This document shows, one piece after another, positions 1 to 64,000 of a DNA stretch of 64,000 nt. The notes below the pieces were generated by a model. It ran no database searches, was not told the origin of the DNA, and was given only the letters and a program-made list of their open reading frames with translations. The translations under genes and the position numbers were made by a program. The stretch comes from Streptococcus sp. oral taxon 431 (GTDB lineage Bacteria > Bacillota > Bacilli > Lactobacillales > Streptococcaceae), in contig NZ_CP014264.1 in NCBI RefSeq assembly GCF_001553685.1, forward strand, positions 1,868,001-1,932,000, read 5' to 3'. Position 1 is the stretch's first letter; every line of letters begins with the position of its first letter.

Positions 1-134
<134 letters not shown>

Positions 135-216
135 TTATCAAAATTATGCAAGCGTTTGCTTTATCTTTTTTTCTCACTTTTGCGACTCTCTAGTTTCTAA
201 TCTTCCATTTTTTTTA

Positions 217-222
217 TATAAT
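217..222 (+). promoter_or_regulatory. -10 box of the UPF0371 gene
   Basis: A perfect TATAAT lies 20 bases before the start codon at 242, followed by AGAGGT as ribosome binding site. The -35 region is weak (about 194-199). Confidence 0.5.
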
Positions 223-241
223 AGAGCTCAGAGGTAAAAAA

Positions 242-1726
242 ATGAAAAAACAAGCTTTTAGTTCTGAACAATATTTGAATCTACAACGCGACCATATCTT
301 GGAGCGCATCAACCAATTTGACGGCAAACTCTACTTGGAGTTTGGTGGCAAAATGTTAGAAGATTTCCACGCTGCTCGTGTCCTTCCTGGATATGAACCT
401 GACAATAAAATCAAGCTCTTGCAAGAGTTGAAGGAGCAAGTTGAGGTTGTTATCGCTATTAACGCTAGCAATATCGAGCACTCAAAAGCTCGTGGAGACT
501 TGGGCATTTCTTATGACCAAGAAGTGCTTCGTTTGATCGATAAATTCAATGAATTGGGTATCTTTGTTGGTTCAGTTGTCATTACTCAATATGCAGGACA
601 ACCGGCAGCAGATGCCTTCCGTAATCAATTAGAGAAGAATGGTATCGACTCTTATCTTCACTACCCTATCAAAGGGTATCCGACAGATATGGATCACATC
701 ATTTCTCCTGAAGGTATGGGGAAAAACGACTATATCAAAACTAGCCGTAACTTGATTGTCGTGACTGCTCCTGGTCCTGGTTCAGGTAAGTTGGCAACTT
801 GTATGTCTAACATGTACCACGACCAAATCAATGGTATCAAGTCTGGTTATGCCAAATTTGAAACTTTCCCAGTTTGGAACCTTCCTCTCCATCATCCAGT
901 CAACTTAGCTTATGAAGCCGCTACAGCAGACCTAGATGATGTCAACATGATTGACCCATTCCATCTCCAAACTTATGGAGAAACCACAGTCAACTACAAC
1001 CGCGACATTGAAATTTTCCCTGTTCTTAAGCGTATGCTGGAACGTATCTTGGGTGAGTCTCCTTATGCATCTCCAACTGACATGGGTGTCAACATGGTTG
1101 GCTTTGCAATCACTGATAACGACGCTGCCATTGAAGCATCTAAACAGGAAATTATCCGTCGCTATTACCAGACAGTTCTTGACTTCAAAGCTGAGAAGGT
1201 TGGAGAAACTGCTGTGAAGAAGATTGAGCTTCTCATGAATGACCTAGGTATCACACCAGCTGATAGAAAGGTTGCTGTTGCCGCACGTCAAAAAGCAGAA
1301 GAAACAGGCGGACCTGCTCTAGCTCTTGAATTACCTTCTGGTGAAATCGTTACTGGTAAGAACTCAGAACTCTTTGGTCCAACAGCCGCTGCTTTGATCA
1401 ATGCAATCAAGAAATCAGCTAACATCGATGCTGAAACAAAATTAATCGAACCAGAAGTGGTGAAACCAATCCAAGGTTTGAAAATCAATCACTTAGGTAG
1501 TCGCAATCCCCGACTCCACTCAAATGAAATCCTTATCGCACTTGCAATCACAGCTATGCAAAATCCTGATGCAGATCGTGCCATGAAAGAACTCGGAAAT
1601 CTCAAAGGAAGCGAAGCTCACTCTACGATTATCCTAACAGACGAAGATAAGAATGTTCTTCGCAAACTAGGAATCAATGTAACCTTTGACCCTTACTATC
1701 AATACGATCGTTTGTATCGCAAGTAA
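242..1726 (+). CDS. UPF0371 / DUF1846 family protein
   Basis: This 494-residue protein is full length for the DUF1846 (UPF0371) family of Firmicutes. Visible family features are the N-terminal [19 protein letters not shown] segment and a glycine-rich [19 protein letters not shown] loop near residue 180 that resembles a nucleotide-binding loop. The biochemical role is not established; I infer only a cytosolic, possibly nucleotide-binding enzyme. It starts at ATG 242 behind AGAGGT and ends just before a strong terminator, so it is monocistronic. It is divergent from dexB, as in pneumococcus. Confidence 0.9.
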
Positions 1727-1742
1727 AATACGACACTCACTC

Positions 1743-1787
1743 CTCTAAGAGTTGGATCCTTATCGTCCAGCTCTTAGAGTTTTTTTA
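1743..1787 (+). terminator. Rho-independent terminator after the UPF0371 gene
   Basis: A 14-bp stem (CTCTAAGAG... paired with ...CTCTTAGAG, one wobble) is followed by seven T residues. Confidence 0.9.
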
Positions 1788-1898
1788 TAGCTTTCCAGTC
1801 TTTCACAAGCATAGCTTTCAAAAAGAATTTTAATTTTAATAGAAACTGGGATAACATTTGATTTTAGATTTATTTCTAATGAATCCTTAAAAGGAGTG

Positions 1899-2139
1899 AT
1901 ACTCAATGAAAATCAAAGAGCAAACTAGGAAACTAGCCGCAGGTTGCTCAAAGCACTGCTTTGAGGTTGTAGATGAAACTGACGAAGTCAGCTCAAAACA
2001 CTGTTTTGAGGTTGTGGATAGAACTGACGAAGTCAGCTCAAAGCACTGTTTTGAAGTTGTGGATAGAACTGACGAAGTCAATAACCATACCTACGGCAAG
2101 GCGACGTTGACGCGGTTTGAAGAGATTTTCGAAGAGTAT
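1899..2139 (-). repeat. BOX element with three boxB units
   Basis: Read on the minus strand this is a complete pneumococcal-type BOX element: boxA at the right end (ATACTCTTCGAAAATCTCTT..., containing the CTACGGCAAGGCGACG segment in reverse), three 45-bp boxB units at 1946-1990, 1991-2035 and 2036-2080, and boxC at the left end with the ...TTTCATTGAGTAT terminus. The plus strand is open across the repeat, but that frame is only translated BOX sequence and not a gene. Confidence 0.95.
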
Positions 2140-2320
2140 GAATCAATCCTCTTCAATCTTGACTTGAACTATCTTGACTGAGGTCTTGATCCGTTTTCTC
2201 TACAATATCAAATTGGTGTAATGAGACTGATTTCGTCACTCTTATCTAGAACCTCAAAGCGATGCTTGGAGACATCTACACAAGAGAACTAGTTTAGTCA
2301 TAGATTTTCATTAAGTATAC

Positions 2321-2380
2321 AAAAAAAATGAACAAGACAGCATTCTGATTTCCAGAAAACTATTTAGTTCACTTTTTCTT
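2321..2380 (-). terminator. glmS terminator, member of a repeated terminator-like family
   Basis: On the minus strand a GTGAAC/GTTCAT outer stem encloses an inner TTCTG/CAGAA stem and ends in a run of eight T. The same arrangement with conserved internal words (GAACAAGAC, ATTCTGA, CAGAAAACT) recurs at 51303-51360 downstream of the fucosidase gene. Confidence 0.7.
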
Positions 2381-2398
2381 ATGATTTAAACTTTGGGT

Positions 2399-4207
2399 TT
2401 ATTCTACCGTTACTGACTTGGCAAGGTTACGTGGCTTGTCCACATCAAGTCCACGGTGTAGAGTTGCAAAGTAAGCGACCAATTGTGTTGGTACGACCAT
2501 TGAGATTGGTGAGAGGTAAGGGTGTACGGTCGTAAGGACAATATCATCGGTATCTTTAGCAACATTTTCTTCTGCAATAGTAAGGACCTTAGCGCCACGT
2601 GCTGCCACTTCTTGGATATTTCCGCGAGTGTGGTTAGCAAGAACCGGATCTGACAAGAGGGCCAATACAGGCGTTCCTTCTTCAATCAAAGCAATAGTTC
2701 CGTGCTTGAGCTCTCCAGCCGCAAAACCTTCACATTGGATATAAGAAATCTCTTTGAGTTTGAGACTGGCTTCCATGGCTACATAGTAATCTTGACCACG
2801 TCCGATATAAAAGGCGTTACGTGTTGTTTCAAGAAGATCACGAACCTTGCTATCAATCAATTCTTTTTCTGAGAGAGTTGATTCGATAGACTGAGCCACG
2901 ATAGACAATTCGTGAACCAAATCGAAAGCTTTGGCTTTTTCATTGCCATTTGCTTCACCGACCGCTTTCGCAAGGAAGGCAAGAGCTGCGATTTGCGCAG
3001 TATATGCCTTGGTTGAAGCAACGGCAATTTCAGGACCTGCGTGAAGCAACATAGTATGGTTGGCTTCACGTGACAGAGTTGATCCTGGCACATTTGTCAC
3101 TGTCAAGCTTGGAATTCCCATTTCATTGGCCTTGACCAAAACCTGACGGCTATCAGCTGTTTCACCAGATTGGCTGATAAAGATGAAGAGTGGTTTCTTG
3201 CTGAGTAGTGGCATACCGTAGCCCCACTCAGATGAGATACCAAGTTCAACTGGCGTATCTGTCAATTCTTCCAACATTTTCTTAGAAGCAAATCCTGCGT
3301 GGTAAGAAGTCCCAGCTGCTAGAATGTAGATGCGGTCTGAGTCTTGAACAGCCTTGATGATAGCAGGGTCCACCACTACTTGACCAGCCTCATCTGTATA
3401 GGCTTGGATCAACTTACGCATCACTGTTGGTTGCTCATCGATTTCTTTAAGCATGTAGTAAGGGTAAGTTCCCTTACCGATATCTGACAAGTCGAGCTCT
3501 GCAGTGTAGCTAGCACGCTCACGACTGTTGCCATCATAGTCTTGCACTTCAACGCCATCTGCCGTCACAATCACCAACTCTTGGTCATGGATCTCCATGT
3601 ATTGGTTAGTTTCACGAATCATAGCCATAGCATCTGAGCAGACCATGTTGTAACCATCTCCAAGACCAATCAAAAGTGGTGATTTATTCTTAGCTACATA
3701 GATGACTTCAGGATCTTGTGAGTCAACCAAGGCAAAGGCATAAGAACCACGGATAATGTGAAGAGCTTTTTTGAAGGCTTCAAGTACTGACATGCCGTCT
3801 TCTTCAACAAATTTTCCAATCAAGTGTACAGCGATTTCTGTATCTGTTTGTCCCTTGAAGTGGTGACCTGCAAGGTAGTCTTCCTTGATTTCAAGGTAGT
3901 TCTCAATCACCCCATTGTGGACCAATACAAAACGTCCTGTCTCAGAGCGATGTGGGTGAGCATTGTCTTCTGTTGGTTTACCGTGAGTGGCCCAACGAGT
4001 ATGTCCAATACCAGTTGTCCCCTCAACGCCAGCAGTTTTAGCAGACAATTCTGCAATACGACCAACAGCCTTCACCAAATGGTTTTCAGCACCACCTAGG
4101 ACAAAAATTCCCGCAGAATCATAACCACGGTATTCGAGCTTTTCAAGCCCTTGAATCAAAATATCAGTTGCATTTGTGTTTCCAACAACACCAACAATTC
4201 CACACAT
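2399..4207 (-). CDS. glmS: Glutamine--fructose-6-phosphate aminotransferase (isomerizing)
   Basis: GlmS converts fructose-6-phosphate and glutamine to glucosamine-6-phosphate, the first committed step towards UDP-GlcNAc for peptidoglycan. The 602 residues show the whole architecture: N-terminal Cys2 nucleophile in MCGIVGVVG, the glutaminase HTRWATHG region near residue 75, two SIS sugar-phosphate isomerase domains (about 285-425 and 455-595, including SQSGETADS) and the conserved C-terminus [13 protein letters not shown]. It has its own strong promoter bracketed by two GntR-type palindromes, which fits the known control of glmS by NagR in streptococci. The gene stands alone between BOX elements. 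Confidence 0.98.
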
Positions 4208-4245
4208 AGTATATACGACACAGACAAGCTGTGCTTTCCCCTTAA

Positions 4246-4261
4246 ATTGGTATAGTCTAAT
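4246..4261 (-). promoter_or_regulatory. NagR/GntR-type operator downstream of the glmS promoter
   Basis: ATTGGTATAGTCTAAT is an imperfect palindrome close to the dre/NagR consensus of Firmicutes (ATTGGTATAGACCAAT-like). It lies between the -10 box and the glmS start codon, where bound repressor would block elongation. Confidence 0.65.
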
Positions 4262-4287
4262 TCTCGCTTTGCAGAATCAGCAAAAAC

Positions 4288-4316
4288 AGTATATACTTGT
4301 TTCTTTTACTTGTCAA
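4288..4316 (-). promoter_or_regulatory. glmS sigma-70 promoter
   Basis: On the minus strand a perfect TTGACA is separated by 17 bases from TATACT. It is flanked on both sides by GntR-type palindromes. Confidence 0.85.
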
Positions 4317-4324
4317 GAATAAAA

Positions 4325-4340
4325 ATTGGTATAGCGTGAT
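4325..4340 (-). promoter_or_regulatory. NagR/GntR-type operator upstream of the glmS -35 box
   Basis: ATTGGTATAGCGTGAT shares its left half ATTGGTATAG with the operator at 4246. The two sites are 79 bases apart centre to centre and bracket the promoter. Confidence 0.55.
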
Positions 4341-4382
4341 TCTGCCCATTCTATCTACTAAAAATCTATCATATTTCGCCTA

Positions 4383-4533
4383 ATACTCAATGAAAATCAA
4401 AGAGCAAACTAGAAAGCTAGCCGCAGGTTGCTCAAAGCACTGCTTTGAGGTTGTAGATAAAACTGACGAAGTCAGTAACCACACATACGGCAAGGCGAAG
4501 CTGACGTGGTTTGAAGAGATTTTTGAAGAGTAT
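4383..4533 (-). repeat. BOX element with one boxB unit
   Basis: boxA is at the right, a single boxB (GCTCAAAGCACTGCTTTGAG core) in the middle and boxC at the left. It has the same orientation as the element at 1899, so glmS is enclosed by two BOX copies. Confidence 0.93.
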
Positions 4534-4545
4534 AAAGCAAGTATT

Positions 4546-4568
4546 TAAAAAGGGCTCTACTGCCCTTA
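4546..4568 (-). terminator. Terminator of the first small peptide gene
   Basis: On the minus strand AAGGGC/GCCCTT forms a stem with a six-base loop followed by a T run, eight bases after the stop codon of the 25-codon ORF. Confidence 0.75.
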
Positions 4569-4575
4569 ATAACTA

Positions 4576-4653
4576 CTATTTTGTAGCAACCTTTTCTGCT
4601 TCCACTACTTCTTGAAAGGTTTTTTGATAATTTACTTTAATCGTCATTGTCAT
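4576..4653 (-). CDS. Small peptide of 25 residues, first of a paralogous pair
   Basis: This short ORF (begins MTMTIKVNYQKTFQ, then EVVEAEKVATK) is not a family I recognise. Evidence that it is a gene: a GAGGA Shine-Dalgarno seven bases before ATG, its own -10 box and terminator, and a paralogue at 4954-5025 whose first 14 residues are identical while the DNA differs at four positions, all synonymous. That is the pattern of selection on the peptide. It has no signal peptide or membrane segment; it is polar and probably stays in the cytoplasm unless exported by a dedicated system. Confidence 0.7.
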   Translation of the reverse strand: MTMTIKVNYQKTFQEVVEAEKVATK

Positions 4654-4684
4654 GTGAGAGTCCTCGTTTCTTTTTGATGAACCC

Positions 4685-4728
4685 AGTATAAAATCTCTTC
4701 CTAAAACATAGCTTACATTTTCCTTAGA
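4685..4728 (-). promoter_or_regulatory. Promoter of small peptide gene 1 with three 11-bp-spaced hexamers
   Basis: On the minus strand TCTAAG, TGTAAG and TTTTAG occur at exact 11-base steps (4723-4728, 4712-4717, 4701-4706) and are followed after 10 bases by TATACT (4685-4690). Helical-phase hexamer repeats replacing a -35 box are typical of OmpR-type response regulators; the hexamers resemble CiaR sites (TTTAAG-N5-TTTAAG), but the assignment is an inference. Confidence 0.55.
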
Positions 4729-4750
4729 AAAAACTAAAAGTAACTTCTGA

Positions 4751-4818
4751 CTCAACGAAAACGAAAGAGCAAACTAGAAAGCTAGTCACAGGTTTCTCAA
4801 AGCACTGCTTTTAGATTG
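4751..4818 (-). repeat. Degenerate BOX fragment (boxC plus part of boxB)
   Basis: CTCAACGAAAACGAAAGAGCAAACTAGAAAGCTAG... followed by TCAAAGCACTGCTTTTAGATTG matches the boxC end and boxB start of the element at 4383 with several substitutions. No intact boxA is left. Confidence 0.75.
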
Positions 4819-4924
4819 CCTGTTAAGACTAAGGTGTTGTTTGAAGTAATGTTGAAGTTTATACATTCAGTAAATCAAATGAACATAATCACTTTTCTAA
4901 ATCCCTTACCTGAGAATCCCATAC

Positions 4925-4952
4925 AAAAAGAGCGTTCGTTACCGCTCTTTTA
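4925..4952 (-). terminator. Terminator of the second small peptide gene
   Basis: On the minus strand AAAAGAGCG/CGCTCTTTTT forms a perfect stem directly after the stop codon at 4954. Confidence 0.85.
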
Positions 4953-4953
4953 C

Positions 4954-5025
4954 TTAGTATTTATGAGAAGGTGTTTGTTCCTGTTGAAACGTTTTTTGGT
5001 AATTTACTTTAATTGTCATCGTCAT
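4954..5025 (-). CDS. Small peptide of 23 residues, second of a paralogous pair
   Basis: The ORF reads MTMTIKVNYQKTFQ, then QEQTPSHKY and stop. The N-terminal 14 residues are identical to those of the ORF at 4576-4653; only the C-terminal 9-11 residues differ. The leader from the -10 region to the ATG, including the GAGGA ribosome binding site, is almost identical in both. It lies just downstream of recG, but it has its own promoter and terminator. No function can be assigned; a regulatory or signalling peptide with a variable C-terminus is one possibility, a dual-function small RNA another. Confidence 0.7.
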   Translation of the reverse strand: MTMTIKVNYQKTFQQEQTPSHKY

Positions 5026-5056
5026 GTGAGAGTCCTCGTTTCTTTTTGATGACCCT

Positions 5057-5100
5057 AGTATAGACAATAACCCTAAAAGCAAACTTAAGATTTTCTTAGA
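5057..5100 (-). promoter_or_regulatory. Promoter of small peptide gene 2 with three 11-bp-spaced hexamers
   Basis: On the minus strand TCTAAG (5095-5100), CTTAAG (5084-5089) and TTTTAG (5073-5078) are spaced by 11 bases and followed after 10 bases by TATACT (5057-5062). The geometry is identical to the promoter at 4685-4728. Confidence 0.6.
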
Positions 5101-5106
5101 GAAAGC

Positions 5107-7122
5107 TTAATCTAAATGTTCTTTCTTTTCTAGATTTAGGGCAATCATATGCCACTCTGGGTCCTCCTGCCAGTTAGAAAGGGAGCTGATATAACCAGCT
5201 ACCTTACGCGCTTCCTCAAGAATAGGAAAATCTTCGATAATATCAGCCACTTGAAACTCTGGTAGACCTGACTGTCTGGTTCCAAAAATCTCACCAGAGC
5301 CACGCATTTTCAAATCTTCTTCTGCAAGGACAAATCCATTGGTCGTTTCCGTCATGATGCGCATGCGATCCTTTCCAGAATCAGTTTTGGGATTGGCCAC
5401 AAGTACCGCATAGGACTGCTTGTCTCCCCGACCGACACGACCTCTGAGCTGATGAAGCTGACTAAGTCCGAAACGGTCAGCATCCATGATAATCATGACT
5501 GTCGCATTTGGCACATTGACCCCGACCTCGATAACCGTTGTCGAAACCAGAATATCTGTATTTCTCTCTTTGAAATCCTGCATAATCTGGTCTTTTTCAT
5601 CACTCTTCATCTTACCGTGTAAGAGAGCAACTTTTGCTTTTTCTGCAAAATGAGCCGTCAATTCTTCCGATAAAGCAATAGCATTTTTAAGATCCAGGGC
5701 TTCTGATTCTTCAATCAAGGGAGAAATAACATAGGCTTGTGAACCTTTCTGAATCTCACCCTCCAACCAAGTCAAGACCTGGGGCAACTGTTCATGTTTA
5801 ATCCAGCGTGTTACGATCGGTTTTCGTCCCGCTGGCATCTGGTCAATAATGGAAACATCCATATCTCCAAAAGCTGTGATGGCTAAGGTCCGTGGAATCG
5901 GAGTTGCCGTCATCATAAGGACATCTGGATTTTCTCCTTTTTCCCGTAAAATACGCCTTTGTCCCACACCAAATCGGTGTTGTTCATCGATGATAATCAA
6001 ACCAAGTCGAGCGTATTCCACCCCATCCTGTATAAGGGCATGGGTACCGACGATCACATCAACCTCGCCCTTAGCAATCGTTTCCAAAACCGTGCGTTTT
6101 TCTGCAGCTTTTAGTGAACCTGTTAGGAGGGCTAGTTTCAAATCTGGAAAGAGACTTTCTAGACTTTCAAAATGCTGCTCTGCAAGGATCTCTGTCGGAA
6201 CCATTAGAGCTGCCTGATAACCAGCCGTTACAGCCGCGTACATCGCTAGACCCGCAACCACTGTCTTCCCACTACCGACATCCCCTTGTAAGAGTCGATT
6301 CATGTGTTGGTCCGACTTCATATCTGTTAGAATTTCTTGTAGGCTTTTTTCTTGGGCTTGGGTTAAGGCAAAAGGCAATTTCTCTTTAACGGCAGTTAGT
6401 TTTTCCTGGGACCAATTCAGGACCAATCCACTTCCGTGAATCTTATTTTCAGATTTGAGGGTCTGTAACTGCATTTGGAAATAAAAGAGCTCCTCAAACT
6501 TAATTCGACGAAGGGCCTGTTTGTATTCTGCTAAATCCTTAGGAAAATGCATGGCACGAACAGCCTGACAGCGAGACATGAGTTTGTATTTATCGAGCAA
6601 GGACTGAGGGATATTTTCCTCTATCAAGAGATCTAGACCCTGGTCAAAGGCGGTTTTAATGACTTTAACAAGGCCTGCTTGACTAACTCCTTGTGCGAGA
6701 CGATAGACAGGTTGGAGATCATCCTCCACTTGGGCTAAAACCTTCATACCTGTGAGACTAGCTTTAGCACGATCCCACTTTCCAAAGACAGCCAAGGTTG
6801 CTCCTAGTTCAATCTTGTCAGCCAGGTAGGGTTGGTTAAAGAAGTTAACCGCAAACACAACTTCTCCCTGTTTGAGACTAAAACGTAGGCGATTACGCTT
6901 AAATCCATAATACTGAACACTAGCAGGAGTCACGACTTGACCAGATAGGACAGCCTTTTCACCATCTTCTAGTTCTAGCACCTGCTTGGTCTTAAAATCT
7001 TCATAACGGAAAGGAAAGTAGAGCAAGAGGTCTTGCAGATTTTCAATTCCTAGTTTGGCATATTTCTCTGCTGATTTAGGTCCCACGCCTGGCAAGACAT
7101 GCAAGGGTTGGTGTAAATTCAT
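5107..7122 (-). CDS. recG: ATP-dependent DNA helicase RecG
   Basis: RecG remodels stalled forks and branch-migrates Holliday junctions. The 671 residues are the normal length. An N-terminal wedge/OB region (about 1-150) precedes an SF2 helicase core with Walker A GDVGSGKT at 280-287, a DEQH motif II (DEQHRFGVGQRR), TATPIPRTL motif III and QLRGRVGRGD motif VI; the TRQSGLPEF region is typical of the RecG C-terminus. The stop is just before the promoter of the small peptide gene. It follows alr by 24 bases on the same strand, so the run alr-recG is probably cotranscribed from upstream, as in pneumococcus. Confidence 0.97.
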   Translation of the reverse strand: MNLHQPLHVLPGVGPKSAEKYAKLGIENLQDLLLYFPFRYEDFKTKQVLELEDGEKAVLSGQVVTPASVQYYGFKRNRLRFSLKQGEVVFAVNFFNQPYLADKIELGATLAVFGKWDRAKASLTGMKVLAQVEDDLQPVYRLAQGVSQAGLVKVIKTAFDQGLDLLIEENIPQSLLDKYKLMSRCQAVRAMHFPKDLAEYKQALRRIKFEELFYFQMQLQTLKSENKIHGSGLVLNWSQEKLTAVKEKLPFALTQAQEKSLQEILTDMKSDQHMNRLLQGDVGSGKTVVAGLAMYAAVTAGYQAALMVPTEILAEQHFESLESLFPDLKLALLTGSLKAAEKRTVLETIAKGEVDVIVGTHALIQDGVEYARLGLIIIDEQHRFGVGQRRILREKGENPDVLMMTATPIPRTLAITAFGDMDVSIIDQMPAGRKPIVTRWIKHEQLPQVLTWLEGEIQKGSQAYVISPLIEESEALDLKNAIALSEELTAHFAEKAKVALLHGKMKSDEKDQIMQDFKERNTDILVSTTVIEVGVNVPNATVMIIMDADRFGLSQLHQLRGRVGRGDKQSYAVLVANPKTDSGKDRMRIMTETTNGFVLAEEDLKMRGSGEIFGTRQSGLPEFQVADIIEDFPILEEARKVAGYISSLSNWQEDPEWHMIALNLEKKEHLD

Positions 7123-7146
7123 GCTACACTCCTTTCCTTCTGTTTT

Positions 7147-8250
7147 TTAATAATATTCTCTCGGAACTCGATCACTGAGGAGACAAACCACCTCATAATT
7201 GATGGTTCCTCGATAAACTGCTACGTCTGTTGCAGTAATCTCCTTGTCCCCGTTTGAGCCAATCAAGGTTACCTTGGTACCCAATGGATAAAGCTTAGGC
7301 AAACGAATGGTGATTTGGTCCATGGATACACGTCCTACGATGAGGCACAATTGTCCATCTACCAGAACTGAGAAATTCTGCATATCTCGTGTCCAACCAT
7401 CTGCATAACCTATCGGTACCGTTGCAATGACTTGCTCACCGTTTGCTTGATAAGTTGCTCCGTAACCCATACAAACCCCAGCTGGGACTGTTTTAACATG
7501 AACAATAGCTGACTCCAAAGTTAAGGCTGGTTTTAGTTCATAAGGCAATTCCAAAACTTGTCCACTTGGATTGAGACCATACATGGAATCTCCCATGCGA
7601 ACAACACTGAAAATAGTTTCTGCATGCCATAGAGTCGTTGCGGAGTTACTAGCATGAACCAATTCTGGTACTTCTTGCAAGCCATCTAGGATTTCCTTGA
7701 AACACTCTAACTGTTCCTTAAAATAGCTATCCGACTCTTCATCAGCAGTTGCAAAATGTGTAAAGATTCCCTCAACATTTGCTCCATGCTCCTTGAGTAA
7801 AGTTTGCGCTTGTGCCGCCTCGCTTGCACTTCTAAAACCAATTCGTCCCATGCCTGAGTCAATTTTAAGGTGAACAGTTAAACCTGATAAGTCTGACTCT
7901 GTGGCTATGAGTTTCTGAATCCATTCCAATCCAGCCACTGTCAAGGTAATATCAAAATCCTTAGCCAATGAAAGAGATTCAACCTCAGATACTCCTAAAA
8001 TAAGAATCTTCTTAGAAATTCCTGCCTGACGAAGCTCGATGGCTTCATCGATATTAGAAACGCAAAAACCATCAACGTCATCCTGGATAGCCGTAGCAAC
8101 AGCAACCGCTCCGTGCCCATAGGCATTGGCTTTTACAACTGCCCATTTGAGGGTATCTTTGGGAATGTGCGCTCCCATTTGTTGGATATTGTAGCGAATT
8201 GCTTCTAGATGAATAAGGGCCTTAGTTGGTCTATGTGGACTAGTTTTCAT
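7147..8250 (-). CDS. alr: Alanine racemase
   Basis: Alr makes D-alanine for peptidoglycan and teichoic acid using PLP. From the ATG at 8250 ([18 protein letters not shown]) the protein is 367 residues, normal for the family; this start is chosen over one seven codons upstream because TTGGAGGAAAATT gives an ideal ribosome binding site. Lys40 in [10 protein letters not shown] is the Schiff-base lysine, and GYGATY carries the catalytic tyrosine. The first 11 bases overlap the end of acpS in another frame, so translation is coupled. Confidence 0.96.
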
Positions 8251-8602
8251 AATTTTCCTCCAAAATAACACTAGCTGTCACAAACTGATCTGTATGGCTA
8301 ATCGATAACCACACTTTTCCTGAAAACGGGGATTTGCTGAAGTAGGGAGCACCTCTCTCATTGTTCAAGACTTCCAAATCCTGAAAACCTAGCTTTCCAA
8401 TACCCGTTCCCATAGCCTTTGAAAAAGCTTCTTTAGCTGACCAACGACCAGCCAAATACTCAATCTGTCTACGACCTTTGAGACTGGCAAAGCGCTTCAA
8501 TTCCTTGTCTGTCAAAACACGCTGCGCAAAGCCTTCTCTTTTTTTAACTGCATGTTGTATGGAAGCTAATGCTTCGATATCGATTCCGTGTCCAACTATC
8601 AT
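8240..8602 (-). CDS. acpS: Holo-[acyl-carrier-protein] synthase
   Basis: AcpS transfers phosphopantetheine from CoA to apo-ACP for fatty acid synthesis. The start is placed at the ATG giving [15 protein letters not shown] (120 residues), the conserved family N-terminus with the metal-binding Asp8; the upstream extension is not conserved in kind. The SAKEAFSKA motif holds the catalytic Glu, and [12 protein letters not shown] is the usual C-terminal block. A terminator-like hairpin ends only seven bases before this start, so expression may be limited by readthrough. Its end overlaps alr. Confidence 0.94.
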
Positions 8603-8609
8603 TTTCGTC

Positions 8610-8635
8610 AAAAAGAGTTGAGGTTCCCCCAACTC
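8610..8635 (-). terminator. Terminator-like hairpin immediately upstream of acpS
   Basis: On the minus strand GAGTTGGGG/CCTCAACTC forms a 9-bp stem with a three-base loop followed by TTTTT. It lies between the second DAHP synthase stop and the acpS start. Confidence 0.7.
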
Positions 8636-8647
8636 CATCCTTTTCAC

Positions 8648-9679
8648 TTATTTTGTTAAGGTAGTATAGATTTCTTCTACCAAGGCTACTGTGTTTTCCC
8701 ATCCTAGACATGGGTCTGTAATAGAACAACCAAAGATTTCTGGTTGATTTTGGCGACCATCTGCCAAGTAAGATTCAATCATGAAACCTCGAACTGTCTT
8801 CTTGATCTTTTCATTCCAGTCACGGTTGAGCAGAGCCTGACGAACAATTCGAACTTGCTCCATATATTGCTTGCCTGAATTATCATGGTTAGTATCAATC
8901 ATGATAAAGGGATTTTCAAGCCCCATAGACTCGTAACGGCCGATAGTATCTAAGAGAGTTTCATAGTAGAAGTTTGGTTCATTCTTCCCATATTCATTCA
9001 TAGCTCCACGAAGGATAACGTGGGCCAGGGGATTACCTGAAGTCTCAACTTCTTGTCCATGGTAAAGAAATATTTGCTTGTTTTGTGCAGCATAGATGGC
9101 ATTAAACATAACAGATAGATTTCCTGAGGTTGGATTTTTCATCCCCACTGGTGCATCAATCCCTGAAGCTACAAAACGGTGTTCTTGGTCTTCTACTGAA
9201 CGCGCACCCACGGCATGGTAGCTCACCAAGTCGTCAACTAAAACTAGATTGGATGGATAAAGCATTTCATCTGCTGTAGTCAATCCAGTTTCTGTAATCA
9301 CTCGATAATGAAGCTGACGTACAGCCTGCAAACCATTAATCAAACTTGGTGCTTTAGAAGTATCTGGCTGATGAACCAAACCCTTGTAGCCATCTCCATT
9401 GGTGCGTGGCTTGGCTGTGTACACACGCATGACCATGAAAATCTTATCCGCAACTTTCTTCTGCAAGTCTGCCAAACGGCGAGCATACTCAAGAACTGCT
9501 TCTTCATTGTCAGACGAACAAGGTCCAATGACCAACAAGATTCGGTCATCCTTTCCTGAAAGGATGTCTGCTAGTTCCTGGTCACGGCTTTCCTTATGTT
9601 GCAAGGCTTTTGCAGATAACTGTGTTTCCGCCTTAATCGCTTCAATATCGATTTCTTGACCTTTTTCAATAAATGCCAT
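8648..9679 (-). CDS. aroG: 3-deoxy-7-phosphoheptulonate synthase (DAHP synthase), second tandem copy
   Basis: This enzyme condenses phosphoenolpyruvate and erythrose-4-phosphate, the first step of the shikimate pathway. At 343 residues it is a class I (AroF/G/H-type) enzyme; visible blocks are LLVIGPCSSDN, MRVYTAKPRT, GVH-like GYKGLVHQPD, GARSVEDQEHR and DTNHDNSGKQ. It starts one base after the stop of the neighbouring paralogue, with AGGAGAATAAT as ribosome binding site inside that gene's end. The two copies are roughly three-quarters identical and may differ in feedback inhibition. Which of the two should be called aroF or aroG is uncertain. Confidence 0.93.
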   Translation of the reverse strand: MAFIEKGQEIDIEAIKAETQLSAKALQHKESRDQELADILSGKDDRILLVIGPCSSDNEEAVLEYARRLADLQKKVADKIFMVMRVYTAKPRTNGDGYKGLVHQPDTSKAPSLINGLQAVRQLHYRVITETGLTTADEMLYPSNLVLVDDLVSYHAVGARSVEDQEHRFVASGIDAPVGMKNPTSGNLSVMFNAIYAAQNKQIFLYHGQEVETSGNPLAHVILRGAMNEYGKNEPNFYYETLLDTIGRYESMGLENPFIMIDTNHDNSGKQYMEQVRIVRQALLNRDWNEKIKKTVRGFMIESYLADGRQNQPEIFGCSITDPCLGWENTVALVEEIYTTLTK

Positions 9680-9680
9680 A

Positions 9681-10712
9681 TTATTCTCCTAGTCTTTGGT
9701 AGATTTCGCGCACAAGAGCCTCAGTATTTTCCCATCCTAAACATGGATCGGTGATAGATTTCCCAAAGACCTCTGGTTCATTTTGACGACCGTCTTCTAG
9801 ATAAGACTCAATCATGAAACCACGAACATATTTTTTAATCTTTTCATTCCAATCGCGGTTAATCAAGGTCTGACGAACGATGCGAATCTGATCCATATAC
9901 TGCTTGCCTGAGTTATCATGGTTGGTATCAATGATGATAAATGGATTTTCAAGGCCCATCTTTTCATACTGGGCAATGGTATCCATCAAATTATCATAGT
10001 AGTAGTTAGGAATATTTTTTCCGTATTCGTTAAGGGCACCACGGAGAATGGCATGGGATAAAGGATTTCCAGTAGTTTCGACTTCTTTCCCTAGGAAAAG
10101 GAAACTCTGCTTGTTTTGCGCTGCATAAATACCGTTGAACATGACATTGAGATTTCCTGAGGTTGGATTTTTAAAACCTGTCGCAAAATCTGCTCCACTA
10201 GCTACAAAACGGTGTTGCTGGTCTTCAACCGAACGAGCTCCAACTGCCATATAAGAAATCAAATCATCTACCAAAGGAAGGTTCTCTGGGTACAACATCT
10301 CATCTGCTGTTGTCATTCCTGTTTCATAAATAACACGGTAATGCAGGTGACGAACCGCCTTGATCCCATTGATGAGACTAGGTGCTTCTTTAGCATTTGG
10401 TTGGTGAATCAAGCCCTTATAACCATCACCATTAGTACGTGGTTTAGCAGTGTAGACGCGCATCACCATAAAGACGCGATTTTTGACTTCTTCTTGCAAT
10501 TTTGCCAAACGCTTGGCATACTCAAGAACTGCTTCTTCATTGTCAGACGAACACGGACCAATCACCAACAAAATTCGTTGATCTTCACCACGAATAATCG
10601 CTTCAAGTTCTTGATCGCGTTGTTGTTTATTGGCAAGTGCTTGTCCTTCTAATTTAGACAAACTACGAACTTCTTCAATATTAATTTTAGGGCTTTTGGC
10701 TGTAAATACCAT
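9681..10712 (-). CDS. aroF: 3-deoxy-7-phosphoheptulonate synthase (DAHP synthase), first tandem copy
   Basis: This is the paralogue of the adjacent gene, also 343 residues and class I, with LLVIGPCSSDN, VMRVYTAKPRT, GYKGLIHQPN, GARSVEDQQHR and DTNHDNSGKQ. The start at 10712 has a GGAGG box. It lies directly downstream of secA, separated by an 81-base spacer that contains a long imperfect hairpin. The order secA, two DAHP synthases, acpS, alr, recG is the conserved pneumococcal arrangement. The duplication is ancient, because the pair differs throughout. Confidence 0.93.
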   Translation of the reverse strand: MVFTAKSPKINIEEVRSLSKLEGQALANKQQRDQELEAIIRGEDQRILLVIGPCSSDNEEAVLEYAKRLAKLQEEVKNRVFMVMRVYTAKPRTNGDGYKGLIHQPNAKEAPSLINGIKAVRHLHYRVIYETGMTTADEMLYPENLPLVDDLISYMAVGARSVEDQQHRFVASGADFATGFKNPTSGNLNVMFNGIYAAQNKQSFLFLGKEVETTGNPLSHAILRGALNEYGKNIPNYYYDNLMDTIAQYEKMGLENPFIIIDTNHDNSGKQYMDQIRIVRQTLINRDWNEKIKKYVRGFMIESYLEDGRQNEPEVFGKSITDPCLGWENTEALVREIYQRLGE

Positions 10713-10736
10713 GATTCATCCTCCTTATAAAGCAAA

Positions 10737-10775
10737 CGGACGCCAAGCGAAAATTCACTTTTCACTAGGCATCCG
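10737..10775 (-). terminator. Long hairpin between secA and the first DAHP synthase
   Basis: On the minus strand CGGATGCC...GGCGTCCG closes a 17-bp stem with a single mismatch and a GTGAA loop, followed by TTTGCTTT. It is a weak terminator or processing hairpin that would lower aro expression relative to secA. Confidence 0.6.
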
Positions 10776-10793
10776 CCTGAAAATTAGTCATTC

Positions 10794-13307
10794 TTAATGT
10801 CGTTTACCGTGACAGTTTTTAAATTTCTTACCAGAACCACATGGGCACAAGTCGTTACGCTTAACTTGGCTAAGATCCAAATCTGCAGGAAGATCAGCCT
10901 GTTGCGCAGCGATATTACGAGTAGCGGTCGTACTGATATGACGCTCTGCTTGTGGACGCTCTTGTTCATGAATTTGTGCTTTCATCATCAAACGAGTCAC
11001 ATCAAACTCAATGGAACCAATCATATCATTAAACATACGGAAACCTTCTGCTTGATACTCAACGACAGGGTTATTCTGAGCATAACCACGGAGACCAACA
11101 GCATTACGCAACTGATCAAGAGCATCGATATGGTCTGTCCACTTGTTATCTACAACACGTAGAATCAAGACTTTTTGGAATTCTTTAACAGCTTCCTCAT
11201 CACGAAGCTTAGCAACTTGACTATCGTAGACTTTCAAGGCACGTTGGTAAAGTTCATCTTTGATCGCTTGGTCTGACAAACCTTCTAGGTCTGAAAGTGA
11301 AATTGAATCTTCTGGAAGCAAGTTGTATCTTGCAAAATTCAAGATAGCTTCTAGTTTTTCATCTTGTTTAGCACGCGCATGATTATCAACAACACGATTA
11401 ATAGTGCGTTTAATCATTGCATGAATCTCAGGAGCTAAGTCGCGATCAGCAGTGATGACATCGTAACGTTGTGAGTAGATAATCTCACGTTGCTCACGCA
11501 TGACATCATCGTATTGAAGGACTTGTTTACGGGTGTCGTAGTTGTTTCCTTCAACACGTTTTTGTGCTGCTTCAACCTGACGTGTCAACATACGAGATTT
11601 GATCGCTTCGTCTGACATATTGAGACGTTCAAAGACACCCTTCAAGCGCTCTGAACCGAAACGTTTCATCAAATCATCTTCCAGAGAAAGGTAGAATTGT
11701 GACTCCCCTGGGTCCCCTTGACGTCCTGAACGTCCACGAAGCTGGTTATCGATACGACGACTTTCATGGCGTTCTGTACCAATGACACAAAGTCCACCAA
11801 GTTCACGAACACCTTCACCAAGCTTAATATCAGTACCACGACCGGCCATGTTGGTCGCGATTGTAACTGCACCACGTTGGCCAGCATTCATGATGATTTG
11901 AGCTTCTTTGTAGTGGTTCTTGGCATTCAATACTTCGTGAGGAACACCTGCAGCTACCAATTTTTTAGAAATATAATCACTGGTTTCAACTGCAACCGTA
12001 CCAACCAAGACAGGTTGACCTTTTTGGTAGCGAGCTTTTACATCTTCGACAACAGCCTTAAACTTAGCTTCGATACTTGCATAGAGTAGGTCTGAGTGGT
12101 CGATACGTTGAACCGGACGGTTTGTTGGGATAGGAATAACACGAATATTGTAAATTTCGCGGAATTCTTCTTCCTCAGTCTTACCAGTACCTGTCATCCC
12201 TGACAATTTCTTATACATACGGAAAAGGTTTTGGTAGGTAATAGAAGCTGAAGTCTTGGTTTCATCTTGGATTGGCACACCTTCTTTGGCTTCAATCGCT
12301 TGGTGCAAACCATCAGAATAACGACGACCTTCCATGGTACGACCTGTAAATTGGTCGACAATCAAGATTTCCTGCTCTTCGCTGACCACATAGTCAATAT
12401 CAAGAATCATGATGTAGTTAGCACGAAGGGCATTGTCGATAAAGTGAGTCAAGGCTACGTTTTCGATATCGTAGAGATTTTCTAGTTTGAAGTAGCTTTC
12501 AGCCTTGTCAATACCAGAATCAGATAGACCAATTGTCTTAGACTGAATATCAATGATATAGTCATCCTTATCCAAAGACTTCACAAAATGGTCTGCCATA
12601 TGGTAGAGTTGGCTAGTTTCAACTGCATTGGCTCCTGAAACGATCAAAGGAGTACGAGCTTCGTCAATCAAGATAGAGTCAACCTCATCGACCAAGGCAT
12701 AGTTGAGTGGACGTTGAACCATATTCTCCGCACGAACAACCATGTTATCACGGAGGTAGTCAAATCCAATCTCTGAGTTTGTTGAATAAGTGATATCACA
12801 CTCATAAGCTTCTTTTTTCTCCATTGGAGATTTGGCTGCCAAGTTAATCCCTACTGACAAACCAAGCCATGAGTACAACTCACCCATCTCAGTCGCGTCA
12901 CGTTCTGATAGATACTCATTGACCGTAACTACGTGTACACCTTTACCTGAAAGGGCGTTAAGGTATACTGGCATAGTCGCTGTCAAGGTTTTCCCCTCAC
13001 CAGTACGCATCTCAGGAACGTCACCATGGTGAAGAACGATCCCCCCCATAACCTGAACCTTATACGGGAAAAGACCAAGAACACGCTTAGCTCCCTCGCG
13101 TACAACAGCAAACGCCTCATACAAAAGTTGGTCAAGAGTCTCACCATTTTGATAGCGTTGTTTGAATTCTTCTGTTTTTGCTTTCAATTGCTCGTCTGTT
13201 AACGCAGCCATTTCATCTTCATATCTTAAGACTTTGTCCGCCATCTTTTCCAAGCGACGGAGTTCGCCTTTATCATTTTCGATGATTGTTTTTAGTAAAT
13301 TTGCCAT
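10794..13307 (-). CDS. secA: Preprotein translocase ATPase SecA
   Basis: SecA is the motor of the general Sec pathway. The 837 residues include Walker A ([11 protein letters not shown] near residue 100), [12 protein letters not shown], the [11 protein letters not shown] region, the [12 protein letters not shown] motif VI and the C-terminal zinc-binding tail [18 protein letters not shown] that contacts SecB or lipids. Length and tail identify SecA1 and not the accessory SecA2. A consensus promoter lies directly upstream. Confidence 0.98.
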
Positions 13308-13352
13308 TTTTTTCCTTACTTTAAATTCTGAATATTTTAGAATGTTCTTTTT

Positions 13353-13381
13353 ATTGTAGCATATTTGCCCAATTTTTTCAA
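13353..13381 (-). promoter_or_regulatory. secA promoter
   Basis: On the minus strand TTGAAA, 17-base spacer, TACAAT. Confidence 0.75.
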
Positions 13382-13404
13382 GAAATATTCCGTTTTCCCT
13401 TAGG

Positions 13405-13437
13405 GCAAAAAAGGGCTAATCATCGAGATTAGTTCCT
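13405..13437 (-). terminator. Terminator-like hairpin after the small membrane protein gene
   Basis: CTAATC/GATTAG forms a short stem followed on the minus strand by CCC and six T residues. Confidence 0.5.
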
Positions 13438-13548
13438 CTTAAAATTCCTACTCTTAGTTTCATTTTTCCCTAATTTAAACTTCTACTTAACTCCGCATTG
13501 AGAAACGAAGCATCCTTCAGTTATTAGGCAATAATTTCCTCAGTTCTC

Positions 13549-13878
13549 TCAAGGAAGATTAGCCTTATTCTTTTCCAACTTCAGTTTTTTCATAAACTTT
13601 AGACAAGTATAAACTATCCAGTCATTGAGTAAGGATAAAAAGACTAAAACTATCCATATCAACCACCTAGCTAAATCCTTGGGTTCTAGTAAAATAAAAT
13701 TAAATAAGATTAGCGAAAAAAGAGTGAAAGCTAGACTAAACAAGGCCATGAGAGGTAAATAAATCCAGTAAAAATAGTAAAGGAGTGAAAAGTGTTTTCT
13801 TCCTGGTCGTGCCTTCCTTTGCCAACTAAAAAAGAAAAAATAGGGCACTAAAATCAACAATTGTAGCAACTTCTCCAT
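13549..13878 (-). CDS. Small membrane protein of unknown function
   Basis: This 109-residue protein has about three hydrophobic segments (about 3-20, 33-65 and 70-90) separated by a basic loop (QRKARPGRKH) and ends in a lysine-rich tail. I do not recognise a family. The start at 13878 follows an AGGTGATGAG ribosome binding site, which argues that it is translated. It lies between secA and the LemA gene on the same strand. Confidence 0.6.
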   Translation of the reverse strand: MEKLLQLLILVPYFFFFSWQRKARPGRKHFSLLYYFYWIYLPLMALFSLAFTLFSLILFNFILLEPKDLARWLIWIVLVFLSLLNDWIVYTCLKFMKKLKLEKNKANLP

Positions 13879-13974
13879 CTCATCACCTCCAGAATGGTTT
13901 CCTATTTTTATTATAGCAAAAAGACCTGGAAAGTAGTTTCCAGATCTTGCAATTCTTAGAAATAAACGGCCAGT

Positions 13975-14568
13975 CTACTGTTTTGATGTAGAAGTACTAA
14001 AGTCAACCTTTGGAGCTGTCTTGGCTTCTTCGCTTTCTTTGAAGGTTTCTGCTTCTTTAAAGTTCATCATATTAGCAAAGAGAACAGTTGGAAAGCTTCT
14101 TAATTTTTGATTGTAGTCAGTTGCTGCCTGGTTGTAATCCTTGCGGGCTACAAAAATACGATTTTCGCTTCCAGCCAACTCCGTCATGAGTTGTTCCACA
14201 TTTTGATTGCTCTTAAGCTCAGGATAGTTCTCTGTCAATACAAGTAGGCGTGAAATAGCTGAACTCAACTCACTTTGAGCCTCTTGGTTTTCCTTTGAAG
14301 TAACAGAGCCATTCCCAATTTTTGCACGTGCTTCTGCAATCTGGGCGAAGACCTCTGTTTCATGGTTCATTTGTCCCTTTACAGACTCTACCAGATTTCC
14401 AATCAAGTCTGAACGACGTTGGAGGGCTGTCGCTACATTTGCTTGAGCTTGTTCTACCTTGGTCTGTTCGGAGACAAGACCGTTATAAGTACCTACAACC
14501 GAGCAACCTCCCAGCAAGATAATGGCTAGTAAAATGCTCAATACATAAATGATTCCTTTATTTTTCAT
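13975..14568 (-). CDS. lemA: LemA family protein
   Basis: LemA proteins are membrane-anchored helical bundle proteins of unclear function. Of the 197 residues the first 25 form a signal anchor with a lipobox-like LLGGCS; then come the typical YNGLV, LQRRSDLIGNLV, VTSKENQEAQSELS and NYPELKSNQNVEQL blocks and YNQAATDYNQKLRSFP near the end. The neighbouring gene encodes a TPM-domain protein; LemA and TPM genes are commonly paired, so both probably work at the membrane together. Confidence 0.93.
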   Translation of the reverse strand: MKNKGIIYVLSILLAIILLGGCSVVGTYNGLVSEQTKVEQAQANVATALQRRSDLIGNLVESVKGQMNHETEVFAQIAEARAKIGNGSVTSKENQEAQSELSSAISRLLVLTENYPELKSNQNVEQLMTELAGSENRIFVARKDYNQAATDYNQKLRSFPTVLFANMMNFKEAETFKESEEAKTAPKVDFSTSTSKQ

Positions 14569-14606
14569 ATCTAAACCTACTTATTTCCTTAAATTTTATA
14601 CTAACA

Positions 14607-15446
14607 TTACCAATCATCGGATGAGCCACCGCCATCAAAGCCTCCGCCGTCCCAGCCACCAGAAGAATCTGAACCTGAGTCTGACCAAGATGAATCCGAA
14701 TCGGATGAGTCACTAAACCACCATCCTCCGTCAGAGGAATCTCCTCCTCGGCCACCGCCGCCTCCTCTAATAATGGCTATAAATACGATAATGAAATAAA
14801 TGATTATCCCTACTCCAAACACATTGTCCATAGGGTCACTGTTCTTACGATGACTAGACGAGCTACTATTGCGACTCGATTTTTTCCCACTGATGCTATC
14901 AGAATAACGTTTGATTTTAGAGGATTCATCAGATGGAAATGTTCCACTTCCTCTATAAAACTGATTGTCCAAGCCTTTGGCAATCGCTAGAATTCCTTTA
15001 CCATAGTCACCAGTTTTGAAATCTGTACGGCTGGCTGCCAAAATCTGCTTGGTTTGATAGTCCGTTATTCTAATGGCGGTGTTATTACTGGTTTCAATTC
15101 TCGATTTACGGTCTTGAACAGCTACTACAATGAGACTTCCAAAATTATCTCCTGAATAGCCAATCTTCCAAGCCCTGGCAGTTTCATTAGCCACCGTTTC
15201 AATGCTTTCTCCTTCCAGACTATCTACGATATAGACACCTATTTGGAGCTTTTCTGCCTTTTTACTATTAGCTTCATTCAAATCACGAATTTGTGTGATA
15301 GCGTCCTCTGTCAAATAGTGATTCGGATCGTAGATACCATAGTCTGGTTTTTCAGGTGCTGTGAATGCTGATAAGAAGAGAAATACCATCAGCAATCCAA
15401 GGATACGCGCCAAGAAACTTTTCTTTAACCATCTATATTTTTTCAT
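14607..15446 (-). CDS. TPM domain (YgcG/DUF477) membrane protein
   Basis: From the ATG at 15446 (GGGAGG before it) the protein has 279 residues: a signal sequence (about 1-30, SFLARILGLLMVFLFLSAFT), an extracytoplasmic TPM domain (about 35-165, with YDPNHYLTED at its start), a Ser/Lys-rich linker, a membrane segment (about 215-232) and a Gly/Ser/Asp-rich tail ending GGGSSDDW. This is the usual TPM-TM-low-complexity layout. The domain has been linked to phosphatase or membrane-protein quality functions in other systems; here the role is unknown. It is cotranscribed with lemA. Confidence 0.88.
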   Translation of the reverse strand: MKKYRWLKKSFLARILGLLMVFLFLSAFTAPEKPDYGIYDPNHYLTEDAITQIRDLNEANSKKAEKLQIGVYIVDSLEGESIETVANETARAWKIGYSGDNFGSLIVVAVQDRKSRIETSNNTAIRITDYQTKQILAASRTDFKTGDYGKGILAIAKGLDNQFYRGSGTFPSDESSKIKRYSDSISGKKSSRNSSSSSHRKNSDPMDNVFGVGIIIYFIIVFIAIIRGGGGGRGGDSSDGGWWFSDSSDSDSSWSDSGSDSSGGWDGGGFDGGGSSDDW

Positions 15447-15481
15447 AATAACCTCCCTGTGCAAGGAAAATTGTTTAGAGA

Positions 15482-15487
15482 ATTATA
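15482..15487 (-). promoter_or_regulatory. -10 box of the TPM-lemA operon
   Basis: TATAAT with an upstream ATGC on the minus strand, about 35 bases before the start codon. Confidence 0.5.
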
Positions 15488-15489
15488 GC

Positions 15490-16114
15490 ATTTTGATTTT
15501 TACAAAGAAAGTACATTTTCATTACAAATCTATGACAAGAACTAAGAAAATGATGTTTTTTTGATGACAAATCGGATTCTCTATTCTGCATTAAATGGTC
15601 TAAATTTCCACCATATTGACTGCAATTGCCAAAAAGAACAAGCACAAGTACTCGGAACCAATCTTAGATAAATTTTGGATCTGTTGACAAACCTTATTTC
15701 TTGGCATTATAGTTCATAAGATTTGCATTTCTTGATATCTAAGGATAGATCACACAACTCATGACAAAAGAGAGGCTTTGAGAGGGAGGAATTTCTCCGT
15801 ACTATACCCCCGAAAAATTTAACTTTCAGGGTCTATACATTCTTAAATCTACTAGTCTTTGTATTCTTGTGGAGAAAAATTTCAGATCCATAAAAAATTT
15901 TCAGAAATTTTTATTTTACAATTATGATAAAAAATATAGTCATCGATATATTTATCTACTGATCAAACATTTTTAACGTTTTTTCCGTTATTCTCAAAAT
16001 TTTCAAATCACTTGATGAATTTATGATGTTTTAGCACTCTCTGTTAGGGGTGCTAATTCACTGGATAATTTATTTTCAAAATAAATATAGGCTTCATCTG
16101 TCGTAGCGTTCAAA
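15490..16114. other. Gene-free AT-rich stretch
   Basis: About 620 bases without a supported gene. The only structure I see is an imperfect hairpin at about 15803-15836 (CCCC-GAAA paired with TTTC-GGG, flanked by TATA). It could hold decayed insertion sequence, but nothing could be identified. Confidence 0.5.
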
Positions 16115-16393
16115 TTATCTATTCACATGCTTTTTATAGTGAAAACTTCTACATCCTACGCGACAATCTATCTCAAAATAATAATAATGATCTCTGCCAT
16201 CCTTGGCATTTTCCTTGTTCAAGACAAAGTAGTCCTTTTGGTTGATAGCCATGGTTCGCAGAATGTCGTCAATCAGAAAAGTCAGAGGTACATTCATGGC
16301 AGAGTATTTTTGGAAATCTTCTTCAAAGCGGATGTAGTCATCTGAAAAATAGTCCATCTGTAGTTTATTTTCATAAAGTTCTTTTCTAGTCAT
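16115..16393 (-). CDS. Small conserved streptococcal protein of the SOS cassette (ORF95/DUF5960-like)
   Basis: From ATG 16393 (MTRKELYENKLQMDYFSDD) this is a 92-residue soluble protein rich in Tyr, Asp and Lys. It overlaps the end of the YolD-like gene by eight bases, so it is the last gene of the hdiR-umuC operon. It resembles the small fourth ORF of the UV-inducible streptococcal operon hdiR-umuC-ORF132-ORF95. No catalytic motif is visible; the function is unknown. Confidence 0.7.
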   Translation of the reverse strand: MTRKELYENKLQMDYFSDDYIRFEEDFQKYSAMNVPLTFLIDDILRTMAINQKDYFVLNKENAKDGRDHYYYFEIDCRVGCRSFHYKKHVNR

Positions 16394-16748
16394 AAACTTC
16401 CTCCTGACAAAGTTGGATTGTGAGAATATCATCTACCCTTATTAATCGATAGCCCTCATCCGTTCTAATAGAGATTTCTTCGGGGGATAATGCTCTTACT
16501 TCACCGATTATCGTGCTTTTATGATTTTTCTCCTTGACCACAAAAGAGCCTTTTAGTCGTCCGACGTAGAGCTGGGAAAGTAGCAACAACTTCTCGACTG
16601 AATTCAAATCTGTTGATAAATCGACACGATTGTTTTCTGCAATGAGTGAACTCGTATGCTCCGATAGAAAAAAGCCCATCCACTTCTGCATGCCTGGATC
16701 CTGATAATCCCTCGCGGATTGGAAGGGCAAATAAGAGCGATCAATCAT
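16386..16748 (-). CDS. YolD-like protein (ORF132-type) of the SOS cassette
   Basis: The 120-residue protein begins MIDRSYLPFQSARDYQDPGMQKWMGF, the pattern of YolD-like proteins that accompany Y-family polymerases in Firmicutes (UvrX/YqjX pairs). The C-terminal half forms a small beta-rich domain. Its ATG overlaps the umuC stop (ATGA), so it is translationally coupled. It probably modulates the polymerase; there is no direct evidence. Confidence 0.75.
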   Translation of the reverse strand: MIDRSYLPFQSARDYQDPGMQKWMGFFLSEHTSSLIAENNRVDLSTDLNSVEKLLLLSQLYVGRLKGSFVVKEKNHKSTIIGEVRALSPEEISIRTDEGYRLIRVDDILTIQLCQEEVYD

Positions 16749-18160
16749 TTTAGTCCATCTAATCCTCCAGCAGAGTGCCCTCCGATCAGCTTACTTCTTG
16801 CAATACTTCTCGAGGCATCCTCTAAAGCAGTCGCCTTCAAGAGAGAAGTAAAGCCAAATTGCTCTCGAATCGAATCAATGGCGGTCTGGAGCCTTTCTTC
16901 TTTTTCTAGCTTGTCAACATCATCAAAAAGGGAAATTAAAGCAAAGGACTCGTCCACAAATCCTGAATAACTAACGGCAACGCTTCTGACAGCTCCAGAA
17001 GTATATTTGCTATGGAATAATTTCAGTACATAACTGACTAAAAGACCGGTATTATTGGTCGGCTCAATCTTCATCTGGGTATGGATGGAGCGTTTTTGTT
17101 CCTGCTTAGAAAATCCAAGATGAATAGACACAACTGTCGTCTTCTTTCTGGCCCGTCGAAGCCTGATAGCCACCTGCTCAGCCATCTCTCGAAGGATAAT
17201 TTCGATGTCTCGTTGCTTGACATAGTCTCTCGGTAAAATTTGCGAATTGCCTAAGCCGTGAGATTTGGCTTTATAGGGCTTGTGAACATTACTCTCGTCT
17301 ATTCCATTGGCATGAAACCACAAGCGAAGTCCAGCTTGGCCAAGTTCCTTCTTCAGGACATCCGGATTGCTATTAGCCAATTCCTTAATCGAATGAATTC
17401 CTAAGGCGTTCAAGCGCTTCTCCATTCGACGTCCAATCCCCCAAAAGTCAGTCATCTTTGGAATAGACCAGACCTTATCTTCCACATCCTGGTAAGACCA
17501 ATTGGCTCGCATAGTCGGTGTGTGCTTGGCTTCATTATCCAAAGCCAACTTAGCAAGCAGAGGATTGGCATTCGACATGCCGACCGTCGAGTAAATCCCG
17601 GTCTGTCGCCAGATATCTCTCTGGATACGAGCCGAAAGCATGTCCAGCTTATCTTTACGAGAAATCTGCTGGTCCGGAACAAAATAATTGAGCGAACTGG
17701 TTAGATCAATAAAGCCTTCATCAATTGAATAAGGATAAATATCATCTGGACCGCCATAGTTCTGAAAGATTCGTTGGATTTTCATATTAACTGCGATATA
17801 CTTATCCATCCGAGGAGGGACAATGACGGTCACCCGAGCCCAGTCTTCGATAAATCTCACATAGGCTGAGTCTGTCCGTAAGCCTTGTTTCTTAGCATTG
17901 TAGTAGGAAAATTTGCGCGTCTTAATATCAAAAGGCAGGTCATAAGCACGACCTACATTTGCTTTCCCAAAGACCTTTTTAAACATAGGCGAGGAGGCAA
18001 GAATAAGCCCAACAGAATTATCCGCCCGACTCATGACACAAAGGGAGGTTTTGAGGGGATGGAGTCCTCTTTCCACACACTCAACACTGGCATAAAAGGA
18101 CTTCATATCGACAAAGGCAATATCACTTTTGGGCTCTCTGGAATAATCAAAGTAGCCCAT
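16745..18160 (-). CDS. umuC: Y-family DNA polymerase UmuC (ImpB/MucB/SamB type)
   Basis: This translesion polymerase of 471 residues carries the catalytic carboxylates in FVDMKSFYASVECV (about 16-29) and YSIDEGFIDLTSS (about 143-155), the helix-hairpin-helix thumb (WGIGRRMEKRLNALGI) and a C-terminal little-finger domain. It lies four bases after hdiR, so it is controlled by the LexA-like repressor. Family members give error-prone bypass of UV lesions. In streptococci, which lack LexA, the HdiR system is the known SOS-like switch. Confidence 0.92.
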   Translation of the reverse strand: MGYFDYSREPKSDIAFVDMKSFYASVECVERGLHPLKTSLCVMSRADNSVGLILASSPMFKKVFGKANVGRAYDLPFDIKTRKFSYYNAKKQGLRTDSAYVRFIEDWARVTVIVPPRMDKYIAVNMKIQRIFQNYGGPDDIYPYSIDEGFIDLTSSLNYFVPDQQISRKDKLDMLSARIQRDIWRQTGIYSTVGMSNANPLLAKLALDNEAKHTPTMRANWSYQDVEDKVWSIPKMTDFWGIGRRMEKRLNALGIHSIKELANSNPDVLKKELGQAGLRLWFHANGIDESNVHKPYKAKSHGLGNSQILPRDYVKQRDIEIILREMAEQVAIRLRRARKKTTVVSIHLGFSKQEQKRSIHTQMKIEPTNNTGLLVSYVLKLFHSKYTSGAVRSVAVSYSGFVDESFALISLFDDVDKLEKEERLQTAIDSIREQFGFTSLLKATALEDASRSIARSKLIGGHSAGGLDGLK

Positions 18161-18164
18161 AGAC

Positions 18165-18851
18165 TTATCCCTCCATGGGTACGAAATTGCCCACGATAAT
18201 GCCTACAATCCGCGGATCTTCCTCATAAGAAATGAAAATATCCTTGTATTTAGGATTGATGGAAACCAGACGCAAGCCATCCTCTTCTCGATAGACCCGT
18301 TTGATATAGGTCTGGTTATTGCAAACCACTGCATAGACAGCACCGTCATAATCAAATCCGGTCTCACGAATCAAAGCTACTGAACCATTTTGATATTTGG
18401 GTTCCATAGAATCTCCAGAGACCCAGGAAGCAAAATCGTGAGCTAGTTCCTCATTAAAGTAAACCGTATCAAAGTTGCGATCATCATAAACTGAAGCTCC
18501 GATACCGGCTGACATACGTTCGTAGACATGATACTCGAAAAGTTTTTCTGGCATGGCCGTTACCTTCTTTGCTTGTTCTTCTTGAACCAGGTTGCGAGCA
18601 TAGACTACCACCTTTTCTTTCCCTTGGCTAGAGAGGCTATTATAGATACGAACAATCTCAATTTGGGTGAAATAACCTTTTGGTACTTTTAAAATCTCTT
18701 CTAGTTGTGAAACCTTCTCTTTAGAAGGCTCCTTGACTCCACGCTCCCAAGCCGAATAAGCCTGAAAACTAATGCCAAGCTGCTCTGCAATTTCCTTCTG
18801 TGTTAGCTTTAGCTCTTTTCTCCGAGCCTTTAGTTTTTCTGGTTGGTACAT
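18165..18851 (-). CDS. hdiR: HdiR-type LexA-like repressor (HTH + S24 peptidase)
   Basis: Start ATG 18851 has an AGGAGGGA ribosome binding site and gives 228 residues. The N-terminus is an HTH_3 domain (about 5-60, LKLTQKEIAEQLGISFQAYS); the C-terminus is an S24 autocleavage domain with Ala115-Gly116 as scissile bond, catalytic Ser148 in SGDSMEP and Lys184 in TYIKRV. All residues needed for RecA-stimulated self-cleavage are present. It heads the cassette hdiR-umuC-YolD-small ORF, and its promoter contains a perfect palindrome, so it is probably autoregulated. Confidence 0.9.
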   Translation of the reverse strand: MYQPEKLKARRKELKLTQKEIAEQLGISFQAYSAWERGVKEPSKEKVSQLEEILKVPKGYFTQIEIVRIYNSLSSQGKEKVVVYARNLVQEEQAKKVTAMPEKLFEYHVYERMSAGIGASVYDDRNFDTVYFNEELAHDFASWVSGDSMEPKYQNGSVALIRETGFDYDGAVYAVVCNNQTYIKRVYREEDGLRLVSINPKYKDIFISYEEDPRIVGIIVGNFVPMEG

Positions 18852-18925
18852 GACTTCCCTCCTAGTGTGATGTTTCATCCTAGGTTAACTCTATTTTTGA
18901 GATTCAACCATTTTGGTTTAGTTTT

Positions 18926-18956
18926 ATTATATAAAAAAAGTAGACGAATGTCTACT
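18926..18956 (-). promoter_or_regulatory. hdiR promoter with palindromic operator
   Basis: TATAAT (18926-18931) is 17 bases from a TAGACA -35 box (18949-18954) that sits inside the perfect palindrome AGTAGACGAATGTCTACT (18939-18956). Downstream, AACCATTTTGGTT (18906-18918) is a second perfect inverted repeat. Confidence 0.75.
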
Positions 18957-18996
18957 GGGAATGTTGAGTTTTGGCAAACGACTGGTAATGATGATG

Positions 18997-19509
18997 CTAT
19001 AGATTCCTTATCTCAAATACTGCCGTATGAATCCACTCGTTATGCATTTGAAAGTCATTTTCTATGATTTTACTAAAGGTGAAACCATTTTTTAAAAGCA
19101 CTCTCTGAGAGGCCAGATTGTCCGTTGCCGTCCCTGCGATAATCTTATGTAAACCATAAGTAGTAAAGGCCTTGTCTAAAACGAGTTTAACCGCTTCACT
19201 TGCATAACCTAAATTAGTAACATTTTCTCCAATCCTATATCCAAGTTCTGCTGTTTTTCTATCCTTCCCTAAAACACTTAAATTGATTCTTCCGACCATA
19301 GTACCTTGTGCATCTCTAATAAGATGCATGTAGACATCATGATTCTCTTGTTCTCTTAACAATTCCCTTGTAATTTCTTTAAAACCTTCTGAATCAAAAT
19401 AGGTAGCTGGTCTAGGAGGTAAATTCCGCTCAAAATACTCCCGATTTTCTTTTTCAAAAGAATAGATATCTATACTATTTTCTTCAGACATCAGCTCTAA
19501 ACTTATCAT
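18997..19509 (-). CDS. GNAT N-acetyltransferase (RimJ/RimL type)
   Basis: About 170 residues with the GNAT fold: substrate block LMSEENSIDIYSF, acetyl-CoA pyrophosphate loop in ELGYRIGENVTNLGYASEAV (Q/RxxGxG/A-like), and LASQRVLLKNGF near the C-terminus. This is the RimJ/RimL/Acetyltransf_3 subgroup; the substrate is unknown (a ribosomal protein N-terminus or a small molecule). The start at 19509 (MISLELMSEEN) is a guess, because no clear ribosome binding site is seen and an ATG 11 codons upstream is also in frame. Confidence 0.8.
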   Translation of the reverse strand: MISLELMSEENSIDIYSFEKENREYFERNLPPRPATYFDSEGFKEITRELLREQENHDVYMHLIRDAQGTMVGRINLSVLGKDRKTAELGYRIGENVTNLGYASEAVKLVLDKAFTTYGLHKIIAGTATDNLASQRVLLKNGFTFSKIIENDFQMHNEWIHTAVFEIRNL

Positions 19510-19768
19510 TATAAAACATTTCCTATCGTTCTCTAGATTCAAATTTACTCATATTTACACAAAGTAACATTTACAGGATTTAAAAAGATATCTTTATTTT
19601 TTCATATCGTATCTACATTATAACACAACATACTATGAACAAAAATAATATCCAGCAAGGTCCTCATAAATTCCAACATCTTGCTAAACAAGCTGGAACG
19701 CTTATGGAAGCTATTTTTAAACCCTACCTGCTTCATCTTCATAAAATGATAATGACTTACAAATAAAG

Positions 19769-19800
19769 AAGAAAACCACCTCAAATTTGATGAGATGGTT
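19769..19800 (-). terminator. Terminator of the DUF6287 protein gene
   Basis: On the minus strand AACCATCTCA pairs with TGAGGTGGTT and is followed by TTCTTCT. Confidence 0.7.
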
Positions 19801-19806
19801 AATCAT

Positions 19807-20724
19807 TTAGTCCACTCTATAAAAGACTTGTTCTGAACTAGCTGGAGCAACTTGACCAGCAATAAGCCTATTTTTACTTGGATCAGAATCAACCCACTTC
19901 ATAGTAGTCCCCGCAGGATAAATAATCATACCAAATCCTGTATTACCAGTTCTAACACTAAAGTTAATACTTCCATCATTACCTATGTTCATTTTTTCAA
20001 TATTTCCACTGTTTACTAATCCACTTCTATCGAATGTAAATTCTTGTCCAAGCCCATTTCTCCATGTTCCAACTAGAGTAGAGAAATCACCATTTAGAAT
20101 AGCTTGCTCATCTATTTTTTGTGATTCAGCATTCGTTTGCTCTTCTTGCGTCGAAGGTTTTTCCTCCGTAGTCGTAGTACTATCTTGAGTAGTCGTTAAA
20201 CTAGTGGTTGTTGTACTAGTCGTTGTCGTACTACTAGTAGTAGAGAGCTGTTCAGATGTAGGGGTATTCACTGCTTCTGCATCTTGCTTCTTATGATTAA
20301 AAAAGAACATAAAACTAGTCAGCACTATAGGAATTAAGGAACATGACAAGAGCAACAGCCAGTTGATGCCTTTTTCTTTCGATCGTAGAACAATCATTTC
20401 ATCAGCATCCTGATAAATCTCAACTAATTCATTCAATTTAGGTTGAAAATTCAACTCACGAATCGAAATAGTCAGCTCATTTCCTGTATTCAGCTGTATT
20501 CTAGCAATCCCATCTACAATACTAGTTATCTTATGCTTCGGTTTATAAGTAAAAGCAGCATTTTTAGCTTCAAGTTTTACAACTAGACCCTCATAGATAT
20601 GAACAATATCCCCGATTTTGGGCTCGAATTCACAATTTTCAATAGCAGACTTTTGAAAGCTTCCATCATTATTACCGATATAAACAATATCTTCAGTTCT
20701 TTTAATTATTTTTCCTATTTTCAT
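19807..20724 (-). CDS. Membrane protein with Thr-rich linker and C-terminal DUF6287-like domain
   Basis: 305 residues in three parts: two small beta-rich repeats (about 1-55 and 60-112, both with IVxIY-type strands), one membrane segment (about 119-141, WLLLLSCSLIPIVLTSFMFF) with a lysine cluster after it, and outside a Ser/Thr linker (about 155-190, runs of TTTTST) followed by a DUF6287-like domain beginning ILNGDFSTLVGTWRNG. The linker probably spans the wall. The function is unknown. The gene ends near a fossil integrative-element end at 20.8 kb and could be old cargo. Confidence 0.7.
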   Translation of the reverse strand: MKIGKIIKRTEDIVYIGNNDGSFQKSAIENCEFEPKIGDIVHIYEGLVVKLEAKNAAFTYKPKHKITSIVDGIARIQLNTGNELTISIRELNFQPKLNELVEIYQDADEMIVLRSKEKGINWLLLLSCSLIPIVLTSFMFFFNHKKQDAEAVNTPTSEQLSTTSSTTTTSTTTTSLTTTQDSTTTTEEKPSTQEEQTNAESQKIDEQAILNGDFSTLVGTWRNGLGQEFTFDRSGLVNSGNIEKMNIGNDGSINFSVRTGNTGFGMIIYPAGTTMKWVDSDPSKNRLIAGQVAPASSEQVFYRVD

Positions 20725-20799
20725 TTATAACACCTTTCGATTGTTCTCACCCTAATTATATCATACTAAACTTATACTAGGAAGAAATTGTATAAAACA

Positions 20800-20935
20800 A
20801 AGACTTGTGGTGTAAAAAGTGGTGTAAATTTTGCTAAAAATCATCAAAAAAACACCACATGATGTGAACCATGAAGTGTTTCGAAACGTTGATAGTATGG
20901 TGTTGATGAACCTTTTGAGGCAACTGACTTCATCA
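20800..20935. other. Fossil right end of an rpsI-site integrative element
   Basis: From 20872 the sequence AGTGTTTCGAAACGTTGATA... matches the segment just downstream of rpsI at 34928 in about 39 of 54 positions, including the GAAACGTTGATA core and the CTTTTGAG before the rpsI stop. It also has a terminator hairpin (AACACC...GTGTT) and, at 20810-20835, two GTGGTGTAAA repeats that recall the arm-type repeats beside the intact integrase. No integrase gene is left. Confidence 0.45.
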
Positions 20936-21010
20936 GTTTGCAGCTACATTTGTAAGCGACTAAAGTCACAACAACTGCGTCAATTGCGCCAATTTAGTAA
21001 GAACGTACAA

Positions 21011-21069
21011 AAAAAGAACACCCCGAAAGGTGCTCTTTGTAAGTATAGTCATTCTTTCGAAGAACGTTT
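21011..21069. repeat. 59-bp direct repeat, left copy, flanking the malolactic locus
   Basis: Identical to 25769-25827 except for one base. It contains the hairpin AAAGAACACC/GGTGCTCTTT and ends with GAACGTTT. Confidence 0.9.
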
Positions 21070-21115
21070 ACTAAATTGTGATGCTTGACAAGCTTTTTTC
21101 AATCCTAGTTTGAAA
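21058..21115 (-). pseudogene. Decayed rpsI 3'-end-like sequence
   Basis: On the minus strand the frame reads LGLKKACQASQFSKR, against [15 protein letters not shown] at the true end of ribosomal protein S9. It runs past the expected stop codon, so it is a degenerate copy. Either it is a relic of an older rpsI-site integration or a chance/repeat-derived resemblance; the length and order of matching residues favour the former. Confidence 0.5.
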
Positions 21116-21261
21116 AGTTTGGCTTTTAGGACAGCTCAAAAGCGCTTGATAGGAAACGTCCGAAGAGTTTATGCCGATTTTGATTTCAAGAAATAGGAAT
21201 AGATGTATCTATAATAGTGCAATTTCTTAATGCAAAACTTTCAATCCTATCCTCTTCCTTC

Positions 21262-22209
21262 TTATCCTAATAAAGTTTGTAATATTGGAATAACAACGAT
21301 AAATAAAACCGTACTTAGAGTCACCACATTCGTAGAGAATTCCACATCTCCTTTTCCCTGATTAGCAAGGATCGGAAGAACAGCTAAAGCTGGTGTAGCG
21401 GACTGAATCATAAAGGTCTTAAATTCTACTGTCGCCATATTTGGCGCAAAGAACTTCAATACAAGAAGCATGATTAGAGGAGCTAGGATAAAGCGTCCAA
21501 CTAAAGTGACAATTGTATCTTTATCAAAAGTAATAGTTTTCAAGCCTGCCTTTGCAAGAACGATACCAATATAAATCAGAGATAAGGGAGTTACGATATT
21601 TCCAACATAGGTTAAGGTATTCGTTGCGAAATCTGGAATAGAGATTCGGAGAATCAAAAATAGCAGAGCCACAAGAAAACCTACAAGCGGAGCTGGTAGC
21701 AATTTCTTCCAGTCAAATTTACTTGTCTCCTTGCTTTGACCCGATTTACTGTCACTCGTCATCAAATACACGCCCAATGTCCAGGTGGAAATCGTGTTAG
21801 TGATATAGTAAATTAAGAAATAAGGAAGAGCCTGATCCCCAAAAAGAGCAACGTTTAAAGGTAAACCAATAAAAATAGTATTGGCATTCACAAAAGTATT
21901 AATCATGGTTCCTCGCCGTCCTGGACGAACCTTGAAAACCATAACTGCAATATAAGCTACGATATAGCCCAAGATAAAGGCCACAAATGTATAAAGGAGA
22001 CCTCCAGAAAGACTGATTAGTTTATCTAGTGTTAGGTATTTCATCACCGACACAAAGATTGACGCTGGCAAGGCTACATTCATGATCAAACGAGATAGGT
22101 TAGGCCCAAAGGCATCTCCAAACCATCCCTTCACCTGAAGAATATACCCCAAAACAATAATAGCGATAATCGGAATGATACTCGTAATCGAGGTTAAAAA
22201 GAGTGACAT
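21262..22209 (-). CDS. mleP: Malate/lactate transporter of the auxin efflux carrier family
   Basis: From ATG 22209 (AAAGGATACC before it) the protein is 315 residues with about ten hydrophobic helices in two halves (beginning LTSITSIIPIIAIIVLGYIL), the AEC family layout. In lactic acid bacteria this family carries the malate uptake/lactate exchange protein of malolactic fermentation. Its position directly after mleS supports that substrate. Decarboxylation and malate/lactate exchange together raise internal pH. Confidence 0.88.
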   Translation of the reverse strand: MSLFLTSITSIIPIIAIIVLGYILQVKGWFGDAFGPNLSRLIMNVALPASIFVSVMKYLTLDKLISLSGGLLYTFVAFILGYIVAYIAVMVFKVRPGRRGTMINTFVNANTIFIGLPLNVALFGDQALPYFLIYYITNTISTWTLGVYLMTSDSKSGQSKETSKFDWKKLLPAPLVGFLVALLFLILRISIPDFATNTLTYVGNIVTPLSLIYIGIVLAKAGLKTITFDKDTIVTLVGRFILAPLIMLLVLKFFAPNMATVEFKTFMIQSATPALAVLPILANQGKGDVEFSTNVVTLSTVLFIVVIPILQTLLG

Positions 22210-22286
22210 AGGTATCCTTTCTAAATTACTTAAGTCCACAGCCCATACAAATCTGTCGCTAGCAAAGGATAGACAGCAGCAGTGAA

Positions 22287-23912
22287 TTATTTATACTCTG
22301 GATACCACTTCAAATCACGAACTGCTTTGGCCATATCTGTTTCCTTAGCACGTGCAAGACCTTGCTCTTGTGCTTTTTTAGCGACTGCTTCTGCTACTTT
22401 AATAGAAACATCTGCTACATACTTGAACGGTGGCAAGACAGGAGCTCCTGGTTGGCCTGGATTGACAATACCACTCAATGAATGAGCCGCTGCTCCGATC
22501 ATTTCATCAGTCAAAAGACTTGCTTCAGAAGCCAGCATACCTAGACCAAGACCTGGGTAAATCAAGGCATTATTGGCTTGACCAATCACATAGTCGACAC
22601 CTTTATAAGAAACTGTATCAGCAGGAATTCCTGTTGCGACAAAAGCTTTGCCATCTGACCATTCAATCAAATCTTTAGCACTAGCTTCAGCTAGTTTGGT
22701 TGGATTTGACAAAGGGAAGATCATCGGACGCTCTGTATTTTCACACATAGCCTCTACTATTTCTTTAGTGAAGGTATTAGGCTGAGTCGAAGTTCCTACA
22801 AGAATGGTTGGCTTCACAGTTTTCACTACTTCAAGCAGGTCAGTCAACTTGTCTGCGTTACTAAAGTCAGCACGTTTCTTAGCAAACGGTTTTTGCTCTG
22901 GTGTCAAGTCATCCATGTCATCAAAGAGAAGACCTTGTTTATCAACCATAAAGAAACGTTTATAGGCTTCTTCTTCAGAAAGACCTTCACTCACCATTTC
23001 ACGAAGAACACGAGCGGCAATTCCTGCACCCGCAGTCCCACCACCATAGCAGAGATAAACTTGATCTGTTAATTTTTCACCACTAATATCTAGTGAACCA
23101 AAGATACCACCCAAGGTAACGATTCCTGTACCTTGAATATCATCATTAAAAGTTGGAATTTGTTTCCGGTATTTTTCAAGAATATTGGCAGCATTCGAGC
23201 GGCCGAAGTCTTCCCAGTGAAGGTAGAGTTTAGGAAAGAGACGTTCTGCTGTTTGAACAAATTGGTCAACGAAGTCGTAGTAACGATCACCGCGAACCCG
23301 TTCGTGACGATTTCCTAAGTAATTAGGATTGTTACGAAGTTCTTCACGGTTAGTCCCTACATCAATGACTAAAGGAAGAACCATAGAAGGATCGATTCCA
23401 GCAGCACCCGTGTAGACCATCAATTTCCCAACAGAAATATCGACACCATTTGTTCCCCAGTCACCGATTCCAAGGATTCCTTCTGCATCTGTTACAACAA
23501 TGAGACGAATCTCGCGATCCCCAGCAGCATTTTTCAAAGTGGCTTCAATATTTTCAGGATGATTGATATCAAGATATCCCGCATATTGGGGATCTACAAA
23601 GAGGTCACTATAGCCTTCAATGGTATCTGCAATGGTTGGATCGTATACAATTGGATTGAATTCCTCCAAATGTTGAGAAAAGAGGTAATAGAAAAGAGTC
23701 CGGTTGGTATTAAAAATTTCCATTAGGAAAAGACGTTTTTCCAAATCATTGGCTTTTGTTTGCATTTGTGCATATGTTTGCGCCGCTTGTTCTTCAATCG
23801 TTTGAACATACGGTGGCAGTAAACCAATAAGGCCTAGTTCCTTTCGCTCCTCTAAGGTAAAGGCAGTACCTTTATTGAGGAAAGGGTTGTTTAAAATATC
23901 ATGTGCAGTCAT
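22287..23912 (-). CDS. mleS: Malolactic enzyme
   Basis: This NAD- and Mn-dependent enzyme decarboxylates L-malate to L-lactate. The 541 residues have the malic enzyme fold: [15 protein letters not shown], the [16 protein letters not shown] block near residue 150, [13 protein letters not shown] near 265 and the Rossmann motif [11 protein letters not shown] near 295. Overall similarity is to MleS-type and not to pyruvate-forming malic enzymes, and the mleP/mleR neighbours agree. An AAGGAGG ribosome binding site and a TATAAT box (23936-23941 on the minus strand) lie just upstream. Confidence 0.94.
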
Positions 23913-24270
23913 AGTGCAACCTCCTTTTTACATCTATTATACCACTTAAAATGAATTGTTTGTAAAACTTTGTTGTTTAAAAAATACTATTGTGTACGCA
24001 TATGTTATAATGAGTCTACGAAGACAATTTTCTAATAAGCTCTTTATACTTAAAACACTATTGTTAATGGCACTTTAAGTTGTTATATTTTATAAAGTTC
24101 TGAACTCATAAAACTCTCGATGATCACTATTTACTAAACGTTTCGAGTAAAAGAAACTAATCATACAAATTGGCAATCCGAATTAAAATAAATATTATAT
24201 AAGTTTGTTATACAATACTTTGTATTTTTTAAGATGTTTTTTTGTCATGCAAAACTTGTATTCTATTTAT
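23913..24270. other. Divergent regulatory region between mleS and the Xre/mleR genes
   Basis: It contains the mleS promoter on the minus strand (TATAAT about 25 bases before the start) and a plus-strand extended -10 (TGTTATAAT, ending at 24011) that could drive the regulator genes. No ORF is supported. A LysR site is expected here, but I cannot define one. Confidence 0.5.
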
Positions 24271-24621
24271 ATGACGAATAAAAACTATTTACAACAATAT
24301 ATTTCCCAAAAAGTGAAATATTTTCGAACACAGAAAAAAATGAGCCAGGAAGAACTTTCGGAACAAGCGGGGCTCGGGCTTAAGTATATCAATCAACTTG
24401 AAAACCAAAATGTGAATCTGACCATTCACAGTCTTGAAAAAGTGATTGTCGCCCTAAAGATGACCCCAGAGGAATTTCTCAATTTTGATAGCCTTGAATC
24501 AACCTCTGATAAGACCGACAATCTTTCACTCAAAAGAATCAACATGAAGGTTAAACAACTCCCTATTGATAAACGAGAAAAGATGTTGGTCATTTTTGAA
24601 AGTATCTTAGATAACCTTTGA
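24271..24621 (+). CDS. Xre-family transcriptional regulator beside mleR
   Basis: A 116-residue protein from ATG 24271 (MTNKNYLQQYISQKV), with an HTH_3 domain at about 10-65 (KKMSQEELSEQAGLGLKYINQLE) and a C-terminal helix LPIDKREKMLVIFESIL. No clear ribosome binding site precedes this ATG; in-frame ATGs at 24247 and 24205 are alternatives. It is a distant paralogue of the Xre protein at 29151 inside the integrative element: both share the HTH and a C-terminal LPxxKRE motif. It probably controls mle genes or is a leftover element regulator. Confidence 0.8.
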   Translation: MTNKNYLQQYISQKVKYFRTQKKMSQEELSEQAGLGLKYINQLENQNVNLTIHSLEKVIVALKMTPEEFLNFDSLESTSDKTDNLSLKRINMKVKQLPIDKREKMLVIFESILDNL

Positions 24622-24743
24622 AATCCCTGACTCACTTACATTTTAACCGGCGAATACTCGTATAGTCAAATTGTGGGATACGGATAAGATTTATTTATCT
24701 GGTGATTTCCAATTTTTTCTCCATTTAATGAAAGTGAGCCCAT

Positions 24744-25622
24744 ATGAATTTAAAAGATCTACAATATTTTTATGACCTCTGTCAGCTTCAATCCTATACG
24801 GAAGTAGCAAAACAACACAAGGTCAGCCAACCATCTATTTCTTATGCAATCAAGCGCTTAGAGGAATCTTTTAATTGCAAATTGATTCACCATGATCCTT
24901 CGCATCGTTCCTTCAAACTAACTCCTCAAGGGCAGATCCTTCTAAAGCATACAGAAAAGATCTTACCTGAGGTTATTTCTACTCGCAAAGAAATCAATCG
25001 TTCCTTGGCCCAATACTCTACTGTAGGATTCCCTCCTATTATCATTCAGTATCTCTTTGCTGCCTTAAACGAAAAAGATCAATTCGATTTTTTAAAAAAA
25101 GTACGCCCTATCCGCGGTGGCTCCGTAGAGTTATTAAATCTTCTCCTCAAGGGAGACCTTGATGCAAGCCTACTAGGTTTGATTGAACCACTCAATCATC
25201 CTTCAATAGAGACGCATGAACTCTTTCATAAAGAACTGTATGTCGTTTTATCTAAGAACCATCCTCTTGCTACTGCTCCTTCCCTCACTTTTGAAGATTT
25301 AGTAGATCAATCCTTTATACTTTTAGACGAACACTTTGTTCACCTGAAAGCTTTTGAACTACTTAATCAAAAGCATCAAAACAAGGCAGAAATATTCTTT
25401 AAGACTGATGACATTGTCATTCTTAAAGAACTTTTAAAGAAAGGGATCGGCCTTAGTTTACTGGCTGATATCGCACTTTCTGATGAAGATGATGATTTAA
25501 TAAAAATCCCTCTAATACCGGAGGACCAGATAACATTTACAGTTTATTATGCTTATCTCAAATCAGCTACACTGTCATCAGAAGTAGAAGCCTTATTTAA
25601 TCTCATTAAATCATATGAATAG
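24744..25622 (+). CDS. mleR: LysR-type regulator MleR
   Basis: The 292 residues have the LysR layout: winged HTH at about 1-60 (DLCQLQSYTEVAKQHKVSQPSISYAIKRLE) and a co-inducer domain (about 90-290). It is transcribed divergently from mleS-mleP, the standard arrangement for the malate-responsive activator of malolactic genes. A strong terminator follows. Confidence 0.9.
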   Translation: MNLKDLQYFYDLCQLQSYTEVAKQHKVSQPSISYAIKRLEESFNCKLIHHDPSHRSFKLTPQGQILLKHTEKILPEVISTRKEINRSLAQYSTVGFPPIIIQYLFAALNEKDQFDFLKKVRPIRGGSVELLNLLLKGDLDASLLGLIEPLNHPSIETHELFHKELYVVLSKNHPLATAPSLTFEDLVDQSFILLDEHFVHLKAFELLNQKHQNKAEIFFKTDDIVILKELLKKGIGLSLLADIALSDEDDDLIKIPLIPEDQITFTVYYAYLKSATLSSEVEALFNLIKSYE

Positions 25623-25623
25623 A

Positions 25624-25666
25624 AAAAAACTCTAACTATCAACTACCTGATAGCTAGAGTTTTTTA
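25624..25666. terminator. Bidirectional terminator after mleR
   Basis: AAAAAACTCTA-ACTATC...GATAG-CTAGAGTTTTTT forms a stem with A and T runs on both sides. Confidence 0.85.
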
Positions 25667-25768
25667 CATTATAGGTATTAGACTAAAGTACGAAGAAATA
25701 GGATATGATCGCCGAATCTTTTCATTTACCTGATACCCTTCAAGGAGATTTCTAATTATAATATCAAT

Positions 25769-25827
25769 AAAAAGAACACCCCGAAAGGTGCTCTTTGTAA
25801 GTATAGTAATTCTTTCGAAGAACGTTT
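25769..25827. repeat. 59-bp direct repeat, right copy, flanking the malolactic locus
   Basis: 58 of 59 bases match 21011-21069. The next 120 bases (to about 25945) contain GCAACTG...GCGACTAAAGTCGC...AATTGCGC, which is loosely repeated at 20928-20990 on the other side of the locus. Confidence 0.9.
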
Positions 25828-25955
25828 TGAGTGCAGTGGTTGCCATCCAATCAAACATCGCTTCGCTTGTTTTCTTGGGGCAACTGTGCATAGCATATCT
25901 CTATGCGACTAAAGTCGCTAGAGCTATCCTAATTGCGCACCGCCAGTTCTCATAG

Positions 25956-25987
25956 AAAAAAACACCTTGCAATATGCAAAGTGTTTT
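25956..25987 (-). terminator. Displaced original rpsI terminator
   Basis: On the minus strand AAAACACTTTGCA pairs with TGCAAGGTGTTTT and is followed by a T run. It lies 30 bases beyond the displaced rpsI stop codon at 26016-26018, so it is the operon's own terminator, cut off by the insertion. Confidence 0.8.
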
Positions 25988-26015
25988 CGTTTGTATTCTG
26001 CTGTCCAGCAACGAA

Positions 26016-26065
26016 TTAACGTTTAGAGAACTGGCTAGCTTTACGAGCTTTCTTAAGACCTGGTT
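26016..26065 (-). other. attL: displaced 3' end of rpsI
   Basis: The minus strand encodes [15 protein letters not shown] and stop, identical in protein to the end of the intact rpsI. The DNA matches 34959-35008 in 44 of 50 positions; the six differences fall in four codons and are all synonymous. The inner 28 bases (26038-26065) are identical to 34981-35008 and form the probable crossover core. Confidence 0.9.
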
Positions 26066-26171
26066 GGGGCACCACTTATTTCATCTAATTTCAAAGTGCT
26101 TTAAAATCAACGTTTTTATAAGTTTTCAAAAAATAAAATTTCAACTAATTTCAATCAGTTTCATTAAAATA

Positions 26172-26182
26172 AGGTAAACTTT
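26172..26182 (+). other. Candidate integrase arm-type site, left end
   Basis: AGGTAAACTTT occurs here and again at 34875-34885 and 34914-34924 (with the variant AGGTGAACTTT at 34863-34873), all in the same orientation and all within about 140 bases of the element ends. Confidence 0.55.
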
Positions 26183-26269
26183 CATAAAAAATAAGCAAAA
26201 ATCGAACCAGAATATCAAAAGTTTCCCTTATATAAAATTTTTACATGTATACTAATTTGTTTTCATTAG

Positions 26270-26296
26270 AAAAGAGAGCCACCGCTCTCTTTCTTT
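26270..26296 (-). terminator. Terminator of the surface exclusion protein gene
   Basis: AAAGAGAGC/GCTCTCTTT stem with a GGTG loop, ending in a T-rich tract on the minus strand, directly after the stop codon. Confidence 0.85.
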
Positions 26297-28999
26297 TTAT
26301 CTATTATATTTTCGTTTTCCTGCTAAAGCAAATAGTCCAACACTTGCTCCAAGCAATGCTAAAAGTCCTGAATCCTTCGTTCCTGTATTTGGAAGTTGTT
26401 TCTTAGGTTCTGCTTTTGCATTTGTAGCTTGTGCAGGAGCTTGATATGTTTTATCGTCTTTAGTTCCTACTGTCGCAACTACTGCTTTATCCTTAGCCTT
26501 AGCCTTCGCATCCACAACATCAACTACTTTACCGTCAGCATCAAGGACAGGTTTAACTTCTCCACCTGCGTTACGGATTTCTTCTGCTCTGTCTTTCAAA
26601 GCCTGCAAGCGTTGTTGTTCAGCAAGGTATGCGTCATGGTCGGCTTTGAGTTGCTTAAAGTTTTCATACCCACGAGCCTTAACTTCTGCGATACCCTCAA
26701 GACGAGCCAACTCTTCCTTAGCAGTTTCCAACTCAGCACGGAGTACACCAAGCTTAGCATTAGCGTCAGTAAGCTCTTTGTCCAAAGCCTTAAGGACTTC
26801 ATCACGATTAGTGAGAGCAAGTTCAAGAACTGTATGAGTATCGGTAGCCTCTTTAGACGCTTCACGTTTACGAGCAAGGTCTTGACCAGCTGACTTACGA
26901 GCCAAGACTGCTACATCATGAGCCTTAGTAAGGACTTCCAACTCACCCTTAGCTGAGGTAAGAGCCTTGTCTGCATCTGATTGCTCAGCTTTAGCAGTCT
27001 CAAGAGCTGTTTTAGCATCAGTAAGAGCCTTAGCTTTGTCAGTAGCGTTTGATTTAGCTAGAGCAAGCGATTCCTTAGCAGTTTGCAAAGCTTGAGTGTC
27101 CTGCGCTAGTTTATCTTTAGCATCAGCAAGAGCCTTTTCAAGTGACGGAACATCAATCTTGTTACCTACCAAATCAGAGAGCTGTTTACGAGCATTAGCA
27201 AGAGCTGTCTCAGCGTCAGTGTAGTCAGTTTGTGCAGTTGCTACAGTTGATTTAGCTTCTTCAGATGCTTTGAGTGCATCGTTGTAGGCAGTTTGAGCAG
27301 TTTCTACTGCCTTAGTGTCTACCTTCTGGGTAGTTGTAGTTACCTCTTTAGTAGGAGAGAGAGTGAAACTAGTCTCATATTTTACCCCAAGCTGACTATA
27401 ACCAAAACCTAGACCTACACCAAGATTGGTTTTATCGGTATCACGGAAACCTAGAAGTGACAAAGCACCACTATATAGATCTTCGCTAGAACTTGTACTT
27501 GTTGCAGACATAATTGTCTGAACAATACCCTCATAAACTACTTGCTTGATTTGAGCCATAGTCGAAACAGTACCTTTGCCTGCGTAATCTGGGATACCCT
27601 CTGCTCGAATACCCAAAGCGTCCAAGTTAAACTTAGCTGACTCTTTACCCATAGCTAACTTCTCAGCTAGAGTTTTTGTGTAGTTTGGACTTGTCTTACC
27701 ATCTGTCACTTTTTCAAAAGGATTTGCGTAATGGTTAAACTGAGTAGCCAATTCAATAGAACTTTCACTAACTTTAAGAGGTGCAGTACCAACCTTAGCA
27801 CGCAAATCGTTAATGATAGATGCTGCATACAAACTTAATTTAGTTGCTTGCTCTTTAGATAGGTGTTGGAAATCAACAATCTCTGTAGTGTCTGTGTCTT
27901 CACTACCATAAGCAATATCTTTACCTTTATAGAAATACTTACCTGTAAAGTTATACCCACCTAGAGTATTGGCACTTACACCTGTCTTCTCGTCAGTATA
28001 AGGCTTATTGATTGCCTTCATAACATCAAGAACATTGCCTGTACCATTAGCTAGGGCTTTAATTGCCTGAATATACTCATCAGACAAGGCTGGAGAGTAA
28101 GTTGCCTTAGGAACATCGTACATTGTTTCAGAAGATGTGGTTGTTTCAGTAACACCTTGTTTAGCTACGTCAAGAGCTGATTTAGCAGAAGTAACTGCCT
28201 TATCTTTGTTAGATTGGTCAGCTTTAGCACTAGCAAGGGCTGTAGTAGCTTGGGTAAGGTTAGATTCAGCACTAGATACCCCACCTTGAGCATCTTTGAT
28301 GGCTTGGTCTTTGTTGGCTTGAGCCTTTTTAGCATTGTTAAGGTTAGTCTCAGCAGTCTCTACGGCTTGAGTGTCTTCACTAACTTGGTCAGTAAGTGTA
28401 GCTACCTCTTCTTCAAGTGGAGCAACATCAGTAGTAGATGAAAGAGCATCTACTTTTTTCTGAGCGTCAGCTACCTTATTAGCCGTAGCAGTGGCAGTTT
28501 TCTCAGCGTTAGATACTACCTTAGTTTGGTCTTCAACCTTTTCAGCAGTCGCAGATACAGACTTATCAGCATCCGCTACAGTCTTCTCAGCCGTAGCTAG
28601 CTCGTTGGCTTTCTTGTCAGCGTCAGCCTTAGCCTCAGCAACCTTTTCAGGTGTAACCGACTTAACTTCTTCTACCTTTTTAGTAGTTTCAGCGATAGTC
28701 TTTTCAACGTTAGCAATGTTTGCTTCAGTAGATGCAACCACTTCTTTTTGCTTAGCTACATCCTGATTAGCCTTGTCAGATTCAGCTTTAGCCTTATCAA
28801 CATCAGCTTGACTAGGAACTTTAGCAACTACCTCGTCTTTAGCAACTACCTTAGTTGCAGGCTCATTAACGGCTACCTCAGTCTCACTAGCCGATACCCC
28901 AGTAGATACCCCTAGAGCCGAGATTGCAAGCGTTGAAATAACTGCGCCAGTACGCAATTTTTTGATGGTGCCGTGACCTTGTGTGTTTGATTCTAGCAT
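26297..28999 (-). CDS. LPXTG-anchored Sec10/PgrA-type surface exclusion protein
   Basis: 900 residues: signal peptide (about 10-37, IKKLRTGAVISTLAISALG), a long Ala/Lys/Glu-rich coiled coil (about 60-290, ADKKANELATAEKTV), a central globular CAP-like domain (about 305-555, with LSLYAASIINDLRAKVG and ATQFNHYANPF), a second coiled coil (about 560-840), and a sortase signal LPNTG with hydrophobic segment and KRKYNR tail. This is the layout of Sec10/PgrA proteins, known from conjugative plasmids for reducing entry of related elements and for cell adhesion. Here it is cargo of an integrative element. The TAAAGGAG box supports the start. Exclusion activity is inferred. Confidence 0.82.
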   Translation of the reverse strand: MLESNTQGHGTIKKLRTGAVISTLAISALGVSTGVSASETEVAVNEPATKVVAKDEVVAKVPSQADVDKAKAESDKANQDVAKQKEVVASTEANIANVEKTIAETTKKVEEVKSVTPEKVAEAKADADKKANELATAEKTVADADKSVSATAEKVEDQTKVVSNAEKTATATANKVADAQKKVDALSSTTDVAPLEEEVATLTDQVSEDTQAVETAETNLNNAKKAQANKDQAIKDAQGGVSSAESNLTQATTALASAKADQSNKDKAVTSAKSALDVAKQGVTETTTSSETMYDVPKATYSPALSDEYIQAIKALANGTGNVLDVMKAINKPYTDEKTGVSANTLGGYNFTGKYFYKGKDIAYGSEDTDTTEIVDFQHLSKEQATKLSLYAASIINDLRAKVGTAPLKVSESSIELATQFNHYANPFEKVTDGKTSPNYTKTLAEKLAMGKESAKFNLDALGIRAEGIPDYAGKGTVSTMAQIKQVVYEGIVQTIMSATSTSSSEDLYSGALSLLGFRDTDKTNLGVGLGFGYSQLGVKYETSFTLSPTKEVTTTTQKVDTKAVETAQTAYNDALKASEEAKSTVATAQTDYTDAETALANARKQLSDLVGNKIDVPSLEKALADAKDKLAQDTQALQTAKESLALAKSNATDKAKALTDAKTALETAKAEQSDADKALTSAKGELEVLTKAHDVAVLARKSAGQDLARKREASKEATDTHTVLELALTNRDEVLKALDKELTDANAKLGVLRAELETAKEELARLEGIAEVKARGYENFKQLKADHDAYLAEQQRLQALKDRAEEIRNAGGEVKPVLDADGKVVDVVDAKAKAKDKAVVATVGTKDDKTYQAPAQATNAKAEPKKQLPNTGTKDSGLLALLGASVGLFALAGKRKYNR

Positions 29000-29150
29000 G
29001 TAAACTCCTTTATGTCTTAAAAGACTGTTTTATGAATAATATTATACCACATTTTACAGTCTTTAAAACACCATTCTAGCAAAAATTTCAGTCTTTTGAT
29101 AATGATTTATTCAACGAGATAAACTTGTATGATAGTTATGAGGTACTATC

Positions 29151-29486
29151 ATGACTGAAAAAATAAATTTAAGAGAATTTGTTGCAAAACAAATCAGACT
29201 TCTAAGACTGAAAAGCGGAATGACACAAGAATATCTAGCAGAAAAGGCTGATCTGGGATTCAACTATATCTATAGATTAGAGAATAAACAGTTAAACGTT
29301 AAGCTTGAGACTATTGAAAAAATCATACAAGCTCTTGAAGTTGATATGAATACTTTTTTTAATATTGAAAATCAAAATCAAAGCGGAGAATTTTCACAAC
29401 TCATTGAAGATATTAGAAACCTACCAACAGAAAAAAGAGAACCTACTATAAAAGCTCTCCGAGATATATTAAAACAAATAAATTAA
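29151..29486 (+). CDS. Xre-family regulator of the integrative element
   Basis: 111 residues with an HTH_3 domain at about 10-65 (KSGMTQEYLAEKADLGFNYIYRLE) and a C-terminal helix LPTEKREPTIKALRDIL. A GAGGT box precedes ATG 29151. It is divergent from the surface protein gene, so it may control that promoter. Its closest relative in this window is the regulator at 24271. Confidence 0.85.
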   Translation: MTEKINLREFVAKQIRLLRLKSGMTQEYLAEKADLGFNYIYRLENKQLNVKLETIEKIIQALEVDMNTFFNIENQNQSGEFSQLIEDIRNLPTEKREPTIKALRDILKQIN

Positions 29487-29526
29487 GCCAAGTATTTTTG
29501 AACTTGGCTTTTTTAAATTTGCTAAT

Positions 29527-30093
29527 TTAGTTTTTAGTTCCTCCTTTTATATCATGCCTTGTTTTAGTCTGACTATAAATAAATTGAGGTATATCTTCAC
29601 CATTCAATGCTTTATTAGCATTAGTGAATAACCAATCTAGTAAGACAGATTTATCATAAGTTTTTCCAAATTTAATGTTAAATTCATTCATCCCAGCTAG
29701 TCCATTAGTTGCTTTTTCAATGCAGTCCAATAAACCTAACTCTTCTAGACGTTCAGCTAACCTAAACGAATCTTCTTTTAAATAGTCGTTATATATCTCT
29801 CTTTGATATAAATCATTAGTAACAGAAAATCTTCTAATAATATTAAAAATTTCGCTACTTTTTTGAGGCTTAATAGTGGAAGATTTTTCTCGATAATTTT
29901 TCTCATATCTTTTTAACTGCGAGAGCGATAAAGTCCCTGCTGTTTTTGTATAAATATTGTATTCAAAATATTCTTCTAAAAAACGTTCTTGTGATAATTT
30001 ATCTTTTTTTCTTTGTCTGTACAATATTTCAGAAATATTAGAAGAAATAAACTCATCTTGTATTTCTAACTTTAAATCTTCAAAATTAATCAT
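29527..30093 (-). CDS. Unknown element-encoded protein, possible DNA-binding N-terminus
   Basis: I do not recognise this 188-residue protein. The N-terminal part (about 15-70, SEILYRQRKKDKLSQERFLEEYF...TLSLSQLKRYE) is basic and helical and could be an atypical HTH. The C-terminal half is acidic and soluble, with no membrane segment. It has a perfect promoter (30115-30143) and AGGAGG before ATG 30093. It faces away from the transfer genes, like a repressor or an accessory module such as antitoxin or anti-phage protein; none of these is demonstrated. Confidence 0.6.
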   Translation of the reverse strand: MINFEDLKLEIQDEFISSNISEILYRQRKKDKLSQERFLEEYFEYNIYTKTAGTLSLSQLKRYEKNYREKSSTIKPQKSSEIFNIIRRFSVTNDLYQREIYNDYLKEDSFRLAERLEELGLLDCIEKATNGLAGMNEFNIKFGKTYDKSVLLDWLFTNANKALNGEDIPQFIYSQTKTRHDIKGGTKN

Positions 30094-30114
30094 ATATTAC
30101 CTCCTTTTAAAAAC

Positions 30115-30143
30115 ATTATAGCACCTTTCAATAATAGTGTCAA
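30115..30143 (-). promoter_or_regulatory. Consensus promoter of the 29527-30093 gene
   Basis: TTGACA, 17 bases, TATAAT on the minus strand. The -35 box overlaps a TAGTGTCA motif repeated in this spacer. Confidence 0.85.
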
Positions 30144-30148
30144 AAAAA

Positions 30149-30180
30149 GATTCTAACCATAAAATTAGAATCCTTTTTTA
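30149..30180 (+). terminator. Terminator facing right inside the element
   Basis: GATTCTAA/TTAGAATC stem with a seven-to-eight-base loop followed by CTTTTTT. Confidence 0.7.
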
Positions 30181-30201
30181 GTTATAAAAAAATATATAAA
30201 A

Positions 30202-30445
30202 TAGTATCAAAAGTTAGATAAAAACTTTAAATGATAAGTTGTTCAATTATTAATATCCAAATCACTTATTAGAAACAATATAGATAAAAAGCCTATTTTA
30301 ATCGAAAATATTAATCATGATTTATATATTTTACATAAAGAAGATTCTTTAAATAATGGTGTCAAAAAAGAGACACCAACTATATTAATCCCTCACATTG
30401 CTCATGGAACAAAAAAAATATATACTAGTGTCATAAGTTAGCTAA
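30202..30445. repeat. Pair of 20-bp repeats bordering an orphan open frame
   Basis: 30202-30221 and 30426-30445 match in 17 of 20 positions (TAGT.TCA.AAGTTAG.TAA). Shorter TAGTGTCA-like copies occur at 30135 and 30356. Between them the frame 30238-30441 is open for 67 codons without a start codon (…DKKPILIENINHDLYILHK…), which looks like the remnant of a lost gene. The 30426 copy begins at the last base of a -10 box, so these could also be operators. Confidence 0.5.
30398..30426 (+). promoter_or_regulatory. Promoter of the element's rightward operon
   Basis: TTGCTC, 17 bases, TATACT; the repeat at 30426-30445 sits at the transcription start. Confidence 0.55.
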
Positions 30446-30524
30446 CCAATTCAAATATAGACCGTCCTATCATTCAAAGTTAAAATTGCTAGTCAGACGG
30501 AAGATTAGCAAAGGAGGCATTCAT

Positions 30525-30917
30525 ATGTCAAAAGAGAAAAAATTAATCATAGGAAACTACGAAAGCGCGAGAGCATTTTTATATGCTTTGTCAACTTCTA
30601 TTGATATCTCGTCAGATATCAAAGTAATCAATACAAACAATGGAATCATAAACGAGGGTCAAGATAATCAACGACCATGGGCATCTCTTACATGCGTAGA
30701 TGTCGAACTCTATGAACAGTTCGCTAGTATTGGTCAAGAAAATTACTGCCCGACGTTCAAAGTCAAGTTGAAGAACTATCAAAACGAGAGTTTAGATGGT
30801 TTGGTCAATACTGACATCATACTTAACAAGTATGACTTGTCATTTGTTCTTGACAAGTTGAAGCAACCGGTCGGACTCGCTCTTGTAGCTGAACTTGCTG
30901 ATATTTCATTAAGATAA
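30525..30917 (+). CDS. Unknown small protein heading the mobilization operon
   Basis: 130 residues from ATG 30525 (MSKEKKLIIGNYESARAFLYAL), chosen because AAAGGAGG stands in front of it. It is soluble and mixed alpha/beta, and I do not recognise it. It is the first gene of a plus-strand run with the membrane protein and the FtsK-like ATPase; in related elements this position is often held by DUF961-like accessory proteins that bind near the transfer origin, but the resemblance here is only positional. Confidence 0.7.
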   Translation: MSKEKKLIIGNYESARAFLYALSTSIDISSDIKVINTNNGIINEGQDNQRPWASLTCVDVELYEQFASIGQENYCPTFKVKLKNYQNESLDGLVNTDIILNKYDLSFVLDKLKQPVGLALVAELADISLR

Positions 30918-30989
30918 GTGACGAACATAGTGAGTTATCATCTGCATTGTGTAGATGATAACTACTCACTATATGACGAGGTAACATAT

Positions 30990-31568
30990 ATGTTGATACA
31001 AATATTCTTTTATCTTATTCTTGCATTATTTATATGGCAAGGTTTTAATACTCTATACATCTCTCTAAAACGACAGTTTCTCATTGTGTCAGATGAGGTT
31101 GTTAAGAGAAATGAAAATTTATGGGAACAATGCCTCTTGTTAACAGGCAAGCAAGTTAAGTTTATAACTACATTGATTCAAAATGTCACACTTTGGTGGT
31201 TCAATAAGAAAGCTGATGAACAACTACAAGTCCGAAAAGGTACTGTCTTACAAAACGTGGTCAATCATCTCAATCAAAACTTATCTCATGATTTACAGTT
31301 AAAAACTATAAATCCTGCTACCACACGAGGTATAGATGTTTGGATCTATCTCGCTAATAATCTTGACACAAACTCCCAAAAGGAGCTTGAAGATTATTTC
31401 ATGGGAGTGTTGGCTAAATACACAAATGAATTTGCTCTTGACTATATGCACATAGAAATGAATGTTGGTGCTGGTTGGGTTGCTAAATTTGATGTCAAAA
31501 CATTTGAAGAGGCGACACACAATCGTATGGCAAGACAGACTGAAATCATTCAAGAAGAGGACTTCTAA
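30990..31568 (+). CDS. Membrane-anchored protein preceding the FtsK-like ATPase
   Basis: From ATG 30990 (GACGAGGT before it) there are 192 residues: one N-terminal membrane helix (about 2-20, LIQIFFYLILALFIWQGF), a helical stretch, then a soluble domain (about 85-190). A GTG start at 30918 would add 24 residues. The stop is one base before the ATPase start. Full-length TcpA coupling proteins carry membrane segments in front of their ATPase, so this may be the membrane half of a split coupling protein. That is inference. Confidence 0.65.
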   Translation: MLIQIFFYLILALFIWQGFNTLYISLKRQFLIVSDEVVKRNENLWEQCLLLTGKQVKFITTLIQNVTLWWFNKKADEQLQVRKGTVLQNVVNHLNQNLSHDLQLKTINPATTRGIDVWIYLANNLDTNSQKELEDYFMGVLAKYTNEFALDYMHIEMNVGAGWVAKFDVKTFEEATHNRMARQTEIIQEEDF

Positions 31569-31569
31569 T

Positions 31570-32292
31570 ATGATTAAAAACGTTTTCGAGGTCAACAGTA
31601 GGGGACACCCTTCCCCTTTCAACATTGACATAAACCGATATTTTGCTTGGATTATTGCAGGACCGTCTGGTTCAGGGAAATCAACCTTCTTGCATAGATT
31701 TATAGGTCTTGTGGCAACCCATGATACATCTGCTGAAGCTTATTTTATGGATTTTAAAGCTGATGATGAACTATTCTCAATGTCAGGGACTCATGTAGCT
31801 CGTGGATTCAACTGTCTTGATATGTTTGAAACTATCTATAATCGCTTTGAAAACAGATTAAGCAAGGTAGAAACGAATGACCACAATCTATATCTTATTT
31901 TTGACGAGTGGCAAGCATTTCTAGCTTATCTTGAACAAACTGATAAAAAGAAACACAAGGAAATACTGTCTAAAATGCTAATGATGAATAGTATGGGTAG
32001 AAGCCTAGGCTTCAGAATAATTTTATCCAGTCAGCGATTCTTATTGGTAGATTTGCCTGGACGATATAACTTTAATTGTGTCATCAGTTTATCAACTAGC
32101 TTTTTGAATGCAAGCAACAATAGACAGTTACTTTTCCCAGATATGGAAAAAGACGAGGTCATCGTCAAGCCTAGGGGATATGGGTATTTTCAAATAGAAG
32201 GCGAACCTGTGAGAATGTTTCGGACTATTCCAGTTAAGAATCAGCAAATTTTGAATCTACGAATTCAGGAGCTTTTCTCAAGGTATGAATAG
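31570..32292 (+). CDS. FtsK/TcpA-like DNA-translocase ATPase (short coupling protein)
   Basis: 240 residues from ATG 31570; an in-frame ATG further upstream lies inside the preceding gene and is rejected. Walker A GPSGSGKS has Lys37, Walker B LYLIFDEW has Asp112-Glu113, and GRSLGFRIILSSQR near residue 145 matches the FtsK/SpoIIIE/TcpA sensor block. It is only the ATPase core, with no membrane helices, shorter than usual coupling proteins. The likely role is to bring the nicked element DNA to a host transfer channel. Confidence 0.8.
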   Translation: MIKNVFEVNSRGHPSPFNIDINRYFAWIIAGPSGSGKSTFLHRFIGLVATHDTSAEAYFMDFKADDELFSMSGTHVARGFNCLDMFETIYNRFENRLSKVETNDHNLYLIFDEWQAFLAYLEQTDKKKHKEILSKMLMMNSMGRSLGFRIILSSQRFLLVDLPGRYNFNCVISLSTSFLNASNNRQLLFPDMEKDEVIVKPRGYGYFQIEGEPVRMFRTIPVKNQQILNLRIQELFSRYE

Positions 32293-32540
32293 CGGTTTTC
32301 CTGCTATACTTGTTTTGACGACAGTAGCCCTTTTTGAGCTATCTCATCGGTATAGTGTCGGCACTTACCAATCAGTAGGAAAATGAGGCCTTGCAAGGGC
32401 TTTGAGGGGTGGAGATTTTTCAGCGTAGTATAGCGAAGCCTAAAGCGAAAGCGTAACGAAGTCGAAAAATACTACCCCGTCCCTTGCCAGTCCTCAAGCG
32501 TTCTTAGTGTGTGATATCATCGGGCAGGAGAGGCTGGGGT

Positions 32541-32556
32541 TTGGGGCAAGCCCCAA
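32541..32556 (+). other. Perfect GC hairpin upstream of the replication origin
   Basis: TTGGGGC-AA-GCCCCAA, seven base pairs with a two-base spacer, just before the origin hairpin. It may be part of a single-strand origin, a transfer origin or an attenuator. Confidence 0.5.
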
Positions 32557-32562
32557 GAGAAG

Positions 32563-32594
32563 ATTTATTGGGGTTACTACGACCCCCAATAAAT
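32563..32594 (+). other. Rolling-circle double-strand origin with pMV158-type nick site
   Basis: ATTTATTGGGG and CCCCAATAAAT form a perfect 11-bp stem exposing the loop TTACTACGAC. TACTACG/AC is the nick sequence of the pMV158 (RepB, Rep_2) family, normally displayed in exactly such a loop just upstream of repB. The predicted nick is between 32581 and 32582. A short tandem TCAATAA repeat (32594-32610) follows and could be the initiator binding site. Confidence 0.85.
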
Positions 32595-32625
32595 CAATAA
32601 TCAATAATCATAGAAAGAAGACAAA

Positions 32626-33255
32626 ATGGCTAAAGAAAAACGTTCAAATAAATGGGCATTCCTATTCTATAAGGAAAGTGCCCCAGAAAATTATTTAGAA
32701 ATTCTCGAAGAGTTACACATTCCATTTGTTCTTAGCCCTTGGCATGATAAGGACATTAACAGGGAAACTGGGGAATTTAAAAAATCGCACAAGCACGGAG
32801 TCTTATTTTTTGAATCGCTAAAAAGTTATTCCCAAGTGTCAGAGCTTCTTACTGAGAAACTCAATACACCTTCCCACGTTGAAGTTGTCATGTCACCAAA
32901 AGGTATGTACGATTATTTCATACATGCAGAAAATCCTGAAAAAACTTTATACAATATAGAGGATATTGAATCAGGTTGCGGATTCGAACTTGATAAGTTC
33001 TTGATAGAGCAAAATTCAAATTTATTTCTAGAAACTGTTATCGATGTAATCACCGATAACGATTTTACCGAGTTCGAAGACTTAGTTCACTACGCTAGAA
33101 ATAAAGATATTTCACTACTGGGATTAATAATTGAACGAACCTACTTTTTTACAAAATTTTTAGATTCTAGACGTTATAATCCACAAAACAACAAAAAAAC
33201 CTCCTCAGAAGATACTTTGGCGAGCAATACTGATGAGGCAAATACAGATGATTAA
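32626..33255 (+). CDS. RepB-family (Rep_2) rolling-circle replication initiator
   Basis: 209 residues collinear with pMV158 RepB in the endonuclease domain: metal ligands His40 and Asp43 in SPWHDKD, the HUH motif His55-Lys-His57, and the catalytic Tyr97 in GMYDYFIH (pMV158: His39, Asp42, His55, His57, Tyr99). All active-site residues are retained. The C-terminal part (about 125-195) replaces the oligomerisation domain. The cognate origin hairpin lies 32 bases upstream. In an integrative element such an initiator can both replicate the excised circle and act as relaxase. Confidence 0.88.
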   Translation: MAKEKRSNKWAFLFYKESAPENYLEILEELHIPFVLSPWHDKDINRETGEFKKSHKHGVLFFESLKSYSQVSELLTEKLNTPSHVEVVMSPKGMYDYFIHAENPEKTLYNIEDIESGCGFELDKFLIEQNSNLFLETVIDVITDNDFTEFEDLVHYARNKDISLLGLIIERTYFFTKFLDSRRYNPQNNKKTSSEDTLASNTDEANTDD

Positions 33256-33301
33256 AAATCAACTGATACTTCAATTATAGCACAATAGGGAGAAATAACT
33301 T

Positions 33302-33565
33302 ATGCAAGTAATTCTACCAGATGAACAAGTTAAACAAATTCAGCTCCTACTTGCTGAACTTATCACAAAAGAAATTGAAAAGAAGCTACACCATAGTAAC
33401 CTTGAAAGCCCTTTTTTAAACAAACAGCAGGCTTGCCACTATCTAGGCATCTCAAACAATACTCTAGATAGTTGGATCAAGAAAGGACTGCCTACAATAA
33501 AAATAGGCAAGACTATACGATTTAATAAAGAAGCCATTAATTCATGGCTTTACTCACAAAACTAG
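33302..33565 (+). CDS. xis: Excisionase-type helix-turn-helix protein
   Basis: 87 residues. The C-terminal half is a MerR-like HTH_17 domain (LNKQQACHYLGISNNTLDSW... GLPTIKIGKTIRFNKEAI), the form used by recombination directionality factors. It lies 66 bases before the integrase start, the standard xis-int order. Confidence 0.85.
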   Translation: MQVILPDEQVKQIQLLLAELITKEIEKKLHHSNLESPFLNKQQACHYLGISNNTLDSWIKKGLPTIKIGKTIRFNKEAINSWLYSQN

Positions 33566-33631
33566 AAATATCTATATTTTTGTTTTATAATAGTCATGAT
33601 ATTTTCTGGTTCGATACACAAGGAGAATATC

Positions 33632-34852
33632 ATGACGACTATCAGTAAGACAAAGAACGGAACTTTTCGCTTAAAAGTTTATATCCCAATAGAAGCACGA
33701 ATGCCACTTGGAATTGTCAATAGCAACTATTACGATAAGCGATTTAAAACTAGAAAGGAGGCAAGACAAGCTGAGATAGACTTGCTTACCAAGTTAAATC
33801 AAATAGAAGATAATGAGTTTACAGGACTAGGAAAAGAAGATATTCTTTTCTCAGACTTCTATAACAATATCTGGTGGGACTCTTATAAAGCAGGACAAAC
33901 TACATCTACTTCTAAGCCACCAAGCAGGTCAACAGTTGCAAATACCAAAACATGTTTTGAAAAACATATACTACCACTTCTTGGAAACTATACGATACAG
34001 TTTCTAAATCAAAATAAGCAAGTTATCCTAAATCTAATGACATCTAAGGCTAATGAATATGCGAACTTCAAATCTTTACGTAGCTATGTGATTTCCATTT
34101 TTGATTGGGCAGAAGAACTTGAATATATTGAAGCAAATAGAGTTGCAAAAATATTAAGAAGAATAAAGGCCACTAAAAAGATTCAACTTGCAGAGTCAAA
34201 GAGAGAGGAAGATTTATATCTAACTCATGAACAACTCCAAGAATGGTTCTCAGCATTTCAAGAAGATTTAGAGAATGATAAAATAACCCTTAAAGATTAT
34301 GTCCTATTTTATCTCACTTTTTTCTTAGGCGATAGAAAATCTGAAACCTATGCTCTTCAATGGAAACATATAGACTTTTCAAAATCGCAGATTCAGCTAA
34401 TTCAAGCTTTAGATAGATATGGACAAGTAAAATCTACTAAAGGAAATAAGAAAACTATTTTCTCTATTTCTAATGACTTACTTCAACTTCTTGCCTCTTG
34501 GAAAGAGCAACAAAAATATGAGCTGGCAAAGTTTGGCATCATCAGTAATCCAGAACAATTTGTTTTTACATATATCGATACCAAAGGAAACATCAATAAG
34601 CCTTTACACGCCGACTATCTAAACAATAAAATGAAAAGCATCAGAAAGCGACATAAAGAACTGGCACATGCTACACCTCATAAATTACGACATACAGGAG
34701 CAACACTTGCTAAACAAGCAGGAATGAGTTTAGAAGCCATTTCTGAAGCATTGACTCATAGCGATACAGGTACAACTCAGATTTATGTCAATACTTCTAA
34801 TGTAGTTCCTATAGCAGTTGGTGAATTTGCTTTAAAGTCTCTAAAACAATAA
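33632..34852 (+). CDS. int: Tyrosine recombinase (integrase) targeting rpsI
   Basis: 406 residues from ATG 33632, chosen over an ATG 12 codons upstream because AAGGAG lies at the right distance. N-terminal arm-binding domain (about 1-65), SAM-like core-binding domain (about 70-170), catalytic domain with Arg235 (GDRKSE), His350-Arg353 (HKLRH), His376 (LTHSD) and nucleophile Tyr385 (IYVNTS). All five catalytic residues are present. It lies against attR at the rpsI end, as usual for site-specific elements. Confidence 0.95.
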   Translation: MTTISKTKNGTFRLKVYIPIEARMPLGIVNSNYYDKRFKTRKEARQAEIDLLTKLNQIEDNEFTGLGKEDILFSDFYNNIWWDSYKAGQTTSTSKPPSRSTVANTKTCFEKHILPLLGNYTIQFLNQNKQVILNLMTSKANEYANFKSLRSYVISIFDWAEELEYIEANRVAKILRRIKATKKIQLAESKREEDLYLTHEQLQEWFSAFQEDLENDKITLKDYVLFYLTFFLGDRKSETYALQWKHIDFSKSQIQLIQALDRYGQVKSTKGNKKTIFSISNDLLQLLASWKEQQKYELAKFGIISNPEQFVFTYIDTKGNINKPLHADYLNNKMKSIRKRHKELAHATPHKLRHTGATLAKQAGMSLEAISEALTHSDTGTTQIYVNTSNVVPIAVGEFALKSLKQ

Positions 34853-34862
34853 GGTAAAAACA

Positions 34863-34924
34863 AGGTGAACTTTGAGGTAAACTTTTTAAAAAAACACGAA
34901 AAAAGCACCCATAAGGTAAACTTT
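34863..34924 (+). other. Candidate integrase arm-type sites, right end (three copies)
   Basis: AGGTGAACTTT at 34863, AGGTAAACTTT at 34875 and 34914, between the integrase stop and attR. The same word occurs near the left end at 26172. Confidence 0.55.
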
Positions 34925-34942
34925 TGAGTGCTTTGAAACGTT
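34900..34942 (-). terminator. Element-supplied terminator of rpsI
   Basis: On the minus strand AAAGCAC...GTGCTTTTTT forms a stem of about seven base pairs with a T run, 17 bases beyond the rpsI stop codon. It replaces the displaced terminator at 25956. Confidence 0.7.
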
Positions 34943-34958
34943 GATATAATCGTATTGA

Positions 34959-35351
34959 TTAACGTTTTGAGAATTGTGATGCTTTACGAGCTTTCTTAAG
35001 ACCTGGTTTCTTACGTTCAACTTTACGTGAGTCACGTGTAAGAAGTCCTGCGCGTTTCAATGAATCGCGGAAGTCTGGGTCTACTTGAAGAAGGGCACGA
35101 GCGATACCGTGACGGATAGCTCCTGCTTGACCAGCGTATCCACCACCTACAACGTTAACGAAAACGTCGTATGAACCTGCAGTTGAAGTAACTGCGAATG
35201 GTTGGTTGATTACAAGACGAAGGTCAGCGTGTGGGATGTACTCTTCAACATCTTTTTTGTTAACAGTGATTTTACCAGTTCCTGGAACAAGGCGAACGCG
35301 TGCAACAGCGTTTTTACGACGTCCAGTACCTGCATATTGTGCTTGTGACAT
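34959..35351 (-). CDS. rpsI: 30S ribosomal protein S9
   Basis: 130 residues, full length, with [17 protein letters not shown] at the start and the basic tail [12 protein letters not shown] that reaches the ribosomal P site. The last 50 bases double as attR of the integrative element, which has supplied the present 3' end without changing the protein. It is cotranscribed with rplM 18 bases upstream. Confidence 0.98.
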
Positions 35352-35369
35352 ACTTTATTGTTCCTTTCC

Positions 35370-35816
35370 TTAGATAAGTCCTGAAATATCAAGAACTTCT
35401 GGTTGTTGTGCAGCGTGAGTGTGCTCAGCTCCAACGAATACTTTCAATTTCATACCTTGAGCGCGGCCAAGAGTATTGTGTGGAAGCATACCTTTAACTG
35501 ATTTCTCGATCAAACGTACTGCATTTTTAGAACGAAGTTCACCAGCAGAGATTGATTTCAATCCACCTGGGTGGTTTGAGTGAGTGTAGTAGATCTTATC
35601 AGATGCTTTTTTACCAGTCAATTTAACTTTTTCAGCATTGATAACGATTACGAAGTCACCTGTATCAGTGTGTGGTGTGAATGTTGGTTTGTTTTTTCCG
35701 CGAAGTACGCTAGCAACAACTGCTGAAAGGCGTCCAAGAGGTACATCAGTTGCGTCAACAACGTACCATTTGCGTTCTACTTGGCCTGGTTTAGCCATGA
35801 ATGTAGTTTTGTTCAT
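35370..35816 (-). CDS. rplM: 50S ribosomal protein L13
   Basis: 148 residues with the L13 signatures [28 protein letters not shown] and [11 protein letters not shown]. It is the first gene of the rplM-rpsI operon and is preceded by a structured leader and a strong extended -10 promoter. Confidence 0.98.
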
Positions 35817-35841
35817 GATTTCTCCTATATGAATATCGTTT

Positions 35842-35914
35842 TTGTTTACAGGGCGGATGTTCCGGTCCGCAAGTTATTTGAAAGGTTCCGGGGCCTTACA
35901 AATGGGGTAAACAA
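35842..35914 (-). promoter_or_regulatory. L13-type leader RNA
   Basis: On the minus strand TTGTTTAC (35907-35914) pairs with GTAAACAA (35842-35849), enclosing a GCGGA/TCCGC hairpin and other GC-rich segments. Position and size fit the ribosomal leader that mediates L13 autoregulation in Firmicutes. Confidence 0.7.
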
Positions 35915-35925
35915 TACCGTCTACT

Positions 35926-35955
35926 ATTGTATCAAAATTCTCAGATAAAAGTCAA
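35926..35955 (-). promoter_or_regulatory. rplM-rpsI promoter
   Basis: TTGACT, 18 bases, TGA-TACAAT (extended -10) on the minus strand. Confidence 0.8.
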
Positions 35956-35975
35956 GAGATTGGGAAAATATTTTT

Positions 35976-36683
35976 TTATTTCTGCCAGATTCTCAACCTT
36001 TTTTCTTCCTGTTCCTGAAGGATTGTCTGAAAAATTTTAGAGACTAAATAAATGGCACAAGTCAGGAATAGGGTAACGACTAGATAATTGATCAAACGAC
36101 CGTGGTCTCCAACCAATGGCGGTTTTGTCAAAAAGCCATAATCTCCACCCGTCATTAGATTGACCACAAAGATCACAGCATTCAGTGAAGATGTGATGAT
36201 TAGGGTTCGTTTGAAGTCCAATAAGCTAGCATCGTAGTCCTTCAAAAGATAAATCAAGGAATTTCCAAGGAGGGCTAGGTGTCCGAAAATAAAGGACAGG
36301 ATAGCGATGTGGGGGAAGGGATAGGGATCTGGCACTGGATAAACAAAGGCTGCCAAAGTCCCAAAGGTTCCTAGCACAGCAAAATACTGTTTGACTCTAG
36401 AAACACCAGGAAGCAAAAGCACTATAAACATTGCCAGACGGCAATGATAAAAGGGTAGACTTTCTGTCAAAGGCATCTGATTTACCAAATACCAGCCGTA
36501 AAGTAGAATTAATTGAACGGCCTGTAAAATCTGGAAAAATCGTTGACAAACTTTTTTCTCACCATAACGATAGGCAAGAAATACAGTCAATGCCAATAAA
36601 GTAAATAGACTTCCATACCAAAGAAGATCAAATTGGGGTGGCTCCGTCGGCTGCGTGCTAAATAAAGCATCCCAAACATTCAT
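35976..36683 (-). CDS. YwaF/TIGR02206 family integral membrane protein
   Basis: 235 residues with about six to seven hydrophobic helices and the family motif LPFYHCRLAMF near residue 75 (conserved His and Cys) plus GDYGFL near 180. The function is unknown. It is probably a single-gene unit between rplM and murF. Confidence 0.82.
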   Translation of the reverse strand: MNVWDALFSTQPTEPPQFDLLWYGSLFTLLALTVFLAYRYGEKKVCQRFFQILQAVQLILLYGWYLVNQMPLTESLPFYHCRLAMFIVLLLPGVSRVKQYFAVLGTFGTLAAFVYPVPDPYPFPHIAILSFIFGHLALLGNSLIYLLKDYDASLLDFKRTLIITSSLNAVIFVVNLMTGGDYGFLTKPPLVGDHGRLINYLVVTLFLTCAIYLVSKIFQTILQEQEEKRLRIWQK

Positions 36684-36829
36684 GTAACTTTCCTCATTTT
36701 CATATAAGCCAATCTCTTACTGATTTTTATAGAGCCTAGCTTATATTTATTTCTTATATTTTTGTGTTCCAAAGAAGCTAATCCTTCAAGACAAATTTAC
36801 TCTTGAAAAATTTTTCTTATCGAAGAACA

Positions 36830-38200
36830 TTAGTCTTCTTCTTGCAAATTTTCTACTAACTTGGCTAGATTCATAGAGTTCGAACCTTTAAGCAAGATTT
36901 GGTCATGTGCTCCAAGACTTTCCTTGACCTGCTTAATCATAGCTTCAAACTGGTCTTCTTCAGCAGTTTTTTTGAAGTAATAAACATGGCCGATTGGGAA
37001 CATTTGACTGGCTAGTTGAGCCAAGTCAGCGATGTCTTCGCCATAGAAAATAACGGTATCAAGGACATCGGGTGTAATGCTCAAAATCATCTGATTGTGG
37101 AGTTGAACAGACTGGTCTCCAAGTTCTTTCATGTCCGCCAGAACTGCGATTTTCTTACCATCTTCATTAGCTGGAATAGCAGAGAAAGTTTCTAAAATCA
37201 ACTTCATAGCAGTCGGATTGGCATTGTAAACATCTGACAGGATATCTGCTCCATTGGCTGCTTTCTTCCACTCGGTACGGTTACGCGTTAATTCAAGATT
37301 TTGGAAGGCCTGACCAATCTGCTCCTCAGTCACTCCTTCTTGCAGGGCAACATAAGAAGCAATCATAGCATTAGTCGCATTGTACTTACCTGTTACTGGC
37401 AAGTCAAGAGCCTGCTCCAAGAAATTAACCTTGAAGGTTAAGCTATCCTTACGCTCAGTTAATTCTGTAATTTCTAGTTCTGCACCTGGGCCAAAGCGAA
37501 CCACTTTTTTGTCAGTAGGTAGATAATCCTCTACAATGGGGTCAGCTGGCGCTAAAAGCAATCCCCCTTTCTCCATACCATCAGCGATTTGCAATTTCCC
37601 TTTGGCAATCTCTGAACGGTCCTTGAAGAAGGCCAAATGTGCCTCTCCGACCAGAGTCACAATAGCTGTTTTCGGATGAGCCAGTTCAGACAAAAGATGA
37701 ATATCTCCCAAGTGATCCTGTCCCATTTCCAAGACCAACTTCTCAGTGTCATCTGGCATATGAAGAACTGTATAAGGTAAGCCAATCTCGTTATTGTAAT
37801 TTCCTTGCGTTTTGTAGGTTTTGTAGCTTGTAGAAAGCAAATGGGCCAACATATCCTTGGTCGTTGTCTTACCGTTCGAACCTGTAACGGCAAAGACATC
37901 TACACCGGTCTTTTGAAGGTAATAGGCTGCAAGATCTTGAAAGGCTGTCAAAACATCCTCTACTAAAATGTATGGATGATCTGCCACTTCCTTTTCTGAC
38001 AAGGTTGTAGCAGCACCATTTTCAAAAGCCGTCTCGATAAAGTCATGACCATCACGCGCTCCCTTGAGTGGCACAAATAGATCCCCAGCTCCAATCAAGC
38101 GACTATCAAACTCTGCCTTGACTAACGGGTTATCCGCATAGCTTGTCATATCATTTTTTGCATTAACAACACGCGCAACTTCGTGAATCGTAAGTTTCAT
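36830..38200 (-). CDS. murF: UDP-MurNAc-tripeptide--D-Ala-D-Ala ligase
   Basis: MurF adds D-Ala-D-Ala to UDP-MurNAc-tripeptide. From ATG 38200 (AAAGGAG before it) there are 456 residues: N-terminal UMP-binding domain, central ATPase with TGSNGKTTTKDML near residue 107, and C-terminal ligase domain with LSDVYNANPTAMK. Next to ddl, which makes its dipeptide substrate. Order as in pneumococcus. Confidence 0.97.
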   Translation of the reverse strand: MKLTIHEVARVVNAKNDMTSYADNPLVKAEFDSRLIGAGDLFVPLKGARDGHDFIETAFENGAATTLSEKEVADHPYILVEDVLTAFQDLAAYYLQKTGVDVFAVTGSNGKTTTKDMLAHLLSTSYKTYKTQGNYNNEIGLPYTVLHMPDDTEKLVLEMGQDHLGDIHLLSELAHPKTAIVTLVGEAHLAFFKDRSEIAKGKLQIADGMEKGGLLLAPADPIVEDYLPTDKKVVRFGPGAELEITELTERKDSLTFKVNFLEQALDLPVTGKYNATNAMIASYVALQEGVTEEQIGQAFQNLELTRNRTEWKKAANGADILSDVYNANPTAMKLILETFSAIPANEDGKKIAVLADMKELGDQSVQLHNQMILSITPDVLDTVIFYGEDIADLAQLASQMFPIGHVYYFKKTAEEDQFEAMIKQVKESLGAHDQILLKGSNSMNLAKLVENLQEED

Positions 38201-38253
38201 GTTTACTCCTTTAAAAAGGGGCAAGGAGTCCTTCCTCGCCCTTATGTCTGTCT

Positions 38254-39297
38254 TTACAATAGGTGCGCTTCACGCTTGTCAAAACTTTCCTTAGCAAGGT
38301 CAACCAAACGTTCGATTAATTCTGGATAAGAAATTCCCATATTGTCCCAAAGCAAGGGATACATAGACCATTGAGTGAAGCCTGGCATGGTATTTAACTC
38401 ATTTAGGAAAACTTCTCCCTTATCTGTATAGAAGAAGTCGCAACGCGACAATCCAAGTCCACCGATAGCACGGAAGGCAGTTTCGGCATTTTTACGCATA
38501 AGAGCTATTACATCATCGCTAATCTTAGCCGGGATATCCATGGTGATCTTGTTATCGATATACTTAGCATCATAGTCATAGAAGGCTACGTCTTTGACAA
38601 CTTCACCAGGAAGAGTGCTCTTGACATCATAGTTCCCTAAGAGGCCAACTTCGATTTCACGGGCATTGACGCCTTGCTCTATCAAGACACGGCTATCATA
38701 TTTAAAGGCGAGTTCGAGAGCTTGATGGAGTTCCTCTTTATTTTCAGACTTAGAAATACCAACACTAGAACCCATATTGGATGGCTTGGTAAAGACTGGA
38801 TAGTTTAATTTGTCTTCAACTTCTGCAATCTTAGAAGCCAAGTCATCCCCTTCAACAATCGCTACGTAAGGAATTTGGGCAATCCCAGCAGACTCTAATA
38901 CACGCTTAGTTGTGATTTTATCCATGGCAAGGCTTGAAGATAGGATGTTACAACCGACATAAGGCATTTTCAAGACTTCTAAGAAACCTTGAACGGAACC
39001 ATCTTCTCCCATAGGTCCATGAAGAACTGGAAAAACAACCGCTCCTTCTTCGTAGATAGCACTTGGAGCAATTTTCTTGTCCCAATCGATCGTTTCATTG
39101 GTCATGAGACGTTCGTCTTGTCCAGGTGTTTGGGTAAATTCTTGGGTTTTGATAAAGTCTCCAGACTGGCTGATAAAGAAGGTTTTTACTGCGAAACGAT
39201 CATAGTTAACCGCACGCATGACACTCTCAGCTGACAATACAGACACTTCACGTTCTGCACTGCGTCCACCGTATAATAGAATAATTGTTTGTTTCAT
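38254..39297 (-). CDS. ddl: D-alanine--D-alanine ligase
   Basis: 347 residues with ATP-grasp fold: [17 protein letters not shown] at the start, [25 protein letters not shown] and the C-terminal [11 protein letters not shown]. It provides D-Ala-D-Ala for the downstream murF. It has its own promoter, so a ddl-murF operon is likely. Confidence 0.97.
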
Positions 39298-39333
39298 ATG
39301 ATTGTCCTATTTCTACTAGAATACTTGCTCTTT

Positions 39334-39362
39334 AGTATATCACATTTGTCTATTTTTTTAAA
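39334..39362 (-). promoter_or_regulatory. ddl promoter
   Basis: TTTAAA, 17 bases, TATACT on the minus strand. Confidence 0.7.
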
Positions 39363-39380
39363 CTTGTACAGCAAAAAACA

Positions 39381-39417
39381 AGAAAAGAACCTGAGTCAAA
39401 ATGGGATTCAGGCTCTT
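39381..39417 (-). terminator. recR terminator
   Basis: AAGAGCCTGA/TCAGGTTCTTTT stem with a T-rich tail on the minus strand. Confidence 0.75.
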
Positions 39418-39472
39418 TGTACTTTTAAATGATTATCTGCTAGTTCATTGCATCTATCCTTAACCTTACAAA

Positions 39473-40069
39473 CTAGAGTTCGGTACGATTTTCAATAGCT
39501 CTTAAGAGCGTTACTTCATCCGCATATTCGATATCAGCTCCGACTGCTAAACCTCGTGCTAGACGAGTAACCTTGATTCCTGCTGGCTTGAGAAGTCGAG
39601 AGATGTACATAGAAGTCGCCTCACCATCAGCAGTTGCATTGGTCGCCACGATGATCTCTGAAACCTCGCTATCCATGAGACGAGTCATGAGACTTTTAAG
39701 ATTGATATCGTCAGGACTAATCCCATTCATTGGTGAAATCAAGCCGTGCAAGACATGATAGAGTCCATGGTATTCTTGGATATTCTCCATAGCTGCTACG
39801 TCTCGGCTATCCTCTAATACTAGGATAGTAGTCTGGTCACGACTAGGATCCGTACAGATGGAACAAGGATCATCATCTGTCAAGCGTCCGCAGATTGAAC
39901 AATAGGTCAATTCTCGTTTAGCTGCCAGAAGATTTTTTGCGAATTCATTGACGTCATCATCCGACATTCCAATGGTATAAAAGGCCAGTCGGGTCGCTGT
40001 CTTAATCCCGATACCTGGAAGTTTAGAATAGCTGTCAATCAACTTAGCAATAGGTGTTGGGTAAAGCAT
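39473..40069 (-). CDS. recR: Recombination protein RecR
   Basis: 198 residues: N-terminal helix-hairpin-helix ([15 protein letters not shown]), a C4 zinc finger ([17 protein letters not shown]) and a TOPRIM domain beginning [15 protein letters not shown]. It loads RecA with RecO/RecF at gaps. It follows pbp2B by ten bases. Confidence 0.97.
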
Positions 40070-40079
40070 AGCTTCCTTT

Positions 40080-42122
40080 CTAGTTCATTGGATGGTGTTG
40101 GTTGTATAGATTGATAATATCTCGGGCAATCGAAGGTCCGATCGTATTGCTGAGATTGGTATTATGTGGGAATACAACTGCAACTGCAATCTGAGGGTTA
40201 TCTGATGGGGCATAGGCAACCGCATTGGTATTGGTAGCCTTTTGACCATCGGCTACATAACTTTCGGCTGTACCTGTCTTACCACTGATAGAGACCGTTG
40301 CCCCGTTTAGAAGGGGACGACCTGTCGTAAGAGCACTTGTTCCGTGCGACACTTGGTAAAATCCTTTTTGTAGGATGGCCATATCTGACTCAGAAATATT
40401 GATTTTATTCAATTCGGTGCTAGTTGTTTGCTGAATCAAATTTCCTAGACCGCCTTGCTCATTATTATCATAGACTCCTTCTACGATATGAGGAGCCAAA
40501 CGAACACCATTATTAGCGATTGTTGCCACATACTGGGCTAACTGCATCGGCGTATAGTTATCAAACTGTCCAAAAGCATTGTACAGATAATTAGCCAAGT
40601 CAAAGTTTTTAGGAATAAATCCTGTTGATTCCTCTGGCAAATCAATTCCTGTAGAAGCACCCAAACCATACTCACTAAAAGTCGCGCGTAGTTTTCCCAT
40701 CGCAGACTCTAGTTTGTCGGTCTTAACTGTCATATCTGGTTGATAGGTTTGACCCATCATTCCCAAAGCAGTTTGAATCATATAGGCATTAGAAGAGTAT
40801 TCCAAAGCCTCGACTGCTGTAATTGGGAAAGAACCATAAGCAAGAGTATACCAAGAATTGATAGCTGGGGATCCTTGGAAAACGATTGGCTGGTCTGTCA
40901 AGGTCTGGTTCCCCTTAAGAACACCATTTTCCCAGCCTGAGCTGATGGTAGCCGCTTTAACGACAGAACCCGGTACAAAGACATTGGTCACAGTCCCCAG
41001 CGAGTCTGAGGTCAATTCACCCGTTTCCAGATTATGTTTAATCCCTGACATAGCTAACACAGCACCCGTCTTAGGATTGAGAGCTACTGCATAGACACCT
41101 TCTGAATATTTTGCTCCACCATTTGATAGTTCTGAATCGAAGTAGCTTTTCAGAAGATTATCCACACTGTCTTGGAAGGTCAAATCAATGGTCAACTTAA
41201 TGTTTTTGCCCTTGCTACCTTCTTCGACATTTTCCACACTCTCCATATCACCATATTTGTCGAGATGGATTTCTTTTACGGTACGCTTCCCTTGTAGAAC
41301 TTCTTCGTATTGTTTCTCTAGATAAGAAGTTCCAACACGGTCATTAAGTGAATAGCCTTTTTGCAAATAAGCATCCACATCCTCAGCTGGAAGACCTGAT
41401 TTCTCACTAGAGACACTTCCAACGATAGATGAAAGCGAGGTTTCTAAAACCTTTCTATCCCACGAAGTTGAAATGCTAATACCAGGTAATTCCTTGGAAG
41501 CTGAAGCAATGATGGCCACCTGTGTGTCACTTAAGGGGTCGGTTTGAATATTCCCTGTCGCAAAATTACCAACTGCATTGAGCTGGTTAAAGAGGTAGAT
41601 AATCTTTTTCTCATCCTCTGAATAGTTCAGTTGATCAGAAGTGATACTCTCAGCAGCATTGTTATAAAGTTGAGCTTCAGACAGCTGATTACCATCAGAA
41701 TCAAAACGCTTATCCTTAGGAAGAGCCTCTACCGTTTTTTTATAGACAGCTGGGTCCGCTAGATAATAGTCAGCCATTTGACGTTGCGTCAAATCTGGCG
41801 AGGAAACTGTCACATAAGCTAGGAGCTTAGTAGAAATATCCTTTAAATCCGTAGCTGTCATCTTATTGCTTCGTGTGAAAGCCACTACTTGTTTAACGGT
41901 ATTTTCTACCAAGGGTTTTCCAGCCGCGTCATAGATTTCTCCTCGAGCAGAACCCGTTGTTACCCTAGTTTGGCTAGCAGATGCTAACTTAGCTTCATAG
42001 AAATCCTTGTTCACGACTTGCATATAGAGCAAGCGACCAATAATGGTCATGAAGAGCAATATAACGATTGCAAACAATAAATTAAGCCGAATCGGTATCG
42101 AATGGCTGTTGAATTTTCTCAT
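40080..42122 (-). CDS. pbp2B: Penicillin-binding protein 2b (class B transpeptidase)
   Basis: From the ATG giving [17 protein letters not shown] there are 680 residues, the pneumococcal length. One membrane helix (about 16-38), a dimerisation domain (about 50-310) and the transpeptidase domain with SVVK near 386, SSN at 443-445 and KTG at 615-617. PBP2b is essential for peripheral peptidoglycan synthesis. Residue 446 is Ala (SSNAYM) and residue 476 is Gly ([10 protein letters not shown]); pneumococcal resistance alleles carry T446A and E476G, so the sequence predicts reduced beta-lactam affinity. Ala619 is unchanged. No strong ribosome binding site is visible at either possible start. Confidence 0.96.
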
Positions 42123-42160
42123 ACAAATCAGTCTCATTTCTAATCAAAATCTTACTCTTC

Positions 42161-42166
42161 ATTGTA
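42161..42166 (-). promoter_or_regulatory. pbp2B -10 box
   Basis: TACAAT on the minus strand, about 40 bases before the start codon; the -35 is weak. Confidence 0.45.
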
Positions 42167-42318
42167 CCATAATTTGATGAGAAAATTATGGAAAAAGAAA
42201 AGACTTTTCCTTTTTATCCCAAAAACAAAGCAACTGTGGTATAATAAAAGTAAGCGCTATTTTATTTGTTAGGTTTTATTGACAAATAATGTTTAACAAA
42301 TAACTACAAAGGAGTCCC

Positions 42319-43164
42319 ATGAACAAGCCAGACATCTCTACGATTATTGATCTTCACTTTGAAGAAATGACCGATTTAGAGCAAGAGATTGCCCGCTATT
42401 TTTTGCAGGCAGATACCATTCATGATGACTTGTCTTCTCAGCAAGTCACTCAAAAACTTCATATTTCTCAAGCGGCTCTCACTCGTTTTGCCAAAAAATG
42501 TGGCTTTACGGGCTATCGGGAATTTATTTTCAAATACCAACAACAAAAGGATACCCTTTCCGTTCCTCAACAAGATATGAATCCTTTGACACAAAGAGTC
42601 TTGAGAAGCTATACAAATATCCGAGAAATGACACAAGAATTGATTGATGATGACCAACTGGAGCGTATTGCCCAAATGATTGATCAATCAGAACGCGTCT
42701 ATTTTTTTGGGACTGGAAGTTCTGGCCTAGTTGCGCGTGAGATGAAATTGCGTTTCATGAGACTAGGTGTCGTTTGTGAAGCTTTAACAGATCCAGATGG
42801 ATTCGCCTGGACGACCAGTATCATCGATGAAAAATGTTTGGTCTTTGGTTTCTCCCTTTCTGGAACAACTCCATCCATCATTGACAGTCTACTAGACGCT
42901 CAAGATATGGGGGCTAAAACTGTTCTTTTTACGAGTACACCTAGCAAGGAAACTCAGGCCTTCACAGAAACTGTATTGGTAGCAAGCCAGAGTCAGGCTT
43001 CCTATATCCAACGCATTTCTGCCCAACTTCCTATGTTGATCTTAATCGATCTACTCTATGCTTATTTCCTAGAAATTGATCGTGAAAGTAAAGAAAAAAT
43101 CTTTAACAGTTATTGGGAAAATAAAAAACTAAACGGCTATCGTAGAAATAGAAGGTCTAGATAA
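42319..43164 (+). CDS. nanR: RpiR-family regulator NanR
   Basis: 281 residues: RpiR HTH_6 domain (about 1-80, QQVTQKLHISQAALTRFAKKCGF) and a SIS sugar-phosphate domain (about 120-255, VYFFGTGSSGLVAREM and FGFSLSGTTPSI). In pneumococcus the RpiR gene next to pbp2B is NanR, which controls sialic acid genes. Here 15 kb of surface protein genes separate it from the nan operon. An inverted repeat TTTGTTA/TAACAAA (42265-42300) just upstream of the AAAGGAG box could be its own operator. Confidence 0.85.
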   Translation: MNKPDISTIIDLHFEEMTDLEQEIARYFLQADTIHDDLSSQQVTQKLHISQAALTRFAKKCGFTGYREFIFKYQQQKDTLSVPQQDMNPLTQRVLRSYTNIREMTQELIDDDQLERIAQMIDQSERVYFFGTGSSGLVAREMKLRFMRLGVVCEALTDPDGFAWTTSIIDEKCLVFGFSLSGTTPSIIDSLLDAQDMGAKTVLFTSTPSKETQAFTETVLVASQSQASYIQRISAQLPMLILIDLLYAYFLEIDRESKEKIFNSYWENKKLNGYRRNRRSR

Positions 43165-43199
43165 GCCTTCACCCCTATCAAATGAATAATCATATAAGC

Positions 43200-43226
43200 A
43201 ACCAGCGATTAAAGTCGCTGGTTTTT
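43200..43226 (+). terminator. nanR terminator
   Basis: ACCAGCGA/TCGCTGGT stem followed by TTTTTAT. Confidence 0.85.
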
Positions 43227-43270
43227 ATACTCTTCGAAAATCTCTTCAAACCACGTCAGCTTCACCTTGG
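43227..43270 (+). repeat. Truncated BOX element (boxA only)
   Basis: The first 44 bases of boxA (ATACTCTTCGAAAATCTC...CACGTCAGCTTCACCTTG) directly follow the nanR terminator; no boxB or boxC is left. Confidence 0.85.
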
Positions 43271-43474
43271 ATTATATCCGCTAAGGATTCTAAAACGTTT
43301 TTAGAAATTAACTTGAGTTTCCTAATCTCTTTATTCATATCTTATTTCAATCTACTATAAAAACTTTATTTGGGTTCTTCCTTTTGTGGGGATCTATGAG
43401 GGGCTTTATCTCATAGAAAGACTTGTTTCCCCAATGCATAAAAAGAGGTTGGCTAAAAGATCTTTAAAATCAGA

Positions 43475-43521
43475 AAAACGCATAATATCAGATATTCAAA
43501 AACCTTGATATTATGCGTTTT
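43475..43521 (-). terminator. Terminator of the MucBP protein gene
   Basis: A perfect 16-bp stem (AAAACGCATAATATCA / TGATATTATGCGTTTT) with a 15-base loop, followed by T residues on the minus strand. Confidence 0.85.
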
Positions 43522-43630
43522 ATGTTGAAAAGATTTTCTAAATGTTATCCCTAAAGTGGGGGATAGCTTCTCTTTTCTATGTTGAGTTGTTATTTTAAAT
43601 AAAGTAACATTACTCTCCTAAGAAAGATGA

Positions 43631-46600
43631 CTATTTTTCGTCTTCCTTCTTACGACGTCCAAGTGTTGCCAATCCTACAAGTCCTGCAACTACTCCGAGT
43701 ACAGTTGATCCTGCAGATGTAGTTTCACCAGTATTTGGAAGTTGTTCCTTAGCCGATGTTGGATCAGCTGGTTGTTCCGAAACCGGTTTACCTGATGTTG
43801 GATCTACAGGTTTATCTGGTGTTTCTTTAAGTTTGTATACATAGGTTACATTCTTATCGCCTTCGATAACCTTACCAGTTGTTGGGTCTGTTGACTTCAA
43901 GTGACCTTGATCATCTACTTCACCTACTGTGTAGTTACCAGCTGGGACCAATTCGTAAGTCTTACCGTCTTTTTCAATCTCTTGTGGACGGTTGTCTACA
44001 ACTGTGTCGTAGTCTTTGTCCACTGGTTGAGCATCTTCGTCGGTTACATCTGACTTGATGGTCTTACCTTCTGTATCAACGTAGTGGACATAAACGTTAC
44101 CCTTAGGCTCAGCTGGTGTTTCTTTAAGTTTGTATACATAGGTTACATTCTTATCACCTTCGATAACCTTACCAGTTGTTGGGTCTGTTGACTTCAAGTG
44201 ACCTTGATCATCTACTTCACCTACTGTGTAGTTACCAGCTGGGACCAATTCGTAAGTCTTACCGTCTTTTTCAATCTCTTGTGGACGGTTGTCTACAACT
44301 GTGTCGTAGTCTTTGTCCACTGGTTGAGCATCTTCGTCGGTTACATCTGACTTGATGGTCTTACCTTCTGTATCAACGTAGTGGACATAAACGTTACCCT
44401 TAGGCTCAGCTGGTGTTTCTTTAAGTTTGTATACATAGGTTACATTCTTATCACCTTCGATAACCTTACCAGTTGTTGGGTCTGTTGACTTCAAGTGACC
44501 TTGGTCATCTACTTCACCTACTGTGTAGTTACCAGCTGGGACCAATTCATAAGTCTTACCGTCTTTTTCAATCTCTTGTGGACGGTTGTCTACAACTGTG
44601 TCGTAGTCTTTGTCTACTGGTTGAGCATCTTCGTCGGTTACATCTGACTTGATTGTCTTACCTTCTGTATCAACGTAGTGGACATAAACGTTACCCTTAG
44701 GCTCAGCTGGTGTTTCTTTAAGTTTGTATACATATGTTACATTCTTATCACCTTCGATAACCTTACCAGTTGTTGGGTCTGTTGACTTCAAGTGACCTTG
44801 ATCATCTACTTCACCTACTGTGTAGTTACCAGCTGGGACCAATTCGTAAGTCTTACCGTCTTTTTCAATCTCTTGTGGACGGTTGTCTACAACTGTATCG
44901 TAGTCTTTGTCTACTGGTTGAGCATCTTCGTCGGTTACATCTGACTTGATTGTCTTGCCTTCCGTATCTACATAGTGGACATAAACGTTACCCTTAGGCT
45001 CAGCTGGTGTTTCTTTAAGTTTGTATACATAGGTTACATTCTTATTGCCTTCGATAACCTTACCAGTTGTTGGGTCTGTTGACTTCAAGTGACCTTGGTC
45101 ATCTACTTCACCTACTGTGTAGTTACCAGCTGGGACCAATTCATAAGTCTTACCGTCTTTTTCAATCTCTTGTGGACGGTTGTCTACAACTGTGTCGTAG
45201 TCTTTGTCTACTGGTTGAGCATCTTCGTCGGTTACATCTGACTTGATTGTCTTGCCTTCCGTATCTACATAGTGGACATAAACGTTACCCTTAGGCTCAG
45301 CTGGTGTTTCTTTAAGTTTGTATACATATGTTACGTTCTTATCTTGTTCAGCTACTTTACCTGTTGTGTCATCTGATGATGTAAGGTGACCTTGGTCATC
45401 TACTTCACCTACTGGGTAGTTACCGGCTGGTACCAATACATAAGTCTTACCATCTTTTTCGATTTCTTTTGGACGGTTGTCTACGACTGTATCGTAAGCT
45501 GAATCAACTGGTTCTTTATCCATATCCGTTACAGAAGCTTTAAGCTCATTGCCTTCTGTATCTTTATAGTGTACATAGACACTACCTTTTGGTTGAACTG
45601 GTTCTTCTTTAAGCTTGTAGATGTAAGTAACGTTCTTATCTTGTTCAGCTACTTTACCTGTTGTGTCATCTGATGATGTAAGGTGACCTTGGTCATCTAC
45701 TTCACCTACTGGGTAGTTACCGGCTGGTACCAATACATAAGTCTTACCATCTTTTTCGATTTCTTTTGGACGGTTGTCTACGACTGTATCGTAAGCTGAA
45801 TCAACTGGTTCTTTATCCATATCCGTTACAGAAGCTTTAAGCTCATTGCCTTCTGTATCTTTATAGTGTACATAGACACTACCTTTTGGTTGAACTGGTT
45901 CTTCTTTAAGCTTGTAGATGTAAGTAACGTTCTTATCTTGTTCAGCTACTTTACCTGTTGTGTCATCTGATGATGTAAGGTGACCTTGGTCATCTACTTC
46001 ACCTACTGTGTAGTTACCAGCTGGGACCAATTCATAAGTCTTGCCTTCGAATTCAATCTCTTGTGGACGGTTGTCTACAACTGTGTCGTAGTCTTTGTCT
46101 ACTGGTTGAGCATCTTCGTCGGTTACATCTGACTTGATTGTCTTACCTTCTGTATCAACGTAGTGTACATAAACATTACCCTTAGGTTCAGCTGGTGTTT
46201 CTTTAAGTTTGTATACATATGTTACATTCTTATTGCCTTCGATAACCTTACCAGTTGTTGGGTCTGTTGACTTCAAGTGACCTTGGTCATCTACTTCACC
46301 TACTGTGTAGTTACTAGCTGGGACCAATTCATAAGTCTTGCCTTCGAATTCAATCTCTTGTGGACGGTTGTCTACAACTGTGTCGTAGTCTTTGTCTACT
46401 GGTTGAGCATCTTCGTCGGTTACATCTGACTTGATTGTCTTGCCTTCCGTATCTACATAGTGGACATAAACGTTACCCTTAGGCTCAGCTGGTGTTTCTT
46501 TAAGTTTGTATACATATGTTACATTCTTATTGCCTTCGATAACCTTACCAGTTGTTGGGTCTGTTGACTTCAAGTGACCTTGGTCATCTACTTCACCTAC

Positions 46601-49600
46601 TGTGTAGTTACCAGCTGGGACCAATTCATAAGTCTTACCGTCTTTTTCAATCTCTTGTGGACGGTTGTCTACAACTGTGTCGTAGTCTTTGTCTACTGGT
46701 TGAGCATCTTCGTCGGTTACATCTGACTTGATTGTCTTGCCTTCCGTATCTACATAGTGGACATAAACGTTACCATTAGGCTCAGCTGGTGTTTCTTTAA
46801 GTTTGTATACATATGTTACATTCTTATTGCCTTCGATAACCTTACCAGTTGTTGGGTCTGTTGACTTCAAGTGACCTTGGTCATCTACTTCACCTACTGT
46901 GTAGTTACCAGCTGGGACCAATTCATAAGTCTTGCCTTCGAATTCAATTTCTTGTGGACGGTTGTCTACAACTGTGTCGTAGTCTTTGTCTACTGGTTGA
47001 GCATCTTCGTCGGTTACATCTGACTTGATTGTCTTGCCTTCCGTATCTACATAGTGGACATAGACATTACCATTCACTTCTTTATAAACATAAGTGATAG
47101 TTGATTTTGGTTTAGTAACCTTACCTGTAACTGGGTCAGACTTTTCAAGGTGTCCATTCTCATCAACCTTACCTACAGGATAATCACCCTTCGGTACGAT
47201 CTTATAGGCCTTACCATCTTCTGCCTTGATAAAGTTAGGTTTTTCACCTTCCTCAGTAGTGTCATATGGTGTATCATATGGTGAGTTTGGAGTGTCTTGA
47301 CGAGGTTTTTGAATCTCTTTACCCTTCTCATCCACATAAGTGATAACAACTTCACCTTTTGGTTTTTCTTTCAACTTGTAGACATAAGTGACATTCTTAT
47401 TGCCTTCGATAACCTTACCAGTTGTTGGATCTGTTGTTTTAAGGTGACCTTGGTCATCTACTTCACCGGCTGTGTAAGTACCAGCTGGAACCAATTCGTA
47501 AGTCTTGCCTTCGAATTCAATCTCTTGTGGACGGTTGTCTACAACTGTGTCATAGTCTTTGTCTACTGGTTGAGCTTTTTCATCAGTAACATCGTCCTTG
47601 ATTGTCTTACCTTCTGTATCAACGTAGTGTACATAGACATTACCATTCACTTCTTTATAAACATAAGTGATAGTTGATTTTGGTTTAGTAACCTTACCTG
47701 TAACTGGGTCAGACTTTTCAAGGTGTCCATTCTCATCAACCTTACCTACAGGATAATCACCCTTCGGTACGATCTTATATGTCTTACCATCTTCTGCCTT
47801 GATGAAGTTAGGTTTTTCACCTTCCTCAGTAGTGTCATATGGTGTGTCATATGGTGAATTTGGAGTGTCTTGACGAGGTTTTTGAATCTCTTTACCCTTC
47901 TCATCCACATAAGTGATAACAACTTCACCTTTTGGTTTTTCTTTCAACTTGTAGACATAAGTGACATTCTTATTGCCTTCGATAACCTTACCAGTTGTTG
48001 GATCTGTTGTTTTAAGGTGACCTTGGTCATCTACTTCACCGGCTGTGTAAGTACCAGCTGGAACCAATTCGTAAGTCTTGCCTTCGAATTCAATCTCTTG
48101 TGGACGGTTGTCTACAACTGTGTCGTAGTCTTTGTCTACTGGTTGAGCTTTTTCATCAGTAACATCGTCCTTGATTGTCTTACCTTCTGTATCAACGTAG
48201 TGTACATAGACATTACCATTCACTTCTTTATAAACATAAGTGATAGTTGATTTTGGTTTAGTAACCTTACCTGTAACTGGGGCAGACTTTTCAAGGTGTC
48301 CATTCTCATCAACCTTACCTACAGGATAATCACCCTTCGGTACGATCTTATATGTCTTACCATCTTCTGCCTTGATGAAGTTAGGTTTTTCACCTTCCTC
48401 AGTAGTGTCATATGGTGTGTCATATGGTGAATTTGGAGTGTCTTGACGAGGTTTTTGAATCTCTTTACCATTTTCATCTACATAAGTGATAACAACTTCA
48501 CCTTCTTTAAGTTTGTAGATGTAAGTTACATTCTTATCCTCTTTAGCAACTGCACCTGTTGTTGGATCTGATGATGTAAGATGTCCTTGGTCATCAACTT
48601 CACCTACTGTGTAGTTACCAGCTGGGACTAACTCGTAAGTCTTACCTTCGAATGTAATCTCGTTCGGACGATTGTCTACAACTGTATCGTAGACCTTATT
48701 AACTGGTTGATCTTTTTCATCGGTTACATCTGGCTTAATAGTCTTACCTTCTGTATCTTGATAATGAACGTAGACATTACCTTTAACATCTGATTTGCGG
48801 TAATAGTGAGTTACATTCGTAGAAATTTCTTTGACTGTTGGAAGAGAATAGTTATTAAAGAATGATGGATAGCCTGAAGCTTTATCTCCTGGTGTATTTC
48901 CACCAATGATGTTAGATGTATTATTTCGAACTGGATCAACATCAACTGAGAACTGCGGTGAAGCGGTAAAGGCATCTCCAGTGGCTTTATTGAACCAACC
49001 ACTCAAACGCGCATTTCCATTCCCACCATCAGTATAAGTTTCTACTTTAAGATGGTATTGTCCATCCTTACTATCAACAAATCCAACTGAGTGAGTTGCA
49101 TCTTTTGTTCCAGCAGGTGTTGGTTTCTCTCCTGGCTTAACAGGATCTGAGGTATATACCAATGTATAATTACTTAAATCAGGGGTGTTAACATCAGTTG
49201 CTGGGTTGTAAGATGAAACTTTTGACGGATCTAAGACATATAACTTAACAACTGAGGTCCCGTCTGTCGCTATTTGTTCAACAATACGTTTCACGTAGTA
49301 ATGAGCGCGCCCACCTTGAAGTTCCAGGTACTTAGCTCCAACACCACCTAAGAAACCGCTCATATCTTTTTCAGCATCCGTACGTACGAACTCGTAGCCT
49401 TCAAATGAACGCGGATTAGATGCCTTGTAGGCTTGGCTTTCAATGCCGGTTTGACTATATGAAGCTAATTCTTCATTAGTTCCCTCAACTTTATAATAGG
49501 TCGTATGAGTGATTTTTTCACGAGGAATTTTTGTTTGAACGTTTGGTTTTGTTGATCCTTCATTTCCAGGTTTTGCTAAATCAAGAACTTGAAGAATATG

Positions 49601-50839
49601 ATGTTTATATTTGTCATCCGCTTTTGGACCAGCATCTCGGTTATTTGTCCATGTCCCAAGAATCTGCGCATACTCTTTAAGCGTATAATCAAATTGAGGT
49701 GCATAAGTTGGATTTGCTTGCACCAAAGTTTTAAATTGGTAAGTTGAGTTAGCAGTCATATCCAACGCTTCTACTTCTTTACCAGTAGCTTTTTCTACCA
49801 AACGAGCATGAACTTTTGGAGCTTCTGTAGTCCCCGTAGTAGCACGGTCTACTGAGAACGTTACATAGTAACCACCATTGCTATAGGTCACCCCACCTTG
49901 ATTTGCAGATCCTGCCCAGTTTTGAAGATCCCAGATTGAATAAGTATAACGGTCTGCATTTGGATCTAATTTATAATTTGCATTGTTCCATGCTGGGTCT
50001 TCAATTGAAGCACCGTTTGGTTGATCCATTGTTGGAGAAACAGATGGAGCTGTTAGAGTATTTGAGGTTGAAAGAGCATCCAACTGTGCAGAGACTACTG
50101 GTGATCCGTTAACAGTAGTGTTTCCTTCAAAACCTGCCACTGTTAAGACTGCCATCAGCTCATCCACTGACTTGCTCAAACGTGCACGTTGATCTGCATA
50201 AGCTTGAGCAGTTGCATTGGCCAAACTAGTGCTTGCAGACAATTCTGATTGAAGGTTAGCAACAGCCGCATGGATCGCTGCTTTTTGATCTGCATCTTGA
50301 TGGTTTGATGCGTATTTTTCAGCGATGTTAATCAACAAAGCTGCTTCAGAAGCATTTTGTTCCAAGATTGCTTTGTCTTCAGACACAGGAGCATCTGCAA
50401 CTAGTTCAGATGAAACCACTGTATCTTCTTTTGTTTCAGTAGCAGATTCATTTAGAGTTGCTGATTGGTCCGTAGAACCTTGCTCACTCAATGATTCTGA
50501 CTCTGTTGTAACTGCAGGTGCACTAACCAAAGCTGATGCAGTTGTTGCATCTTTTCCTAGTTCATCTGCATGACCAGTATGTACAAGCGATGTCGCACTA
50601 AGAACAGCTGCGGCCACGACGATCCCTTTTAAGAATACTCGACTTGTCAGTCCCTTTTCTGACACCGCATCTTCATGCACTTCGGCTACAATAGTCTCTT
50701 CTACTTGACCACGAATCACTTTTAGAAGCCCAAAGTTCGAAGTAGATGCGCGCAACCAATTCTTACCCGACTTAATCAATTTGAACCGAGTCACACGATC
50801 GGTTTCACGGAATTCACCGTTTGAACGTTTAAAAAACAT
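43631..50839 (-). CDS. Giant MucBP-repeat LPXTG surface protein with accessory-Sec type signal peptide
   Basis: 2402 residues from ATG 50839 (AAAAGGAG before it). The N-terminus MFFKRSNGEF...RFKLIKSGKNWLRA is the KxYKxGKxW-type signal seen on serine-rich repeat adhesins exported by SecA2/SecY2. A Ser/Thr-rich helical region (about 90-280) and a large non-repeat domain (about 280-680) precede 17 MucBP-like repeats: 14 of about 100 residues (GNVYVHYVDTEGKTIK...) and three of about 90 residues (VVITYVDENGKEIQKP...) alternating near the N-terminal side. It ends with a Pro-rich stretch, LPNTG, hydrophobic segment and RRKKEDEK. MucBP domains bind mucin glycoproteins, so this is a predicted mucin adhesin. 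Confidence 0.93.
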   Translation of the reverse strand: MFFKRSNGEFRETDRVTRFKLIKSGKNWLRASTSNFGLLKVIRGQVEETIVAEVHEDAVSEKGLTSRVFLKGIVVAAAVLSATSLVHTGHADELGKDATTASALVSAPAVTTESESLSEQGSTDQSATLNESATETKEDTVVSSELVADAPVSEDKAILEQNASEAALLINIAEKYASNHQDADQKAAIHAAVANLQSELSASTSLANATAQAYADQRARLSKSVDELMAVLTVAGFEGNTTVNGSPVVSAQLDALSTSNTLTAPSVSPTMDQPNGASIEDPAWNNANYKLDPNADRYTYSIWDLQNWAGSANQGGVTYSNGGYYVTFSVDRATTGTTEAPKVHARLVEKATGKEVEALDMTANSTYQFKTLVQANPTYAPQFDYTLKEYAQILGTWTNNRDAGPKADDKYKHHILQVLDLAKPGNEGSTKPNVQTKIPREKITHTTYYKVEGTNEELASYSQTGIESQAYKASNPRSFEGYEFVRTDAEKDMSGFLGGVGAKYLELQGGRAHYYVKRIVEQIATDGTSVVKLYVLDPSKVSSYNPATDVNTPDLSNYTLVYTSDPVKPGEKPTPAGTKDATHSVGFVDSKDGQYHLKVETYTDGGNGNARLSGWFNKATGDAFTASPQFSVDVDPVRNNTSNIIGGNTPGDKASGYPSFFNNYSLPTVKEISTNVTHYYRKSDVKGNVYVHYQDTEGKTIKPDVTDEKDQPVNKVYDTVVDNRPNEITFEGKTYELVPAGNYTVGEVDDQGHLTSSDPTTGAVAKEDKNVTYIYKLKEGEVVITYVDENGKEIQKPRQDTPNSPYDTPYDTTEEGEKPNFIKAEDGKTYKIVPKGDYPVGKVDENGHLEKSAPVTGKVTKPKSTITYVYKEVNGNVYVHYVDTEGKTIKDDVTDEKAQPVDKDYDTVVDNRPQEIEFEGKTYELVPAGTYTAGEVDDQGHLKTTDPTTGKVIEGNKNVTYVYKLKEKPKGEVVITYVDEKGKEIQKPRQDTPNSPYDTPYDTTEEGEKPNFIKAEDGKTYKIVPKGDYPVGKVDENGHLEKSDPVTGKVTKPKSTITYVYKEVNGNVYVHYVDTEGKTIKDDVTDEKAQPVDKDYDTVVDNRPQEIEFEGKTYELVPAGTYTAGEVDDQGHLKTTDPTTGKVIEGNKNVTYVYKLKEKPKGEVVITYVDEKGKEIQKPRQDTPNSPYDTPYDTTEEGEKPNFIKAEDGKAYKIVPKGDYPVGKVDENGHLEKSDPVTGKVTKPKSTITYVYKEVNGNVYVHYVDTEGKTIKSDVTDEDAQPVDKDYDTVVDNRPQEIEFEGKTYELVPAGNYTVGEVDDQGHLKSTDPTTGKVIEGNKNVTYVYKLKETPAEPNGNVYVHYVDTEGKTIKSDVTDEDAQPVDKDYDTVVDNRPQEIEKDGKTYELVPAGNYTVGEVDDQGHLKSTDPTTGKVIEGNKNVTYVYKLKETPAEPKGNVYVHYVDTEGKTIKSDVTDEDAQPVDKDYDTVVDNRPQEIEFEGKTYELVPASNYTVGEVDDQGHLKSTDPTTGKVIEGNKNVTYVYKLKETPAEPKGNVYVHYVDTEGKTIKSDVTDEDAQPVDKDYDTVVDNRPQEIEFEGKTYELVPAGNYTVGEVDDQGHLTSSDDTTGKVAEQDKNVTYIYKLKEEPVQPKGSVYVHYKDTEGNELKASVTDMDKEPVDSAYDTVVDNRPKEIEKDGKTYVLVPAGNYPVGEVDDQGHLTSSDDTTGKVAEQDKNVTYIYKLKEEPVQPKGSVYVHYKDTEGNELKASVTDMDKEPVDSAYDTVVDNRPKEIEKDGKTYVLVPAGNYPVGEVDDQGHLTSSDDTTGKVAEQDKNVTYVYKLKETPAEPKGNVYVHYVDTEGKTIKSDVTDEDAQPVDKDYDTVVDNRPQEIEKDGKTYELVPAGNYTVGEVDDQGHLKSTDPTTGKVIEGNKNVTYVYKLKETPAEPKGNVYVHYVDTEGKTIKSDVTDEDAQPVDKDYDTVVDNRPQEIEKDGKTYELVPAGNYTVGEVDDQGHLKSTDPTTGKVIEGDKNVTYVYKLKETPAEPKGNVYVHYVDTEGKTIKSDVTDEDAQPVDKDYDTVVDNRPQEIEKDGKTYELVPAGNYTVGEVDDQGHLKSTDPTTGKVIEGDKNVTYVYKLKETPAEPKGNVYVHYVDTEGKTIKSDVTDEDAQPVDKDYDTVVDNRPQEIEKDGKTYELVPAGNYTVGEVDDQGHLKSTDPTTGKVIEGDKNVTYVYKLKETPAEPKGNVYVHYVDTEGKTIKSDVTDEDAQPVDKDYDTVVDNRPQEIEKDGKTYELVPAGNYTVGEVDDQGHLKSTDPTTGKVIEGDKNVTYVYKLKETPDKPVDPTSGKPVSEQPADPTSAKEQLPNTGETTSAGSTVLGVVAGLVGLATLGRRKKEDEK
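43815..48785 (-). repeat. Tandem MucBP repeat tract
   Basis: About 5 kb of coding repeats. Near the C-terminal end units of about 300 bp are almost identical at DNA level; further up, a composite of about 573 bp (one long plus one short MucBP unit) is repeated. Between 45.3 and 45.96 kb two units are of a divergent type (GSVYVHYKDTEGNELKASV). Confidence 0.95.
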
Positions 50840-51302
50840 TGCAGTCTCCTTTTTATTATTATCCACTTTCATTATACATTATTAGTAGACAAAAGCAAGC
50901 AATTTGACCTTAAACCACTTAAATACTATAAAACGGATAAGTTCGGCACGAAAGCTATAAAATACTAACTTTTCAAGGTCATGAAAAATTGTAAAAGTGG
51001 ACACTAGTGTACAAGGATAATCACTCTTTTAAACACTTGTCCCATACTGTACCAAGCATAAACGTGAACTGGATTGTATAGTAGAAAATGCAATTCAATC
51101 CTTCTAGAATCTGTTTTAAAAGCTTAAACATGCATAACTAGCAGTCTGTGAACAGTTTGTTTGCTCTTAAAAATCAGCAGTTTGAGTTTAAGCTTTCTAG
51201 AAGATTTACACCCATGTGAAACTTACCTACATCACTAAGAAGCAAATGGCTAGCACTCTCAACCTTGACCAAATGCTTGCTCATCACAATTGACAAAGAG
51301 CC
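50840..51302. other. Gene-free spacer between the two giant surface protein genes
   Basis: No ORF is supported. A TATAAT box on the minus strand at about 50870-50875 probably serves the MucBP protein gene. The rest (to 51302) shows no structure I can name. Confidence 0.5.
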
Positions 51303-51360
51303 AAAAAAGCGAACAAGACGGAATTCTGACTCTCAGAAAACTCATTTTGTTCGCTTTTTA
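51303..51360 (-). terminator. Terminator of the protease-fucosidase gene, second copy of the repeated family
   Basis: On the minus strand AAAAAGCGAACA...TGTTCGCTTTTTT encloses an inner TTCTGA/TCAGAA stem. It shares GAACAAGAC, ATTCTGA and CAGAAAACT with the glmS terminator at 2321. Confidence 0.8.
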
Positions 51361-51488
51361 TAATTGAGATTAGTTATTGGTTTCAATCTCTAAAGTTTGG
51401 ACAGTTATTACAGTAGTTTTTTAATATTCTGCAATAATTTCCACAAAATCTATACTTCCTCAACAGTATTTCTTGAGTTTGACAGATT

Positions 51489-54400
51489 CTATTCGTCTTC
51501 TTTTTTCTTTCCAATGGCAGCCAGTCCAAGAAGTGCTCCTACAGCTCCCAAACTTGCAAGAGTAGCCGTTTCTTTAGCGCCTGTTTCAGGGAGACCATTT
51601 TGACGATTTGCAGGTGCTTGATAAGTCTTATCTGGTGATATAGCCTGAGCTACACGCGACTGTTCTTCCTTGTGTTCGGCAATCTCCTGAATAGCTGCTC
51701 CAGAACCATTTACACCACCAGTAAATCCTGGTACTTGATGAATAGGTGCTTGTCCACCAGGAACTCCTCCTTCAAAGTTTGAAACTCTGTGGACAGCTGC
51801 TTCCAAACCATTTACACCACCAGTAAACTCTGGTACTTCATGGATAGCTGCTCCAGAACCAGTCACACTACCGGTAAACTCTGGTACTTCATGGATAGCT
51901 GCTTCCAAACCATTTACGCCACCAGTAAACTCTGGTACTTCATGGATAGCTGCCTCTGTTTTACCTGATTCTTCTTTCTTAGTTCCGACTAGCACAATCT
52001 CATCTTGCGCCACTTCAACAACTTCATGCAGTTTTTCAATACGGCTTCCATCTGGTGCTACTTCTGTTAAGATACGTTCCTTGCCTGCGCGACCTACCTG
52101 AGTTACACGAGTTTCACCTTCTGGCAGAGTTGGATCTTCTTGTTTAACTGTCTTGAAGTTGGTAGCTTCTTCTACTACCTCAAGGCTTGGTTGAGTAAAG
52201 CTCAATTCTTTAACACCTTCAGTCGGAAGATTTGAATGTTTTGCTTCCTCTTTCGGAGTCGCTTGGAGTTGATTGATAGAAGTTAGAGCTGCTTGCAAGG
52301 CTTTGTCTACCGCATCCTGAGTCTTAGCTGCCTCAATAGCAGTAATAGCTTGCTCGGATAACTTAACTAGTTTCTTCTTAGCTTCTTTATCGTTGCCTAG
52401 TTCCTTGCTCTTGTTTTGAATAGCCTCTGCCAAGCTTGCCATAGCCTTATCGTAGTCAATCTTAGACTCTTCTGGTTGAGCTGGCTCCTCTGGTTTTGGT
52501 TCCTCTTTCGGAGTCGCTTGAAGTTGGTTGATAGAAGTTAGAGCTGCTTGCAAAGCTTTATCTACTGCATCCTGAGTCTTAGCTGCTTCGATAGCAGTGA
52601 GAGCTTGCTCGGATAACTCGACTAGTTTCTTCTTAGCTTCCTTATCATCACCTAGTTCTTTAGTCTTGTTTTGAATAGCCTCTGCCAAGCTTGCCATAGC
52701 CTTATCGTAGTCAATCTTAGACTCTTCTGGTTGAGCTGGCTGCTCTGGTTTTGGTTCCTCTTTTGGAGTCGCTTGAAGTTGGTTGATAGAAGTTAGAGCT
52801 GCTTGCAAGGCTTTGTCTACCGCATCCTGAGTCTTAGCTGCCTCAATAGCAGTAAGAGCTTGCTCGGATAACTCGACTAGTTTCTTCTTAGCTTCCTTAT
52901 CATCACCTAGTTCTTTAGTCTTGTTTTGAATAGCCTCTGCCAAGCTTGCCATAGCCTTATCATAGTTAGGCTCTTCTGGTTGGGCTGGAGTTTCTTCTAC
53001 ACCGTAGTTCTCTTCCTTATCAAGGATCGTTTGCAAGGCTGTAGCTGTTTTCAGAACTTCTTGTGCATTTGCAGAACTTGCTGAAAGTTGCTCTGATAAT
53101 TTGTCCAAGTTTGACTTGAAGGCTTGACGCGCCTCTGGAGTGTTCTTCAAACTTGTTTGATCAAATTTATCCAATTCATTCTTCCAGTTTTTCATAGCTT
53201 GAAGCAACTCTTCTTTGGTATAAAGAGCACTATCTTCTCCATGAGTGATAAACTGGTCAACTTGGATACCAATGTTTCTTGTAGTATCATTACGTTTTGG
53301 ATCCAATTGCAAGGTTACAGCATGCCAACCTTCTTCGAGTCCTGTTAAACGAACGAGAGTCTGATTACCTTGACGTGTGGCAGCTGTACCACTGAAGTAC
53401 TTCTTACCGTTGTATTCAGACGCATTACCTAGGCCATCTTGATACTCGACTCTTCTACCATCTAACGTCACCTTGTAGATACCATGTCCTGGATCCACAT
53501 ATCCTTTGATCTCAAGACCTGTTCCGTAGAAGTAGGCTGTTACGCTGGCATTTTTCTTCTGCTCTTCTGTCAAACGTCCAAACGATGCCCATGATTCTGT
53601 ATTTTGGTATTTATCAGCTGAGTTCGTTTCATGGTGCCAACCTGGACTATAGTCAAGTTGACTTGCCTGATCATCATGACTGACTTGATCTTTTTGAAGC
53701 AATTCAGCTTTCATCACTCGAATTGTTGCTTCTGAAGCAAAGCCAAGCAATGCTTCGTCTGAAGCACTCGTCATTTTCACTTTGAAGTCAAAGATAGAGT
53801 CAGCTTGCTCCGTAAAGTCAATTGTCGGAATGGTCAACGTTTTTTCTGTTTCACCATCTTGGAAGGTCAAATCAGCTGTTGTATCCTTATAAACTTTACC
53901 ATGAACCCCTGTTCCTGGTTCAGTCACGACATGAACTGTTGCAGCTCCTTTGCTACCACCAACACGTTTAATGGTTACAGTAACTGGTTGGCCTTTTTGA
54001 ACTTCATAGCTTGTTTCTTTCAACTCAAACATACCTTTACCAGCATTATTGAGCGTGTAGATACCTTCAGTTGCAATAGCTTTTCCAGTTTTGTTAACGA
54101 GTTTGATGGTATGTTCACCTGGAGCCAAGTCATCTGTTTCATAAACCATCTGGCTACGTTTACGAGCTGCATTATTAGTTTGTACGTCTGCAACCTTTTG
54201 ACCATCCACATAAACTGACATTTCACCATGATTTGGATCCACTGTAGATACGACATAAGCCTTAGTTCCATTGAAACGGTAGGTTACGCTAGCATCTTTT
54301 TGATTGGTCCACATGGATGTTCCACGAACGCCTTCAGATTCGTCATACCAGGTTGTATTTGCTTTGTCAGCTGTTGTGTTTGAATGGTAATCCAAGCCTA

Positions 54401-57400
54401 GAGGATAGCCATCTGTTTTTTCGATACTACTTGGTGTCTTATAAACAGAGAAGTTTGTCAAAATAGGAGTTGCTTGTGAATTCGTGATAGTCACACGAAT
54501 CTTTTGGGCTTCTACAGGTTGACCTTGAACAAGACGACGATAACCAACAGTCGAACCTTCTCCATATGGAACCCATCGACCATTGAGCTCAACTTCAACC
54601 TTAAATCCAGAGATACGTTGACCTTTAGCAATATCTTCTTTGAGTTCGACTACGTCAAAGCGTCTCTTTTGACCGAGATCGACAGTAAATTCACCTGTCT
54701 TCGCATCATTTGACAATGCCCAACTAGTATCATCCTTACCATCTGTTAGGTTACCTGCTTGGTACAAGTGATTCTTACGGGTAGAGCTTGCCGTTACAGT
54801 TGCTCCCTTGGCGAAGTCAGTCGCATACATTTGATCCAAGGTTGCTCGGAATTCTTTCAAGCGAGCCACGTCTACATCTGCGAATTTACCTTCTTTATTT
54901 GGTGGAATATTGAGGAGAAGTGGCGTTCCACGACCAACAGACTTAAAGTAGATATCCATCAAATCTTTGATTGATTTTGGTTGTTGATTGTCATGGTAGA
55001 ACCAACCTGAACGAATAGAAACGTCTGCTTCACCGACAGAGTACATATCTCCTTCTGGATCTCCATGGTTGAGATAGTCATTCTTCACATCGTCAGTGAT
55101 TTTAGCTTTCTTAACCTTATGCCAAACTGGATCTCCAGCGATACCACGTTCATTACCGATCCAACGGACACTTGTCGGTTGTGCAGAGAAGATAGCGATA
55201 TCTCCTTCAGCTTCCTTGATGTACTTGAACCATTCGTCAAAGGTGTAGGTTACTTTTTGAGCTCCACTACCACGCGCACCGTCCATCCAGACTTCGATAA
55301 ATTTACCATTGTTTCCGTATTTAGGATTCCCAAGGATTTCCTTGAGTTGGTTGAGATAGTATTCGTTATACTCTTTTTCAGTTGAAACATGATATTTAGG
55401 GTTATTAGCATCCCATGGTGATAGGTAAACACCCATATTCATGTCATACTTAGTTGCTGATTTAGAGATTTCTTCGAGAAGGTCACCCTTACCGTCTTTC
55501 CATGGACTTGCAGCCACCGTATGGTCTGTATATTTAGATGGATAAATCACAAAACCGTCGTGGTGTTTGACAACCATGATTGTTCGTTTGAACCCGGCAT
55601 CCTTCAAAGTCTTAATCCACTGGTCTGTATCAAGGTTAGTTGGATTAAAGTTTTGAGGATTTTCTCTACCATTTCCCCACTCAGAGTTGGTGTAGGTATT
55701 CATTCCATAGTGGATGAAGGCAGCCAATTCTTCCTTGTGGTAGTCCAACTGAGCCTTGCTTGGAAGTGGTCCATAATTTCCAATTTCTGTTTCTTCGTCT
55801 TTTGGATCCACTACTGGAGTTGCAGGAGTTACTGGTTTTGGATCTTCAATTTTTTCGTATTCAAAAATAACTTGGTTCACTCCTTTATGTTGGATTGTTG
55901 CTTCTTGGCTTGCATTTACTGCACGGTAGCCTGTAATTTCTTTAGCTTGGAATCTGTGAACAAAGGAAACTTCATATTCTTTACCATCGTTATTATCCAC
56001 AGTTGCAGTTGCTAATTCTTGGTCTGTACCTTTCAAACGATAATGAACGTCAAAGGAACCTTTATTGACCTTATAAACCACCTTGATGACACGAGTTCCT
56101 GCAGGAGCCTTGCTCACAACGCTATAATCATCTTCCCAAGCATCTTTTAGCTGTTTATTGACAGCTTTGCCATCAATTGATACAATCTCATATTTGTCTT
56201 TATTCTTCTTGAAGAAGTCAGTCTTTTCAATTTCTGTTTTATAGTTATAGTCGAACTGAGTTCCAACTTCCGTCTTTTCAACAAAAGTATCGTTTTCTTT
56301 GACTGGATTATCATTTTGGTCTAGGTGTTCGACAACAACTCGTCCATAATCAACACCTTCAAGAAGAGTCGCTACACCACTTTCATCGAAGGAATATTTG
56401 TTTTCACCTATTACAGCTGTCTTATTTCTGAGCATTTCTCCCTCTGGAGTAAAGTAATAACGATTGCCGTTGTCGCCTTGATACCAGCCTTTAACACCGT
56501 ATTTATCAATGATTTCTTTGACCCATGCCAATTGTTCTGGTGAGAGGACAAGCCCTCCTCCAAAGCGATCTTTTTCAGCAATGTTCGCATTATCAACAGT
56601 ACCACGTTGGTGGATCCCAATGACCTTACCATCACCGTTAATAATTCCACCACCAGAAAGACCAGAAACAGAAGTCAAACGATAGGTAACACCTACAGCT
56701 CCATTTTCATCGTACTTTTCAGTATCTCTAACGACACCGTCTGCCTTATACAATTGACCAGGAACAATTGGTTCCTTCAATTCTGGAGAAGTTGAATCTG
56801 TAGGATAGCCAATTGTGCTCACTGGTTCTCCAGCTTTGTATTCCCGATGATCTGCTAGAGGAGTAAAGGTAGCCGCCTTATTTGGACTTGCAATTGAAAG
56901 TGGAACTGGAGCTACAACCAAGGCTAAGTCATTCTTATAACCTTCACCGAATTTTTCTTTATTCCAGAAATGAATATCCTTTTCCTTGAACAAAATAGTG
57001 TTCCCTGAAGTTGGTAAAGAATTATTCTTAGCAGTATTTGAACCTACATTGTAGTAGAACTTAGCCGTATCACCACCACGGATAGAACCAGCATTAGTAT
57101 CCGCATCCTTGACCAAGAAGTTGTGCGCCACTGTCAAGATGACATTAGGAGCAACAAAGATACCTGAACCTGAGTTAAGGTATCGCTGACTACCTCCATT
57201 GGCCAAAGGTGAGCTAAAGATTGAATAAACCATAGTAGCAGATGTTGCTGGTTGACCTTCATAATTGATGCGCTTAAGGTCTTGTCCACCATTGATAATG
57301 GCTCTATTTTCTTTTCCAGCTTCAGATGGAGTTTCTTCCTTCGCTTTTAAGATACTTTCAGTCTCTACTTGTGGACTATCTTTTTCTGATACAATAGCTG

Positions 57401-57746
57401 CAGTATCCACTTTTTTCACTGGAGTATCAGGATAGGCACGGTCAGGGATTTCTTCAGGGAGTAAATCGCCAGCCACTTCAGCAGTTTTCCCTTCCTCTGC
57501 CACTTTCTCGACAGCAGGTTCTGTTTTTTCAGTTACTTCTTCTTTAACTGCTTCTTCTTTTTCATGATCTACATCTGCCACTTCTTTTGCTTGACTATCT
57601 ACTTCAAGTTTTGGTTCTGTCACAAGTTCACTAGCCGCAACATTACCAGATGCAAAAAAAGCAAGACCGACTGCGACAGAAGCAACACCAACAGTCAGTT
57701 TACGAATACTAAATATTCTACCTTTTTCTAAAAAATATTGTTTCAT
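51489..57746 (-). CDS. LPXTG-anchored trypsin-like protease / GH29 alpha-L-fucosidase fusion
   Basis: 2085 residues. YSIRK-type signal (FSIRKLTVGVASVAVG), acidic linker, trypsin/V8-like protease (about 150-415; His208 in LTVAHNF, Asp273 in KNDLALV, Ser364 in SGLSGGG), MucBP-like beta domains (about 465-630), GH29 fucosidase (about 655-990; nucleophile Asp822 in VWMDGARG), F5/8C/CBM32-like domain (about 1000-1130), further beta domains, three 83-residue helical repeats, a G5 domain, six short EVPEFTGG-type repeats, LPETG and KKKEDE tail. It should cleave protein and remove fucose from host glycoproteins at the wall. ATG 57746 follows AGGAG. A perfect cre lies upstream. Confidence 0.92.
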   Translation of the reverse strand: MKQYFLEKGRIFSIRKLTVGVASVAVGLAFFASGNVAASELVTEPKLEVDSQAKEVADVDHEKEEAVKEEVTEKTEPAVEKVAEEGKTAEVAGDLLPEEIPDRAYPDTPVKKVDTAAIVSEKDSPQVETESILKAKEETPSEAGKENRAIINGGQDLKRINYEGQPATSATMVYSIFSSPLANGGSQRYLNSGSGIFVAPNVILTVAHNFLVKDADTNAGSIRGGDTAKFYYNVGSNTAKNNSLPTSGNTILFKEKDIHFWNKEKFGEGYKNDLALVVAPVPLSIASPNKAATFTPLADHREYKAGEPVSTIGYPTDSTSPELKEPIVPGQLYKADGVVRDTEKYDENGAVGVTYRLTSVSGLSGGGIINGDGKVIGIHQRGTVDNANIAEKDRFGGGLVLSPEQLAWVKEIIDKYGVKGWYQGDNGNRYYFTPEGEMLRNKTAVIGENKYSFDESGVATLLEGVDYGRVVVEHLDQNDNPVKENDTFVEKTEVGTQFDYNYKTEIEKTDFFKKNKDKYEIVSIDGKAVNKQLKDAWEDDYSVVSKAPAGTRVIKVVYKVNKGSFDVHYRLKGTDQELATATVDNNDGKEYEVSFVHRFQAKEITGYRAVNASQEATIQHKGVNQVIFEYEKIEDPKPVTPATPVVDPKDEETEIGNYGPLPSKAQLDYHKEELAAFIHYGMNTYTNSEWGNGRENPQNFNPTNLDTDQWIKTLKDAGFKRTIMVVKHHDGFVIYPSKYTDHTVAASPWKDGKGDLLEEISKSATKYDMNMGVYLSPWDANNPKYHVSTEKEYNEYYLNQLKEILGNPKYGNNGKFIEVWMDGARGSGAQKVTYTFDEWFKYIKEAEGDIAIFSAQPTSVRWIGNERGIAGDPVWHKVKKAKITDDVKNDYLNHGDPEGDMYSVGEADVSIRSGWFYHDNQQPKSIKDLMDIYFKSVGRGTPLLLNIPPNKEGKFADVDVARLKEFRATLDQMYATDFAKGATVTASSTRKNHLYQAGNLTDGKDDTSWALSNDAKTGEFTVDLGQKRRFDVVELKEDIAKGQRISGFKVEVELNGRWVPYGEGSTVGYRRLVQGQPVEAQKIRVTITNSQATPILTNFSVYKTPSSIEKTDGYPLGLDYHSNTTADKANTTWYDESEGVRGTSMWTNQKDASVTYRFNGTKAYVVSTVDPNHGEMSVYVDGQKVADVQTNNAARKRSQMVYETDDLAPGEHTIKLVNKTGKAIATEGIYTLNNAGKGMFELKETSYEVQKGQPVTVTIKRVGGSKGAATVHVVTEPGTGVHGKVYKDTTADLTFQDGETEKTLTIPTIDFTEQADSIFDFKVKMTSASDEALLGFASEATIRVMKAELLQKDQVSHDDQASQLDYSPGWHHETNSADKYQNTESWASFGRLTEEQKKNASVTAYFYGTGLEIKGYVDPGHGIYKVTLDGRRVEYQDGLGNASEYNGKKYFSGTAATRQGNQTLVRLTGLEEGWHAVTLQLDPKRNDTTRNIGIQVDQFITHGEDSALYTKEELLQAMKNWKNELDKFDQTSLKNTPEARQAFKSNLDKLSEQLSASSANAQEVLKTATALQTILDKEENYGVEETPAQPEEPNYDKAMASLAEAIQNKTKELGDDKEAKKKLVELSEQALTAIEAAKTQDAVDKALQAALTSINQLQATPKEEPKPEQPAQPEESKIDYDKAMASLAEAIQNKTKELGDDKEAKKKLVELSEQALTAIEAAKTQDAVDKALQAALTSINQLQATPKEEPKPEEPAQPEESKIDYDKAMASLAEAIQNKSKELGNDKEAKKKLVKLSEQAITAIEAAKTQDAVDKALQAALTSINQLQATPKEEAKHSNLPTEGVKELSFTQPSLEVVEEATNFKTVKQEDPTLPEGETRVTQVGRAGKERILTEVAPDGSRIEKLHEVVEVAQDEIVLVGTKKEESGKTEAAIHEVPEFTGGVNGLEAAIHEVPEFTGSVTGSGAAIHEVPEFTGGVNGLEAAVHRVSNFEGGVPGGQAPIHQVPGFTGGVNGSGAAIQEIAEHKEEQSRVAQAISPDKTYQAPANRQNGLPETGAKETATLASLGAVGALLGLAAIGKKKEDE
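51700..51960 (-). repeat. Short coding repeats near the wall anchor
   Basis: Six units of about 14-17 residues (AAIHEVPEFTGGVNG and variants), resembling the repeats before the anchor of streptococcal zinc metalloproteases and other long wall proteins. Confidence 0.85.
52253..52970 (-). repeat. Three helical coding repeats of about 83 residues
   Basis: YDKAMASLAEAIQNK...INQLQATPKEE is repeated three times at a DNA period of roughly 250 bp, with only a few base differences. Confidence 0.85.
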
Positions 57747-57877
57747 CAAATACTCCTAATCTTCTAGAGCAGTCAGCTACTGCCCGAGCCCAGTGTAATC
57801 TGGCGACAATTTTTGTTTGATTCCCTAGCTTAAAATTCTTTCCCTGAGCTATTTATTTTGAGTAAATATAAGATTGT

Positions 57878-57892
57878 AGAAATCGCTTACAT
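57878..57892 (-). promoter_or_regulatory. Catabolite-responsive element (cre) of the protease-fucosidase gene
   Basis: On the minus strand ATGTAAGCGATTTCT fits the CcpA consensus WTGNAANCGNWNNCW at every position. It overlaps the edge of a TACAAT -10 box (57873-57878). Confidence 0.75.
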
Positions 57893-58045
57893 TTTTAAAA
57901 AATAAAATAATGCTTCCATTAGCAAGAATTTTTCTAGAGTTTTCGCATTATTATAAATATACTATGTTATATTAAAAAATGCAAGGGTTTTCAAAGTTTT
58001 AACTAGATTTTTACTAAATGATTATTTTACTTTTTATGACTAAAA

Positions 58046-58076
58046 AATCCTAAATTGGCAAGGCCAACTTAGGATT
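58046..58076 (-). terminator. Terminator at the end of the nan operon
   Basis: AATCCTAAGTTGGC/GCCAATTTAGGATT stem followed by T residues on the minus strand; the stop codon of the kinase gene lies inside the stem. Confidence 0.85.
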
Positions 58077-58953
58077 GTTTTGTTTTGAAGTGATAGTAGG
58101 CTCCAAGCATACCTGCAGTATTTTGATGACGCGCAAATTCTAATCTTGTTTTTTCCGCTAAGCTCGGAACAAGCGCATCTTTCAGAGCTGTACGAATTTT
58201 CGGTTTCAAAATCGCTTCTTGCCCCATAATACCACCACCTAGTATAACAACCTCTGGATTGGCAACATAACAGATGTTAGCAAGACCTTTCCCAAGATAG
58301 TCTACCATACGGTCAATGCCCTCCATACAGAGTTTATTGCCTTCTGTAGCTTCTTTGAAAATTCTGCGACCATTCCAATGAGCCACTTCCTCATCATGAG
58401 CCTTGGCTACATACTCAACCAAGGCAGTTGTAGAAGCTAAATCTTGGAAAGCCCCATCCTGCATATGCATATAGCCAACTTCACAGGCAGAATTACTAAA
58501 TCCATGGAAAATCTGGCCATCAATGATTAAACAACCACCGATACCTGTTCCGATGGTCAAACAAAGCGTTATTCCTGCACCTTTTCCAGATCCAGAAACC
58601 GCTTCTGCTAGCCCTGCGCAGTTGACATCATTCTCAATTTCACAAGGAATGTTAAAGCTTTCTTCAATTTCCTTTTTAAATTGAGTTCCGGCATAATTTG
58701 GAATCTGTGGACCAGCGTAGAAAATCTCACCCTTATCAGGATCAACCATTCCCGCCGAGGAAATGGCTACACCTGATACTGGTCCTTTTTCTAGATAGCT
58801 AGCTACGATAGCTTTTGTTTTTTGTAAAATGTGTGGACCACCCTTGTGAGCCTCAGTCGCTACTTCGTGAGACTCTACAAGTTGTCCATCCTGATCAATT
58901 AAACCATATTTGATATTAGTTCCACCAATATCAATTGCAACGTAATTAGTCAT
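58069..58953 (-). CDS. nanK: ROK-family sugar kinase (probable N-acetylmannosamine kinase)
   Basis: 294 residues with the ROK signature: phosphate loop DIGGTNIKYG near residue 8, catalytic Asp in ENDVNCAG near 108 and the GTGIGGCLI loop. The zinc-binding Cys cluster of many ROK kinases is not evident. Position after N-acetylneuraminate lyase suggests it phosphorylates ManNAc, the lyase product; by sequence alone glucose or another hexose is also possible. Last gene of the operon. Confidence 0.82.
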   Translation of the reverse strand: MTNYVAIDIGGTNIKYGLIDQDGQLVESHEVATEAHKGGPHILQKTKAIVASYLEKGPVSGVAISSAGMVDPDKGEIFYAGPQIPNYAGTQFKKEIEESFNIPCEIENDVNCAGLAEAVSGSGKGAGITLCLTIGTGIGGCLIIDGQIFHGFSNSACEVGYMHMQDGAFQDLASTTALVEYVAKAHDEEVAHWNGRRIFKEATEGNKLCMEGIDRMVDYLGKGLANICYVANPEVVILGGGIMGQEAILKPKIRTALKDALVPSLAEKTRLEFARHQNTAGMLGAYYHFKTKQS

Positions 58954-58968
58954 AAAATCTCCTATTGA

Positions 58969-59886
58969 TTAGAGGAAACGCTCCTTAGTTTCACGAATCA
59001 ATGCCGCAGCTGCTTCTACAACTGGACGATCTTCTTCGGTCACTGGTGTAAGTGGAGAACGAACTGATCCGATATTAAGTCCTTCATTGATTTTCAAGAC
59101 TTCTTTGATAACGCCGTACATATTTCCATGAGCTGCAGTCAATTTACCGATGATAGCGTTGATAGCATATTGCAATTCACGCGCTGTTTCTAGGTCTTTA
59201 TCTGCAATCAATTGGTTGAGTTTCAAGAAGAGTTCTGGCATAGCACCATAAGTACCACCGATACCAGCTTTTGCACCCATGAGACGTCCACCTAGGAATT
59301 GTTCGTCTGGACCATTAAAGACGATATGATCATCACCACCAAGACTAACAAAAGTTTGGATATCTTGAACTGGCATTGAAGAATTTTTAACACCAATGAC
59401 ACGTGGGTTTTTCAACATTTCTGTGTAAAGACTTGGAGTCAAGGCAACACCTGCCAATTGAGGAATGTTGTAGATAACGTAGTCTGTATTTGGTGCCGCT
59501 GCACTAATGTCGTTCCAGTATTTAGCAACTGAGTACTCAGGCAAACGGAAGTAAATTGGTGGGATTGTTGCAATAGCATCTACTCCCAAGCTTTCAGCAT
59601 GGCGAGCAAGTTCGATACTGTCTTTAGTATTGTTGCAAGCCACATGAGCAATGATGGTCAATTTACCTTTAGCAACTGCCATGACTTCTTCCAAGATCAA
59701 TTTGCGGTCCTCTACGCTTTGGTAGATACATTCACCTGAAGAACCGTTGACATAAAGCCCCTGAACACCTTTATCAATGAAGTATTGCACCAAGGCACGA
59801 GTACGTTCTGGGCTTACTTCACCCGCATCATCATAACATGCGTAGAAGGCAGGAATGACACCTTCATATTTTTTTAAATCTGACAT
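58969..59886 (-). CDS. nanA: N-acetylneuraminate lyase
   Basis: Aldolase that splits sialic acid into ManNAc and pyruvate. 305 residues of the DHDPS/NAL fold: GSSGE at 48-52 (carboxylate binding), Tyr139 in VIYNIP, Schiff-base Lys167 in VIGVKNSS. The symbol follows E. coli usage; in pneumococcus nanA also names a sialidase. A promoter with an overlapping cre-like site is directly upstream, so nanA-nanK can be transcribed separately from the transporter. Confidence 0.93.
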   Translation of the reverse strand: MSDLKKYEGVIPAFYACYDDAGEVSPERTRALVQYFIDKGVQGLYVNGSSGECIYQSVEDRKLILEEVMAVAKGKLTIIAHVACNNTKDSIELARHAESLGVDAIATIPPIYFRLPEYSVAKYWNDISAAAPNTDYVIYNIPQLAGVALTPSLYTEMLKNPRVIGVKNSSMPVQDIQTFVSLGGDDHIVFNGPDEQFLGGRLMGAKAGIGGTYGAMPELFLKLNQLIADKDLETARELQYAINAIIGKLTAAHGNMYGVIKEVLKINEGLNIGSVRSPLTPVTEEDRPVVEAAAALIRETKERFL

Positions 59887-59943
59887 AGATTTCTCCTAAA
59901 ATTTCTTATTTTCTGCTCTTGGCAGATGATTTTTTACTATTTT

Positions 59944-59971
59944 AGTATACACCTTGTGAAAAGCGCTTTCA
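59944..59971 (-). promoter_or_regulatory. nanA-nanK promoter with cre-like site
   Basis: TATACT (59944-59949) with the palindromic TGAAAGCGCTTTTCA (59957-59971) over the -35 region. It differs from the strict cre consensus by one inserted base. Confidence 0.6.
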
Positions 59972-60050
59972 ATACATCTTAGCCACTTAGATTTTAATTT
60001 CTATTCATCTCCCATAGCTTTTCTTGTTTGAAAGTAGTTTCATATCATTT

Positions 60051-60701
60051 TCAATCTGCTTGATATTTAGCAAACAATTTTTCCATTAATCCAGCTTGGC
60101 AAAAAGCAAGAAGGCCAAAGCCAAAAAGTAGAAATGCTGAACCACCAAGCACTAGAGTGAAGCCTGATAGATAGAGAAGCATCATGATTAATAAAATAAT
60201 TGCAAACATCAAGAAGAACCACACGAAGTTAAAGCTGACCAAAAGCAAGCCCTTTTGAAGAACTTCTTTCCAAGTCAAGTCATATCGTGCTGCAATTGGA
60301 TAACTAGCCAACATAACTAGGGTTAAAAATATCAGTATTCCCAAGCAAATGGCTTTAATGAGCTGGAAGCCTAGGCTGGTTTGACTCCAGAATAGAGATA
60401 AGTCAACAACGCTAATCAGAAAAATTCCAAGTTCCAACAAACCTAACTGGAGACCTAATTTCAAATTTTGCTTAAAGGCTCTTATATACGTTTTAAAAAC
60501 AGGAACACGACGACTACTCTTAACTTCGAAGATTGTCTGATAGAGACTAATTTTTGCTACTCCGATTGTCACAATAGGCAAACAAGACACAACAAAGAGT
60601 AGGTTAACCGTCACGATATCTAAAACCTTCTCACAAAATCGCATAAGAAAGTTATCCGTATCAAATGCCGCTTTTATCAATCCAGATCCTTTATGTGCCA
60701 T
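60051..60701 (-). CDS. YesL/DUF624 membrane protein
   Basis: 216 residues, four to five membrane helices, with the family's VTVNLLFVVSCLPIVTIG near residue 30. DUF624 genes accompany carbohydrate ABC transporters, as here. Function unknown; possibly an accessory to the permease. Confidence 0.85.
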   Translation of the reverse strand: MAHKGSGLIKAAFDTDNFLMRFCEKVLDIVTVNLLFVVSCLPIVTIGVAKISLYQTIFEVKSSRRVPVFKTYIRAFKQNLKLGLQLGLLELGIFLISVVDLSLFWSQTSLGFQLIKAICLGILIFLTLVMLASYPIAARYDLTWKEVLQKGLLLVSFNFVWFFLMFAIILLIMMLLYLSGFTLVLGGSAFLLFGFGLLAFCQAGLMEKLFAKYQAD

Positions 60702-60721
60702 TGTTTGCTCCTCCTAACTGA

Positions 60722-61174
60722 CTAATCGATTAAAATTTTAAATAAGTATTTGCGAACTTTATCTTCCATACCTGCATAGCCATTAGGCTGATGAGGTTCA
60801 CCTGGGAAAAAGACTGCAAAATTGTGATATCCCAACAAGAGTGGGTATTGTTCATGACAATGGACAAAGCCAATATCGCTGGCTTCATCAAAGGCTACAG
60901 CCTCATCTTTGATGCGAGAACCATAGCTAGAGTACTCATGCCCTTCAACCAACAAATGCAAATCTGCATATTTTTTATGATGCTCAAAGAGATCATTTTC
61001 CTCTTGGTTAAGAACATTTTCCTGTACAACTAAGAAAACCTTATCTCCATCAATCTCGTATTTGCCTAATTCAAAGCTATCCTTACGATGCTCATAGAGA
61101 TAATCAATAGCCTTATCGAGATTTGGATGAATTCCCTTGTAAAAGCTAATGTTTTTTAAATCATCAAAAATCAT
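60722..61174 (-). CDS. YhcH/YjgK/YiaL family protein (sialic acid anomerase-type)
   Basis: 150 residues from ATG 61174 (AAAGGAAA before it): MIFDDLKNISFYKG, a cupin-like barrel with FEHHKKYADLHLLVEG (metal-binding His/Glu) and FFPGEPHQP. Family members in sialic acid operons (NanQ) speed the anomerisation of sialic acid. Location between transporter and lyase fits. Confidence 0.88.
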   Translation of the reverse strand: MIFDDLKNISFYKGIHPNLDKAIDYLYEHRKDSFELGKYEIDGDKVFLVVQENVLNQEENDLFEHHKKYADLHLLVEGHEYSSYGSRIKDEAVAFDEASDIGFVHCHEQYPLLLGYHNFAVFFPGEPHQPNGYAGMEDKVRKYLFKILID

Positions 61175-61204
61175 AGTAATTTCCTTTACCTGATTGTTAT
61201 CTTC

Positions 61205-61293
61205 AGACACAAAATGTCTAGCCAGTAAGTTTATAAGTGTCTAACAAAACTTCGTGAAGTAACCAACTCCTCTCCATTTTGTAGACACTTATA
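61205..61293. other. Inverted-repeat cluster between transporter and yhcH
   Basis: TATAAGTGTCTA (61232-61243) and TAGACACTTATA (61282-61293) are a perfect 12-bp inverted repeat; inside lies ACTTCGTGAAGT, and just left AGACACAAAATGTCT (61205-61219) repeats the AGACA/TGTCT word. They could be operator sites, for example for NanR, or an RNA stem. Confidence 0.5.
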
Positions 61294-61374
61294 TATCCTG
61301 TATTCTCTTAGTCTATCAACTATACTTCTGCATACTGATAAACAGATTGTACTATATTCAATTTTCGCAGAGTA

Positions 61375-62214
61375 TTAACCTTTAACGGCTCCCATAGTAA
61401 TACCTTGAGTGAAGGATTTTTGGAAGACAAGGAAGACTGTTACGATTGGCACAGCTGCAAGAGCAGCCCCTGCCATAATTAAACCATAGTTGGTTGCCAT
61501 CTCAGCCTGCATAGTCGCAACCCCGAGTGAGATGGTCAAGTTGTTACGAGATGTCAACATAACCAACTGCATAAAGTAGTCATTCCATGTATTGATGAAG
61601 GTAAAGATTGCAAGAGCTGCAAATCCTGGCTTCACGATTGGGAAGGCTACGCTCCAGAAAGTACGAATCTCACCACATCCATCAATCTTAGCAGATTCGA
61701 GCAATTCTGTTGGAATGTTTTCACTGAACTGTTTCATGAGGAAGACCCCAAATGGCCATCCGATTAAAGGCAAGATAACCGCCCAAAGAGTGTCATGGAT
61801 TCCCATGAAGTTGACGATACGTACCAATGGTACTAGGACAACTTGTTTTGGAAGAGCCATGGCAGCGATAAAGATAGCGAATAGAATGCGTTGTCCATAG
61901 AAACGTTTCTTAGCCAATACATAACCTGCTAGGGAAGAAGTTGCACAAACCAAGAACATAGTTACCAATGAAATGAAGACTGAGTTCCACATCCATTGTA
62001 AGGCTGGGTTTTGCACCATCAATTGTTGGAAGTTCTCCATTGTTGGAGCTTTAGGGAACCATTGTGGTGGAATCATAATGGTATCTGGTTGTGATTTGAA
62101 TGCACCTGTCAAAATCCAGTAGAATGGAAAGATAAACAGTACAGTCAATAAAAGCAAGAAGATGGTTGAAATAACAGTGAAAGCTGTTAAAGGTTTCTTT
62201 TGTGTAGATTGCAT
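61375..62214 (-). CDS. Sugar ABC transporter permease (MalG-type)
   Basis: 279 residues with six membrane helices and the EAA loop (ELLESAKIDGCGEIRTFWSVAFPIVKPG). CUT1-family permease; the operon points to sialic acid or a related amino sugar. It corresponds in order to the ABC transporter next to the nan lyase in pneumococcus. No ATPase gene is present; such transporters share a common MsmK-type ATPase. Confidence 0.93.
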   Translation of the reverse strand: MQSTQKKPLTAFTVISTIFLLLLTVLFIFPFYWILTGAFKSQPDTIMIPPQWFPKAPTMENFQQLMVQNPALQWMWNSVFISLVTMFLVCATSSLAGYVLAKKRFYGQRILFAIFIAAMALPKQVVLVPLVRIVNFMGIHDTLWAVILPLIGWPFGVFLMKQFSENIPTELLESAKIDGCGEIRTFWSVAFPIVKPGFAALAIFTFINTWNDYFMQLVMLTSRNNLTISLGVATMQAEMATNYGLIMAGAALAAVPIVTVFLVFQKSFTQGITMGAVKG

Positions 62215-62230
62215 AGCTGTCTCCTTTCTA

Positions 62231-63118
62231 TTAATATTCTACGTCGTTTCCAAGTACTTTAAATTGAACAAAGCTGACAATTGCGATCATAACTGCCAAG
62301 AATACACCAATAGTATTGGCATAGCCATACTCAGTCAATTGGAAGGCTTTCTCGTATAGGTAGTACATAAGTGTACTTGTTGAGTAGTTTGGACCACCTG
62401 AAGTCAAAAGCTGAATCAAAGCGAAACACTGGAATGAGTTGATGGTTGTAATGATTGCGATATAAAGAGTTGTTGGAAGGAGGCTTGGCCATTTAATCTT
62501 CCAGAAAACTTGTAACTCAGTAGCTCCGTCGACACGCGCCGCTTCAACAAGTGAGTTATCAATATTACCCATTGCAGCGATGTAAAGGATGATTGGCTGA
62601 CCAACTGATGTTGTCAAAAGAATAATCATAATCGCCATCAAAGCCCAGTTTTTATCACCCAACCAAGAAATGTTTTGGCTAATGATATGGCTTGACTTAA
62701 GTACGAAATTCAAAATACCTGATAGAGGATCGTAGATCCATTTCCATACTACTGTTACGGCAACACTACCTGTTACTACAGGAAGGAAGAAGACGAAACG
62801 GTAGAAAGATCTAGCGATGGCATTTTGTTGGTAAGTTTGTGATGCTACAAAGAGCGAGAAGAGTACAACGACTGGTACAGACCCGATAACCAAGATTACG
62901 GTATTAATCAAAGATTTTGTAAAGACAGGGTCTTTAAACATACGGATGTAGTTGTCCAAGCCCACAAACTCAAAGCTAGTCATCGAATAGTTGAAGAAAC
63001 TAGTGATGAAGCCCATGATCATTGGAGCTAAAACGAAGACGGTAAAGAAGATTAATACTGGTGCTAGGAATGCGTAGGAAATAATAGTTTCCCGCATGCG
63101 AATTTTATTGATTTTCAC
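62231..63118 (-). CDS. Sugar ABC transporter permease (MalF-type)
   Basis: A GTG at 63118 (MKINKIRMRETIISYA, 295 residues) has GAGGTG in front and is preferred to an upstream ATG at 63184. Six membrane helices and the EAA loop SLVEAARVDGATELQVFWKIKWPSLLP identify the partner permease. It is separated from the next permease gene by 16 bases. Confidence 0.9.
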   Translation of the reverse strand: MKINKIRMRETIISYAFLAPVLIFFTVFVLAPMIMGFITSFFNYSMTSFEFVGLDNYIRMFKDPVFTKSLINTVILVIGSVPVVVLFSLFVASQTYQQNAIARSFYRFVFFLPVVTGSVAVTVVWKWIYDPLSGILNFVLKSSHIISQNISWLGDKNWALMAIMIILLTTSVGQPIILYIAAMGNIDNSLVEAARVDGATELQVFWKIKWPSLLPTTLYIAIITTINSFQCFALIQLLTSGGPNYSTSTLMYYLYEKAFQLTEYGYANTIGVFLAVMIAIVSFVQFKVLGNDVEY

Positions 63119-63266
63119 AGTCGGCACCTCACTTTCACATAGTTTTATTTTTTTGACTGTTATCTGACCCTGATCTAAAATCAAAATGAAATTTTTCTAA
63201 GATTCGTCAATGTAAAAACTTCATTTTAATTTTGACCTGTCAGTTGCTTCTATTTCAAACAAAAGT

Positions 63267-63305
63267 CCCCCTTTTCATACACAGATATGCTCAGGGAAAA
63301 GGGGG
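63267..63305 (-). other. Intercistronic stem-loop between binding protein and permease genes
   Basis: CCCCCTTTTC/GAAAAGGGGG, a perfect 10-bp stem with a 19-base loop. It has no clean T run after it and so is more likely a stabiliser or partial terminator that keeps binding protein levels above permease levels. Confidence 0.65.
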
Positions 63306-63330
63306 GAACTCAGTTTTTATTTAGGGCTTA

Positions 63331-64000
<670 letters not shown>

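Follow-up and report, generated by a model that had tools for sequence, protein, structure and literature searches.

Two tandem minus-strand transcription units occupy the interval between recG and glmS in the window (the whole stretch of DNA analyzed, 64,000 nt of Streptococcus sp. oral taxon 431), and they are probably CiaR-activated micropeptide genes with a peptide function, related to the pneumococcal srf-21/rio82 locus. Judged from its sequence, each unit is very likely a translated peptide gene of the CiaR type and a relative of rio82. The pneumococcal member of the family is already described, others having shown, in pneumococcus only, that it is transcribed, is controlled by CiaR and has ribosomes at its start codon; what is new here is the spread of the family, the peptide plan, the coding test and the units in which the ORF is joined to a csRNA core.

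Layout of the twin units

Each unit consists of a promoter array, a Shine-Dalgarno sequence, an ORF of 25 or 23 codons and a terminator (Table 1); direct reading and recomputation confirmed this part of the original prediction. The predicted likeness of the two copies also held, since their 14-codon heads (42 nt) differ at four bases, all third positions and all synonymous, and their leaders differ at 2 of 37 bases, counted from TATACT through the last base ahead of ATG. Both leaders contain the ribosome site GAGGA and would be 25 nt long if the start matches that in strain D39V, from whose mapped srf-21 start the start of unit 1 was derived. A hairpin followed by a T run closes both transcripts, and the gap between ORF and terminator is short in both. 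A simple terminator scan reported the unit 1 hairpin alone and assigned it to the (+) strand, a simple sigma-70 scan detected neither unit promoter, and an Rfam search of positions 4300–5200 returned cow-rumen-4 alone (E = 0.92, under the gathering score).

Table 1. Coordinates of the twin units and their neighbors in the window
Feature	Position	Strand	Description
glmS	2399..4207	(−)	downstream neighbor in the window; name from reading of the ORF
Unit 2 transcript	4547..4678	(−)	132 nt; start inferred by homology
Unit 2 terminator hairpin	4547..4567	(−)	RNA fold
ORF 2	4576..4653	(−)	25 codons, MTMTIKVNYQKTFQEVVEAEKVATK; tail type B
Unit 2 promoter	4685..4739	(−)	TTTTAG (4739–4734), TCTAAG (4728–4723), TGTAAG (4717–4712), TTTTAG (4706–4701), N10, TATACT (4690–4685)
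Unit 1 transcript	4925..5050	(−)	126 nt; end is the last T of the terminator
Unit 1 terminator hairpin	4925..4951	(−)	RNA fold
ORF 1	4954..5025	(−)	23 codons, MTMTIKVNYQKTFQQEQTPSHKY; tail type A
Unit 1 promoter	5057..5111	(−)	ATTAAG (5111–5106), TCTAAG (5100–5095), CTTAAG (5089–5084), TTTTAG (5078–5073), N10, TATACT (5062–5057)
recG	5107..7122	(−)	upstream neighbor; gene name from reading and linkage

Repeats, which we take to be BOX-like elements, flank the twin units and also occur near 2 kb (positions 1906–2181, 4380–4540 and 4740–4815), one copy being internally repeated. Elsewhere in the window, two adjacent tandem ORFs of 343 residues resemble DAHP synthase (8648–10712; name from reading), and positions 35839–35918 on the (−) strand match the Rfam L13 leader. 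An AGAGTC/GACTCT inverted repeat in the leader was dropped as a candidate element; it lies mostly 5′ of the mapped start and is unconserved in relatives, as read from the alignment.

Promoter arrays carry CiaR-type sites

Three hexamers at 11-bp steps had been predicted for each promoter; the spacing proved right, and the count came to four per promoter, with N10 before TATACT. In unit 1, the recG stop codon and the outermost hexamer overlap. Searched for as four hexamers followed by TATA(A/C)T, the array matched the window at these two promoters alone and matched none of 100 Markov-1 resamples. The same array is visible in alignments of 26 and 32 units; in the latter, the hexamers hold 1.59, 1.30, 1.44 and 1.61 bits per column and the stretches behind them 1.37, 0.72, 0.49 and 0.44, so that the contrast between hexamer and spacer is weak for the outermost pair. 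One distant member (L056) has one 11-bp step fewer, and in six loci (L028, L029, L031, L035–L037) a repeat-like sequence is inserted between the two outer boxes, which may therefore be dispensable there.

By their pattern, these are CiaR-type sites. In both units, the boxes stand 10 bp before the −10 element and show three mismatches each to the full CiaR consensus. In the same genome, the plain CiaR pattern (up to three mismatches) also marks csRNAs, htrA, an ispD/tarI-like promoter and ciaR (names from reading), with 21 matches versus 9 for the reversed pattern. The recognition helix of the CiaR encoded there (L088), VVEVYVSKVRKKL, is identical to the published helix (given in PMC3091779). 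The pattern led to six csRNA-like genes, and two near-identical csRNA genes lie ~2 kb apart (G000:C1 299164 and 301144; L080, L081). Four matches to a profile of the family (L187, L193, L195, L196; profile R2, see below) have hexamer arrays, a TAAACT-type −10 and a similar leader, followed by lipoprotein-like genes; they possibly belong to another OmpR-type regulon. The prediction that these are translated peptide genes, duplicated and controlled by a response regulator, thus draws support from the CiaR-type boxes and from CiaR control published for pneumococcus (in the relevant passage of PMC6560143).

The pneumococcal relative srf-21/rio82

The following statements come from excerpts of the cited papers. 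In S. pneumoniae D39V, srf-21 (SPV_2378) is annotated as an ncRNA at 1528520–1528643 on the minus strand (PMC6212727), and its start lies 25 nt before the ATG of rio82 (PMC6212727, PMC9426450). The sORF rio82, MTVTIKVNYQTTFQKKEAKN, lies within srf-21 between spv_1506 and spv_1507 of D39; it was found by ribosome profiling, with signal at the start codon, and Table 1 of that paper assigns it no secretion signal (PMC9426450). Ten sORFs including rio82 were fused to sfGFP and five gave strong bands, which five not being specified in the excerpt (PMC9426450). srf-21 is a member of the CiaR regulon with a CiaR site and a terminator before axe1, which has its own start (PMC6560143), and it responds to red blood cells like other CiaR RNAs (PMC9812572). 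The same locus, as Spd_sr83, is listed with 385 pneumococcal strains (PMC12323649); its RNA was detected on a Northern blot, is raised without RNase Y and, by sequencing, is 3.9-fold lower without PNPase (PMC8546594). One paper equates rio82 with shp1518 (PMC11701578), probably a slip, as rio83 and rio84 are the sORFs placed between spv_1517 and spv_1518 (PMC9426450).

The claim that no such family had been described thus falls, the pneumococcal counterpart having been published as rio82 within srf-21 (PMC9426450). In the excerpts of open-licence PMC literature searched, no function is stated for srf-21, rio82 or Spd_sr83; the family head strings occurred in PMC9426450 alone, and the string MTMTIKVNYQK in none. 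Exact copies of the 63-nt rio82 ORF are present in eight of the loci that we fetched, including L034 and L225 (G039), where it lies directly 3′ of recG. Both window ORFs fit the srf-21/rio82 head T-I-K-V-(N/T)-Y-x-x-x-F behind the conserved leader.

Distribution of the family in Streptococcus

The peptides follow the plan I-x-V-x-Y-x-K-x-F-x9-Y-G. Among 31 hand-picked representatives, V and Y are present in all 31 and K in 27, and the head closes with F in 29 and with Y in 2. Eighteen of the 31 carry Y-G, with an F-to-Y spacing of 10 in 15 peptides and 9 in three, and five others end in Y. The charge is mostly positive, one of the 31 standing at −5.

A blastn search placed the unit in 53 of 147 Streptococcus genomes. 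Two profiles, R1 (from 26 units) and R2 (from 32 units), reached further: at E ≤ 1e-10, R2 matched the unit in 181 of 284 Streptococcus genomes, a number that is no proof of intact peptides, because an R2 match covers promoter, leader and head. Included in the 181 are G230, where the match opens a lipoprotein-like gene (L187), G002, G068 and G278, whose ORFs (L012, L016, L165) are broken, and genomes in which the ORF has diverged or has only three codons; when the ORFs of distant matches were read, most, not all, shared the peptide plan. A clade with a much longer leader (L189, L191, L194, L198) reads MTVKIKV..N.NFQKHPQDFKVYQ[ND]. Outside the genus, the best match in an order-wide draw of 148 genomes had an E-value of 8.8e-8. 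Profile R1 reached 1.5e-8 in a genome of another genus (G311), yet that locus (L162) opens no family ORF. A further R1 match from another genus (L164, E = 2e-6) encodes MKNTIKIKNIEYRFVKSGKIPALSSRASYGFQENKA behind four phased hexamers and is a possible relative outside Streptococcus.

Searches of Pfam, PHROGs and PDB with the peptide family gave best E-values of 0.13, 0.14 and 1.6, respectively, with one member or chain each, and NCBIfam gave none. A phage or plasmid origin was set aside after tblastn searches at E = 10 (ORF 2 against phages, ORF 1 against plasmids) returned no match, the short queries making these weak tests.

Some relatives join the ORF to a csRNA core

csRNAs carry sequences able to pair with start regions (as described in part of PMC3091779), and six csRNAs of the genome analyzed contain the core TTTTTCATAATAATCTCC. 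We scanned 56 hand-chosen representatives of the family, 54 of which yielded an ORF, for the strict core within 130 nt past the ORF stop. It was present in 14 of the 54 (L054, L131–L134; L138, L143, L145, L153; L155; L236, L239; L151, L240), 12 of which encode a family peptide, the ORFs of L151 and L240 lying outside the family. Two representatives (L184, L188) gave no ORF by our filter, though other readings show a family-like ORF in both; the sequence of L186 turns to N past its ORF, and for L246 and L249 the second unit was picked. Background cores, counted outside the units and one clear csRNA, amounted to seven sites per 240,640 bases, some of them resembling start regions read on the opposite strand, and therefore ~0.2 chance cores would be expected among the 54. 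The window itself holds two strict cores, against 0 to 2 in each of ten single-strand Markov resamples.

A core behind the ORF on the same transcript in several distant lineages looks like a dual peptide/antisense RNA, and the excess over chance favors reading the window units, too, as transcripts that encode a peptide and also act by base pairing. For the window, we consider this unlikely, since neither a strict nor a relaxed core lies within 130 nt of the unit 1 ORF, none was found in the unit 2 transcript by reading, and the core is absent from all eight representatives of tail types A, C and D (unit 1 included), the terminator following close behind the ORF. The two window units are better read as peptide genes. 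A role as csRNA sponge was likewise rejected: at least 22 of 33 start regions of the window pair as well as or better than the units with the six csRNAs of the same genome, and the unit leaders, if anything, pair poorly.

One clade (L246–L249) keeps the promoter, leader and start codon of the recG-linked unit (whose ATG lies at offset 1589 in the oriented locus) with an ORF of three codons, the csRNA core in four of four loci and a terminator at about +181; the promoter of L248, whose unit also has the core, contains TTTGAG. About 380 nt further, behind what reads as a two-box CiaR-like promoter, lies another ORF, for MKVAIKVCYPNTFKQAQKMEVTYGK or a close variant of it, following the plan MKV.IKV.YP.TFKQA.KMEVTYGK. 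At another locus of the same clade (L240–L242, L244), promoter and core are kept and the ORF has diverged. Both features are therefore joined in some lineages and separated in one, and the group of the window is peptide-only. These forms could descend from an ancient, genus-wide CiaR-controlled dual RNA beside recG, with a 5′ peptide of ~18–33 residues and a 3′ csRNA core, that later split into peptide-only units, RNA-only units with a separate peptide, and joint units, a history to which we give not quite an even chance. Published long csRNAs may be such units, for example csRNA8 of S. sanguinis, which has 177 nt (per the excerpted PMC3091779) and matches in size and motif only.

The reading frame is conserved and tail types recur

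The coding test used 86 units extracted from the loci, comprising 55 distinct closed ORFs; one L058 unit was left out because the start rule failed. By tail, 16 ORFs are of type A (ending PSPKY or PSHKY), 11 of type B (EVVEADKLATK), 15 of type C (KKEATK/KKEAKN, the rio82 type) and nine of type D (EKGASTY), and the four others are two ORFs with early stops (L012, L016) and two distant members (L054, L056). The head shows 36 distinct changes, of which 13 are synonymous versus 6.4 expected (P = 0.0002), and in its majority sequence both other frames contain a stop. For head and tail together, the synonymous test gave P < 0.0002 for type A, 0.0096 for B, 0.017 for C and 0.0014 for D; for the tail only, it was significant for type A alone (P = 0.008; B, 0.26; C, 0.20; D, 0.56). 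Within the V, Y and F codons, positions 1 and 2 vary less than position 3. The point on which the original prediction had staked itself, frame conservation in relatives, thus came out in its favor, with a synonymous excess, and the substitution pattern indicates that the ORF is kept by selection on the peptide.

These data bear on the alternative of a non-coding regulator of the srf-21 type, in which the ORF would be incidental or shape RNA stability only. srf-21 is annotated as an ncRNA in D39 (in the parts consulted of PMC6560143 and PMC6212727), and an RNA role is favored where the L246–L249 clade keeps the RNA with its 3-codon ORF and core; even there, however, a second, intact peptide unit follows. 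Against this reading stand the synonymous excess and conserved frame, the invariance of V and Y across diverged nucleotides, the scarcity of structure besides the terminator (z = −2.1 and −0.7) and the ribosome profiling signal at the rio82 start (from the accessible part of PMC9426450), and we regard it as improbable.

The original prediction of a constant head with unrelated, variable tails needs qualification. Between the two window copies, the tails are indeed unrelated, but they are not free: each type is stable and recurs in other genomes, and distant relatives often have Y-G nine or ten residues past the head F. Type B is of identical length in all 11 distinct sequences. ORF 1 terminates exactly at the Y position (F+10) and ORF 2 has A-T-K where several relatives read Y-G-K, so the tails are best read, we infer, as divergence from a Y-G tail. 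Early stops in at least three fetched loci (L012, L016, L165) mean that loss of the peptide is tolerated.

Synteny and duplication

In 16 of 20 fetched 6-kb loci, as in the window, recG lies directly upstream on the same strand. In L214, one 120-residue ORF separates recG from the peptide gene, two units (L209, L221) lie behind genes belonging to a single cluster (read as a CNNM-like transporter), and L219 is at another site. What follows the unit differs between species, in gene and even in strand.

Tandem pairs of full units, with ORFs confirmed, occur in at least 16 of 284 genomes, so duplication is not typical of the family. Among the matches listed, A+B pairs are found in 11 genomes (G000, G028, G081, G082, G087, G133, G204, G213, G233, G261, G275; in G133 a run of N separates the copies) and C+C pairs in G085, G144, G259, G260 and G264. 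Genomes with two copies at separate loci include G008, G027, G040 and G159, and the two units of G127 are on different contigs. Leader variants are shared within pairs, both copies reading AAATGAGG in L009 (G028) and AAACGAGG in L003, L005, L007 and L008, which hints at gene conversion between twins.

The second copy could be a drifting duplicate without a role of its own. The rarity of tandem pairs is in keeping with this, as is the single unit of G103 (L018), where an A-type promoter is joined to a B-type tail; copies can therefore be lost via recombination between the repeated heads. The constant length of the type B ORFs and the persistence of the A+B pair in at least 11 genomes argue otherwise, and we think it very improbable that copy 2 lacks a role. 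We find it hardly credible that the ORF is a leader peptide and attenuator acting on its downstream neighbor, which is axe1 in pneumococcus and glmS in the window. A terminator between ORF and next gene and a proposed read-through into axe1 could speak for this reading, which is rejected on the synteny of the 20 loci, where downstream gene and strand vary while recG upstream is usually constant, as well as on the separate start site of axe1 (both axe1 statements from an excerpt of PMC6560143).

Discussion

The preferred reading, two tandem peptide genes under CiaR, suggests the following course of events. Under envelope or competence stress, phosphorylated CiaR would fill the phased boxes, and the short mRNA would be translated into a soluble, mostly cationic cytosolic peptide. 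The conserved V, Y, K and F alternate (V, +2, +4, +6) and would thus share one face in an extended strand; a conserved protein or RNA may be the partner on which the peptide docks as an edge strand, the C-terminal aromatic residue serving as a second anchor. This aromatic is still the last residue of copy 1 and has been replaced in copy 2, which probably gives the copies different partners or different strength. If the ancestral gene carried the csRNA antisense core, the window copies would be its peptide-only descendants. The docking step, drawn from the residue alternation, the near-fixed F-to-Y distance, the mostly positive charge and the lack of a rio82 secretion signal, is tentative and is the weakest link of the explanation.

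CiaRH is a core stress system of streptococci, and HtrA and the csRNAs are usually held responsible for its effects. The peptide family described here, conserved through much of the genus behind a CiaR-type promoter of four boxes, would supply this system with a missing effector; we found only the pneumococcal form of the peptide in print. The joint units offer a natural series for the forming or splitting of a dual-function RNA, and, if the history proposed above is true, some long csRNAs published as non-coding may encode a family peptide; re-reading of csRNAs filed as non-coding is therefore suggested.

Among known systems, the csRNAs (Ccn RNAs), described in Marx 2010 and later work, share with the window units a CiaR-type promoter with its box 10 bp before the −10 element, an intergenic location and a terminator of their own, at lengths of 51–202 nt. 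They differ in having an anti-Shine-Dalgarno/anti-AUG core and, by reading of the same genome, two boxes, whereas the window units are without such a core and contain an ORF with synonymous excess that appears to be under selection. L085, the CiaR promoter before an ispD/tarI-like gene in the same genome, likewise has 11-bp steps, with three perfect TTTAAG boxes, but has fewer boxes than the window units and a protein gene downstream.

SgrS/SgrT are dual-function small RNAs. Distant relatives of the window units resemble them in that a single predicted RNA holds both a short ORF and a csRNA core, a combination present by sequence in 12 of the 54 representatives; the regulator, hosts and sequences are different, and the window copies have the ORF alone.

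The pneumococcal srf-21/rio82 shares with the window units the position directly behind recG, a transcript of ~125 nt, the same leader and the head TIKVNYQ, CiaR control being published in pneumococcus and marked in the window by CiaR-type boxes. There, a single 20-residue sORF with tail type C is annotated as ncRNA or as an uncharacterized sORF; in the window, the copies number two and carry tails A and B, and the gene downstream is glmS instead of axe1.
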